Source: a virus. From it: a DNA stretch of 38,928 nt. Position 1 is the first letter of the stretch; every line of letters begins with the position of its first letter. The notes beneath the pieces were generated by a model. That model had not been told where the DNA came from. It ran no database searches and saw only the letters and a program-made list of their open reading frames with translations. Made by a program: the position numbers and the translations under genes. This document shows positions 1 to 38,928 of the stretch, one piece after another. The stretch is taken from IMG/VR virus record IMGVR_UViG_3300045950_000246, positions 1 to 38,928 of that record; one strand, 5' to 3'.

Positions 1-43
1 AAGATATGATGAAGACCTGAGGAATAGGTATTTTCGGAGCAAA

Positions 44-73
44 AAAGGGTTTGCGCATGTACGCAAACCCTTT
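44..73 (-). terminator. tRNA-type intrinsic terminator copy at attL
   Basis: A 30-bp stem-loop with 12-bp arms (AAAGGGTTTGCG / CGCAAACCCTTT) and loop CATGTA. Read on the minus strand it is followed by a run of T. It lies just downstream of the tRNA-Lys 3' fragment, as the matching hairpin at 38784..38813 lies downstream of the intact tRNA. Its loop is inverted relative to that copy. Confidence 0.85.
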
Positions 74-127
74 AAAATTGGTGGGTCGTGTAGGGATCGA
101 ACCTACGGCCCGCTGATTAAGAGTCAG
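62..127. repeat. attL: attL core: direct repeat with a tRNA-Lys 3' fragment
   Basis: These 66 bp are identical to 38802..38867. Positions 79..127 match the 3' 49 nt of the tRNA-Lys on the minus strand, including the encoded CCA. Similarity continues leftward through the terminator hairpin to position 42, apart from the loop. The repeats bound the phage genes and the integrase lies beside this copy, which is the usual structure left by a tyrosine integrase using a tRNA 3' end. The tRNA is not rebuilt here, since its 5' half is absent. Confidence 0.93.
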
Positions 128-245
128 GGCTTTTTGTGGCTATTTCATATCGTAAGTTCTTGATATTTATACACATTGTGTCTTATTCGTGTTCAATTTG
201 CCGCTAAAAGAGCGTCTTGATTTTACTGCATTTGGCAGGGTGTGA

Positions 246-276
246 CGGTAGTATGGCGGTCACATAAACGGTCAGA
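246..276. promoter_or_regulatory. putative integrase arm-type sites, left arm
   Basis: CGGT-type elements occur at 246, 257 and 269, the last two as CGGTCA. The stretch 254..276 matches 38752..38774 at 22 of 23 positions. The two copies flank the core in the same orientation, so on the circular phage they would sit on either side of attP, like arm sites of lambda-type integrases. Binding is inferred. Confidence 0.45.
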
Positions 277-281
277 TGAAA

Positions 282-1388
282 TCAGTGCACAGTTGCCCTT
301 TCAAAGATCTCCATCCCTGCCCGTACATGGTCGTCGAGGAGGTGGCCATAGTGTCTTCTTGTGGTCGAGATGTCTTCATGGCCTAACAGTTCCTGTGCCA
401 GGGTGATGTCTTTGGTTGTCATTACAAGCCAGGAGCCGAAGGAGCGTCTCAGGTCGTGGAAGCGGAGGTCTTTTATCCCGGCCCTTTTGCAGGCGGTCTT
501 GAAGGACCTCTTGAGGTCCCTGATCGGCTCTTCCGGGTTGTTGGGGTTTGGGAATACCCATTGCGTCTGGGTAGTTTGTCTTTTCCTGTAGTCGAGCAAT
601 GCCTGTCTCAGGCGAACTGTGAGGGGTATACGGCTCTTTTTGCCCCCTTTACCTACCTTGGCTACCAGATTGTTGTCGAAATCAAAATCCGACCACTTGA
701 GGGTCAATAGGGGGGTTTTTCTCAGGCCGGTGTCGAGGTCTGTGAGGATCGCCATATAGAGGTAGTCTATCCTCTTGCATTCTTCCATGAGCCGCCGTTT
801 CTCGTCTTCTGTGAGGAAGCGGTCTCTTTCTGTTTCTTTTTCCCTGTCGAATACGGTTTTCTTGAATCTCCATTCTACGCCGTTGAGGGCAAATATGCGC
901 TTGAGGGTGGCGCGGTCGCGGTTAAAGGTTGCGCCGGCGATACCTTCGGCCAGTCTCTGTTCTTTATACCTCTTGAGGTGTTCTTCGCCGATGTCGGAGA
1001 GTTTGAGGTGGCGGAAGAAGGGGTTGAGGACCCTTGAGGAGTTTTTGTACATGGCTACGGTCTTGGGGCTGAGATTGGGATAGGAGTCTTCGAGTTCTTT
1101 GACCGCTTCGCTCCAGGGTATCCCGGCCTCTTTCCTGTCGAAGAACTTTCCTTCCCTGACCTCTACCATGCGTTTTGCAAGGCAGTCCTCGGCGTGTCTG
1201 CGGTTGGCCGTGCCTGTTGATTCGGGGTATTTTTTCCCGTCTATCTGGATGCAGAGATACCAGTTGTCGAGGTAGCGCATGGTTGCGCCGCATTTTGGAC
1301 AGGGTTTATTGGTCTTGCCCGGCTTCCCCACATGGTGCTTGTATTTTTTGCAATCGAAGCATTTTTCTATTTTGAATAGATTGGCCAT
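282..1388 (-). CDS. int: tyrosine-family integrase with N-terminal zinc ribbon
   Basis: This 368-aa site-specific recombinase should integrate and excise the prophage at the tRNA-Lys 3' end. The catalytic set is visible: R223 (TGLRKTPLL), a beta-hairpin lysine near K250, H311 and R314 (FHDLRRSF), H337 (LLGHEDIS) and nucleophile Y347 (RRHYGHL). Residues about 100-180 look like the SAM-like core-binding domain. The N-terminus carries C10, C13, C30 and C33 as two CxxC knuckles, where an arm-binding domain would be expected. The start is supported by AAAGGAG 7 nt upstream. A palindromic element separates it from the regulator gene upstream on the same strand, so the two may be co-transcribed. Confidence 0.96.
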   Translation of the reverse strand: MANLFKIEKCFDCKKYKHHVGKPGKTNKPCPKCGATMRYLDNWYLCIQIDGKKYPESTGTANRRHAEDCLAKRMVEVREGKFFDRKEAGIPWSEAVKELEDSYPNLSPKTVAMYKNSSRVLNPFFRHLKLSDIGEEHLKRYKEQRLAEGIAGATFNRDRATLKRIFALNGVEWRFKKTVFDREKETERDRFLTEDEKRRLMEECKRIDYLYMAILTDLDTGLRKTPLLTLKWSDFDFDNNLVAKVGKGGKKSRIPLTVRLRQALLDYRKRQTTQTQWVFPNPNNPEEPIRDLKRSFKTACKRAGIKDLRFHDLRRSFGSWLVMTTKDITLAQELLGHEDISTTRRHYGHLLDDHVRAGMEIFERATVH

Positions 1389-1409
1389 GAGTTACGCTCC
1401 TTTCGATTC

Positions 1410-1478
1410 CACCCCACCCCTCAACCCCACCCTCACCCTCAGGGAGAGGGGAAAAGGAAATGAGGGGCGAGGGGATTG
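1410..1478. repeat. dispersed palindromic element (CCCTCACCCT family), intergenic
   Basis: C-rich arm with CCCACCCTCACCCTCAGGGA followed by G-rich sequence. It belongs to the same family as copies near 5513, 7661, 17324, 17506, 19281 and 31714. It fills the gap between the integrase start and the stop of the upstream regulator gene. Confidence 0.75.
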
Positions 1479-1481
1479 GCG

Positions 1482-1940
1482 TTAGACAGTCTCCTTGACT
1501 TTCTTTTTTATCCTCTTTTCGTGGCCGCCGCGGAAGGTGGGTTTCGGGATCCGGAGCTTGTCGGTTTCTTCCCTGATGTCGAGGCCTATGGCGCGGCCTA
1601 TGAGGTTTATGTGGTCCGCTATGCTGTTGAGCTGCTGGGGCTCTTTCCCCTTTATGGCGCTTACTGCGGCGAGGAGGCCCCTTTCTCCCTCGGAGAGGGG
1701 GGCGCTGTCCCCTATGAGCGGGTAAAAGTCTTTGTCTCCCGCGTCTTTGAGGATCTTTTTTATCTCCCCGGGTGAGAATCCGAGGTATTTGGTTATGATT
1801 ATGAGGAGCGGGATGGTGAGGGGCTTGCCGAGGTAGATGGCCCGCCTCAAGGTCTCGTTGGCGAGGGGGCACCTGGTGCGCCGCTTGAACTCTGCGATGT
1901 CGTGGAATTCCTGGTCGAATTTTTGCTTTAGGATGTTCAT
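1482..1940 (-). CDS. putative phage regulator, HTH-like
   Basis: A 152-aa protein of unrecognised family. Residues about 26-65 (ANETLRRAIYLGKPLTIPLL through FSPGEIKKILKDA) read like a helix-turn-helix with a phage-repressor-like spacing. The C-terminus is strongly basic (HEKRIKKKVKE). It is encoded just upstream of the integrase on the same strand. It has a strong promoter whose -35 overlaps a palindrome, so autoregulation is plausible. The ribosome-binding site is weak (GGGGGCGGGC). It could be a lysogeny repressor, an integration regulator or an unrelated DNA-binding protein. Confidence 0.6.
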   Translation of the reverse strand: MNILKQKFDQEFHDIAEFKRRTRCPLANETLRRAIYLGKPLTIPLLIIITKYLGFSPGEIKKILKDAGDKDFYPLIGDSAPLSEGERGLLAAVSAIKGKEPQQLNSIADHINLIGRAIGLDIREETDKLRIPKPTFRGGHEKRIKKKVKETV

Positions 1941-1972
1941 GCCCGCCCCCTACGCAGGTTTATTTTTACGTC

Positions 1973-2001
1973 AGTTTACACACGGATTTGACCGCTGTCA
2001 A
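1973..2001 (-). promoter_or_regulatory. sigma70-type promoter with overlapping operator-like palindrome
   Basis: On the minus strand there is TTGACA (2001..1996), a 17-nt spacer and TAAACT (1978..1973). The perfect palindrome TTGAC-N4-GTCAA at 1988..2001 covers the -35 box, a position suited to repression. It would drive the regulator at 1940 and probably the integrase. Confidence 0.65.
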
Positions 2002-2036
2002 GTAAAAAGTTTAAATTGCGCTAATGGGAAGATCAA

Positions 2037-2058
2037 TCCCCTTTTAATCTAAAAGGGG
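2037..2058. repeat. CCCCTTTT/AAAAGGGG hairpin
   Basis: Inverted repeat CCCCTTTT-aatct-AAAAGGGG just past the stop of the lipoprotein gene. It may end that transcript, though no clear T run follows. It also resembles the core of the CCCCCCTTA...TAAGGGGGG elements found in phage genes at 16958 and elsewhere. Confidence 0.55.
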
Positions 2059-2063
2059 AGGAG

Positions 2064-2777
2064 TTAAAGGTTTGACGCAATAAAATCTTGCCAAGCAACG
2101 TTGGTGTCCGTCACCTTAACGCTCCGTTGGTCGGGCGTAAATGAGTAACCTGTTTTTGAGGGTCGGAAATAGTAAGTTCTGCCGTCATTAGATACGTTCC
2201 GGACATAAAACCATCCTTTTGAGTCCGTATATAAATCCGACATGCCAGCACTTGCATCGCTAAACATGGTTATTTTTACACCGGAAAAACCAGTCCCATT
2301 ATGCGTAACCCGGCCTGCTATGTAGAAGCCGCCACTGTAAGGCATTGCAAGGAAGTCCTGATCGCTAATATTTGAGTTGTAAACTGTTTCCGTTCTATTC
2401 TCCGGCGCAAAGACATAGCCATTCTTTGATGGGGCAACGGTGTAATAACCGTTCGCAAGGTTTGAAAGGCTATAGTGCCCTGTGGTATCTGTAAGGGACA
2501 TGATGGGGAAACTTGTGGGCGATAGTAAAACAGTCACACCGTCCAACCCTTGGCCACTTAATGTGATGGTTCCTGAGATAGAATACTGATTTGCAGTGGT
2601 ATCTGGAATGGTTGTCGTATTTGTGAACCCGCCTGTATTGTTCGTGAAGGTGTTGTTGGTTCCGCCAGTATTATTCGCAAAGGTATTTGGATTGTCTTTT
2701 TGTGTGGATGGTGTTGAGCTTCCGCCCCCACAGCCAAAGACAAGAAGTGTAAGAAAAATTAATACCAACGTTCTCAT
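2064..2777 (-). CDS. surface lipoprotein with two carboxypeptidase-regulatory-like domains
   Basis: A 237-aa protein with a lipoprotein signal (MRTLVLIFLTLLVFGC, lipidated Cys16). A low-complexity Asn/Thr/Gly linker with repeats such as NTFANNTGG spans about residues 30-62. Two beta-sandwich units follow (about 67-145 and 150-237). Each begins with YSISGTIT or FYIAGRVT and includes G(x)YxxxxxKxGYxFxP, typical of CarboxypepD_reg/CnaB-like domains. No capsid role is apparent. Its place between the integrase and the repressor suggests a gene expressed in the lysogen, for example one that alters the host surface or blocks superinfection. That role is inferred. Confidence 0.75.
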   Translation of the reverse strand: MRTLVLIFLTLLVFGCGGGSSTPSTQKDNPNTFANNTGGTNNTFTNNTGGFTNTTTIPDTTANQYSISGTITLSGQGLDGVTVLLSPTSFPIMSLTDTTGHYSLSNLANGYYTVAPSKNGYVFAPENRTETVYNSNISDQDFLAMPYSGGFYIAGRVTHNGTGFSGVKITMFSDASAGMSDLYTDSKGWFYVRNVSNDGRTYYFRPSKTGYSFTPDQRSVKVTDTNVAWQDFIASNL

Positions 2778-2865
2778 GCCTGCCTCACTTTATTGTGGCT
2801 CTCATGTGTGACCGCATTGGCAATGCTGTTTCTTTTTTCGACATACAAAACAGACCATTATGACA

Positions 2866-3258
2866 TCAAAGGATGCCTTTTTTTATGGCTTTGGATACAG
2901 TGTTTACGAAAGTACTTGGTCGTATCTGTTGAAATGCAATGTCAATTTGATTAATAATTAGTTTACTTATGCCACTGTCTTGAGCAATTCGGCTTCTTAG
3001 TATTACAAGTAGCTTTTCTAAAGTGTATTTTTCTTCTAAGGAATGCCTGTGTTCTTCCGTGGTAAAGAAGAACGGCAATGGTTTGTTCAATGTATTAGCT
3101 ATTATTAACCATTCCTCCGTCGTGATCGGAATCTGCCCGCTTTCTTTTTTTACATAGTTCGACCTAGAACACCCAAGCACCTCTGCGAGCGTTTCTTGTT
3201 TAACCTCTCTTGTTTTTCGCACTTTTTTAAGTCGTTCCAATATGTCTATTATTTCCAT
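2866..3258 (-). CDS. XRE-family HTH repressor candidate
   Basis: A 130-aa protein with an N-terminal lambda-type HTH (about residues 7-60; core QETLAEVLGCSRSNYVKKES). The C-terminal half is helical and shows no peptidase signature. It is transcribed leftward, facing a strong rightward promoter 50 bp away, as in a lysis-lysogeny switch. No Shine-Dalgarno sequence is visible before its ATG and the leader is AT-rich, so translation may be weak or leaderless. It is the best candidate for the main repressor; the protein at 1482..1940 is the alternative. Confidence 0.8.
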   Translation of the reverse strand: MEIIDILERLKKVRKTREVKQETLAEVLGCSRSNYVKKESGQIPITTEEWLIIANTLNKPLPFFFTTEEHRHSLEEKYTLEKLLVILRSRIAQDSGISKLIINQIDIAFQQIRPSTFVNTVSKAIKKGIL

Positions 3259-3307
3259 AAGTTAAATGTATTTTAAAAGATTTGAGAATACAAACATAAA
3301 AAAGTTC

Positions 3308-3336
3308 TTGACAATAACAAAAAATGTTCTTTATAC
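3308..3336 (+). promoter_or_regulatory. early rightward promoter opposite the XRE gene
   Basis: Consensus TTGACA (3308..3313), 17-nt spacer, TTATAC (3331..3336). The flanking motifs aagTTCTT (3302..3309) and atgTTCTT (3324..3331) repeat across the promoter and could be repressor half-sites. The A/T-rich 50-bp gap to the XRE start probably also holds the leftward maintenance promoter. Confidence 0.7.
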
Positions 3337-3414
3337 TGCTGGGCATCATGAGATGCGTAAACGATCAGGGCGGCAGTTTAATCGTAATCCCGGAGACCGC
3401 CTCCGATCACGTCT

Positions 3415-3594
3415 TTATCGAGATTTTGCGTAAAGAGCCTTCAATTGTTGAATGTCATGCTCAATTCGAGAAATGGCTGAGGTCAACTGAAGAAGGCCGT
3501 TGTAAAAGTTGAACTTTTCGGGGGACTGTTTTGGGTCTCCGAAAAGCTTGATGTTTTCTATGAAGCATTGTTTGGCAACTTCGAGTTCTGACAT
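3415..3594 (-). CDS. small helical protein, 59 aa
   Basis: This reading frame begins MSELEVAKQCFIENIKLFGD and ends QLKALYAKSR. It has an excellent AAGGAGG 8 nt before its ATG. The C-terminal half is amphipathic and probably coiled-coil. It is convergent to, and antisense of, transcription from the rightward promoter at 3308. It shares its divergent start region with the gene at 3649. The function is unknown. It resembles in size and helical character the protein at 4304..4489, but I see no clear homology between them. Confidence 0.55.
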   Translation of the reverse strand: MSELEVAKQCFIENIKLFGDPKQSPEKFNFYNGLLQLTSAISRIEHDIQQLKALYAKSR

Positions 3595-3648
3595 AAAAGT
3601 AACCTCCTTGTTTTTTAAGTCCCTTTTGAAAGGAGACTGCTGGGCATC

Positions 3649-3876
3649 ATGAGTGAGGCGGAATCCAAAAAATCAAGGATGCCTCACAGCGATTACGAAA
3701 AGGCTTATTGGGATGTTCGAGAGGTTCTCGATCATCCGGTTACTGAGAAGGCCCTTTTGTTCGCTCATAGGAACCCTGATCTTGTGTACGGCGAAGGCAG
3801 TGAGGAGGCCGAGCTTGTTAAGGCCGGGTTCCTTTCAGTCCATGAGCCTGGGCCGGATAGGGTTAGAAAAGGGTAG
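3649..3876 (+). CDS. small hypothetical early protein, 75 aa
   Basis: A charged 75-aa protein (MSEAESKKSRMPHSDYEKAY...) without recognised motifs. AAAGGAG lies 13 nt before the ATG, a long spacing. The leader GTTTTTTAAGTCC...AAGGAGACT is nearly repeated before the gene at 4141, suggesting shared control of this small-gene cluster. It is divergent from the 59-aa gene on its left. Confidence 0.6.
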   Translation: MSEAESKKSRMPHSDYEKAYWDVREVLDHPVTEKALLFAHRNPDLVYGEGSEEAELVKAGFLSVHEPGPDRVRKG

Positions 3877-3879
3877 TTG

Positions 3880-4101
3880 CTATTTCACATATTTCTCCTT
3901 CATCTGTTCGTATTCGGACGATGTGGGGCAGTAAATGGTGTAGCAGCCGCAAGTGCAGAGCAATGAGAACCGCCGTTCGCCCCTGACCGGGTATACCTTT
4001 TCGTGTGGTGTGCCTTGGTCTGGAGGGGTGGAAAGTTCCGGTTCCCGGTAACATGGATGGCCACATGCGGCGCATGTGTATTTTTTATGGCTTTTGTTCA
4101 T
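3880..4101 (-). CDS. small zinc-ribbon-like protein, 73 aa
   Basis: This 73-aa protein has CAAC (C10, C13) and a second cysteine cluster CTCGC...C near residues 49-58, which could chelate zinc. The DNA-side partner or role is unknown. It ends 3 bp from the stop of the convergent gene at 3876 and starts 40 bp from the divergent gene at 4141. A modest AAGGA lies upstream of its ATG. Confidence 0.55.
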   Translation of the reverse strand: MNKSHKKYTCAACGHPCYREPELSTPPDQGTPHEKVYPVRGERRFSLLCTCGCYTIYCPTSSEYEQMKEKYVK

Positions 4102-4140
4102 AGTTTTTAAGTCCTTTTTTATAAGGAGACTCCTCCCATT

Positions 4141-4317
4141 ATGAGTGAAGAGTATTCAAACAAAACAGCTTCAAGTTTCAAAGAGTCTACTCCTGTGGAC
4201 CCGGCAAAGGTGATTGAGGCAGTGCCGAAGGCGCTGGACTTTGTCCAATCGCTGGGTCTTAACAAGAGGGAGACTGAGGTTGTGTGGCACATGGTTAACG
4301 TGCTTATTTTTCTTTAA
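4141..4317 (+). CDS. small hypothetical protein, 58 aa
   Basis: The frame begins MSEEYSNKTASSFKESTPVD and ends VWHMVNVLIFL. It is preceded by AAGGAGACTCCTCCCATT, so the Shine-Dalgarno spacing is 13 nt, as in the gene at 3649. The N-terminal MSE(A/E) start and the leader sequence are shared with that gene. The 3' end overlaps the convergent gene at 4304 by 14 bp. Function is unknown. Confidence 0.5.
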   Translation: MSEEYSNKTASSFKESTPVDPAKVIEAVPKALDFVQSLGLNKRETEVVWHMVNVLIFL

Positions 4318-4489
4318 GTTCGTACAACTGTGCCGATAGTTGAACCGTCTCTTTTCTGAGTTCTTTGACGTTTTCCGTAAGGGCTTCAAGGAGCTTGTAG
4401 GTGGCATCGGCGAAGTTTTGAAGTTCGCTGTCCCTTATTTGGCTCTTTCTCCCCCGAACGGTACTTAGAAGTTCGTCAAGTTGAGACAT
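4304..4489 (-). CDS. small coiled-coil protein, 61 aa
   Basis: A 61-aa protein starting MSQLDELLSTVRGRKSQIRD with a long C-terminal amphipathic helix (KLLEALTENVKELRKETVQL) that should form a coiled coil. GAGGTG lies 6 nt before the ATG. A longer upstream frame exists but lacks a ribosome-binding site. Function is unknown; a small oligomeric regulator is one possibility. Confidence 0.6.
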   Translation of the reverse strand: MSQLDELLSTVRGRKSQIRDSELQNFADATYKLLEALTENVKELRKETVQLSAQLYELKEK

Positions 4490-4854
4490 GGTTTCACCTC
4501 GTTTTATAAGTTCCCCTCTTTTGAGGGGTTGATGAAAGCAGCGTAGGGGGCTGTGATGCAGGAAAGAAAAATAATTCAGAGCTTGCGGCGTCTGGAAGGT
4601 AAGCCCCCCTACGGCTTGACTTCCTGCACCCAAGAAACGGAAAGCCCCATATGGCAATGTCAAAAAAGAGGTCCGGGGGGGTCTCGATTATGCTTGCGCT
4701 GTATGGGGTTTTCTCGTTTTTACAATCTGTATCACAGATCGGGGACTTGTTCAAGTTTGTTCCTCCCATGTAAGGGAGTTTAATGCAGGCTAAAGGGGCG
4801 GTCAACGCTAATAAATTGCAGTTTACCACGGAGACACGGAGAGGCTGAGAAGAT
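4490..4854. other. 365-bp intergenic stretch with multiple RNA-like structures
   Basis: I see no convincing gene here. Visible structures are: CGTAGGGGGCT (4542..4552) complementary, with one bulge, to AGCCCCCCTACG (4602..4613); TGCAGGAA (4557..4564) complementary to TTCCTGCA (4621..4628), interleaved with the first pair; a long imperfect hairpin between about 4635..4651 and 4700..4719 ending in TCGTTTTT; ATCTGT-atc-ACAGAT at 4725..4739; and CTCCC-atgtaa-GGGAG near 4762..4777. It may encode a small RNA or leader. Confidence 0.4.
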
Positions 4855-5118
4855 ATGGTGAAGATAGCATGTGTTTGCGGATATTATGGAGAGTGCCATG
4901 AGTTTATACCATCGGGAACAGAGGCCAGTAGATGGTTTCTCTGTCCTGTATGCAAAAGAAAGTTCCGAGGACCGCTGTCATATAGAGAAATAGGAGTTCA
5001 GGTGATAGAAAACGGTCGCCGGTATGAAATCCCTCCTGCCGACTCTGTTGTACGAGAGATCAGGGAGTGGCAGCGAGACAAGCATCTTTTGCAAGAGGAG
5101 GTCAGAGCCTGTAAATGA
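4855..5118 (+). CDS. zinc-ribbon protein, 87 aa
   Basis: This 87-aa protein has a treble-clef/zinc-ribbon-like N-terminal half: C6, C8, C14 and a CPVC knuckle at about C30-C33. A basic/acidic helical tail follows (REIREWQRDKHLLQEEV). Its stop overlaps the start of the CII-like gene in a TAAATGAT arrangement, implying translational coupling. A nucleic-acid-binding role is likely from the fold but not shown. Confidence 0.65.
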   Translation: MVKIACVCGYYGECHEFIPSGTEASRWFLCPVCKRKFRGPLSYREIGVQVIENGRRYEIPPADSVVREIREWQRDKHLLQEEVRACK

Positions 5119-5621
5119 TAAGGAAGCCCGAGGATATATACGACGCGCTGAAGATCATGGCTCTGACGAATCCGCACGGGAAGTCGGATAAGGAGATCGC
5201 CATAGAGGTGCGCCCTGACCTGCCGGTGGAGCAGGCGGCGGCATGGCTGTCAAAGGTCACATCGAGGGACGGGGATAGGCATATGAAGCCCGGGGAGTTG
5301 GTGCGGTTCTGCAGGGCGTGCGGGAACGGGGAGGTCCTGGTCGGATATCTCTGCGATGAGCTTTCTTTTGAGAGGCCTGCACGAAAGCTGGTCATGACCC
5401 CTGAGAAGGAGCTGAAGGTCATAAGGCAGATCCTCAAGGAGAGGGGGATCGAGGTGGACGTGAAGGGGTACCTGGAGGAGCACAGGGAGGTGGTGAGTTT
5501 GGAGGTTTTGAAGCCCACCCCTCACCCTGACCCTCTCCCCGTGAGGGGCGAGGGAAGAGATGGATTAAGAGGGGGAGAGATAAGTGGGTGGTGGGCAAGG
5601 ATCAGGGGTCTGTGGGGGTGA
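5115..5621 (+). CDS. phage CII-like regulatory protein with in-frame palindromic insert
   Basis: A 168-aa protein. Residues 1-130 resemble the phage regulatory protein CII family: an early helical region with DKEIAIEVRPDLPVEQAAAW and an HMKPGELVRFCRACGN segment followed by a helix. The C-terminus from about residue 134 (PTPHPDPLPVRGEG...) is the translation of a dispersed palindromic element. It probably replaced the native end, since the last 20 residues are low complexity. It could control the lysis-lysogeny decision or early transcription. The start overlaps the upstream gene by 4 bp. Confidence 0.65.
   Translation: MIRKPEDIYDALKIMALTNPHGKSDKEIAIEVRPDLPVEQAAAWLSKVTSRDGDRHMKPGELVRFCRACGNGEVLVGYLCDELSFERPARKLVMTPEKELKVIRQILKERGIEVDVKGYLEEHREVVSLEVLKPTPHPDPLPVRGEGRDGLRGGEISGWWARIRGLWG
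5513..5554. repeat. palindromic element inside the CII-like gene
   Basis: CCCACCCCTCACCCTGACCC continues into CTCTCCCCGTGAGGGGCGAGG. It is read in frame as PTPHPDPLPVRGEG and is almost identical to the copy at 31714..31757 in the 2001-aa gene. Confidence 0.85.
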
Positions 5622-5713
5622 TATCCGGGGGATGGATACCGTGGCCACGGGAAGAGGCGTGATCCGCCGCCCTTCCGTCCCCTTAACCAGCGGGCCACTG
5701 ACGGAGGTGGGAG

Positions 5714-5995
5714 ATGATTACATACGAAGAGAAGGAATCAGGCAAGCCGGGAGAGAGGGTCGAAGAGATCAAGTTTCACGGGCTGACGATAGGGGAGATG
5801 ATCACTTATTTTGAGCCTTATACTCGTTTCCACGCGTGTTTCCATTCCAGGCGGAACACAACGAGGCTTATCCAGGGACATGGAGACACGAGAGAGAACG
5901 CTATGAGAGAGGCAATAGCATCTGCAAGGAGAGAGGCGGAAAGCCTCATAAAGGAGGCCGGGGAGTTGGAGAGGATATTATCTGTCTGCCTTTAA
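5714..5995 (+). CDS. hypothetical early protein, 93 aa
   Basis: This 93-aa protein is not recognised. It has a central FHACFHSRRNTTRL segment that could form a beta-hairpin, then a long charged helix (ENAMREAIASARREAESLIK), possibly coiled coil. GGAGGTGGGAG precedes the ATG. About 90 bp upstream, after the CII-like gene, contain no gene I can support. Confidence 0.6.
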   Translation: MITYEEKESGKPGERVEEIKFHGLTIGEMITYFEPYTRFHACFHSRRNTTRLIQGHGDTRENAMREAIASARREAESLIKEAGELERILSVCL

Positions 5996-6007
5996 AAGGA
6001 GGTCGCT

Positions 6008-6142
6008 ATGTGTGAGAGGGTTTGCGGGTTCTGCAAGGATTTTCCGGGGGACGGGCAGCAGTGCTTCAGGACGCTGGATGTTGTGAGCTACGCCGTGAAG
6101 GGTTGCGACAGGTGGAGGGAGAGGAGAGAGGAGGCGGCTTAG
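6008..6142 (+). CDS. Cys-rich microprotein, 44 aa
   Basis: A 44-residue frame starting MCERVCGFCKDFPGDGQQCF with AAAGGAGG 5 nt before the ATG. Cysteines at 2, 6, 9, 19 and 33 suggest a small zinc site. The end is highly charged (RWRERREEAA). It sits 12 bp after the previous gene in the early operon. Function is unknown. Confidence 0.6.
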   Translation: MCERVCGFCKDFPGDGQQCFRTLDVVSYAVKGCDRWRERREEAA

Positions 6143-6145
6143 AAC

Positions 6146-6198
6146 CGGGGACAGTCCCGAATCTACGGCCTGCGGCCCGTAATTCTGGGACAGTCCCC
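6146..6198. repeat. GGGGACAGTCCC palindromic element
   Basis: GGGGACAGTCCC at the left and GGGACAGTCCCC at the right enclose ACGGCCTGCGGCCCGT. The related right half CCCGTAATTCTTGGGACAATCCCC is seen at 19837..19860, and GGGACTGTCCC halves bound the elements at 31931 and 34526. Confidence 0.7.
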
Positions 6199-6233
6199 TT
6201 GGTATAAATAACCTGTAGGGGAGGTGATGGAGA

Positions 6234-6587
6234 GTGGGTTTGGAGAAGTTCAGTCTTGATGCGTTGCAGAGGACGAAGGTCGGCGCGGAGTTTGAGGAGG
6301 CCCTGAAGACGGTCCAGGAGTCGTTTGTCAAGGACAGAGATGTTGCAGGAGCCAGGGCTATTACTCTCACCATAGAGTTTAACACCAACGCCGCGGGGGA
6401 GAAGTACAGGACGGCGGAGATGAAGGTTTCTGTGAAGACGCCGCGGAGGAGCATGAAGAGCATTGCCGTGCTGGACGAGCACGGGCAGCTAAAGATTGAC
6501 ACGACGAGCAATGATGCGCGGCAGCCGGAGTTATTTGATCAGGGTCAGGGAAGCGGGGAACTTAAATTAGTGGATGGAGGTGTTTGA
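6234..6587 (+). CDS. hypothetical early phage protein, 117 aa
   Basis: A 117-aa protein (GTG start; GGAGGTGATGGAGA upstream). Residues 40-75 form alternating beta segments (ARAITLTIEFNTNA, YRTAEMKVSVKT). The tail is acidic and ends near ELFDQGQGSGELKL. It lies directly before the DUF2303-type gene and overlaps it at TGATG. The pairing suggests the two act together, perhaps in DNA metabolism. I do not recognise a family. Confidence 0.65.
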   Translation: MGLEKFSLDALQRTKVGAEFEEALKTVQESFVKDRDVAGARAITLTIEFNTNAAGEKYRTAEMKVSVKTPRRSMKSIAVLDEHGQLKIDTTSNDARQPELFDQGQGSGELKLVDGGV

Positions 6588-7366
6588 TGGAAGGGCAGGA
6601 GATCAAATTAACATTGTGCGGCGGTAAGAAGCCGCAGGACGGATTTTCCATAAACGACAAGGTTTACGGGGAGAGGCATTTTATCAGGGAGGGTGACAGA
6701 TACAAGGAGGTTACTCTCCCGCCCCTTATCCCTGTAAGGACCCTTAAGGACAGGTCGTACACGGTGACGGACTCCGCTTCTTTTGTTTCGTACGTGAAGC
6801 GGTACGGGAATCCCGATGAAGGGATAATCTTCTTCAATTCGACCGGGGTTGTGATGTTCTTTGACGAGAAGAACAGGGTTGAGAAGGTGAGCCTGCCGTT
6901 TGCGAAGTCCCTTGAACTGATCGCTTTCCTTGGGAATGATAACGGCAAGGAGTTTGACCAGAAGAGGCTTGCGAAGACGATTGAGACGTTCCCGGAGGTT
7001 GTGGCGGACAGCGATATTCTTCTTCCCTGCCTTACGCTCCTCCAGATGTCCAAGCAGGTGGATTTTGAGAGCAACATTGACCCGCATAATCACACGTTTA
7101 TTTACAAGGACAAGAGCGGGGACCAGACGACACGGCTTCCGAAGCAGATTGTGTTGAATCTGCCGTATTTTGAGGGGTCGGTGAACAAGGTGAATGTCCT
7201 GGCGGATTTCGAGGTTGAGATGCCGACGAGCGCGGGGGCTAAGCCTGTGTTCAGGCTGCATAACCCGCGGGCTGAAAGGACGGAGAGGGAAGCAGTGGAG
7301 AAGGAGATTGAGACCATTAAGGCTGAACTTCCGGGGTGGATGTTTGTGCAAGGGAGCGCGGGGTAG
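6587..7366 (+). CDS. DUF2303-like phage protein
   Basis: A 259-aa protein starting at the ATG 6 nt after GGAGG; a TTG one codon upstream is less likely. The motif order fits the phage DUF2303 family: an early YTVTDSASFVSYVKRYG block, then VDFESNIDPHNHTFIYKD and QIVLNLPYFEGSVNKVNVLA followed by FRLHNPRAE. Members of this family sit in phage early regions and have no established function. The C-terminal residues RTEREAVEKEIETIKAEL form a charged helix. Confidence 0.75.
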   Translation: MEGQEIKLTLCGGKKPQDGFSINDKVYGERHFIREGDRYKEVTLPPLIPVRTLKDRSYTVTDSASFVSYVKRYGNPDEGIIFFNSTGVVMFFDEKNRVEKVSLPFAKSLELIAFLGNDNGKEFDQKRLAKTIETFPEVVADSDILLPCLTLLQMSKQVDFESNIDPHNHTFIYKDKSGDQTTRLPKQIVLNLPYFEGSVNKVNVLADFEVEMPTSAGAKPVFRLHNPRAERTEREAVEKEIETIKAELPGWMFVQGSAG

Positions 7367-7374
7367 GAGGTTGT

Positions 7375-7848
7375 ATGACGGTTGAGCAGGCGGTGTTGGG
7401 GGTTTTGATAGCTAATTATCCTATTGTGCGGAATCACGTGGTGCAGACGGCGCACCCGACTTACCAAATGTCGGGGCTGGCGAGGCTCCGGGGGTTGAAG
7501 CAGGATGGGATTGTGTCGTATCGGTTCGATTCGAGGGACAATACGTACCACGTCCTGACGCCGAGGGGGGAGCTGGTTAGGGCCCTGGAGGCTATGAAGA
7601 GGGGGGAGAAGGACCCGGTGAAGATAGTGGCTGCGATGAGGGGGTTTAAGCCCGCCTCTCAACCCCACCCTCACCCCCGGATCGAGTCCGGGGCAGGCTC
7701 TGACCCTCTCCCTGGGGGAGAAGGGGAGATGGGGATAACAGGCAAGATGCCTGATGCCGATGAGGAGACGCCGGAGCAGAGGGCCAGGATGCTGGAGGAG
7801 ATAAGGAGGTTCAGGGCAAGCTTGGAGAGCGCAGATGCGCAGGCGTAA
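7375..7848 (+). CDS. small winged-helix-like protein with in-frame palindromic insert
   Basis: A 157-aa protein; the ATG at 7375 follows GGAGGTTGT. Residues 1-65 (MTVEQAVLGVLIANYPIVRN ... LARLRGLKQDGIVSYR) resemble a winged helix with a beta-wing ending in TYHVLTPRG. Residues about 95-123 (QPHPHPRIESGAGSDPLPGG) are the translation of a palindromic element. A charged helical tail follows. It is probably a DNA-binding early protein; function is unknown. Confidence 0.6.
   Translation: MTVEQAVLGVLIANYPIVRNHVVQTAHPTYQMSGLARLRGLKQDGIVSYRFDSRDNTYHVLTPRGELVRALEAMKRGEKDPVKIVAAMRGFKPASQPHPHPRIESGAGSDPLPGGEGEMGITGKMPDADEETPEQRARMLEEIRRFRASLESADAQA
7661..7730. repeat. palindromic element inside the winged-helix-like gene
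   Basis: The unit runs from ACCCCACCCTCACCCCCGG through GAGTCCGGGGCAGGCTCTGA to CCCTCTCCCTGGGGGAGAAG. The same composite occurs almost unchanged, but intergenic, at 19281..19343. Confidence 0.85.
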
Positions 7849-7966
7849 GGGGAGGCCCAGGCCGAAGGGGATGTTTTGGTGCTGGTTCTGGCAGAGGTTC
7901 ATGCCGGAGGAGAAGTTTTTGCGGCATTGCGTCCCGAAGGGGTGCAATAGCTATATGCGGAGGTAG
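7835..7966 (+). CDS. basic Cys/Trp-rich microprotein, 43 aa
   Basis: A 43-residue frame overlapping the end of the previous gene. It begins MRRRKGRPRPKGMFWCWFWQ and continues RFMPEEKFLRHCVPKGCNSY. An internal ATG at 7871 would give a 31-aa form. C16, C32 and C37 with nearby aromatics suggest a small metal site. It is followed after 2 bp by another Cys-rich microprotein. Function is unknown. Confidence 0.45.
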   Translation: MRRRKGRPRPKGMFWCWFWQRFMPEEKFLRHCVPKGCNSYMRR

Positions 7967-7968
7967 TT

Positions 7969-8100
7969 ATGCCGGTGGTTGGTGGTGGTGGAAGGTGCCT
8001 GGAGTGCGGGGATGTCTCGGATGTCCTGATTGACGGGGAGTTGTGTCTGGGATGCTGGCGGGAGTCGAGGGAGGTAGGGGATGAGGTCGGAGGAGATTGA
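7969..8100 (+). CDS. zinc-ribbon microprotein, 43 aa
   Basis: A 43-residue frame starting MPVVGGGGRCLECGDVSDVL with GGAGG 5 nt before the ATG. Two knuckles, CLEC (C10, C13) and CLGC (C26, C29), form a minimal zinc ribbon. Its 3' end overlaps the next gene by 20 bp. Such mini-ribbons are common in phage early operons, but this one has no assigned role. Confidence 0.6.
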   Translation: MPVVGGGGRCLECGDVSDVLIDGELCLGCWRESREVGDEVGGD

Positions 8101-8374
8101 ATTGATTGCCCAGAGGGTCGTGGAGATGATCCGGCCTCTGCTGGCCCAGGCAGGGACGACACCGACACCATACAAGCCCGGCGTGAATCCGAAGTTTCTC
8201 CGCATCAGGGCGGCTGCGAAGCTCTACGACTGGCCTGTGAGGGATCTGAGGGAGAAGTGCCTCCTGGGGAGGATTCCGGGGGCCACGAAGGTTGGGAAGG
8301 AGTGGCGGATCCCGGTGGCATCGATGGAGGGGTTGTTGGATAAGGGGGTTCCGGGGAGGGGGAGGAGGGCATAG
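8081..8374 (+). CDS. excisionase-like HTH protein
   Basis: A 97-aa protein with GGGAGG before the ATG. The N-terminus is helical (EEIELIAQRVVEMIRPLL). Residues about 38-88 (FLRIRAAAKLYDWPVRDLRE ... KEWRIPVASMEGLL) match the MerR-like winged HTH of the excisionase/HTH_17 type. In that family the recognition helix is followed by a W-R-I wing. It could serve as the Xis directionality factor or as a regulator. It lies just before the replication genes and far from the integrase in the integrated state. Confidence 0.65.
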   Translation: MRSEEIELIAQRVVEMIRPLLAQAGTTPTPYKPGVNPKFLRIRAAAKLYDWPVRDLREKCLLGRIPGATKVGKEWRIPVASMEGLLDKGVPGRGRRA

Positions 8375-8494
8375 GCACGAGAAAGGTACTCCGTCCTGAT
8401 ACGTAGAAAATCTGGGGTAAATCTGGACACTTCCCAGGCGTCAGGCAACCATTTCAAGGTCGAAGTAGATGAGTTTGTGGCGATGCTGATGACT

Positions 8495-8509
8495 TAAAAT
8501 ACCATTTTA
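8495..8509. promoter_or_regulatory. AT-rich palindrome upstream of the replication gene
   Basis: TAAAAT-acc-ATTTTA is a perfect 6-bp inverted repeat about 60 bp before the GTG of the O-like gene, in a 195-bp gap that otherwise holds no gene I can support. It may be an operator. No clear promoter is visible. Confidence 0.35.
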
Positions 8510-8569
8510 CAGTGAGGTTTCTGGTGGTTTTTTGCTCTTCTCTTATAGAGTCGGCGCAGGGGTGCGCCC

Positions 8570-9448
8570 GTGGCTAATCCGCAGGTTGAGGATGGGTATA
8601 CGGCTATATCTAATGAGGTTTTGCAGGCCCTTGCACGGATTCGGATACCGGGTGAGGCGGCACAGGTTCTCCTCGTTATCATCCGAAAGACATGGGGGTT
8701 CGGTAAAAAGAGTGACTGGATATCCCTGTCTCAGTTCTGTGAGGCGACAGGGCTTCATAAGCCAAATGTGGTCAGAGTTTTAAAACTCCTGGAGTCGATG
8801 AATGTAATTATCAAAAATAACGGTGGTAGTAAATTTGATAACGGTGGTAGTAAATTTGATAACGGTGGTAGTAAATTTGATAACGGTGGTAGTAAATTTG
8901 ATAACGGTGGTAGTAAATTTGATAACGGTGGTAGTAAATTTGATATGCCAAGTTATGGATTTAACAAGGATTATGAGGGGTGGAGACCACTCCTTAAGAA
9001 GGTAAGGGGTGGTAGTAAATTTGATAATTCAGCGTTATCAAAAAAGCTACCCACAAAAGAAACTATTACAAAAGAAAGAATATATATAGTTCATTTCGAG
9101 GATATCTGGAAGGATTACCCGAACCGAGTGGGGAAGAAAGCAGCAGAAAAACATTTCAATGCGTCGGTTAAGGGTGAAGACGATTTGGAGGCTATTAAGA
9201 AGGCACTTGCGAACTACAAGGCGCATTTAGGCAAGAACACCTGGAAGCAGCCGCAGAACGGCAGCACGTGGTTTAATAACTGGCGGGATTGGGTGAATTG
9301 GGAGGAGAGGGATGGAGGAAGTAGGCAAGGTTGTGGAACGGGTAAGCGTAGAGAGACATCAGCAGACAGGGCGGCAAGGATCCTCATGGAGATCGGACAG
9401 AGTGGCCGTTATGCAGGCAGTGGTGACGAAGACGTATCTGGCCTGTAA
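8570..9448 (+). CDS. phage replication initiator, lambda O-like
   Basis: A 292-aa protein (GTG start). Residues 1-85 match the phage replication protein O N-terminal winged-helix domain (NPQVEDGYTAISNEVLQALA, then ARIRIPGEAAQVLLVI and HKPNVVRVLKLLES). Residues 85-125 are six tandem GGSKFD(N) units, with one further unit near 147-152, encoded by the iterons. The C-terminal part (VHFEDIWKDYPNRVGKKAAE; QNGSTWFNNWRDWVNWEE) resembles the helical C-terminal region of phage/DnaT-type replication proteins. It should bind the iterons within its own gene and recruit the helicase loader encoded by the overlapping downstream gene. Confidence 0.88.
   Translation: MANPQVEDGYTAISNEVLQALARIRIPGEAAQVLLVIIRKTWGFGKKSDWISLSQFCEATGLHKPNVVRVLKLLESMNVIIKNNGGSKFDNGGSKFDNGGSKFDNGGSKFDNGGSKFDNGGSKFDMPSYGFNKDYEGWRPLLKKVRGGSKFDNSALSKKLPTKETITKERIYIVHFEDIWKDYPNRVGKKAAEKHFNASVKGEDDLEAIKKALANYKAHLGKNTWKQPQNGSTWFNNWRDWVNWEERDGGSRQGCGTGKRRETSADRAARILMEIGQSGRYAGSGDEDVSGL
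8822..9028. repeat. ori: iterons of the probable replication origin
   Basis: Six contiguous copies of a 21-bp unit (GGTGGTAGTAAATTTGATAA plus C) run from 8822 to about 8945, and a seventh lies at 9008..9028. The stretch 9035..9100 that follows is strongly A/T-rich (ACAAAAGAAACTATTACAAA; AAGAATATATATAGTTCATT) in an otherwise GC-rich gene. Iterons plus an AT-rich unwinding region inside an O-type gene is the lambda origin layout. Confidence 0.82.
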
Positions 9449-9791
9449 CCTGCCTATGCCGTCAGACGATGGCCTGAAGGCGAAGGTGGCGGTGATGTTG
9501 GAGGATCTGGAGGCGGTACCGACAGCGGCGATTGACAAGGTATTCAGGTTTGCAAGGCAGGCAAGGAAAGATTCGTTTTTCCCCTCAACTGGTGAACTTA
9601 TGGCGGCCTGGAGGGAGGTTAAGGCGGATTATGAGCGGCGGAAGGCTGAGATTGAGACCAGGAAGAGGTTGAGGGAGTTGCCGGAGTATTATCCGCCTGA
9701 GCTGGCTAAGGACGCAAGGGCCTACATTCTCAATCCGACAGTGGAAGGGCTGGCAAGGCTACGAGAGAAGTATCCATCAGCGGGTTTCTGA
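9312..9791 (+). CDS. putative helicase loader / replication protein P analogue
   Basis: A 159-aa protein overlapping the O-like gene by 137 bp. GGGAGGAG lies just upstream of the ATG. An internal ATG at 9411 would remove most of the overlap. The segment LEAVPTAAIDKVFRFARQAR followed by FFPSTGELMAAWREVK resembles helicase-loader and replicative-helicase-inhibitor proteins of phages. A basic coiled helix follows (DYERRKAEIETRKRLREL). Its position matches lambda P. The assignment rests on position and this partial motif. Confidence 0.6.
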   Translation: MEEVGKVVERVSVERHQQTGRQGSSWRSDRVAVMQAVVTKTYLACNLPMPSDDGLKAKVAVMLEDLEAVPTAAIDKVFRFARQARKDSFFPSTGELMAAWREVKADYERRKAEIETRKRLRELPEYYPPELAKDARAYILNPTVEGLARLREKYPSAGF

Positions 9792-9956
9792 GTTTTTTCG
9801 CTAAAAAAAAGAGAGGGGGGTATGTGTGTGTGCGGCGGGTCGGAGGGGCTCAAAGGCGGGGCGGATGCCTCGCGCACACGGGGATTTTTTGAGATGGCTG
9901 GAGATGGCGGGTGTGTGGGTGGTTCGCAGGGGTTAGGAGGTCGGGATTCTGCAGGG

Positions 9957-9979
9957 TGGCGGTCAGATAGGCGGTCAGA
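9957..9979. repeat. internal copy of the att-flanking CGGTCA repeat
   Basis: Two CGGTCAGA units 12 bp apart (9960 and 9972). The 23-bp window differs from the right-arm copy at 38752..38774 at only two positions. It is about 10 kb from attL and 29 kb from attR. Confidence 0.6.
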
Positions 9980-10270
9980 CGGTAGGATGTGATAAGGGCA
10001 AAATGCTTGATTATGGCGGGTTTAAGGGACTCAGGGCAAATGATAGATAGTCAGGGGGGCGGTAGGATTTGGGGGAAAACGGGGTCGAACCGGCCGCATT
10101 ATGCCTCGAAAAAAGCCGAACCTGAGATACCCCCCCCTCCCCCCTGGCCTCCGAACTTTTTGGAGTCCCCCACCCTCTCGATATGGGGGTTCGGGATGTG
10201 AGGCTTGATGCTCGGGCCTCGGAAAAATTTTTCAACCCCGCACATGGGGCTTTTTCAAGGAGGTTTTGAG

Positions 10271-10330
10271 ATGTCGTCTGAAAGACCGATACTGTTTTCA
10301 AGTGAAATGGTAAGGACAATCCTTAGCTGA
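10271..10330 (+). pseudogene. truncated start of an ILFS-MVR-type phage gene
   Basis: The ATG follows an excellent AAGGAGG and opens a 19-residue frame, MSSERPILFSSEMVRTILS, then TGA. The peptide matches the N-terminus of a common phage protein type that begins roughly KPILFS.PMVRAIL.GRKT.TRR. Here it stops exactly where the conserved GRKTxTRR would follow. It is most likely a remnant; a functional leader peptide is the alternative. Confidence 0.5.
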
Positions 10331-10451
10331 TGCAAATTCTGGAAGATGAGGGAGGCGGCAAACGGCAGGGTCGAGGGGGCATTTAAGAAGAATGATGCTG
10401 AAAACTCACCCTGGAGGGCACCGGAAAGCTCATGGAGGAGGGCGGCGGGCT

Positions 10452-11069
10452 ATGAAATATAGATTCACCCCTGAAATGGACAGTCGGATCAGGGACGTCT
10501 ACAGGAAGAATGATGGGAAGAGGAGCGAAAGGGCCGTCCCTCTTGTGAGGGAGTTGGCCGCATCCTTCGGTATGCCGAGATGGAGAGTCACCAATAGGGC
10601 TCGTGAGATAGGGGCATACGAGCCGAGGGTGAAGGAGCCCGTATGGTCGGAAGCGGAGATAGATCTTCTGCACGAAAACTTCCACAAGCACCCGGAGGTC
10701 ATCAGGAAGATATTCAAGAAACACGGGTTTGTACGGAGCGTAACAGGGATAATCGTCAAGCGCAGGAGGCTCGGCCTCCTGCAATCCTTCAGGGCCTCGG
10801 AAGGGCTCTATACATCGAGGGCACTGGCTCAGTGCCTTGGGATAGACGACCATTCGGTCACTGGATGGATAAAAAAGGGGTGGCTGAAGGCAAAGCGGCG
10901 GGGGACGGACAGGACGCCGCAGCAGGGCGGGGATATGTACGAGATCACGGAAAAAGACGTCAGAGAGTTCATCGTAGAGAATGTTGGGGTAATAGACATC
11001 AGGAAGGTGGATAAATTCTGGTTCGTGGACCTTGTGGCTGGGAGATTTATTAAGAGGTGCGAGGACTGA
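10452..11069 (+). CDS. DNA-binding protein with SANT/HTH-like segments, upstream of terminase
   Basis: A 205-aa protein starting MKYRFTPEMDSRIRDVYRKN after GGAGGAGGGCGGCGGGCT; a frame 20 codons longer lacks a good site. Residues 1-55 and 65-115 (VWSEAEIDLLHENFHKHPEV) look like two Myb/SANT-type helical repeats. Residues about 125-160 (TSRALAQCLGIDDHSVTGWI) look like a MerR-type HTH. The protein ends with IDIRKVDKFWFVDLVAGRF. Placed just before the late promoter, it may be a late-gene activator or an accessory packaging factor. The role is inferred. Confidence 0.65.
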   Translation: MKYRFTPEMDSRIRDVYRKNDGKRSERAVPLVRELAASFGMPRWRVTNRAREIGAYEPRVKEPVWSEAEIDLLHENFHKHPEVIRKIFKKHGFVRSVTGIIVKRRRLGLLQSFRASEGLYTSRALAQCLGIDDHSVTGWIKKGWLKAKRRGTDRTPQQGGDMYEITEKDVREFIVENVGVIDIRKVDKFWFVDLVAGRFIKRCED

Positions 11070-11134
11070 AAAGGGGCGAGGCGGCACAATCCCTGGGTCT
11101 GGGTGATCGAATTTAAGAGGCTCTAAAAAAACTC

Positions 11135-11163
11135 TTGACATGCTTTTGATTTCGTGTTATGCA
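11135..11163 (+). promoter_or_regulatory. probable late promoter
   Basis: TTGACA (11135..11140), 17-nt spacer and TATGCA (11158..11163). The -35 is consensus and the -10 weak, which would suit an activated promoter. It lies 30 bp before the small terminase gene, at the head of the long structural operon. Confidence 0.55.
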
Positions 11164-11192
11164 TGCTTTCAGTTTGAAGGAAGCTATTTGAT

Positions 11193-11651
11193 ATGGGCGG
11201 AGAGGGCAGCGGCAGGTTGCCGGAAAAGGCGACGGTGGGGGAGCTCCTGATGGACGACAAGGCGTTCAAGGAGCACATAACAAACCAGACCGTAGCCTAT
11301 ATCCCCAGGGTTATCAACGAGCTTTACGACATTGTCCTCGGAAACGCCGAGGACGAGATATGGGACTCAAAGAACTGCAAGCTGGTGAAGAGAAAGCCTT
11401 CCCTCGACACGAGGGTCAAGGCCGCGAAGGTGCTGAAGGAGATGACCCTTGACAAGGTCGTCTCAGATAAGAAGACGATAGACACCGAGGGGCAGGGGAG
11501 CCTGCTGAACCTCATTGACGATCTGACCGCGGTCGCAAGGGCCGTGGAGAAGGAAAAGGCAGAAAAGGCGAGGGTTGTAGGGGAACTCTCTACTGTGAAG
11601 CCGCATGATGCGGCGGACGCAGGGGGACCCCTTGAGCAGCGTCACAGTTGA
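11193..11651 (+). CDS. putative terminase small subunit
   Basis: A 152-aa protein directly before, and overlapping by 47 bp, the large terminase gene. It starts MGGEGSGRLPEKATVGELLM. The middle part (SLDTRVKAAKVLKEMTLDKV) is helical. The last third is a long charged helix (AVARAVEKEKAEKARVVGEL), suitable for oligomerisation. Small terminases are poorly conserved, so the call relies on position, size and helical content. GGAAGC precedes the ATG at moderate distance. Confidence 0.6.
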   Translation: MGGEGSGRLPEKATVGELLMDDKAFKEHITNQTVAYIPRVINELYDIVLGNAEDEIWDSKNCKLVKRKPSLDTRVKAAKVLKEMTLDKVVSDKKTIDTEGQGSLLNLIDDLTAVARAVEKEKAEKARVVGELSTVKPHDAADAGGPLEQRHS

Positions 11652-14600
11652 CACAACCAGCCAGTTCCGCTCATTAGTCAAGACCTTCTGGGATGACCGG
11701 GTAGGTTTCTGCAAGCACATCCTTGGTTTCACCCCATCCGACCAGCAGGGCCAGGTCCTTGAGGCCCTCGATTCCAACGATCACGTAGCGGTAAAGTCCG
11801 GGATAGCGATAGGGAAGACTGCCCTTGAGGCGAGCCTCATACTGCACTACTCGTCCTGCCGGTATCCGTTCAAGTCCCCTTGCACGTCCCCCTCCAAAGA
11901 CAACCTGAGGAACATCCTCTGGCCAGAGTTGGGCCAGTGGCACAAGAAGATGCACCCCGTCTTCAAGGACCGCCTCGTCTGGACAAAGGAGAAGCTCTTC
12001 TTGAAGGAGGATGAAAACTCCTTCTTCGTGGCCAGGACGGCCTCAAAGGACAATCCCGAATCGCTCCAGGGATTCCATTGTTTGTCGGACGAACATCAAA
12101 TCTTGACCAAACGAGGATGGTTGGGTATCGATGACATCTGTGAAACCGACCAAGTGTTATCAGTCCCGGTAAATGGCACTGACGCTGAATGGATGCCAGT
12201 GACTGCTGTGTATCGCTATCCATTTTCAGGGACACTGAATGTGTTTGATGGGAAGACCGTAAGTTTTGCAATGACTGATAATCATCGCTGCGTGGTGAAG
12301 AATCAATGGCGAGACCAGAAATGGCAGTTCAGGGAATTCAACTCGCTGTGGACCAGTTTCTTTGTCCGACGTACTTCTGGGTGGAAGGGAGAACAGGTGC
12401 TTGCCCCTGAACCGTTTGCAGCTTACGGATGGACTGCGGAACAATTCGCAGAATTCGTTGGATTCTGGATCGGTGATGGCGGCATACGTCCGCACAGCAG
12501 CGGTAAATATTACGAGGTGCAACTTTATCAAATCAAGGATGATGATGGCTATGTGGAGCGCCTGTTAAAGAGCATACCTTGGACCAAGGGACGCGATTAT
12601 TACGCATTCAGTGACTTGGCTGTTTGCCAATGGCTGATTGATAATGTAGGCCGCCTACAACCTGACCGCATCATTCCCCGTCTGATTCTGGACGGTCCGC
12701 CCTCGGTGCTGGAAGCGTTCTGTGATGGGCTATGGCATGCAGATGGCAGCTTTGTTGATGGCACAAAGCGACAATTGCATAACACGTCAAGCACGCTTAT
12801 GGATCAAGTCCAGGAAGTGTTGATCAAGCTGGGCCGTCCCGGGACGATAGGGGTCAATGTTGCGTGTGGGACACAGAAAGAGGCAGATGGTGTTCGTTTT
12901 GAGGCAAAGCATGATTGTCTTTCGATTGGATGGACAAAGAGACCGTCTGATACGCTCATACACAGCAGCAGCGTCAAGAGCATGCCGTATCAAGGGCGAG
13001 TATGGTGTATTGCAACTCCATACCAGACTTTTTACACTCGCCGGAACGGCCGTGTTTTCATTAGTGGAAACTCAGATTACGTCTTCCGCATAGTTGACGA
13101 GGCCTCCGGCGTTTCGGAGGACATCTTTGACGTCCTGGAAGGGGCCACCGGGACCAAGGAGACCAAGTCCCTGACCTGCGGGAACCCCACCCGCCTGGAA
13201 GGCTCTTTCTTCGACGCATTCAACAAGCAGAAGGAATTCTACAAGGGCTTTACGTTCTCATCCCTTCAGTCCCCATTCGCTAAGGACAGGGTCATAGAGC
13301 GGATCCGCAAGAAGTTCGGGGAAGACTCGAACATGTGGAGGGTGAGGGTCCTGGGAGAGTTCCCGCTTAGAGACGGGGACTCCTTCATCCCGTTCGATCT
13401 GGTGAGTGATGCCCTTATCAGGGAAATCCCGGACCAGAAAGATGCTCCGAAGGTCTTCGGGTGCGACATAGCGCGTTTTGGCTGCTTCGATGACAAAACC
13501 GAGATATTGACGGATGAGGGATGGAAATATTTTAATGGTCTCCATGGAAGAGAAATGGTCTTGTCTCTCGCTGGAGAAAGGGCATTATGGGCGGAGATCG
13601 CGAAGGTTCACAGGTACGAATATGCCGGGGATCTAAACCTCTACGAAGGGGAGTCGGTAAATTTTTGCATAACAGACAATCACAACCTGATAGTCCGCTC
13701 CAACCCAAAGGCTGATCAGTATGCCATAAGGCAGTTCAAGGATCTCCCGAAGGAATTTGTCATAAAGCGGACAAATGAATGGGAGGGTAGCAATCCCGAA
13801 AGAATCACGTTTACATCTGAGTATGAGATGCCAAAGGGAGGGGTAAGGGTCAAGGAGTGGTCGTTTGATTTTACCGATTGGGCCAGATTTCTTGGATGGT
13901 TTGTGAGTGAAGGGAATGTATACAAGGAGAGACGCAAGGACGGCAGATACAGAATCCTGATTGCACAGGTCAAGGCGCAAGAAAAGGAGATGATCAAACA
14001 TCTCTTGGACAATATGGGGATTATATTTCAGGATAAAGGGAGGCAGATTGAGTTTTCAAATAACGAAATAGGTAAACACCTGATCGAGCACTGCGGAGGA
14101 AGGCAGCCTGTGAGGAGGGTCCCGAAATACATAAAAGAAGGCACCACTGAGGTTATCGAGGCATTCCTTGAGACGTTTGCCTTGGGGGATGGGACACAAA
14201 ATAGCAACGGAACCGGCAAAACTTATTTTTCTTCCAGTGAATTGTTGATAGACGATATCCAGGAGATGCTTGTAAAGATCGGGAAGGCCGGGAAAAAGAT
14301 ATTAAGACATAAAAAGGGCACGGAATTCAATATCGAAGGCAGGACGGTTAAGCGGCGCAATGACTGTTATGCGGTCTATGAGTGCGGAAGGGGTGCGGAC
14401 AGCTGGATATCAAAGGGGAAGATACAAAAGGTCGCATATAAGGGGGTTGTCTACTGTGTATCAACACCGCACAGGACAATAATGGTCAGGCGCAACGGAT
14501 GTGTCATGTGGAGCGGGAACTCAGACGACACGGTTATCGCAATCCGTCAGGGTGATGAGTTCAAGCCGTTCCACGTGCTCAGGAACAAGAGCACCATGGA

Positions 14601-15087
14601 GGTGGCCGGTTTCATCGCGCACCTCGCCAACAAGGAGAAGCCCCAGGCGATCTTTGTGGACGTGATAGGCATAGGCTCCGGGGTCTACGACAGGCTGGAG
14701 GAGCTCGGCTTCCCTGTGATCCCGGTCAACGTCTCCGAGTCCCCAGCCCTTGACGCGAGGCAGTACAGGAGGCTCAGGGACGAGCTCTGGGGGCTGATGA
14801 GGGACTGGCTGGAGACGAGAAGAGGAAGGATATGGGACAACGAGGAGGGGGACCTGGTGGGGCAGCTGACCACCCCGAAGTACAGGATACTGGAGAGCTC
14901 CGGCCTCATCGTCATAGAGAGCAAGGACGACATGAAGAAGAGGGGGGTGGCATCCCCCAACGTGGCCGATGCCTGCATACTGACCTTCGCCCAGCCCGTG
15001 TCCTCCTACCAGAGGGAGATGGAGGATCTTTACGGGCGGGAGGAAGAGGAGGCTTACGCTCCCATGGATGCTGAGGCGGGGTACTGA
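11605..15087 (+). CDS. terL: terminase large subunit interrupted by two inteins
   Basis: An 1160-aa precursor of the packaging motor ATPase/nuclease. Removing the inteins (residues 159-489 and 627-972) leaves a 483-aa protein of normal TerL length. The Walker A-like loop is at G66-T72 (SGIAIGKT). The adjoining exteins form GFH/SDYVFRIVDEASG, which carries Walker B (RIVDEA), and GCDIARFG/SDDTVIAIR, the first acidic motif of the RNase H-like nuclease. The C-terminus ends with a nuclease region rich in acidic residues (VASPNVADACILTF). The gene overlaps the small terminase upstream, and its stop overlaps the portal ATG (TGATG). Packaging requires both splicing events, since each intein breaks an active-site motif. 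Confidence 0.95.
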   Translation: MMRRTQGDPLSSVTVDTTSQFRSLVKTFWDDRVGFCKHILGFTPSDQQGQVLEALDSNDHVAVKSGIAIGKTALEASLILHYSSCRYPFKSPCTSPSKDNLRNILWPELGQWHKKMHPVFKDRLVWTKEKLFLKEDENSFFVARTASKDNPESLQGFHCLSDEHQILTKRGWLGIDDICETDQVLSVPVNGTDAEWMPVTAVYRYPFSGTLNVFDGKTVSFAMTDNHRCVVKNQWRDQKWQFREFNSLWTSFFVRRTSGWKGEQVLAPEPFAAYGWTAEQFAEFVGFWIGDGGIRPHSSGKYYEVQLYQIKDDDGYVERLLKSIPWTKGRDYYAFSDLAVCQWLIDNVGRLQPDRIIPRLILDGPPSVLEAFCDGLWHADGSFVDGTKRQLHNTSSTLMDQVQEVLIKLGRPGTIGVNVACGTQKEADGVRFEAKHDCLSIGWTKRPSDTLIHSSSVKSMPYQGRVWCIATPYQTFYTRRNGRVFISGNSDYVFRIVDEASGVSEDIFDVLEGATGTKETKSLTCGNPTRLEGSFFDAFNKQKEFYKGFTFSSLQSPFAKDRVIERIRKKFGEDSNMWRVRVLGEFPLRDGDSFIPFDLVSDALIREIPDQKDAPKVFGCDIARFGCFDDKTEILTDEGWKYFNGLHGREMVLSLAGERALWAEIAKVHRYEYAGDLNLYEGESVNFCITDNHNLIVRSNPKADQYAIRQFKDLPKEFVIKRTNEWEGSNPERITFTSEYEMPKGGVRVKEWSFDFTDWARFLGWFVSEGNVYKERRKDGRYRILIAQVKAQEKEMIKHLLDNMGIIFQDKGRQIEFSNNEIGKHLIEHCGGRQPVRRVPKYIKEGTTEVIEAFLETFALGDGTQNSNGTGKTYFSSSELLIDDIQEMLVKIGKAGKKILRHKKGTEFNIEGRTVKRRNDCYAVYECGRGADSWISKGKIQKVAYKGVVYCVSTPHRTIMVRRNGCVMWSGNSDDTVIAIRQGDEFKPFHVLRNKSTMEVAGFIAHLANKEKPQAIFVDVIGIGSGVYDRLEELGFPVIPVNVSESPALDARQYRRLRDELWGLMRDWLETRRGRIWDNEEGDLVGQLTTPKYRILESSGLIVIESKDDMKKRGVASPNVADACILTFAQPVSSYQREMEDLYGREEEEAYAPMDAEAGY
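12079..13071 (+). other. intein 1 in TerL (Hint + LAGLIDADG), Walker B side
   Basis: 331 residues from C159 to N489, with Ser490 as the +1 nucleophile. Block A is CLSDEHQILTKRGWLGIDDI. Block B includes FAMTDNHRCVV with the conserved His. Homing endonuclease motifs are EFVGFWIGDGGI and LEAFCDGLWHADGS, both with acidic residues intact. The C-terminal block reads RRNGRVFISGN/S, so the penultimate residue is Gly rather than the usual His. Of 21 Arg codons, 19 are CGN, unlike the AGG/AGA-rich flanking gene, which points to foreign origin. Confidence 0.93.
13483..14520 (+). other. intein 2 in TerL (Hint + LAGLIDADG), nuclease motif
   Basis: 346 residues from C627 to N972, with Ser973 as +1. Block A starts CFDDKTEILTDEGWKYFNGL and block B has FCITDNHNLIV. 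The two endonuclease motifs are RFLGWFVSEGN (Glu in place of the first Asp, as in many members) and EAFLETFALGDGT. The end is RRNGCVMWSGN/S, again with penultimate Gly. Arg codons are about 19 AGR to 6 CGN, close to the host gene, so this element is older here or came from a similar genome. Confidence 0.93.
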
Positions 15088-17057
15088 TGACTGAAGAGAT
15101 CAAAAAGACAGGGAAGGACGGCACGGCCCTCGCGACCTACGTCAGGGGGATATTTGAGTCGTTCAAGACCGCGAGGCTCCCCTTCGAGGAGACATGGGCC
15201 GAGTGCTGGTACAACTTCCTGGGGCAGTACCAGCCCGAAAAGGTCTGGAAGCAGAAGACCGAGGGGAGGAAGGGCAGGAGCAAGCTGTTCGTCCGCCTAA
15301 CCACGGTGAAGTGCAGGACTGCCCACGCCAAGATATCGGACGTGCTATTCATGGGTCGGAACGTGATGCCCTTCGACGTGGAGGCCCTGGAGCCTGAGAT
15401 GTTCGGGGTCCCCCCGGAGGCCGCCGCCGATGCCTCAGAGAGGATGAAGAAGAGGCTCAAGGACCACTTCAAGAAGATATCGCTCAAGAAGAAGATGGAC
15501 GTGGGGATACTGGAGATGGCCATATTCGGGACGGCGGTCCTGAAGGGGCCGATCATCACCACCAAGAGAGTCCCCCGGGTGAAGATGAGGACCATAGGAG
15601 GGATGCTCCTCAGGGACATAGACCCTGAGGCGAGCCCATACGAGATAGTCAGGGTGGAGGAGACGGTCCCGGATGTGGACAGGGTCTCGATCTGGAACTA
15701 CTACGTGGACCCCCACGCCCCTACCCCCGCCGACTCCATAGGGGAGATCCACTTCGAGAGGATCCTCCCCGCACGTTTCAAGGAGCTGGCATACCAGGGG
15801 GGGTATGACGCTGAGGCTGTCATGGAGGCCGCCGAGAGGGCCAAGAAGGGGGACGAGGACGACAAGACCTACGTCCAGCTCGGAGACAACTACACCGGCG
15901 AGAACGGGGTGAAGGACGAAAAGGTCAGCATCCTTGAGTACTGGGGGCTGGTACCGGTGTCCATGCTGAGGGACGCAGGGTGCGGGGAGATACCTGAGGA
16001 CGTGGCGGAGGACGATGCCATAGAGGCCCTGGTGGTCCTGGCAGCAGACGGGGTGGTGATTAAGGCCTGCGTGAACCCCATTGGAAGAAGGCCTTTCTAC
16101 GTCTGCCCTTACAAGGAGAAGCCTGGGCAGATTTACGGCGCGGGGGTTGCCGAGGATATGAGGGACAGCCAGAAGATGGTCAACTCCTCCGCCAGGCTAT
16201 ACGTGGATAACAAGGCCCTATCTGGGAACCTGATGACGGCCGTGAACCTGGACAAGATAAACACAAAGAGGACGAAGGACCTGAGCGTATATCCAGGAAA
16301 GACCTGGTACGTGAAGGGGCAGGCCAACCCCAGGGAGGCCATAGACGCCGTCGCTTTCCCCGACGTGACCTTCGGGATAAAGGACATGATCGAGATGTTC
16401 ACGAGGTTCGCCGACGACGAGACGGGGATACCGAAGTATTCATCTGGAGGGGAGGCCTCTTTCCTGAATAAAACCGCCACAGGGATGTCCATGCTCATAA
16501 CCCAAAGCAACATAGGGCTCAAGAGCACCATAGAGAACATAGACGACCATTGGATAGAGCCGATGGTGGAGGCCTTCGGGGACTTCTTCAACGCCTTCGG
16601 GGGAGGCGTGAACGTCCCCCTCAGGTACAAGGCAACGGGCGCCGACTCCCTTGTTGCCAAAGAGATAAAGATGGAGCAGTACATGAAGTTCATGCAGATA
16701 ACCTCCAACCCCCAGGACGCCATATTCATGGACAGGCCTAAGATGATGCGCTCCATAGCGAGGCTGCTGGAGACGGAGGATGTCATGAGGAGCGATGACG
16801 AGATAGGGAAGATCATGAAGGAGATGGGGAGGCAGGCCACGCAGCCCAAGGACTGGAGGGAGGTCGTTTCCATAGACAGGCTTTACCCTATGCTTGCGAG
16901 GAGCGAGCAGGTGCAGATTTTGGCGGAGCTGGGGATACAGCCGGATATGCAGGCTATTAATAACCCCCCTCAATCCCCCCTTACTTTAAGGGGGGACAAG
17001 TCAGTACAGCCCCCTCTTGAGGTAAGAGGGGGAGCCGAAGGCGGGGGAGTTATATGA
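15087..17057 (+). CDS. portal protein (podovirus-like)
   Basis: A 656-aa protein right after TerL with a 3-bp ATG/TGA overlap. The length and order suit the dodecameric portal of short-tailed phages. Supporting features are a PFEETWAECWYNF-type N-terminus, the conserved IEMFTRFADDETGIPKYSSG region, then ATGMSMLITQSNIGLKSTIE and a C-terminal helical stretch. The family assignment is from context and overall pattern. The last 30 residues (NPPQSPLTLRGDKSVQPPLE and onward) are translated palindromic element sequence, so the native stop was probably displaced by an insertion. Confidence 0.85.
   Translation: MTEEIKKTGKDGTALATYVRGIFESFKTARLPFEETWAECWYNFLGQYQPEKVWKQKTEGRKGRSKLFVRLTTVKCRTAHAKISDVLFMGRNVMPFDVEALEPEMFGVPPEAAADASERMKKRLKDHFKKISLKKKMDVGILEMAIFGTAVLKGPIITTKRVPRVKMRTIGGMLLRDIDPEASPYEIVRVEETVPDVDRVSIWNYYVDPHAPTPADSIGEIHFERILPARFKELAYQGGYDAEAVMEAAERAKKGDEDDKTYVQLGDNYTGENGVKDEKVSILEYWGLVPVSMLRDAGCGEIPEDVAEDDAIEALVVLAADGVVIKACVNPIGRRPFYVCPYKEKPGQIYGAGVAEDMRDSQKMVNSSARLYVDNKALSGNLMTAVNLDKINTKRTKDLSVYPGKTWYVKGQANPREAIDAVAFPDVTFGIKDMIEMFTRFADDETGIPKYSSGGEASFLNKTATGMSMLITQSNIGLKSTIENIDDHWIEPMVEAFGDFFNAFGGGVNVPLRYKATGADSLVAKEIKMEQYMKFMQITSNPQDAIFMDRPKMMRSIARLLETEDVMRSDDEIGKIMKEMGRQATQPKDWREVVSIDRLYPMLARSEQVQILAELGIQPDMQAINNPPQSPLTLRGDKSVQPPLEVRGGAEGGGVI
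16958..17050. repeat. double palindromic element forming the portal C-terminus
   Basis: CCCCCCTTACTTTAAGGGGGG (16974..16994) and CCCCCTCTTGAGGTAAGAGG (17012..) are adjacent inverted repeats of the CCCCCTCAATCCCCCC family. They are in frame with the portal and end just at its stop and at the overlapping ATG of the next gene. Confidence 0.85.
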
Positions 17058-17284
17058 TAAGGGGTCTGTTGGAGTCTCCGGCATTCAGGGAGTTCATGGA
17101 AAGGGTGGACGAGAAGGCGAAGGAGGTTGAGGCCACCTTGAAGGGGAGCGGAGACCCTAACGAGCTTTTCAGGGCCCAGGGGGGATTGTTCTTCCACGAC
17201 TTCGTTAGGTCCCTCCCTGAGGTCATGATCCTGGAAGAGGAGGAGGAGAAGAGGGAGAAGGAAGAAGAGGAAGAGGATATCTGA
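17054..17284 (+). CDS. small acidic hypothetical protein, 76 aa
   Basis: A 76-aa protein whose ATG overlaps the portal stop. It begins MIRGLLESPAFREFMERVDE and ends in a run dominated by Glu and Lys (residues 61-76). It lies between portal and scaffold, so a small head-assembly role is possible. Its upstream region is palindromic element sequence, so its translation probably depends on coupling to the portal gene. Confidence 0.6.
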   Translation: MIRGLLESPAFREFMERVDEKAKEVEATLKGSGDPNELFRAQGGLFFHDFVRSLPEVMILEEEEEKREKEEEEEDI

Positions 17285-17323
17285 GCGGACTACCTGAAAA
17301 GGCCCGCTGATAAATAGAAAAAT

Positions 17324-17370
17324 GGGATTACCCCACCCTCACCCCGACCCTCTCCCTGAAGGAGAGGGAG
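17324..17370. repeat. palindromic element, intergenic copy before the scaffold gene
   Basis: A 47-bp unit starting GGGATTACCCCACCCTCACC and ending GGAGAGGGAG. The copy at 17506..17552 inside the scaffold gene differs at one base, so one arose from the other recently. Confidence 0.88.
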
Positions 17371-17401
17371 GAGTGGCGGAGAGGCCCCGAAGGAGGAATG
17401 A

Positions 17402-18280
17402 ATGTCGGAAGCAGAAGAGCAGGAACAGGGACAGGGTGTAAAGACGGAGGAGGAGAAGGAGTACGAGGCGGGGTTTAGTGCGGCGGTAGAAGGCGGCAAA
17501 GATAAGGGATTACCCCACCCTCATCCCGACCCTCTCCCTGAAGGAGAGGGAGAGAAAGGAGAGGAGCAGGCCCCTAAAGAAACCGTTCAGGTCGCTGAGG
17601 AGACTAAGGGCATTGAGAAGGCGTTAAAAGACACCAAGGCCCACGCCACCAAGCTTTCCCAGGAGAACTCCCAGCTAAAGAGGAAGCTGGAGGCGTTTGA
17701 AAAGGGGGAGGCGACCAGGGCGGAGGTTGACGCTGCAAAGAAGGCGGTCCAGGAGGCCAAGGACAACCTGGACGAGGCGAAGGGGAGGATATACAGCGAG
17801 TACCCGGAGCTTAAGGAAGTCCTCGACCCCCTCATCGAGACAACCAGGAGCCTCAAGAGGGAGGTGGAGACCTTCAAGAACGCCAAGGCCCAGGACGCAG
17901 AGAGGGAGAGGAGGCAGACTGCCCTCGACCACTTCAACGCCAACGTGAAGCCCAGGGTCATGGAGACCCACCCGGACTTTGACTCCATCGTTAAGGACCC
18001 CAATTATTGGAGCTGGGCCGAGGCCCAGAGACCTGCCCTTAGGACCGCTGCCATGGACTCGCCGGACCCTGAGGACATCAGGTGGGCGCTGACGGAGTTC
18101 AAGAGGTTCAAGGCCTCTGACGAGGCGAAGGCAGTAAGGCAGAAGGACGAAAAAGACAAGCAGACAAAACTATTAAACGCCATGTCTATCCGCGGAGGAG
18201 GCGGAGCGCCCGCAGGCGGAGGGAAGAAGGGAGACCCTGAAGACTACGACGCGGGCTTTGCTCTCGGCTCCAAGGGATAG
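17402..18280 (+). CDS. scaffolding protein with in-frame palindromic insert
   Basis: A 292-aa, highly charged, largely helical protein between portal and major capsid, the usual place and character of a scaffold. A long coiled coil spans about 65-165 (KLSQENSQLKRKLEAFEKGE; DNLDEAKGRIYSEYPELKEV). The C-terminus is Gly-rich and ends YDAGFALGSKG. Residues about 37-52 (PHPHPDPLPEGEGE) are a translated palindromic element placed in the disordered acidic N-terminus. GGAGG precedes the ATG. Confidence 0.8.
   Translation: MSEAEEQEQGQGVKTEEEKEYEAGFSAAVEGGKDKGLPHPHPDPLPEGEGEKGEEQAPKETVQVAEETKGIEKALKDTKAHATKLSQENSQLKRKLEAFEKGEATRAEVDAAKKAVQEAKDNLDEAKGRIYSEYPELKEVLDPLIETTRSLKREVETFKNAKAQDAERERRQTALDHFNANVKPRVMETHPDFDSIVKDPNYWSWAEAQRPALRTAAMDSPDPEDIRWALTEFKRFKASDEAKAVRQKDEKDKQTKLLNAMSIRGGGGAPAGGGKKGDPEDYDAGFALGSKG
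17506..17552. repeat. palindromic element inside the scaffold gene
   Basis: The 47-bp twin of 17324..17370 (one mismatch). It is translated in frame as part of the scaffold's N-terminal region. Confidence 0.88.
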
Positions 18281-18296
18281 GGCTAAGGAGGATTAG

Positions 18297-19277
18297 ATGA
18301 AATATTCAGACATTTCGCCAAGGACCATAGGATACGCGGACGGGAAGTTCCTTTCCAGGCCTAGGGTCAACTGCGTCCTGGACCAGTTCGGGCAGGTGAG
18401 GCCGCTCCCGAAGAACAAGACGCAGAGCATCATATTCAGGAGGTTCAACAAGCTCGATTCAACCCCCGTTCTCCTCCAGGAAGGAGTGACTCCAACGGGC
18501 AAGACCCTTACCAAGACCGACGTCACCGCAACGGTGAAGCAGCTCGGTGACTGGGTCGGGATCACCGACGTCATCCAGGACTTCCACGAGGACCCGGTCC
18601 TCAACGAGGCCATAGGTGTGCTGGGCGACCAGCAGGACGAGATGTACGACAAGTTCTACGCCGGGACCCTCAAGGCGGGGACCAACGTGGTCTATGCCAA
18701 CGGGGCCGCAAGGAACGCGGTCAACACGCCAGTAACGAGCACCGTCCTCGACAAGGCGATAAGGGTCTTAGAGAGGCAGGAGGCGAGGAGGAAGACGAAG
18801 GTAGTCAAGGCGGGGGTGAACATTGGCACCTCCCCCATACCCCCTTCCTATATCATCGCCTGCCATTCGGACCTGAGGAAGGACTTCGAGGCTATAAGCG
18901 GGTGGAAAGGGGTCCACGAGTACGCCAACCAGGACAACCTGTTGAAGGGCGAGGCCGGTTCCGTGAAGCAGTTCAGGGTCGTATTCGACAACAACCTGAC
19001 ACCCTGGGCCGATGCCGGAGGAGCAAGGGGGGCCATGATCTCCACCACCGGGGTGAACGCCGACGTGTATCCCGTCCTGGTCATAGGGGAGGACGCGTAC
19101 GGGATAGTCCCTCTCGCAGGGAAGGGGGCTGTGGAGACCCTCATCAGCAACCCCAAGGCCCAGCACGGGGACGAGCTGGCCCAGAACGGCTCTGTGGGCT
19201 GGAAGGGATGGACCACTGCCGTGATCCTCAACGACCTCTTCATGGTAAGGGTGGAGGCGGCGGTAACGGACCTGTAG
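18297..19277 (+). CDS. major capsid protein, N4-gp56 type
   Basis: A 326-aa protein with AAGGAGG 7 nt before the ATG, directly after the scaffold. The run IIFRRFNKLDSTPVLLQEGV followed by TPTGKTLTKTDVTATVKQLG and DWVGITDVI is characteristic of the N4-gp56 family of major capsid proteins. The rest alternates beta and loop segments and ends DLFMVRVEAAVTDL. It should form the HK97-fold icosahedral shell. Confidence 0.9.
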   Translation: MKYSDISPRTIGYADGKFLSRPRVNCVLDQFGQVRPLPKNKTQSIIFRRFNKLDSTPVLLQEGVTPTGKTLTKTDVTATVKQLGDWVGITDVIQDFHEDPVLNEAIGVLGDQQDEMYDKFYAGTLKAGTNVVYANGAARNAVNTPVTSTVLDKAIRVLERQEARRKTKVVKAGVNIGTSPIPPSYIIACHSDLRKDFEAISGWKGVHEYANQDNLLKGEAGSVKQFRVVFDNNLTPWADAGGARGAMISTTGVNADVYPVLVIGEDAYGIVPLAGKGAVETLISNPKAQHGDELAQNGSVGWKGWTTAVILNDLFMVRVEAAVTDL

Positions 19278-19280
19278 CAT

Positions 19281-19343
19281 AACCCTACCCTCACCCCCGG
19301 ATCGAGTCCGGGGCAGGCTCTGACCCTCTCCCTGAGGGAGAGG
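19281..19343. repeat. palindromic element after the capsid gene
   Basis: Intergenic copy of the composite unit seen inside the gene at 7661..7730, including GATCGAGTCCGGGGCAGGCT. Confidence 0.85.
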
Positions 19344-19368
19344 AAAAGTGAGAGTGAGAGGATGGACA

Positions 19369-19396
19369 GTAGGGGCGTATCGCATTACGCCCCTGC
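19369..19396. repeat. GTAGGGGCGTA/TACGCCCCTGC hairpin
   Basis: An 11-bp inverted repeat (one G-T mismatch) around TCGCAT. It is a dispersed palindromic element of a different family. It lies in the leader of the next gene and argues for the downstream start at 19420. Confidence 0.75.
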
Positions 19397-19419
19397 ATAA
19401 TAACAAAAGGAGGATGGAG

Positions 19420-19755
19420 ATGGAGATAGTGACCGGAAGTGTGGCGGGGACAGGGGCGGCCATAAACGTGTCCTGCGGGTTTAGGCCGAGGTACGTGAAG
19501 GTCTTCAACCCGAACGACGCAGGATCCCTTTTCCCCACGATGGAGTGGTTCAAGGGGATGGCCGCCGCCAGCGGGTTCAAGACAAAGGCCGTCGCCGACA
19601 GCGGGGCCACGGGGAACAAGAGCAGCGACTACGTAACCGCCAACGGGATAAGCGAGTACTCGGGTGGGGGCGTGGCCTCGGAAGGTTTCACCATAGGGGC
19701 CGACGCGGACATAAACGTCAACGGCGAGACGATCTTCTGGCTCGCCCTCAGGTAG
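19420..19755 (+). CDS. minor head protein, possible decoration/stabilising protein
   Basis: A 111-aa protein. The ATG at 19420 lies 6 nt after AAAAGGAGG; the ATG at 19414 abuts it and is less likely. The sequence is a compact beta-rich protein (VTGSVAGTGAAINVSCGFRP; RYVKVFNPNDAG; FTIGADADINVNGETIFWLA). Its place just after the capsid gene and its small size fit a head decoration or related structural protein. No family is recognised. Confidence 0.6.
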   Translation: MEIVTGSVAGTGAAINVSCGFRPRYVKVFNPNDAGSLFPTMEWFKGMAAASGFKTKAVADSGATGNKSSDYVTANGISEYSGGGVASEGFTIGADADINVNGETIFWLALR

Positions 19756-19763
19756 CATGACAA

Positions 19764-19861
19764 AGGGGGCAGTAGGGGCAACCATATGTGGCTGCCCTGA
19801 TCATTCGGGCGGCCACGCAGGGCCGCCCCTACAGGCCCGTAATTCTTGGGACAATCCCCTA
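19764..19861. repeat. composite palindromic elements
   Basis: GTAGGGGCAACC at the left is partly complementary to GGCCGCCCCTAC at 19820..19831, enclosing CGGGCGGCC sequences. It is followed by a half of the GGGACAGTCCC-type element (CTTGGGACAATCCCC). No gene is supported here. Confidence 0.7.
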
Positions 19862-19880
19862 TTTAAATGGAGGTGTTTCA

Positions 19881-20195
19881 ATGTCAGATGAAAAGCAGAA
19901 GGCGGCGGGGGCGGACAGCTTCATCACCGACACAAGGGAGGAGCTGAAGAAGCAGAAGAAGCACAGGATCATGATCCCTTCCACGGAGAAGGACAAGGAC
20001 CCGGTCCAGGTGGGGATAAACGGATACGTCTACAACATCCCCAGGGACACGGAGGTTGAGGTCCCTGCCGGAGTCCTGGAGGTGCTGGAGAACGCCGTGA
20101 TGAAGAGCTACACGGTCAGGAAGAGGGAGGTCGGCGAGGGGAACGAGCTGGTCGGCCAGGACGTGAGAAGGTTCCCTTATCAGAGCGTGAGGTAA
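19881..20195 (+). CDS. hypothetical structural protein, 104 aa
   Basis: A 104-aa protein (MSDEKQKAAGADSFITDTRE) with GGAGG 7 nt upstream. The middle section reads DPVQVGINGYVYNIPRDTEV, then EVPAGVLEVLENAVMKSYTV, a beta-hairpin followed by a helix. This pattern is seen in small phage head proteins encoded near capsid genes. Function is unassigned. Confidence 0.65.
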   Translation: MSDEKQKAAGADSFITDTREELKKQKKHRIMIPSTEKDKDPVQVGINGYVYNIPRDTEVEVPAGVLEVLENAVMKSYTVRKREVGEGNELVGQDVRRFPYQSVR

Positions 20196-20235
20196 CCCCA
20201 CCCTCGCCCCTGGGGGATTAAAGGAGGAACATAAG

Positions 20236-20730
20236 ATGCCCATAGGATCAACAGACATTAAGTTTTACCTGAGCGGCGGGGCCGCGAACACCAACCCCAA
20301 CGCCTCCCTTGGAGGGGCGAGGTCCAGCACGGAGATAGCCTCAGGCTCCCTCCACAATCTCTTCAGAAAGGTTACGGGGGACGAGAGCGCCGCGGGGATA
20401 ACGCTTTACAGGGCCTTTTACGTCAAGAACAACCATGCGACCCTGACTTGGGAGACGGTCAAGTCGTGGTTCACCGCACTCCCTGCCGGGGGCTCCATAG
20501 CCATGGGGCTTGAGCCCAACACAACGCCGCAGAGCGTAGCCAACGAGACAACGGCCCCCGCGGGGGTGTCGTTCACGACGCCCACGACGAAGGCCGGAGG
20601 GGTTGCCCTGGGGGACATGGCGGCAGGCGGGGAGAAGATGCTGTGGCTGAGGCTCACCATCGCAGCTGGGCAGGCAGCCTCAAACAACAACTCCTTCTCC
20701 GTGAAGACGGAGGGGGACACGGCGGCGTGA
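20236..20730 (+). CDS. probable virion structural protein, 164 aa
   Basis: A 164-aa Ala/Gly/Thr-rich, beta-sandwich-like protein (DIKFYLSGGAANTNPNASLG; GITLYRAFYVKNNHATLTWE; EKMLWLRLTIAAGQAASNNN). AAGGAGG precedes the ATG. Proteins with this FYLSGG...YRAFYVKN pattern occur among phage structural genes, but I do not know the precise role. Confidence 0.65.
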   Translation: MPIGSTDIKFYLSGGAANTNPNASLGGARSSTEIASGSLHNLFRKVTGDESAAGITLYRAFYVKNNHATLTWETVKSWFTALPAGGSIAMGLEPNTTPQSVANETTAPAGVSFTTPTTKAGGVALGDMAAGGEKMLWLRLTIAAGQAASNNNSFSVKTEGDTAA

Positions 20731-20731
20731 G

Positions 20732-21670
20732 ATGCCGGGGACGCTTGACGGTGTCGTAAGCATAGACTCTGTCCAGGACTGGGACAACCTGACCATACCG
20801 GTCTCAGCGGCACTGATCTGTTCGTATGATATCAGGCAATTGGCTAATCAGTTAGCCGGAGTCCCGTATGATATCCGGCAGCTCCTGAGCGGCTATGAGA
20901 TAGTTTCTTACGACATAAGGCAACTTTTGGACGGAAGCATAGTCACAATATACGACCTGAGACAGCTTTCGGCCGGAACAAGTGCCGGTGTTTTCGATAT
21001 AAGGGCGCTCATATCCGGGACAGGGATTGTACTCTACGATGTAAGGCAACTTATGAACGGGATTGCAGTAACCGTCTACGACATAAGGCAGCTTTCGGAC
21101 GGGATTGCAGTAACCGTCTACGACATAAGGCAGCTTTCGGGCGGGATTGCAGTAACCGTCTACGACATAAGGCAGCTTTCGGGACAGCTGACTATCACGA
21201 TATACGAAATAAGGCAGCTGGCGGATAGTGCAACTCTTGCTATTTACGATATCAGAGAGCTTGGAAATACAAGTCTTGTTGCGGTGTTAGACATAAGGCA
21301 GCTTACAGATGCGATATGGGTGATGCCGTATGAGATAAGAGAGCTGCTGTCCAGCTTAACGATAGCGGCATACAGTATCCGGCAGCTTGCGGACGGCGTA
21401 GCAATAACCCTGTTCGATATCCGGCAGACGACAACCGGGTATGCGATAACTATATACGATATACGCCAGACGGCAGACACTTGGACCGTGTCTATCTTTA
21501 TAGTTCGGCAGCTTGCCACCGGCTTGTTGGCTGTAAAAATAATCTACGACCCCGGGAACAGGATAGTGGGGGCCACCATATCGCTGACGGACAGGATAGG
21601 GAACGAGAGCTATTCGTGGGGGAATAAGATAGTCGGGGCTGCGAGGAGTGTAGGGAGGTACGTGCAATGA
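20732..21670 (+). CDS. tandem 14-residue repeat protein, probable virion surface protein
   Basis: A 312-aa protein in which residues 32-269 are 17 uninterrupted units of exactly 14 aa with consensus YDIRQLxxGxxVTV. The units alternate a Y-D-I-R strand with a hydrophobic strand, so a long beta-meander or solenoid is likely. The C-terminal 40 residues (YDPGNRIVGATISLTDRIGN) differ. Units 6-9 are almost identical in DNA (42-bp period, about 21059..21185), showing recent expansion. It is coupled to the genes on both sides (GAGATG; 4-bp overlap with 21667). A tail, neck or adhesin component is likely. Confidence 0.7.
   Translation: MPGTLDGVVSIDSVQDWDNLTIPVSAALICSYDIRQLANQLAGVPYDIRQLLSGYEIVSYDIRQLLDGSIVTIYDLRQLSAGTSAGVFDIRALISGTGIVLYDVRQLMNGIAVTVYDIRQLSDGIAVTVYDIRQLSGGIAVTVYDIRQLSGQLTITIYEIRQLADSATLAIYDIRELGNTSLVAVLDIRQLTDAIWVMPYEIRELLSSLTIAAYSIRQLADGVAITLFDIRQTTTGYAITIYDIRQTADTWTVSIFIVRQLATGLLAVKIIYDPGNRIVGATISLTDRIGNESYSWGNKIVGAARSVGRYVQ
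20825..21538 (+). repeat. 17 tandem 42-bp coding repeats
   Basis: In-phase 42-bp units, each encoding YDIRQL-type 14-mers. Three successive copies of GATTGCAGTAACCGTCTACG begin near 21062, 21104 and 21146. Confidence 0.93.
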
Positions 21671-22293
21671 CGGTAATCGAGATGATCAGGCAGGTGCAGA
21701 GGGAGTTGAGGCTCCCGCAGTCCGGGACCGCTTCCGAGCCCCACGCCAAGATCATACTTGACTATATCAACAAGGTGCAGCGCTCCCTCATGATGGAGTC
21801 CGCCTCATGGGACGAGCTGAAGGTTTCGGGGTATTTCCACACCCAGGCCAACGTCGGCACATATACGATATCCATCATAAACGAGGGGGAGGTCGATGTA
21901 ATAAGGGACATGAGGATAGGGACAAATCCGCCCCTTGTCCACAGGACCGACGAACAGTTCAGGGAGCTTAAGAGAGATTACACGACACCGGGACAGCCCA
22001 TATACTACAGGCATTTTAGCCGTGAGGCGGGTTATTTGGTGGCGGAGCTTATCCCGGTCCCCGACGGGGTCTACAGGGTCGACACCGAGGTCTTGATGAA
22101 GCCTCCGAGGCTCACCATGGACAACCAGGAGCCGATGCTGGACCCCGACACCATAATCCTCGGGGCCATCATGCTGGCCAAGGAGGGACAGGGTGAGGAC
22201 TTTGCCATGGCCCAGGCCGCCTTCCAGGCGAAGCTGGGGCTCCAGATAGAAAACAGCGGGGAGAGCAACTGGGGGGATGTGGAGGCGGTATGA
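21667..22293 (+). CDS. head-tail adaptor / connector-like protein
   Basis: A 208-aa protein with an N-terminal helical bundle (MTVIEMIRQVQRELRLPQSG; KIILDYINKVQRSLMMESAS). A beta-region follows (VGTYTISIINEGEVDVIRDM; YYRHFSREAGYLVAELIP), and a C-terminal helix (LAKEGQGEDFAMAQAAFQAK). This layout matches podovirus gp4/gp11-type adaptor (tail tubular A-like) proteins that sit under the portal. It precedes the nozzle gene with a 4-bp overlap. Confidence 0.7.
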   Translation: MTVIEMIRQVQRELRLPQSGTASEPHAKIILDYINKVQRSLMMESASWDELKVSGYFHTQANVGTYTISIINEGEVDVIRDMRIGTNPPLVHRTDEQFRELKRDYTTPGQPIYYRHFSREAGYLVAELIPVPDGVYRVDTEVLMKPPRLTMDNQEPMLDPDTIILGAIMLAKEGQGEDFAMAQAAFQAKLGLQIENSGESNWGDVEAV

Positions 22294-23756
22294 GGCGGAA
22301 TGCCAACATAATACCTTTCAGGGACTTCACGGGCGGGGAGGCGAGCGTGTTCCCCATAGGGGCCATGCCCCCCAGGTTCTCCACGACGCTGCAGAACTGC
22401 CACGTCTCCGAGAAGGCTGGGATAGCCAAGATGCCTGGTTACGTCAGGGTGAACTCCGCAAGCATCGGGGCGCAGCTCACTTCCGGCTTCGAGTTCAGGA
22501 GGACCGACGGGACCGCCATCCTCCTCGCAGCCGGCGGGGGGAGCATATACAAGGTCAACTCCAACAACGAGCTGGAGGCCATACAGACGGGGCTCAACGC
22601 CTCGGCCAGGGTCAGGTTCGCCGCCATGAACAACATATGCATCATGGCTAACGGTGTGGACCCTCCCATGAGGTACGACGGGACTTTGGTCTCCACCCTG
22701 GGAGGAACCCCTCCGGCAACGGGTTTCAAGCCCCACGTCCACAAGGGGAGGGTCTGGATGCTGGAGAGGGGGAACAAGATGATGGCCTCCCACTCCGCCC
22801 TTAACAACCCGGAGGACTGGACTGCGGCCAACGACGCCGGGTACATAGACCTCAAGTACGTCCTCAAGAAGGGGGACGAGCTACTCGATATAGCCACATA
22901 CATGGACCTCCTGGTCTTCTTCTTCAGAAGCCATGTGGTCATATACTCGGGTACGAACCCCGCGTCTCCTGAAAACTTCCAGATAGTGCAGCTCATAGAA
23001 GGTGTTGGGGTGATAGACACGGACCTGGCCCAGCACGCCGGGACGGACCTGGGCTTCCTCTCGGCGGAGGGGGTGAAGACCCTGAGGCAGGTGGTGACCA
23101 CGGGGGGGATGAACCTGGGGGACCTCTCGGCCAGGATAGACCCCACCATAAGGGGGGAGATGGCCTCCGGGGCCGCATACGCGGTGGGGCATTACCCCAG
23201 GCTCGGATGGCTCATGATCCTAATAAACGACAAGGTCTGGGTGTACTCGTATACCCACAAGGCCTGGGCCAGGATGGTGGGGGCGGACTGCAGTGGGATG
23301 TTCAACACGGTGGACGGGAGGCTTTACCTCTGCGGGAACGGCTTCCTCTACAAGTACGGGGAAGGATACTCCTTCGCCGGGAGCCCCATGGAGATGAAGT
23401 GGGAGACGGGGTGGATGACCCTATCCAGGGACGGTAGGAAGTTCTTCCCGAGGCTGATGGAGATTGGGAACTACCCGGGGAGCGAGACGGAGATAAGGCT
23501 TGAGATGAGGTACGACTACTCCCCTCCCCAGCCTGAGTGGTACACGGCATTTTCGACGCAGCAGAGCGGGCTTGCGATAGACAGCATCGAGGACTTCGAC
23601 GCCGTAAACCCTCTGGACGAGTGGATGGACTACACCACGAGGATACCGCTGTTCGGAGGGGGGAGGAGCATGCAGATGGTATTTTCAAACAAGACAGACA
23701 AGGGGCCCATAGAGTTCAGCAGCATATTCATACAGGGGATTTTGGGGAATCTGTGA
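22290..23756 (+). CDS. tail nozzle / tail hub protein (beta-propeller type)
   Basis: A 488-aa protein beginning RRNANIIPFRDFTGGEASVF, a typical start for the podovirus tail hub (P22 gp10- or T7 gp12-like), where ..F.GG.... precedes repeated propeller blades. Repeats with HVHKGRVWMLERGNKM, WLMILINDKVWVYSYTHKAW and DGRLYLCGNGFLYKY fit propeller blades. It should close the tail tube after packaging. It is coupled to the adaptor gene. Confidence 0.8.
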   Translation: MRRNANIIPFRDFTGGEASVFPIGAMPPRFSTTLQNCHVSEKAGIAKMPGYVRVNSASIGAQLTSGFEFRRTDGTAILLAAGGGSIYKVNSNNELEAIQTGLNASARVRFAAMNNICIMANGVDPPMRYDGTLVSTLGGTPPATGFKPHVHKGRVWMLERGNKMMASHSALNNPEDWTAANDAGYIDLKYVLKKGDELLDIATYMDLLVFFFRSHVVIYSGTNPASPENFQIVQLIEGVGVIDTDLAQHAGTDLGFLSAEGVKTLRQVVTTGGMNLGDLSARIDPTIRGEMASGAAYAVGHYPRLGWLMILINDKVWVYSYTHKAWARMVGADCSGMFNTVDGRLYLCGNGFLYKYGEGYSFAGSPMEMKWETGWMTLSRDGRKFFPRLMEIGNYPGSETEIRLEMRYDYSPPQPEWYTAFSTQQSGLAIDSIEDFDAVNPLDEWMDYTTRIPLFGGGRSMQMVFSNKTDKGPIEFSSIFIQGILGNL

Positions 23757-23773
23757 GAAAGCCAATTAAAATG

Positions 23774-23850
23774 TGTCATCCCCGAATGCCTTTATCGGGG
23801 ATATGGTGTTCAAAAAACCAGATTCCCGCTTAAAGAATGCGGGAATGACA
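23774..23850. repeat. MITE-like element with TGTCATCCCCG/CGGGAATGACA ends
   Basis: A 77-bp element. The ends form an imperfect 11-bp inverted repeat. Inside lie two hairpins: CCCCGAATGCCTTTATCGGGG and CCCGCTTAAAGAATGCGGG. It is intergenic, between the nozzle and fibre genes, and is of the common GTCATTCCCGC dispersed type. Confidence 0.8.
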
Positions 23851-23879
23851 GTCAAGGATAGTAAACGGGGAGGTAGAGA

Positions 23880-24641
23880 ATGAGCCAGCACGATTTCGAC
23901 ATAGCCACGGGGGACGCCAATACGGGTATAACGTTCAGGGCCGCGGTCAACGCCGCTCTCCAGGCCCTGGCAAGCCAGAGCAGCGGGGCCGCTCTCCCGT
24001 CCGTTGCGCATCCTTTCCAGATCGCCATCCTCACATCCGAGTCCCCTGCGGGGGCATACATCCGAAACGCCGCCAACACGGCGTGGGTGAAGTTCGGGTA
24101 CATAGACGCCGGGACGGGGAAGCTGGTGCTTTTCAATGCGGACAATGCCACCAATGCCACCAATGCCACCAATGCAGGGAATGCCGACAATGCCACCAAT
24201 GCCACCAATGCCACTAATGCGGGGAATGCCGACACAGTGGACACCTACCATGCAGCTTCTCTGCTGGCGAGGGCGAACCACACTGGAACACAAGACGGGA
24301 GCACTATTACGGGCACTGTACCAAATGCGGATACTGTTGATGGTTATCATGCTGCCTCTCTACTTGCAACGGCTGCATTTGGGAGTTGGGGGTCATATAG
24401 TGTAAATACCGTTTACCAAGCGGCCACCGATATGATTGTCTGTGCCTTAGGGAGCGGTGGTGCTTTAGGTAATGACTATGGGTATACAGACTCTTCAAAC
24501 CCTCCAGTAACGGTGCGAGGTCAATTTGAGTATGCCGCCGGAGGGAGTAACCCGTTGAGTTTTAGTTTTCCTGTGAAAAAAAACGATTACTGGAGAGTAA
24601 CGGGCAACGGGATTACTAATATATACGCGATAACGAAATAA
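23880..24641 (+). CDS. tail fibre protein
   Basis: A 253-aa protein. The N-terminal module (MSQHDFDIATGDANTGITFR; ALQALASQSSGAALPS; GAYIRNAANTAWVKFG) is a virion-attachment module seen in many short tail fibres. Residues about 85-125 are low-complexity NAT/NAG/NAD repeats and NADTVD(T/G)YHAASLL units, typical of fibre shafts. The C-terminal domain (WGSYSVNTVYQAATDMIVCA ... NDYWRVTGNGITNIYAITK) is a tip or receptor-binding-like beta domain. DNA GC drops sharply after about 24300, suggesting the tip was exchanged. Confidence 0.8.
   Translation: MSQHDFDIATGDANTGITFRAAVNAALQALASQSSGAALPSVAHPFQIAILTSESPAGAYIRNAANTAWVKFGYIDAGTGKLVLFNADNATNATNATNAGNADNATNATNATNAGNADTVDTYHAASLLARANHTGTQDGSTITGTVPNADTVDGYHAASLLATAAFGSWGSYSVNTVYQAATDMIVCALGSGGALGNDYGYTDSSNPPVTVRGQFEYAAGGSNPLSFSFPVKKNDYWRVTGNGITNIYAITK
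24136..24232 (+). repeat. AATGCCACC short tandem coding repeats
   Basis: Runs of 9-bp AATGCCACC-type units encode NAT triplets in the fibre shaft, with interspersed AATGCGGGG and AATGCCGAC. Slippage in this array would alter shaft length in 3-aa steps. Confidence 0.85.
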
Positions 24642-24654
24642 GGAGAGAGCGAAT

Positions 24655-25119
24655 ATGGGGAAATTTGTAACGACTACAGGTTTGGGGTATTTTAAGGATG
24701 CACAGGACAATATTATCGGTAAGTGTGAGCTTCCTGTCGGAGAACACTCACTGACTGATGGGTTAACGTTTGTTGAGGTTGCAACAATAGAAGAGCTAAA
24801 TGGGATTGAGATATACGTACCGCTTGAAAATAAAATTAACCACGTTAAGGCAATAGCAAAGCAGAAGATAATCGCCCTCTTGCCATCTACTTCTACGAAT
24901 TATAGGGACGCCGAAGCTAATCTTTTGGCAAGGAAAGGGGAGTTGCTCCGAAAGGAATTCAAATCTTCTATATCGGCATCCGAGTTGTCAGAGTTGGATG
25001 CCTTAGAGACTTTGTGGTCTCAGATAAAAGAGATAAGGGTAGCATCAAATCAGATAGAGGTCGCAGTCACCAATGATCCTTCATACGATTACACAAACAG
25101 TAATTTGTGGCCTATTTAG
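24655..25119 (+). CDS. hypothetical fibre-associated protein, 154 aa
   Basis: A 154-aa, low-GC gene next to the fibre gene, with AAGGAGAG before the ATG. The N-terminus (FVTTTGLGYFKDAQDNIIGK; EHSLTDGLTFVEVATIEELN) is beta-rich. The C-terminal half is helical and charged. Position and base composition like the fibre tip suggest it was acquired with it, perhaps as an assembly chaperone. No family is recognised. Confidence 0.6.
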   Translation: MGKFVTTTGLGYFKDAQDNIIGKCELPVGEHSLTDGLTFVEVATIEELNGIEIYVPLENKINHVKAIAKQKIIALLPSTSTNYRDAEANLLARKGELLRKEFKSSISASELSELDALETLWSQIKEIRVASNQIEVAVTNDPSYDYTNSNLWPI

Positions 25120-25128
25120 AGGTTTTCT

Positions 25129-25171
25129 AACTGTGCTGTGTGTAGGGATGCGGACTATGACGAGGTTTAGG
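25129..25171 (+). pseudogene. 3' remnant of a structural gene like 27604..28050
   Basis: The frame ...NCAVCRDADYDEV-stop ends with the same DNA, TATGACGAGGTTTAGG (25156..25171), as the end of the gene at 27604 (28036..28051, ...NWDVEYDEV-stop). Similarity continues weakly into the next leader. The rest of the gene is missing, so this looks like a decayed duplicate. Confidence 0.4.
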
Positions 25172-25259
25172 CTCTTCACGGGAGAAGAAGAGATGGAGGG
25201 AAATAGTTGGGAGCCATTCAGGGTTTACGCTGGCTGCCGAACTTGGCGAGGCAAGGCCT

Positions 25260-25385
25260 ATGTCTGGAAAAACAAAGAACGAGGCAGATGCAGAGTGTAT
25301 TGAAGTGGATGGCATTCCCGCTGACTTCATGATTGAGGGAGTAATTGCCTACACAGTCAAGAACGGGAAGCTGGTGAAGGGGTGA
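25260..25385 (+). CDS. possible short protein, 41 aa
   Basis: The frame MSGKTKNEADAECIEVDGIP ends with GVIAYTVKNGKLVKG. It has no good Shine-Dalgarno sequence. The reading frame stays open upstream for about 30 codons without an ATG, GTG or TTG, so it may be the 3' part of a damaged gene. Confidence 0.35.
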   Translation: MSGKTKNEADAECIEVDGIPADFMIEGVIAYTVKNGKLVKG

Positions 25386-25392
25386 GGACCCC

Positions 25393-25518
25393 GTGCAGAT
25401 CAACTACAAGATAGGGCTTTCTCAGAGGTTCGGGGACTTCGAGGCGATATTGAAACATGAGTGCCTGCATCCTGTGGACGGCAGGAGCGGAGAAAGGCCC
25501 AGGACTACAGCATGGTAG
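25393..25518 (+). CDS. possible short protein, 41 aa
   Basis: A GTG-initiated frame (MQINYKIGLSQRFGDFEAIL) after AAGGGGTGAGG, ending in GERPRTTAW. There are no clear domains. It could be another remnant in this rearranged fibre-distal region. Confidence 0.35.
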   Translation: MQINYKIGLSQRFGDFEAILKHECLHPVDGRSGERPRTTAW

Positions 25519-25549
25519 AGGTTCGGCATCATTTTAGATAGGAGGGATT

Positions 25550-25858
25550 ATGGGACTGAAAGAAATCAAATCAGCAGGGGCGATGGCGGCGAGGCTTACT
25601 GAGGCGGCGCAGGCGATGCTCTCCATCAACAACACCTACAGGCCGAAGTATGATGAACTCCTTGCGGCCATCCGGGCGGCCCTGGGAGCGACAAAGACGA
25701 TGGGGGGCCTGACCGATGCGGAGGTCAACAGCTTCTTCTTCGGGGGCCTGGGGGATGCCACGGCGGTTGCCAATGCTCAGACGATAATTAAGGAATGGGA
25801 AAAGAATATCACTTCTCTTGCCGGAAGTGTAGTAGTCCTCCCAGCGAATGATATTTAA
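25550..25858 (+). CDS. hypothetical protein, 102 aa
   Basis: A 102-aa, mostly helical protein (EIKSAGAMAARLTEAAQAML; KYDELLAAIRAALGATKTMG) with a TAGGAGG ribosome-binding site. It is encoded directly before a large adhesin-like gene and may be its small partner. Function is unknown. Confidence 0.6.
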   Translation: MGLKEIKSAGAMAARLTEAAQAMLSINNTYRPKYDELLAAIRAALGATKTMGGLTDAEVNSFFFGGLGDATAVANAQTIIKEWEKNITSLAGSVVVLPANDI

Positions 25859-25860
25859 TT

Positions 25861-26946
25861 ATGGCTTATGCCCTTTTAAAAATACCCTGTTATGGAGCTT
25901 CTCTGGCCTCCGGCATTGTCGAGTCCCGCCTCTTTGAGACGAAGGCGGGGAGGCTGGAGCTTATAACCGATAATTCAGGAGACCTCTGGGATTCGTTATC
26001 CTTCGAGACAGGAAATGACGGCTATACCATTATAGGAAGTGCAGCCAGGTCTACAGAAAAAGCCATGAGTGGGTCTTACAGCATCAAGATACCTTATGGG
26101 TCAGGCTCTCCTGCACATGGGATGTGTAGGCAGTTTGCGGTGCCGTCAAGCGGATGTTTGGTCGTGGAGAAGGCATTCAATATCTCTCAACTATTAACTT
26201 CTACCGCTGGGGCCGTGCAGGTCGCTGCCTTCACGACAAATGGCTCCAACGATTTCCGTGGCCCCCACTGTGGGATCACAGGTGATTATCAAGGTGCCAG
26301 CAAAGGACATTTTGGCTTTTACGACGGCGATTGGAGTATCCTCACTCAAATATCCCTTGACACATGGTATATCGTCATAGTTGTCGCTAACCTGTCAACA
26401 AATAGATACGACCTATATCTGCTCAACTCCGACAGGAGCCTCAAGGCCGTTGCCCATTCCGTTGGATACCACAATGCGGGGGCTTTCACGGGACAGACAC
26501 TTTACGATCAGACGTCCACATGGAACATATCCGTTGCGGGTGATGTATATATTGATGCTGTCAGCAACGGGTATAAGTTGTATTCCAACGCATCTCCTGT
26601 GGCAACCCTACAGAAGATAGGCGGCGGCAATACAGGGCAGAAATGGACGTGGAACGGTTCGGGGCTATGGCTGCCGGAGAATATCGGCATTTCTGGGAGT
26701 CCCCAGGCCCCCAAGTATCAATACGGCCTGTTTGAGCAAGATGATGAAGGTGACCTGACCTGGAACGGAATGTGGCTCACTCAGGCTGAGCTTAGGACTG
26801 CCATAGGTACGACTCAGCAGAAGCGGTGGTTAAAACTACAGGCACAACTAAATTCGGATGGCAACTTAAATTGTGCCATTGATGACGGGTACATCCCAGC
26901 AGTGCCGGTGGGGGGCGGGGGCAATATCTTCTGCGTCATGGAATAG
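25861..26946 (+). CDS. adhesin / tail-spike-like protein with lectin-like fold
   Basis: A 361-aa beta-rich protein. Residues about 65-240 look like a concanavalin/LamG jelly roll (SGSYSIKIPYGSGSPAHGMC; LVVEKAFNISQLLTS; DTWYIVIVVANLSTNRYDLY; GDVYIDAVSNGYKLY). This module in phage fibres binds glycans. The C-terminus (GDLTWNGMWLTQAELRTAIG ... GNIFCVME) is separate. GC is lower than in the head genes. It starts only 2 bp after the previous stop, so it may rely on coupling. Confidence 0.6.
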   Translation: MAYALLKIPCYGASLASGIVESRLFETKAGRLELITDNSGDLWDSLSFETGNDGYTIIGSAARSTEKAMSGSYSIKIPYGSGSPAHGMCRQFAVPSSGCLVVEKAFNISQLLTSTAGAVQVAAFTTNGSNDFRGPHCGITGDYQGASKGHFGFYDGDWSILTQISLDTWYIVIVVANLSTNRYDLYLLNSDRSLKAVAHSVGYHNAGAFTGQTLYDQTSTWNISVAGDVYIDAVSNGYKLYSNASPVATLQKIGGGNTGQKWTWNGSGLWLPENIGISGSPQAPKYQYGLFEQDDEGDLTWNGMWLTQAELRTAIGTTQQKRWLKLQAQLNSDGNLNCAIDDGYIPAVPVGGGGNIFCVME

Positions 26947-26955
26947 GGAGGGAAT

Positions 26956-27603
26956 ATGAAAGAGTGGATGAGAGAGAGGCTATTCGGGTTCCTGCTGCCC
27001 CTTATAAGGGAACAGGCAGGTGAGCGAGAGGCGAAGATGCTCACAAGGATGGATGAGATCGCGGAGGGGTCCCGTTTAAATACGGCCGTTCTGAGCGAGA
27101 GGATTGAAGCTCAGGGAAGAAGGATAGACGGGGAGATAAGGGAGCAGATAGGCAGCTCCGAGGCAAGGGTGAATGGAAGGATTGATAAGGTCGGGACCGA
27201 CATGGCGGCGGCCGATGAGGGCTTGAGCAGGCGGATTGACGCTCAGTGCGGGAGCGTAAACGACATCCTTAAAAGCATATCTGCGTTGAGCGAGATGGTG
27301 ACATGCCTCGGTGGGAGAGTTGCCGTCCAGGGGGAGAGGATAAGCAGCATCCTTGAGAGCGACACTATGAGGCTCGTGAGGCTGTGTCACGGGATCCTCG
27401 ATGGAGACATAGGACAGGCGGCGGAGTTTGGGATACACAAGGTCCTCATCTCAGACATATACCCTACAGACACGGCGAAGACAAATGCGGCCCAGGAGAT
27501 GGCCAAGCAGTACCTTGTTGAGAAGTATGGAACGGCGGAGAAGGACTGGAAGATAAACCTGGCGGTGCAGCTTAAATATGCCCAGGTAAGGGGGAGGATA
27601 TAG
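26956..27603 (+). CDS. coiled-coil virion-associated protein, 215 aa
   Basis: A 215-aa protein with GGGAGG before the ATG. Heptad-like repeats run from about residue 30 to 120 (SERIEAQGRRIDGEIREQIG; SRRIDAQCGSVNDILKSISA), giving a long helical coiled coil. A globular helical C-terminus follows (TAKTNAAQEMAKQYLVEKYG). It lies among fibre genes and may trimerise with them. No family is recognised. Confidence 0.6.
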   Translation: MKEWMRERLFGFLLPLIREQAGEREAKMLTRMDEIAEGSRLNTAVLSERIEAQGRRIDGEIREQIGSSEARVNGRIDKVGTDMAAADEGLSRRIDAQCGSVNDILKSISALSEMVTCLGGRVAVQGERISSILESDTMRLVRLCHGILDGDIGQAAEFGIHKVLISDIYPTDTAKTNAAQEMAKQYLVEKYGTAEKDWKINLAVQLKYAQVRGRI

Positions 27604-28050
27604 ATGGCGATAGCGGCCAGGGACGATAACGGCGTCCCCGTGAATCTTATCAAGGACCCCGTGAGCGGGGCCGCCAAGGAGTGGGCTGGGGATGTGGGTG
27701 TATCCGGATTCTCCACGGAGCTTCCCATGGGGCCCGTCACTTCCGTTTCGGGGACGGCCTCAGTTTTAGGGGATACGGTCGTGGTCACCCCATCGTCCGG
27801 GAAGGCTCTGAGGGTCTATTACCTGAGCATGAACGCCGACGGGGGGAACACGGCGGACGTGACCGCATATTTCCGGTTCGGGGCGGCGGGGGCGGCCAAG
27901 TACAAAAAGTCCCTGAAGGCTGGGGCCATATTCGCCAGGGCCATAGGAGGCGGGCGGAAATACATCCAGGGGGCCATGGATGAGCCCCTTTACATCAACC
28001 TCTCCGCCGCACAGACCGTGAACTGGGACGTGGAGTATGACGAGGTTTAG
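27604..28050 (+). CDS. virion structural protein, 148 aa
   Basis: A 148-aa protein: N-terminal MAIAARDDNGVPVNLIKDPV, then a beta-sandwich (GDTVVVTPSSGKALRVYYLS; DVTAYFRFGAAGAAKYKKSL; EPLYINLSAAQTVNWDVEYD). This pattern is common in phage structural proteins of unknown role. It starts right after the previous stop. Its 3' end is duplicated as a remnant at 25129..25171. Confidence 0.65.
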   Translation: MAIAARDDNGVPVNLIKDPVSGAAKEWAGDVGVSGFSTELPMGPVTSVSGTASVLGDTVVVTPSSGKALRVYYLSMNADGGNTADVTAYFRFGAAGAAKYKKSLKAGAIFARAIGGGRKYIQGAMDEPLYINLSAAQTVNWDVEYDEV

Positions 28051-28074
28051 GTTCTGAAAAAGGGAGAGGAAGTG

Positions 28075-28542
28075 ATGGCATCTCTGGTCCCCTTATGCCG
28101 CGAAGTATTTAAGCCGCTGCACGAGATACATATGCGGGCGGAGGCTTTCCCTGTGCGGTCTTTTTTGCAGTTCTGCGACATGATGAAGGAGAGGAGCGGG
28201 TGGGTTGTGATCTCAGAGGGTAGGGTGATCGGATGTATATCGTTCAGCGACTGGCAGTATAGGCGGGATATTCTGATTCATTGCTTTATTGACCCGGATT
28301 TCCATGGCAGGTGGACGTCGAGGGGGATATACAGGAGGGTCTTTGATTATGCTTTTAACGATCTTGATCTGCCGAGGGTGAGCGGATATGCGATCCCTGG
28401 ACACAACGATCTGGCTGCAAAAGCCCTCCGTTCCTTGGGTTTCAGGAAAGAGGGAACGGTGAGGAAGGGGATAAGGGAATCGGATGACAGGCTGTACGAT
28501 ATGGATATATACGGAATCCTTAAAGAAGAAAGGAGGTTTTAG
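28075..28542 (+). CDS. GNAT-family acetyltransferase
   Basis: A 155-aa protein; the ATG at 28075 follows GAGAGGAAG, and a GTG one codon earlier is possible. GNAT features: a central beta strand RVIGCISFSDW, then IHCFIDPDFHGRWTSRGIYR in the acetyl-CoA-binding region (a degenerate Q/RxxGxG/A loop, reading GRWTSRG), and C-terminal AKALRSLGFRKEGTVRKGIR. Phages of this type often encode such an enzyme among the tail/ejection genes. It probably modifies a host or virion protein. Substrate is unknown. Confidence 0.82.
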   Translation: MASLVPLCREVFKPLHEIHMRAEAFPVRSFLQFCDMMKERSGWVVISEGRVIGCISFSDWQYRRDILIHCFIDPDFHGRWTSRGIYRRVFDYAFNDLDLPRVSGYAIPGHNDLAAKALRSLGFRKEGTVRKGIRESDDRLYDMDIYGILKEERRF

Positions 28543-29262
28543 ATGAGCAAGCCTAAGCGCCCAAAGGTACCGCCGCCGCCCGACCCATCAGGGTACATAT
28601 GGTACGATGACGAGGGGAATCTGGCTGGAGAAATGGGTTTTGACAAGGCCAGCAATGCATACATATATAAGCCCAAACAGGCAACTCCTGAGGAGTTAGC
28701 CCAGAGAAAGCAGCTCGGAGATCTCAGAAGTCAGTACTACGGGTATCTGGAGGATACCCCAGCGGAGACCATACAGAGGGCGGAGGATTATGCCAAGAGA
28801 TACAGCGAATCGCTGCATAAAGATGTTGACAGGAGGTTTGAGGAGGCGGGGCGGAGCGTAAACGAGGGGATGGAAGCGAGAGGTATGTTCGGCTCCAGGG
28901 CGTACGTTGACATGCTGGCTGAGCTTGATAGGAACAAGAGGGAGGCGGATGTAGGTATTGCCAATGAAGCCGCCATGGCAAAAGAGAGCCTGATACAGAA
29001 CGACAGGGCCTACTGGCTCAACGCCATAAATGCCATAGAGAGCGGAAGGGGCGCCGACCACCTCAGAACCTTGCAAGACCAAGAGATGGGCATAAGAGGG
29101 GCGATGGCCGGGACTCAGCCGAGGATGGAGGCATGGAGAGGAAACACAGAGGCGGCGCTGGCAAAGTATAACGCACAGGCGAACATGTACGGAGCCCAAA
29201 CCGGGGCGGTAGGCAACGCGGTGGGTCTCGCGGCTATGTATGGCATGTATAAGCTATCTTAA
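28543..29262 (+). CDS. internal virion / ejection-type protein, 239 aa
   Basis: A 239-aa protein with AGGAGG 6 nt before the ATG. It has a Pro-rich start (KPKRPKVPPPPDPSGYIWYD), a long helical, Ala/Arg/Glu-rich middle (YAKRYSESLHKDVDRRFEEA) and a Gly/Ala-rich C-terminus (YGAQTGAVGNAVGLAAMYGM) able to enter membranes. This composition and the place before the giant internal protein match podovirus ejection proteins. Confidence 0.65.
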   Translation: MSKPKRPKVPPPPDPSGYIWYDDEGNLAGEMGFDKASNAYIYKPKQATPEELAQRKQLGDLRSQYYGYLEDTPAETIQRAEDYAKRYSESLHKDVDRRFEEAGRSVNEGMEARGMFGSRAYVDMLAELDRNKREADVGIANEAAMAKESLIQNDRAYWLNAINAIESGRGADHLRTLQDQEMGIRGAMAGTQPRMEAWRGNTEAALAKYNAQANMYGAQTGAVGNAVGLAAMYGMYKLS

Positions 29263-29276
29263 GACTGATATCGAGG

Positions 29277-29522
29277 TTGTTTCCAAGGAGGGTGGACGAG
29301 CTTCTTAAGAAGCTGGAGGAGATAGATATAGTCAGGTTCAGATACAAGGATGAGACTGCCGAGAGGAGGCCGCACATTGGGGTCATAGCCGAGGAGGCTC
29401 CGAGGGATTTCGTGGCGGAGGACGGCAGACACCTGGAGGTCGTGGATGTCATGGGGTTCCTGCTGGCTACGACGAAGGCGCTGGCCTTAAGGCTCAGGGA
29501 GGTGGAAAATGGAAGGTCTTAA
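29277..29522 (+). CDS. stand-alone S74-type intramolecular-chaperone-like domain
   Basis: About 81 aa, including VRFRYKDETAERRPHIGVIA, then EEAPRDFVAEDG and LEVVDVMGFLLATTKALA. This is the core of the Peptidase_S74/endosialidase chaperone domain normally fused to the C-terminus of tail spikes. Only the core is present and it stands alone. The start is uncertain: TTG at 29277 or CTG at 29265; AAGGAGG lies just downstream at 29285. It overlaps the next gene by 14 bp. Confidence 0.7.
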   Translation: MFPRRVDELLKKLEEIDIVRFRYKDETAERRPHIGVIAEEAPRDFVAEDGRHLEVVDVMGFLLATTKALALRLREVENGRS

Positions 29523-30498
29523 CTATCTGTACGGGAAGAACCCGCACTCGGAAAGAGCATCGATGCTGACAAGGATGGCGTACAGCCAGCCCGACGATAA
29601 GTACGGGTATGCGGCATGGTCAAGGATACCAGCCATGGCCATGGCGGGGCACGAGATGGCGCAGGCCGAGAAGTGGGATCAGACACGAGGCGAAGAGGTC
29701 AAGAAGGCATCCGCCGACCAAAAGAGGGAGGAAGCGCGCAATAGGACGATACAGACCGTGATCAACATAGCCGGTTCCCCCGCCTTAGACCCTAACGGGA
29801 AGCGGAACACCATTAAGAGCTTGATAGAGGGGCGCAAAGATGAGTTGGGTCTTGACCCCGACGTCTACGTCGGGCTTGTGGAGGATGGGCCTGAGTATAC
29901 CAATATAGGACTTCAGAAAAAAAAGGATGGGGGGCAGTTGCTCTTGGCGATCCAAAAGCAATCTGGCGCGCCTTTCGTTTTTGATAAAGGCCAGTGGAGG
30001 GATATGACGGATGAGGACCTGTCCCTCTTAGGAGAGATGCCGAAGCCGGAGGGCCGAAAGAGGCTGGACCGCGAAACGCACCTGGGCGGCGGGAATTGGC
30101 AGAAGGAGGAGTCTTATGACGAAGGGGTGAAGTGGAGCCCTGTCGGGAAGCCGTACAAGAAGGAGGGAGGAGGGGGCGGCTCTTTGACGGAGAAGGATGC
30201 CGTTTCGGAGTTCCGCCAGCATGTGAGCGACCTTGATTCTCTTAACAAGGCAAAGGCCTTGATTTTGAAAGGGGTTGACCCGTTGACCGGCGCCTATATC
30301 CCCCAGACCCAGATAGCGGATGCCTTAAAGGTAATCGACCCCCAGATTTTGCAGTTGGAGGGATATATCAAGAAGACGTTCCCTGAGCAGTGGTATAGGT
30401 ATAAGCCGGCTGCGCCTGCGGCGCCGGCGGCGGGGCCTGGCAGGCCCACGCCTCAGCAGGCAATGGAGGAATTGAGAAGGAGGGGGCTGCTTAAATAA
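29509..30498 (+). CDS. internal virion protein, 329 aa
   Basis: A 329-aa protein with GGAGG 6 nt before the ATG. The N-terminal part has AAWSRIPAMAMAGHEMAQAE, a hydrophobic-helical stretch. The middle (about 110-240) is beta/loop with FDKGQWRDMTDEDLSLLGE. The tail is Ala/Pro-rich and ends QQAMEELRRRGLLK, a motif seen at the ends of phage structural proteins. Position between S74 and the 2001-aa gene suggests an ejection protein partner. No family is recognised. Confidence 0.65.
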   Translation: MEGLNYLYGKNPHSERASMLTRMAYSQPDDKYGYAAWSRIPAMAMAGHEMAQAEKWDQTRGEEVKKASADQKREEARNRTIQTVINIAGSPALDPNGKRNTIKSLIEGRKDELGLDPDVYVGLVEDGPEYTNIGLQKKKDGGQLLLAIQKQSGAPFVFDKGQWRDMTDEDLSLLGEMPKPEGRKRLDRETHLGGGNWQKEESYDEGVKWSPVGKPYKKEGGGGGSLTEKDAVSEFRQHVSDLDSLNKAKALILKGVDPLTGAYIPQTQIADALKVIDPQILQLEGYIKKTFPEQWYRYKPAAPAAPAAGPGRPTPQQAMEELRRRGLLK

Positions 30499-33400
30499 TG
30501 AACCTCAGCCAGTACTCAGATGAAGATCTGCTGAAGATAGCAGGGATGCAGCCCGACCTTTCCGGGGTCTCGGACGAGGAGCTTTACCGGATCGCAGGGA
30601 TCCCCGTGATAAAAAACGCCCCTGAGCCGACCTTCTGGGAAAAGGCCGCGGCGGGGGTGAAGGACCTCTTCGGGTACAGGGAAGGCGAGGGGATGAGGCC
30701 TTCGGAGATTGCCGACGCCCAGATAAGGCTTGAGGCAAGAAACAAGGGAGTATCCAAAGAGGAGCATATAAGGCAGGTCCACCCCGAAGGCGAGGCCCTC
30801 AGGAGGGCAAGGCAGTACGGGAAGGATGCGGCGAGCGGGGCGGTGGGGACCGTGGAGGGCATGGCCGGATCCCTGGAGTGGCTCACAAACGGGGCGGTAG
30901 GCAGGGACCTCGCAAACCAGGCGAGGCTTTGGCAGAGGGAGCTATCCCCTGAGGAGGGAGGCTTCGGTCATGCCCTGGCCTCCGGCGCAGGGTCCATGAC
31001 AACCTTCTTTGTCCCAGGCATGGGGATAGCGAAAGGGGCATCGGTTGTTGCCAGGGTCGGGCCGAGGCTGGCCGCATGGCTTGGGTCCTCCACAGCTACG
31101 GCCATGGAGGCCATGACTGAGGCAGGGCAGGTCTACAGGAACGTCCTTTCGGATACCAAGGATGTCGGAAAGGCGGAGAAGGCGGCCACGGAGACATTCT
31201 GGTGGAACCTCCCTCTCCTGGCGATCACGAACAAGCTCGGTGTCTTCGGTGAGACTGGAGGACCCCTAAAGAGGGCGATTGTGTCTTCACAGATGGAAGG
31301 GGCGCAGGAGGCGGGGCAGGAGTATATATCAGGAAAGGCTGAGGGGCGCGATGTCACCCTTGGGGAATACCTTACATCTTACGGGGTCGGCGCCGTGACG
31401 GGAGGAGGGTTCGGGGCTCTCTCTGCCAGGATGGGGCCGAAGGGTGTTGTCTCTCCGCAGGAGCCGGTTGACATAAAGGATGTCCCCACGAAAGAGCTTG
31501 CCAGGATCGCGGGTGTCGAGGAGATCCTTGCCGAGGGGGAGGTTAATGCGAAGGAGTATATAGAGAGGGTGAAGGGGGAGAGGGCGCAGGAGAGTAACGC
31601 CCCCCAGCCCCCTCTTGATGCAAGAGGGGGAGAAAAGACTGAGCATCTCGGCGAGGTGGTTGGTTACAATGCCAGGGATGGGAAGCCGATCATTGATATG
31701 GAGGCGAAGGAAGCCCCCACCCCTCACCCTGACCCTCTCCCCGTGAGGGGCGAGGGGAGTATCAGGGAAGAGGAGAAGGCGAGAAGGTCATGGCTGGAGC
31801 AGGCGGCTCTTGACAGCCCCACGATGGACGATTTTATAGAGACCCTCACCAGGCGCGGTGAGTACCCGATGGCGATCAAGGCCGCGGGGAACATCCATAG
31901 GCTGAGGGAGATGTACGAGGGCATAAAGAAGGGGACTGTCCCCTCACCCCCAGCCCCTCTCCCAATGGGAGAGGGTGGCCAAAGGCCGGGTGAGGGAGTC
32001 GTAGAATCGGGACTGTCCCCGGAAAAGAGTAACCCCCCTCAGTCCCCCCTTAATCCAAGATGGGAGGAAAAGGCGGAGGCCCCTGCCATCCCCTTTAAGG
32101 ATGAGATCAAGTCTCGCTTCCCAGACCTCACCGATGAGGACATATCTTTCATAGCAAAGGAGACGGCCGCCAAGTTCGATTCCATAGCGAATGCGGTGAA
32201 GGACCCTGTAAGGAGGGGAGGGGCCGCGTCCACGCGGGATGCATTCCTGAAGGTTGCCGAAAGCGGGGAGGTCCCCCTCGCCAGGAAGGGTAAGAACCAG
32301 GGGAAGCCCCTCAGGGCCTTTGAGGTTGGGCGGGAGGAGTTTGAACACCAGCTCCGGGCGTTCAAGGAGCAGAGGGACAGCCACAGGCCCGCGGGGGAGA
32401 TCCGGAAGTTCGGGGACCTGGATATAAAGCCTGGGGACAGGGTCATCACCCCTAACGACACATACACCCTCCAGCCGGACGGCGAGACGCTCCAGGACCA
32501 TGAGCCGATGAAGCTCGACCCTTGGGATGATATAGAGGTGGTGGATGTGCGGAAGGCCCAAAATCCCCCCGCTTCGCTTCCCCCTTTGACAAAGGGGGAT
32601 AGAGACCAGGAGATGTTTGCCAACGTCAACCGGATTCCGCCTACAGGATTGAAGACCGACAGGCCCCAGGCCGAGGATTTGCTCGAAGGGTTCAGGAGGC
32701 CGGAGGAGGACAGGCAGGAGGGGATGTTCGGGGATGTGTCGCTGTCGGTTGACAGGGCCGGAAAGCGTTTGCCTAAAGAGTCTGAAGGTTCTGCCGGCGA
32801 CCACCCTTCGCATAAAGCGAAGGGTCAATCCCTCCGACCTGCATCAGACTCTAATTTAAGTATAGGGGAAATTGAGAGAGATGTCAAGCGGGTTGCAAAT
32901 CTTGCAAGCATCATAAAAGAGATAGAGAGGATCGCTGCGCCGGGGACAAGGGTCGAGGCAAAACACAGGATCACAATCCCACCGGACCAGCTCCGCATTG
33001 CCCTGGAGAAGTGGGGGGAGGGGGCCGATGCCGATATTAAGGTCAGGGGGGCCCACAGGGTCGTAAGGCTTGACCAGGGTCAATTCTCCTCCCTGATAGA
33101 GCTTTCCCTGGAGAACATGGACCCCAATACCACCCCTTACCATGAGGCGTTCCATTCGGTTCAAGAGATTCTATTGAACGATGAGGAGATGAGAAGGCTT
33201 GCGGAGAGGTTCCCTGCCAGGGACGGGGTTTCCTCCCATGAGAGACAGGCCCAGGCCTTTGCCCAATATGCGGCGGGTAGGCAGGCCAGGTATCCTGTAT
33301 GGGTGAGGGGGATATTCGCGAGGATAAAGAGATTCCTTGACTCAGTCAGGAGCTACCTGAGGGGGCAGGGTTTCAGAAGCGTAAACGACATATTTGAGAG

Positions 33401-36400
33401 GGCTTATAAAGGGGAGTTGAGGGAGAGGGCTGTGGGGATCTCCGAGATGGGGGATGTGTCCCTTGATGTTGATCAACGGTCATTTGCCCGACAGATAGAG
33501 GGCTTTCTGAAGGGGAGGCTCCCGAAAGATGCCCTTATTGCCGTAGGGAAAACCCCTATTGTTTTACAGAAACTGGGAGCAAGGCCTCTTCCTGTAGTTA
33601 TGACGCAGCGTACGGCAGCGAAGGTTCTGCATGTTAAGCACGGCATCCCTGCCGACTTGCTTAAGGGTTTGCCTGCCGCTCTCAGTGACCCGATAATGGT
33701 CTTTGACTCGGCTACCCAGAAGGATAGTTTCGTGGTAATGACGGAGTTGGTCTATGAGGGAAAGACAGTTATTGCCGCGGTTCACCTTAATAAAGAGATA
33801 AACAGGGTTGAGGTAAATGATATCGCGAGTGTGTATGGCAAGGATAGGAACGAATGGTTTACAGAGCAGATGGAGAAGGGGCGGTTACGGTATATGAACA
33901 AAGAGAAGAGCCATTCATGGTCCGTGACCGTGGGGCTCCAGTTGCCCAAGATGAGAGGAACCACAAACGGCTCTACATATATTATACTTACAGAGGCAGA
34001 TATTGTCAAGAATGATATGTCTCTTGATATAGAACAGCGCACAGTCAAATCCACCGACAATCTATTGCAGAAGATAAACCCGAGGGCAGCGGAGAATGTG
34101 AAGGTCCAGGGGAGGAAGAAGGACCTGGGTTTTGTGAAGGGGCTCATAGGCTCCCCCGGCACCATAGAGGGGAAGGCCCGTTATTACGTCGTCCATGCCA
34201 AGAACGTGGTGCACAAGCAGGACAGGCTCCGGGGGATGATTGACGAGAGGATGGGGGAGATATTCAGGCCCCTGAAGACAAAGGAGCTTAGGCAGGAGTT
34301 TGAGGCCCTCTCATGGATGGGGGATGCGGAGGGGAAGAACTACACGGCCGAGGAGCTTTCCGAGATGGGCGTTTCCCCCACTGTGCAGACCGCGTACCTG
34401 AAACACAGGAGGTTCCACGACCAGGTGTGGAGGCTCCTGGCATCCCACAGGAAGGCATACGGCGGGGAGACGGGACACAGGGAGGGGCACATCCCCCATC
34501 TGTTTGAGAACTGGAACGTTTATGAGGGAACTGTCTCCTCACTCCCAGCCCCTCTCCCAATGGGAGAGGGTGGCCGAAGGCCGGGTGAGGGAGCGGTAGA
34601 ATCGGGACTGTCCCCGGAGAAGAAGATCGTCGGGACATTCAGGAGCCTGAAGGAGGCCACGGCCTTTGCCAACGGTCTGAGCAGGGAGAAGAACTACGTC
34701 ATAAGGCCGAAGACCTTTCATATGCCGGATGCCCTGATCGCCAAGACGGTCTTGAAGGACGCCTCATTCTTCCGGCTCGTGGAGAAGCTGGAGGAGGGTT
34801 TTGAGATCACCAGGGAAGAGGCCTTCGAGATGACCAACGAGGTGGCGAGGAGGAAGAACAGGAGGAGGTTCTTCGGGCACGCCATGCAGAGGACGGGGCA
34901 GACCGGGTTCAGGAAGGACGACCTCCATCAGATCCTTAAGGAGTATTACAACTCCACGGCCAGGTATGTGGCCCTGGACTACTTCAAGGCGAGGGTGGTT
35001 CCTAAGTTCGAGAAGGACTTCGGGGTTGAGCTGGGGAGGGCATCGAATGCCCTCAGGGACAAGAACACGGCCAGGTATGTGGAGGAGTATATAAACGATG
35101 TGAACGGCGCTCCGGGGATGATAGAGGAGCTGCTGGACTCGTCCATAAAGAACGCCTTCGGGAAGCATATCAGGAGCGAGAGGCCCACCATCTGGGCGGT
35201 GAACAAGGCCCTCCACGCCACTGCCGTTCTCAAGCTGGGACTTTTTAACCTCGCCGCAGGGGTAGTCAACCTCTCCCAGCTCACCAACACATTCTCCAAG
35301 GTCCCTGCGAAACATTTCGCCTCGGCCTTCGAGTCCTCCTTCCATCCGTCGGAGAGCGAAAGGGCAATCCTCAGGAGGATCGGGGTTGCCTTTGACCTGG
35401 GGCTCTCCGACACGGGCGGTTACTCCATGACCCTCAAGGGGGGGAAAGCTGTCAGGGCCTCCATGTTCTTCTTCAGATGGGCCGAGAGGAAGAACAGGGT
35501 CATCACCGCCCTTGCCGCATACAGGCAGGCGAGGAAGGACCTGGGGATGGGTGAGAGGGAAGCGAGGCATTACGCCAGGGAGATCGTAGACAAGACCCAG
35601 TTCGACTACTCGGTGGCGGACACGGCCAGGATATTCCGAAATCCTGCGGGCCGTCTCCTCGGGCAGTTCAAGCCCTATGCCGTAAAGGAGATTGAGTTCA
35701 TCATGGGGCTCAAGGGGGCTGAGAATATAAAGTTCTGGATACCTATCCTCCTCATGGCGGGGACGGCAGGGGTGCCTCTCATAGAGGGCCTTTTCGACAT
35801 GATTGAGTGGCTTACGGGGAAGGACCCTCTCACGGAGACGAAGAAGTTTTTGATGGAATGGGCCGGGGAGGATGAGGACAAGAAGAGGGTTGCTGAGATA
35901 GCCATGTACGGCGTTGCCTCCCAGATCGGGGTCGACATGTCCCGCAGGGTCGGGACGGGGGACGTGCTGCCGAAGAGGGCATCTGACCTCCTGGGGCCGA
36001 CGATCAACACCCTCATGAACGCCAAGGAGCTTCTGAGCGGGGACAAGACGGAGCTGGTAAGGTCCCTGGCCCCATCGGTCGGGAACCTTGTCACTGCCAT
36101 AGAGACGGCGATGAACGATATGGAGGTGGCGGACCCTTACCGGAGGGAGAGGCTGAAGTACACTGCGACACCTTCGGAGGCGGCGATAAAGGGCCTCGGT
36201 TTCAGGCCTATAAAGGAGGCGAAGCTTTCAGACCTGGAGGAGGTTCGGCAGTACGAGACGGGGCATTACACGGAGGCCCAGCAGGAGTATGTGGACAGGG
36301 CCATAGAGGCCCTGAATGACGGGGATGCTGAGGGGTTTGCGGAGGCGATCAAGAAGGCCGCGGAGGAGGGGGTTATCGTGTACGGCAAGGCCATAAAAAA

Positions 36401-36503
36401 CGAGTTCCTTCAGAAGCTCCTCCCGCAGGAGATGAGGACCCTGCTCAAGACGAGAAACATGCTGAAGGGGGGGCAGTTGGAGAGGATGGAATTCCTGGAT
36501 TAG
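30498..36503 (+). CDS. 2001-aa polyvalent internal virion protein with metallopeptidase- and MuF-C-like domains
   Basis: The largest gene (18% of the prophage length). The N-terminus has repeated (Y/V)SDE(D/E)LLKIAG-like motifs at about 6-17 and 23-34 and again near 328-338. A Gly/Ala-rich membrane-like region follows (about 90-320). At 882-886 is HEAFH, a zinc-peptidase HExxH, followed about 40 residues later by ERQAQAFAQYAAG, which suits the third ligand region. Residues about 1000-1180 (IAVGKTPIVLQKLGARPLPV ... ASVYGKDRNEWFTEQMEKGR) match the MuF C-terminal domain type. The C-terminal third has helical repeats, a hydrophobic segment near 1746-1766 (WIPILLMAGTAGVPLIEGLF) and a long charged helical tail. 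It is probably ejected with the DNA. Seven palindromic elements interrupt it in frame. Confidence 0.85.
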   Translation: MNLSQYSDEDLLKIAGMQPDLSGVSDEELYRIAGIPVIKNAPEPTFWEKAAAGVKDLFGYREGEGMRPSEIADAQIRLEARNKGVSKEEHIRQVHPEGEALRRARQYGKDAASGAVGTVEGMAGSLEWLTNGAVGRDLANQARLWQRELSPEEGGFGHALASGAGSMTTFFVPGMGIAKGASVVARVGPRLAAWLGSSTATAMEAMTEAGQVYRNVLSDTKDVGKAEKAATETFWWNLPLLAITNKLGVFGETGGPLKRAIVSSQMEGAQEAGQEYISGKAEGRDVTLGEYLTSYGVGAVTGGGFGALSARMGPKGVVSPQEPVDIKDVPTKELARIAGVEEILAEGEVNAKEYIERVKGERAQESNAPQPPLDARGGEKTEHLGEVVGYNARDGKPIIDMEAKEAPTPHPDPLPVRGEGSIREEEKARRSWLEQAALDSPTMDDFIETLTRRGEYPMAIKAAGNIHRLREMYEGIKKGTVPSPPAPLPMGEGGQRPGEGVVESGLSPEKSNPPQSPLNPRWEEKAEAPAIPFKDEIKSRFPDLTDEDISFIAKETAAKFDSIANAVKDPVRRGGAASTRDAFLKVAESGEVPLARKGKNQGKPLRAFEVGREEFEHQLRAFKEQRDSHRPAGEIRKFGDLDIKPGDRVITPNDTYTLQPDGETLQDHEPMKLDPWDDIEVVDVRKAQNPPASLPPLTKGDRDQEMFANVNRIPPTGLKTDRPQAEDLLEGFRRPEEDRQEGMFGDVSLSVDRAGKRLPKESEGSAGDHPSHKAKGQSLRPASDSNLSIGEIERDVKRVANLASIIKEIERIAAPGTRVEAKHRITIPPDQLRIALEKWGEGADADIKVRGAHRVVRLDQGQFSSLIELSLENMDPNTTPYHEAFHSVQEILLNDEEMRRLAERFPARDGVSSHERQAQAFAQYAAGRQARYPVWVRGIFARIKRFLDSVRSYLRGQGFRSVNDIFERAYKGELRERAVGISEMGDVSLDVDQRSFARQIEGFLKGRLPKDALIAVGKTPIVLQKLGARPLPVVMTQRTAAKVLHVKHGIPADLLKGLPAALSDPIMVFDSATQKDSFVVMTELVYEGKTVIAAVHLNKEINRVEVNDIASVYGKDRNEWFTEQMEKGRLRYMNKEKSHSWSVTVGLQLPKMRGTTNGSTYIILTEADIVKNDMSLDIEQRTVKSTDNLLQKINPRAAENVKVQGRKKDLGFVKGLIGSPGTIEGKARYYVVHAKNVVHKQDRLRGMIDERMGEIFRPLKTKELRQEFEALSWMGDAEGKNYTAEELSEMGVSPTVQTAYLKHRRFHDQVWRLLASHRKAYGGETGHREGHIPHLFENWNVYEGTVSSLPAPLPMGEGGRRPGEGAVESGLSPEKKIVGTFRSLKEATAFANGLSREKNYVIRPKTFHMPDALIAKTVLKDASFFRLVEKLEEGFEITREEAFEMTNEVARRKNRRRFFGHAMQRTGQTGFRKDDLHQILKEYYNSTARYVALDYFKARVVPKFEKDFGVELGRASNALRDKNTARYVEEYINDVNGAPGMIEELLDSSIKNAFGKHIRSERPTIWAVNKALHATAVLKLGLFNLAAGVVNLSQLTNTFSKVPAKHFASAFESSFHPSESERAILRRIGVAFDLGLSDTGGYSMTLKGGKAVRASMFFFRWAERKNRVITALAAYRQARKDLGMGEREARHYAREIVDKTQFDYSVADTARIFRNPAGRLLGQFKPYAVKEIEFIMGLKGAENIKFWIPILLMAGTAGVPLIEGLFDMIEWLTGKDPLTETKKFLMEWAGEDEDKKRVAEIAMYGVASQIGVDMSRRVGTGDVLPKRASDLLGPTINTLMNAKELLSGDKTELVRSLAPSVGNLVTAIETAMNDMEVADPYRRERLKYTATPSEAAIKGLGFRPIKEAKLSDLEEVRQYETGHYTEAQQEYVDRAIEALNDGDAEGFAEAIKKAAEEGVIVYGKAIKNEFLQKLLPQEMRTLLKTRNMLKGGQLERMEFLD
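31600..31640. repeat. in-frame palindrome 1 in the 2001-aa gene
   Basis: CCCCCTCTTGATGCAAGAGG at 31608 and on forms a hairpin read as PQPPLDARGGE. It matches the second element at the portal end (17012..17034). Confidence 0.8.
31714..31757. repeat. in-frame palindrome 2 in the 2001-aa gene
   Basis: Near-identical to 5513..5554 and read as PTPHPDPLPVRGEG, exactly the frame used in the CII-like protein. Confidence 0.85.
31931..32022. repeat. in-frame composite element 3 (92 bp) in the 2001-aa gene
   Basis: GGGGACTGTCCCC at the left and GGGACTGTCCCCGG at the right enclose CAGCCCCTCTCCCAATGGGA and GGGTGAGGGAG sequences. The twin at 34526..34617 is about 92% identical by eye and translated in the same frame. 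Confidence 0.88.
32029..32075. repeat. in-frame palindrome 4 in the 2001-aa gene
   Basis: CCCCCCTCAGTCCCCCCTTA then ATCCAAGATGGGAGG. Read as NPPQSPLNPRWEEK, matching the portal C-terminal insert NPPQSPLTLRG. Confidence 0.78.
32561..32605. repeat. in-frame palindrome 5 in the 2001-aa gene
   Basis: CCCCCTTTGACAAAGGGGG hairpin, preceded by AATCCCCCCGCTTCGCTT and read as NPPASLPPLTKGD. Confidence 0.75.
32777..32852. repeat. in-frame 76-bp element with terminal inverted repeats
   Basis: Perfect 9-bp ends AGAGTCTGA/TCAGACTCT enclose a second perfect inverted repeat, CCCTTCGC-ataaa-GCGAAGGG (32804..32824). The open reading frame passes through it. Confidence 0.8.
34526..34617. repeat. in-frame composite element 7 (92 bp) in the 2001-aa gene
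   Basis: Twin of 31931..32022. Both translate from GTV(P/S)S to SGLSPEK. The left outer half here has mutated (GGGAACTGTCTCC) while the right half is intact. Confidence 0.88.
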
Positions 36504-36532
36504 GCAGGACAATACTATCTAAGGAGGTGGGA

Positions 36533-36781
36533 GTGGCGGATCTGGACGAGGTGTCAAGGGCCATTGGAAAATTGGAAGGGGAGTTCAGGGCGTTCAGGGA
36601 CGCGCAGGCACGGCACTATGAGGACGCGAAGTTATACCAGTCTACCGTCTCGGATAAGCTGGAGAAGATAGAGAGGTATATAGAGTACCACAAGGGGAAG
36701 ACGGCCATGCTTGCGGCGGCCATATCCCTTGTGTTTACCCTGGTGGTCGGCATCGCAAAGGATTGGTTCAGGAGGCTCTGA
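36533..36781 (+). CDS. holin-like / XhlA-like membrane protein
   Basis: An 82-aa protein. GTG at 36533 lies 5 nt after AAGGAGG; a GTG at 36527 overlaps that site and is less likely. An N-terminal coiled coil (DEVSRAIGKLEGEFRAFRDA ... DKLEKIERYIEYHKGK) leads to one membrane segment (TAMLAAAISLVFTLVVGIA) and a short basic tail. This is the layout of XhlA-type lysis accessory proteins. It opens the lysis cassette and its TGA overlaps the next ATG. Confidence 0.7.
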   Translation: MADLDEVSRAIGKLEGEFRAFRDAQARHYEDAKLYQSTVSDKLEKIERYIEYHKGKTAMLAAAISLVFTLVVGIAKDWFRRL

Positions 36782-36978
36782 TGGGGGCGATAATAGAGGA
36801 TGAGTCGAGGGAGCTGGAGGAGATAAGGGGGCTTTCCGAGGCGGCCAGAAACCATATAGGGCATCACCTGAGGAACAGCCTCCAGGCCATACTCCTGTAT
36901 GCCCGGCTCGGAGACATGGAGGGGATCAAGAACGGGGTAGACCATATGGTAAACGACTTGAAGAGGATGGGGTGTTGA
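36781..36978 (+). CDS. 65-aa helical protein resembling a histidine-kinase H-box hairpin
   Basis: A 65-aa protein coupled to the preceding gene (TGATG; GGAGG upstream). Residues 20-62 (EAARNHIGHHLRNSLQAILL YARLGDMEG IKNGVDHMVNDLKRM, split here) form a two-helix hairpin. HHLRNSLQAIL resembles the H-box of histidine kinases (HELRNPLxAI). There is no ATPase domain. It could be a decoy phospho-acceptor or dimeriser. It could also be an unrelated helical hairpin used in lysis timing. Confidence 0.5.
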   Translation: MGAIIEDESRELEEIRGLSEAARNHIGHHLRNSLQAILLYARLGDMEGIKNGVDHMVNDLKRMGC

Positions 36979-36979
36979 G

Positions 36980-37294
36980 ATGAAGAATGAGGAGCTTGAG
37001 AAGATAGTTGACGAGAGGATAGGGAAGATCAGGGACCTTTTGGTAAAGAAAGGGGCCGAATATGCCAGGGGAGACAGGCTTTCCAATTTCAAGAAGGCCG
37101 GGGCCGGGCAGGGATGCACGCCGGAAAGGGCATTGATAGGGATGATGGACAAGCACAGGGTATCCATCTACGACCTGGTGGATGACCTGGAAGAGGGGTT
37201 GATAGCCCCTCAGGGCGTATGGGATGAAAAGATAGGCGACAACATAGTCTATCTGTTTTTGCTGGAGGCGCTGGTAAGGGAGAGACGTGGCTAA
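36980..37294 (+). CDS. phage protein with KGxEYAxGDRLxNF signature, 104 aa
   Basis: A 104-aa helical protein. The segment LLVKKGAEYARGDRLSNFKK and the later MMDKHRVSIYDLVDDLEEGL recur in small phage-encoded proteins of unknown function. DKIGDNIVYLFLLEAL suggests an all-alpha nucleotide-pyrophosphohydrolase-like bundle, but no clear EExxE metal motif is seen. Its ATG follows the previous stop by 1 bp. Confidence 0.6.
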   Translation: MKNEELEKIVDERIGKIRDLLVKKGAEYARGDRLSNFKKAGAGQGCTPERALIGMMDKHRVSIYDLVDDLEEGLIAPQGVWDEKIGDNIVYLFLLEALVRERRG

Positions 37295-37382
37295 GAAGGT
37301 CTGTCCTGAGTGCGGCCATGAATACGAGGGGCGCCCCTGCATGTGCCCTAAATGCGGCTGGCCGCTGGGATGCGGGATGTAA
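37287..37382 (+). CDS. zinc-ribbon microprotein, 31 aa
   Basis: A GTG-initiated frame (GGGAG upstream) reading MAKKVCPECGHEYEGRPCMC and then PKCGWPLGCGM. C6/C9 with C20/C23 form a minimal rubredoxin-type zinc ribbon. It overlaps the end of the 104-aa gene by 8 bp. Function is unknown. Confidence 0.6.
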   Translation: MAKKVCPECGHEYEGRPCMCPKCGWPLGCGM

Positions 37383-37391
37383 AGGAGGGGT

Positions 37392-37820
37392 ATGAGGAAT
37401 ATAGACAAGATCATAGTCCACTGCTCCGATTCGGAGTTTGGAGATGCCGCCGTTATCGACCGATGGCACAGGGAGAGGGGGTGGAAGGGGATAGGTTACC
37501 ACTACGTGATCCTCAACGGGGAGCGTGAGAAGGGGAAGTACAGGGCGGAGGATAACGGGTTGATCGAGGCGGGGAGGCCGGTGGACGAGGTCGGCGCTCA
37601 CTGCAAGGGGCACAATGATGGCTCAATAGGGATATGCCTGATAGGGCGGAGGCTGTTCACCGCAGAGCAGCTCTGTGTGTCGCTCCCTGCGCTCCTCAAT
37701 GATCTGAGGGGGAGATTCGACATACGGAGCGTCTACGGCCATTGCCAGCTTGACAGGGGAAAGACCTGTCCCAATTTCGATGTGGATGTATACTGCAGCG
37801 TATTCAGGAGGGATATATGA
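37392..37820 (+). CDS. endolysin: N-acetylmuramoyl-L-alanine amidase
   Basis: A 142-aa amidase of the T7-lysozyme (Amidase_2) type that cleaves the amide bond between MurNAc and L-Ala in peptidoglycan. Expected zinc ligands are H10 (IIVHCSD), H117 (VYGHCQL) and C126 (KTCPNF). Y36 (GYHYVI) and K124 take the catalytic positions of T7 Y46 and K128. GVGAHCKGHNDGSIGICLIG-like sequence around H70 is typical of the family. There is no signal peptide, so a holin is needed. AGGAGG precedes the ATG. Confidence 0.93.
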   Translation: MRNIDKIIVHCSDSEFGDAAVIDRWHRERGWKGIGYHYVILNGEREKGKYRAEDNGLIEAGRPVDEVGAHCKGHNDGSIGICLIGRRLFTAEQLCVSLPALLNDLRGRFDIRSVYGHCQLDRGKTCPNFDVDVYCSVFRRDI

Positions 37821-38035
37821 AGAGGGTTATGGAGTTTCTTGAGGACGATGGCGGGGAGCTGTCGATGACCAGGCTGACGATTGTGCTGATCGTGCTGGCT
37901 TATATCGGATGGGGGAGCTATATCGTATGGACCACGAAGGCGATACCAGACCTGCCGATACAGGTGACGGGACTGCTGGTAGGCCTCTACGGGCTCAACC
38001 GGGCGAATATCAATATAGGTAAGGGAAATGGCTGA
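37817..38035 (+). CDS. two-TM holin
   Basis: A 72-aa protein with two hydrophobic segments (about 20-40, LTIVLIVLAYIGWGSYIVW; and about 48-62, IQVTGLLVGLYGL) and charged ends (MKRVMEFLEDDGGE). These are class II-like holin features. Its ATG overlaps the endolysin stop (ATGA), and the next gene overlaps its 3' end, as in lysis cassettes. Confidence 0.75.
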   Translation: MKRVMEFLEDDGGELSMTRLTIVLIVLAYIGWGSYIVWTTKAIPDLPIQVTGLLVGLYGLNRANINIGKGNG

Positions 38036-38582
38036 CAGGCCGACGAATGCCCTTCTGATAATCGCCCTTATCGCCGTGGCCTCAGCCGTCTATTCATGGT
38101 ACAGGCCTCCGAAGATCGTAACCCAGACCCGGTATGTCGAGGTCCCGAAGGAAAAGGTGGTAGCCAGGATAAAGACCGTCAAGGTTCCCGGTCCTGAGAG
38201 GATCGTCACGATTGAGAAGGAAAGGATCGTGAAGGCCCTGGAGCTGCCGGAGTCGGTGGGTAACGACCAGGACAAGCAGATCATAGCCAATGCCGACATT
38301 CCCTGCGATGAGAGCGTCAATGGGCAGAGCGTTGTCACGGTCATGGACACGCAGACCGGGGAAAGCCGGATATTGGCGAAGCCCAAGCCATTGCCTCTGG
38401 TTGGGTTCGAGAACCGCAAGGAGATCGGCGCAAGATACGGCCTGACAAACGAGGGGCCGGAGGTGGACGTATACGGAAGGTGGGACTTCCTCAGGGTGGG
38501 ATCCCTGCACCTGGGAGTATATGGAGAGGTAAACAGCCAGGCAGAGGCGAAGGCGATGATGCAGGTTGGGTATAGGTGGTGA
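38028..38582 (+). CDS. membrane-anchored periplasmic protein, spanin-like
   Basis: A 184-aa protein with an N-terminal signal-anchor (NALLIIALIAVASAVYSWY), then a charged repetitive stretch (VPKEKVVARIKTVKVPGPER) and a C-terminal region ending in a beta-barrel-like GVYGEVNSQAEAKAMMQVGY. The position as last gene of the lysis set fits an inner-membrane spanin, but the coiled coil is short and no embedded outer spanin is evident. The call is positional. Confidence 0.5.
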   Translation: MADRPTNALLIIALIAVASAVYSWYRPPKIVTQTRYVEVPKEKVVARIKTVKVPGPERIVTIEKERIVKALELPESVGNDQDKQIIANADIPCDESVNGQSVVTVMDTQTGESRILAKPKPLPLVGFENRKEIGARYGLTNEGPEVDVYGRWDFLRVGSLHLGVYGEVNSQAEAKAMMQVGYRW

Positions 38583-38629
38583 GGAATGGATAAGCTGAAG
38601 ATACTCGCCATAAGATGCGGATTGAGATA

Positions 38630-38667
38630 AACCCTGCCTTCCCTCATTCCAGGAAGGCGGAAGGGTT
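38630..38667 (+). terminator. hairpin downstream of the lysis cassette
   Basis: AACCCT and CCTTCC pair with GGAAGG and AGGGTT (2- to 4-nt internal loop, 9-nt apical loop). It lies 48 bp after the last late gene and is a likely end of the late transcript, though only a short T-rich tail follows. Confidence 0.5.
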
Positions 38668-38751
38668 GCTTCATGAGATCATTGTTAGTCCCTTTAAGCG
38701 AGGGGCTTTGTCAGGTGTTGACCGACAATACAGGTGAGATCGGAAAGAGAT

Positions 38752-38774
38752 TGGCGGTCACATAGACGGTCAGA
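38752..38774. promoter_or_regulatory. putative integrase arm-type sites, right arm
   Basis: CGGTCA at 38755 and 38767 (12-bp period), matching 254..276 with one difference. It lies 28 bp inside the attR core. Confidence 0.45.
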
Positions 38775-38783
38775 CGGAACGAA

Positions 38784-38801
38784 AAAGGGTTTGCGTACAT
38801 G

Positions 38802-38813
<12 letters not shown>
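38784..38813 (-). terminator. intrinsic terminator of tRNA-Lys at attR
   Basis: The 12-bp arm hairpin is as at 44..73 but with loop TACATG, and is followed on the minus strand by TTTTTC. The whole 30 bp is the exact reverse complement of the attL copy. Confidence 0.85.
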
Positions 38814-38894
<81 letters not shown>

Positions 38895-38928
38895 AAGATG
38901 AAGCGACTATTAACTTATAACTTATAAC

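Follow-up and report, generated by a model that had tools for sequence, protein, structure and literature searches.

Two class 1 LAGLIDADG inteins from sister site-specific lineages in the large terminase of one prophage

A single prophage gene for the large terminase (TerL) has very probably been invaded twice by class 1 LAGLIDADG inteins that are distant sisters, each predicted to home and to splice, so that the precursor would mature to an enzyme of 483 aa. The gene lies in a window of 38,928 nucleotides, the whole stretch of DNA that was analysed, which corresponds nearly exactly to one prophage. The 3' end of a tRNA-Lys gene lies within a perfect repeat of 66 bp, with copies at 62-127 and 38802-38867, and an integrase adjoins the left copy. 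The initial annotation had proposed that one TerL carries two full LAGLIDADG inteins, at its ATPase and its nuclease centre; every test run supported this, and the annotated lengths (331, 346 and 483 aa) and motifs proved exact. The annotation's implication that two inteins in one TerL are novel was not supported, as the terminases of Mic1 (PMC7156551) and OBYQ01000140 (PMC7886860) precede it. What is new here is that the two inteins, I1 and I2, are by sequence members of two sister site-specific lineages otherwise found singly.

The terminase gene and its two interruptions

The open reading frame at 11605-15087 (+ strand, as for all coordinates below; ATG start, 1160 aa) was confirmed as a TerL precursor. 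Its extein parts match phrog_5902 and the terminase family phrog_2 in a PHROG search, and removal of I1 and I2 leaves a normal TerL of 483 aa that matches 295 phage records, the best at 2e-100. Alignment with annotated TerL records shows Walker A, Walker B and the three nuclease acids intact in the joined protein, and linked portal and capsid genes complete the features expected of a TerL. The N-extein (11605-12078) comprises the ATPase domain as far as LQGFH and holds the Walker A-like SGIAIGKT (11797-11820, extein residues 65-72). The 137-aa middle extein (13072-13482) extends from Walker B, with the strand VFRIVDE at 13081-13101, to nuclease motif I, GCDIARFG (13459-13482), in which the first catalytic Asp is extein D290. 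The C-extein (14521-15084) supplies the remainder of the nuclease domain, including motif II, VDVIGIGSG (14656-14682), and motif III, SPNVADA (14953-14973). A portal/head-tail connector gene (15087-17057) adjoins TerL, and an upstream frame that overlaps it (11193-11651) is a candidate small terminase by position; a family search with that frame gave no match.

I1 (331 aa, 12079-13071, precursor residues 159-489) is inserted at LQGFH/SDYVFRIVDEASG, with the slash marking the junction, after the invariant His of QGFH and directly before Walker B; this position is referred to as site 1. I2 (346 aa, 13483-14520, residues 627-972) occupies site 2, GCDIARFG/SDDTVIAIR. It had been placed within the first acidic nuclease motif, and the motif is indeed nuclease motif I; the insertion point, refined here, follows an invariant Gly five residues past the first nuclease Asp rather than falling on the Asp itself. 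Third-position GC is 0.77-0.85 in the exteins versus 0.50 and 0.56 in the inteins, a drop that fits foreign DNA.

Queried as one sequence against viral contigs, the full precursor recovered no relatives, and searches with the exteins and with the inteins were subsequently run apart. The spliced sequence aligns straight across site 1 with 206 intein-free TerLs and across site 2 with 215. The residue at position -1 is His in all 206 of the former and Gly in all 215 of the latter. Four of the nearest TerLs (L174, L175, L254 and L292, 52-59% identity) are uninterrupted at both sites, and another close relative, L255, from a Nitrospirae metagenome-assembled genome (MAG; 60-66% identity), carries a single intein at a third site, VDVIGIG/SGVYDRL, within nuclease motif II. 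Nearest TerLs from named genomes belong to Geobacteraceae and Nitrospirae MAGs. The possibility that the segments are native domains of the terminase fails on these comparisons, homologues lacking them at both places.

Intein class, fold and endonuclease

The sequence features of both segments are those of in-frame class 1 inteins at conserved sites from which homologues lack them. Each begins with Cys1, carries a TxxH block B (TDNH at residue 66 of I1 and residue 64 of I2) and ends in Asn followed by a +1 Ser (SGN/S). The penultimate residue is Gly in I1 and I2 in place of His, which is usual at this position but not universal, and every relative in alignment A4 has this Gly as well. Complete splicing has been reported for a phage intein with Gly at the penultimate position, where a change to His made splicing slower (PMC5050341). 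In the intein alignment, block F of I1 contains no His. Assignment to class 3, which is defined by absence of the residue-1 nucleophile and by a Trp-Cys-Thr triplet across blocks B, F and G, was rejected: Cys1 is present, no Trp follows TDNH, Ser replaces Thr in block G and only the block F Cys is found.

I1 has LAGLIDADG motifs FVGFWIGDG (12454-12480, acid D133) and CDGLWHADG (12721-12747, acid D222), and I2 has FLGWFVSEG (13888-13914, acid E143) and LETFALGDG (14167-14193, acid D236), such that the acid at position 8 is kept in both motifs of each intein; the Pfam match to LAGLIDADG_3 is 8e-15. In tblastn searches, the segments match inteins of unrelated phage proteins end to end, with best values of 4e-16 for I1 and 6e-27 for I2, in line with their initial identification as inteins. 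The partners reside in phage DNA methylases, ribonucleotide reductase, nucleotidyltransferases and other terminases. AlphaFold models (pLDDT 93.3 for I1 and 94.6 for I2) have as top Foldseek matches the inteins TliVMA, PI-PkoII and PI-SceI, which align across the entire model and rank ahead of endonuclease-only or Hint-only structures. A Hint splicing fold with an inserted endonuclease is thus predicted with high confidence for both segments.

Site-specific lineages and the +1 residue

IMG/VR searches with the inteins recovered I1-like inteins in L110, L309 and L310, every one at site 1, and I2-like inteins in L094-L103, every one at site 2. Inteins at the same site are 42-57% identical, versus mostly 19-38% for their exteins, with only L096 and L099 closely related in the latter (49%). 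That same-site inteins are far more alike than their exteins points to horizontal movement between distant TerLs, each lineage spreading at one conserved site, as homing predicts. In a tree of 74 rows, the site-1 clade (100/100) and the site-2 clade (99/94) are sisters (100/94), a topology that stays when long branches are dropped and that depends on the sampling, because similarity to I2 or I1 decided the ranking of candidates. The combination of both inteins did not recur in the other TerLs recovered (the full-length site-2 carriers are frames of 859-886 aa with one intein each), leaving this TerL alone with both lineages. Other genes hold several inteins of the same family, namely a portal protein (three), a family B DNA polymerase (two) and a nucleotide-sugar epimerase (two).

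Identity between I1 and I2 is 28-31%, end to end. Recent duplication of one intein inside the gene can be dismissed, since each is much closer to same-site inteins elsewhere. Use of both sites by one endonuclease likewise finds no support, as the target DNAs are not significantly similar: the two empty sites match at 11/24 and 13/30 positions, no better than chance. Of the gene's other in-frame sites, 5/460 equal or beat the first value and 19/454 the second, as do hundreds of places across the window.

The residue at +1 bears on how the sites were entered. Site 1 is followed by Ala in L174, L175, L254 and L292 and by Gly in L255, and site 2 by Asn in L174 and by Asp in the other four. Because these residues cannot take the acyl transfer, both Ser residues of the present gene are derived within the clade. 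Sequence comparison suggests that both were probably co-converted along with the invading inteins, and a Pro-to-Ser conversion has been described at MCM-d (PMC10643990). Alternatively, the Ser residues may have arisen first by mutation, given how often the wider family has Ser at the two positions. It occurs in 102/206 intein-free TerLs at site 1 and 54/215 at site 2, counts that dispose of the idea that +1 Ser is peculiar to invaded genes; only within the nearest clade is it limited to the invaded gene. Both Ser residues are encoded by TCA, a mark of co-conversion too weak to use, TCA making up ~9-13% of the phage's Ser codons and same-site inteins elsewhere being followed by different codons.

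Mechanism, alternatives and precedents

In the proposed mechanism, each endonuclease would cut an intein-free TerL allele at one conserved run of active-site codons, and repair would then copy the intein into that allele, such that the two insertions would represent independent homing events. The targeted codons would be hard for the phage to alter without loss of ATPase or nuclease function. Splicing of the 1160-aa precursor would proceed by Cys1 attack, transfer to the +1 Ser and Asn cyclisation, with Gly standing in for the penultimate His, and would join the exteins into the 483-aa packaging ATPase-nuclease. We infer that both inteins splice and both endonucleases cut. The inserts come between Walker A and Walker B and interrupt the core of the nuclease, and unspliced TerL should thus be inactive; it is a reasonable inference that packaging depends doubly on splicing, as the initial annotation had put it.

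The sister relationship of the two clades, both seen in TerL only, raises the alternative that I1 and I2 share an origin inside TerL, one intein having jumped between active-site positions, in this line or an older one, with both copies kept. The end-to-end similarity of I1 to I2 and the failure to find a second TerL with both would fit such a history, which we nonetheless regard as unlikely. Each of the two is 44-53% identical to inteins at its own site in other phages, far above the I1-I2 value, so that any jump would lie far back in time and the present gene would have acquired its two inteins separately; the DNA of the two sites provides no significant similarity, and a search seeded with I1 and I2 may have missed nearer relatives at other sites. 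Slightly easier to entertain, though still doubtful, is the idea that the sister lineages descend from one intein that passed from one to the other of the two centres, ATPase and nuclease, within the same enzyme, that this is the first gene to reunite them and that the +1 residues (Ala/Gly and Asp/Asn) were co-converted to Ser.

Readings that concern function rather than origin fare less well than the double invasion. A regulatory role has been proposed for the Mic1 TerL inteins (PMC7156551), and in M. smegmatis DnaB, which has two inteins, one was shown to splice conditionally (PMC6195587), inviting the suggestion that splicing here holds back terminase maturation until packaging. This seems improbable: the sequence bears no sign of regulation, full inteins with an endonuclease are said to be usually of the active, mobile kind (PMC6195587), and the inteins' scattered occurrence, foreign composition and absence from both sites in the closest relatives agree with simple mobile parasites. 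Still more remote is a prophage that cannot package, its terminase gene broken or its inserts dead or degraded. The non-canonical penultimate Gly, present twice, and the His-less block F of I1 might be taken as decay, but that Gly is shared throughout alignment A4, the frame is open throughout, nucleophiles and endonuclease acids are all kept, the predicted folds are confident and the terminase residues are intact.

Among known systems, the TerL of Microcystis phage Mic1 (MN013189) resembles the present one in arrangement, its single gene bearing two inteins, of which one interrupts the ATPase domain and the other the nuclease domain (PMC7156551). Read from its sequence, the sites differ, lying at LLTG/C...HN/TPKGYG in the ATPase C-motif region and at QDHL/C...SN/CDALRY in nuclease motif III. 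Its +1 residues are Thr and Cys and only the large intein has an endonuclease, whereas the present gene has +1 Ser twice and LAGLIDADG in both inteins; the protein itself belongs to a distant branch with 18% identity to the TerL described here. The crAss-like OBYQ01000140 TerL is assembled from three in-frame pieces around two inteins (PMC7886860) that are described as Hint-Hop, and its gene has recoded TAG codons, in contrast to the LAGLIDADG inteins and standard code found here. Mycobacteriophage TerL inteins a-g include class 1 and class 3 members with demonstrated splicing and endonuclease activity (PMC5050341). They share with the present pair class 1 membership in TerL and, in some phage inteins, the penultimate Gly, but their seven sites are all in the ATPase domain and none in the nuclease domain (PMC5050341). 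Best-scoring matches from named phages are the Gordonia phage GMA6 TerL intein for I1 and the Prevotella phage Lak-A1 intein for I2, which are only 22-26% identical and sit at other sites. Outside phages, haloarchaeal MCM-a and MCM-d are two close site-specific inteins of one gene, in which the invader may need conversion of +1 to Ser (PMC10643990); that system lies in an archaeal helicase and was tested in vivo.

A TerL with two inteins is therefore of a kind already known, and its history is better defined here than in the earlier cases. The present gene brings two well-defined insertion sites in TerL, each with its site-specific lineage, and a close relative supplies a third, in nuclease motif II. 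With Mic1 included, TerL inteins are now seen next to the main ATPase motifs and next to every one of the three nuclease motifs. The prophage offers a compact phage case for the question of how an intein comes to occupy a site with a +1 residue unfit for splicing, and for that of how two homing elements share a gene even though neighbouring inteins reportedly hinder mutual homing.

Ends of the prophage

A perfect direct repeat of 66 bp occurs at 62-127 and 38802-38867 in the window, and it covers the 3' end of a gene for tRNA-Lys (38819-38894, minus strand); an integrase is encoded at 282-1388, also on the minus strand. The two copies look like attL and attR, respectively, and the window is therefore a prophage that is bounded almost exactly. 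The same hairpin, GGGTTTGCG...CGCAAACCC, adjoins both repeats (at about 42-73 and 38782-38813), with a 6-base middle that reads CATGTA on the left versus TACATG on the right, the two being reverse complements.

Near the integrase, the ORF at 2064-2777 (minus strand) contains carboxypeptidase-regulatory-like/SdrD B-like domains, odd as cargo at a prophage end. A 2001-aa ORF (30498-36503) aligns in part with phage proteins of very large size and unknown function; these matches include a DarB-like antirestriction profile near the end of the ORF.

Further intein sites in large terminases

The TerL of L255 (4932-7610), a locus in a prophage-like region of a Nitrospirae MAG, is 60-66% identical to the window TerL and carries one intein, at nuclease motif II (VDVIGIG/SGVYDRL), a third intein site within the TerL clade of the window. 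Yet another TerL site lies inside Walker B, which is interrupted by an intein (VVVDEA/SG and alike) in loci L118, L121, L145, L150, and L164; these inteins form no clear single clade in the intein tree.

Other genes with several inteins

Multiple inteins of the I1/I2 family, that of the window TerL inteins, are also found in genes for a portal protein (three; L138, 476-6307), a family B DNA polymerase (two; L126, 1349-5644), and a nucleotide-sugar epimerase (two; L162, 6749-9046).
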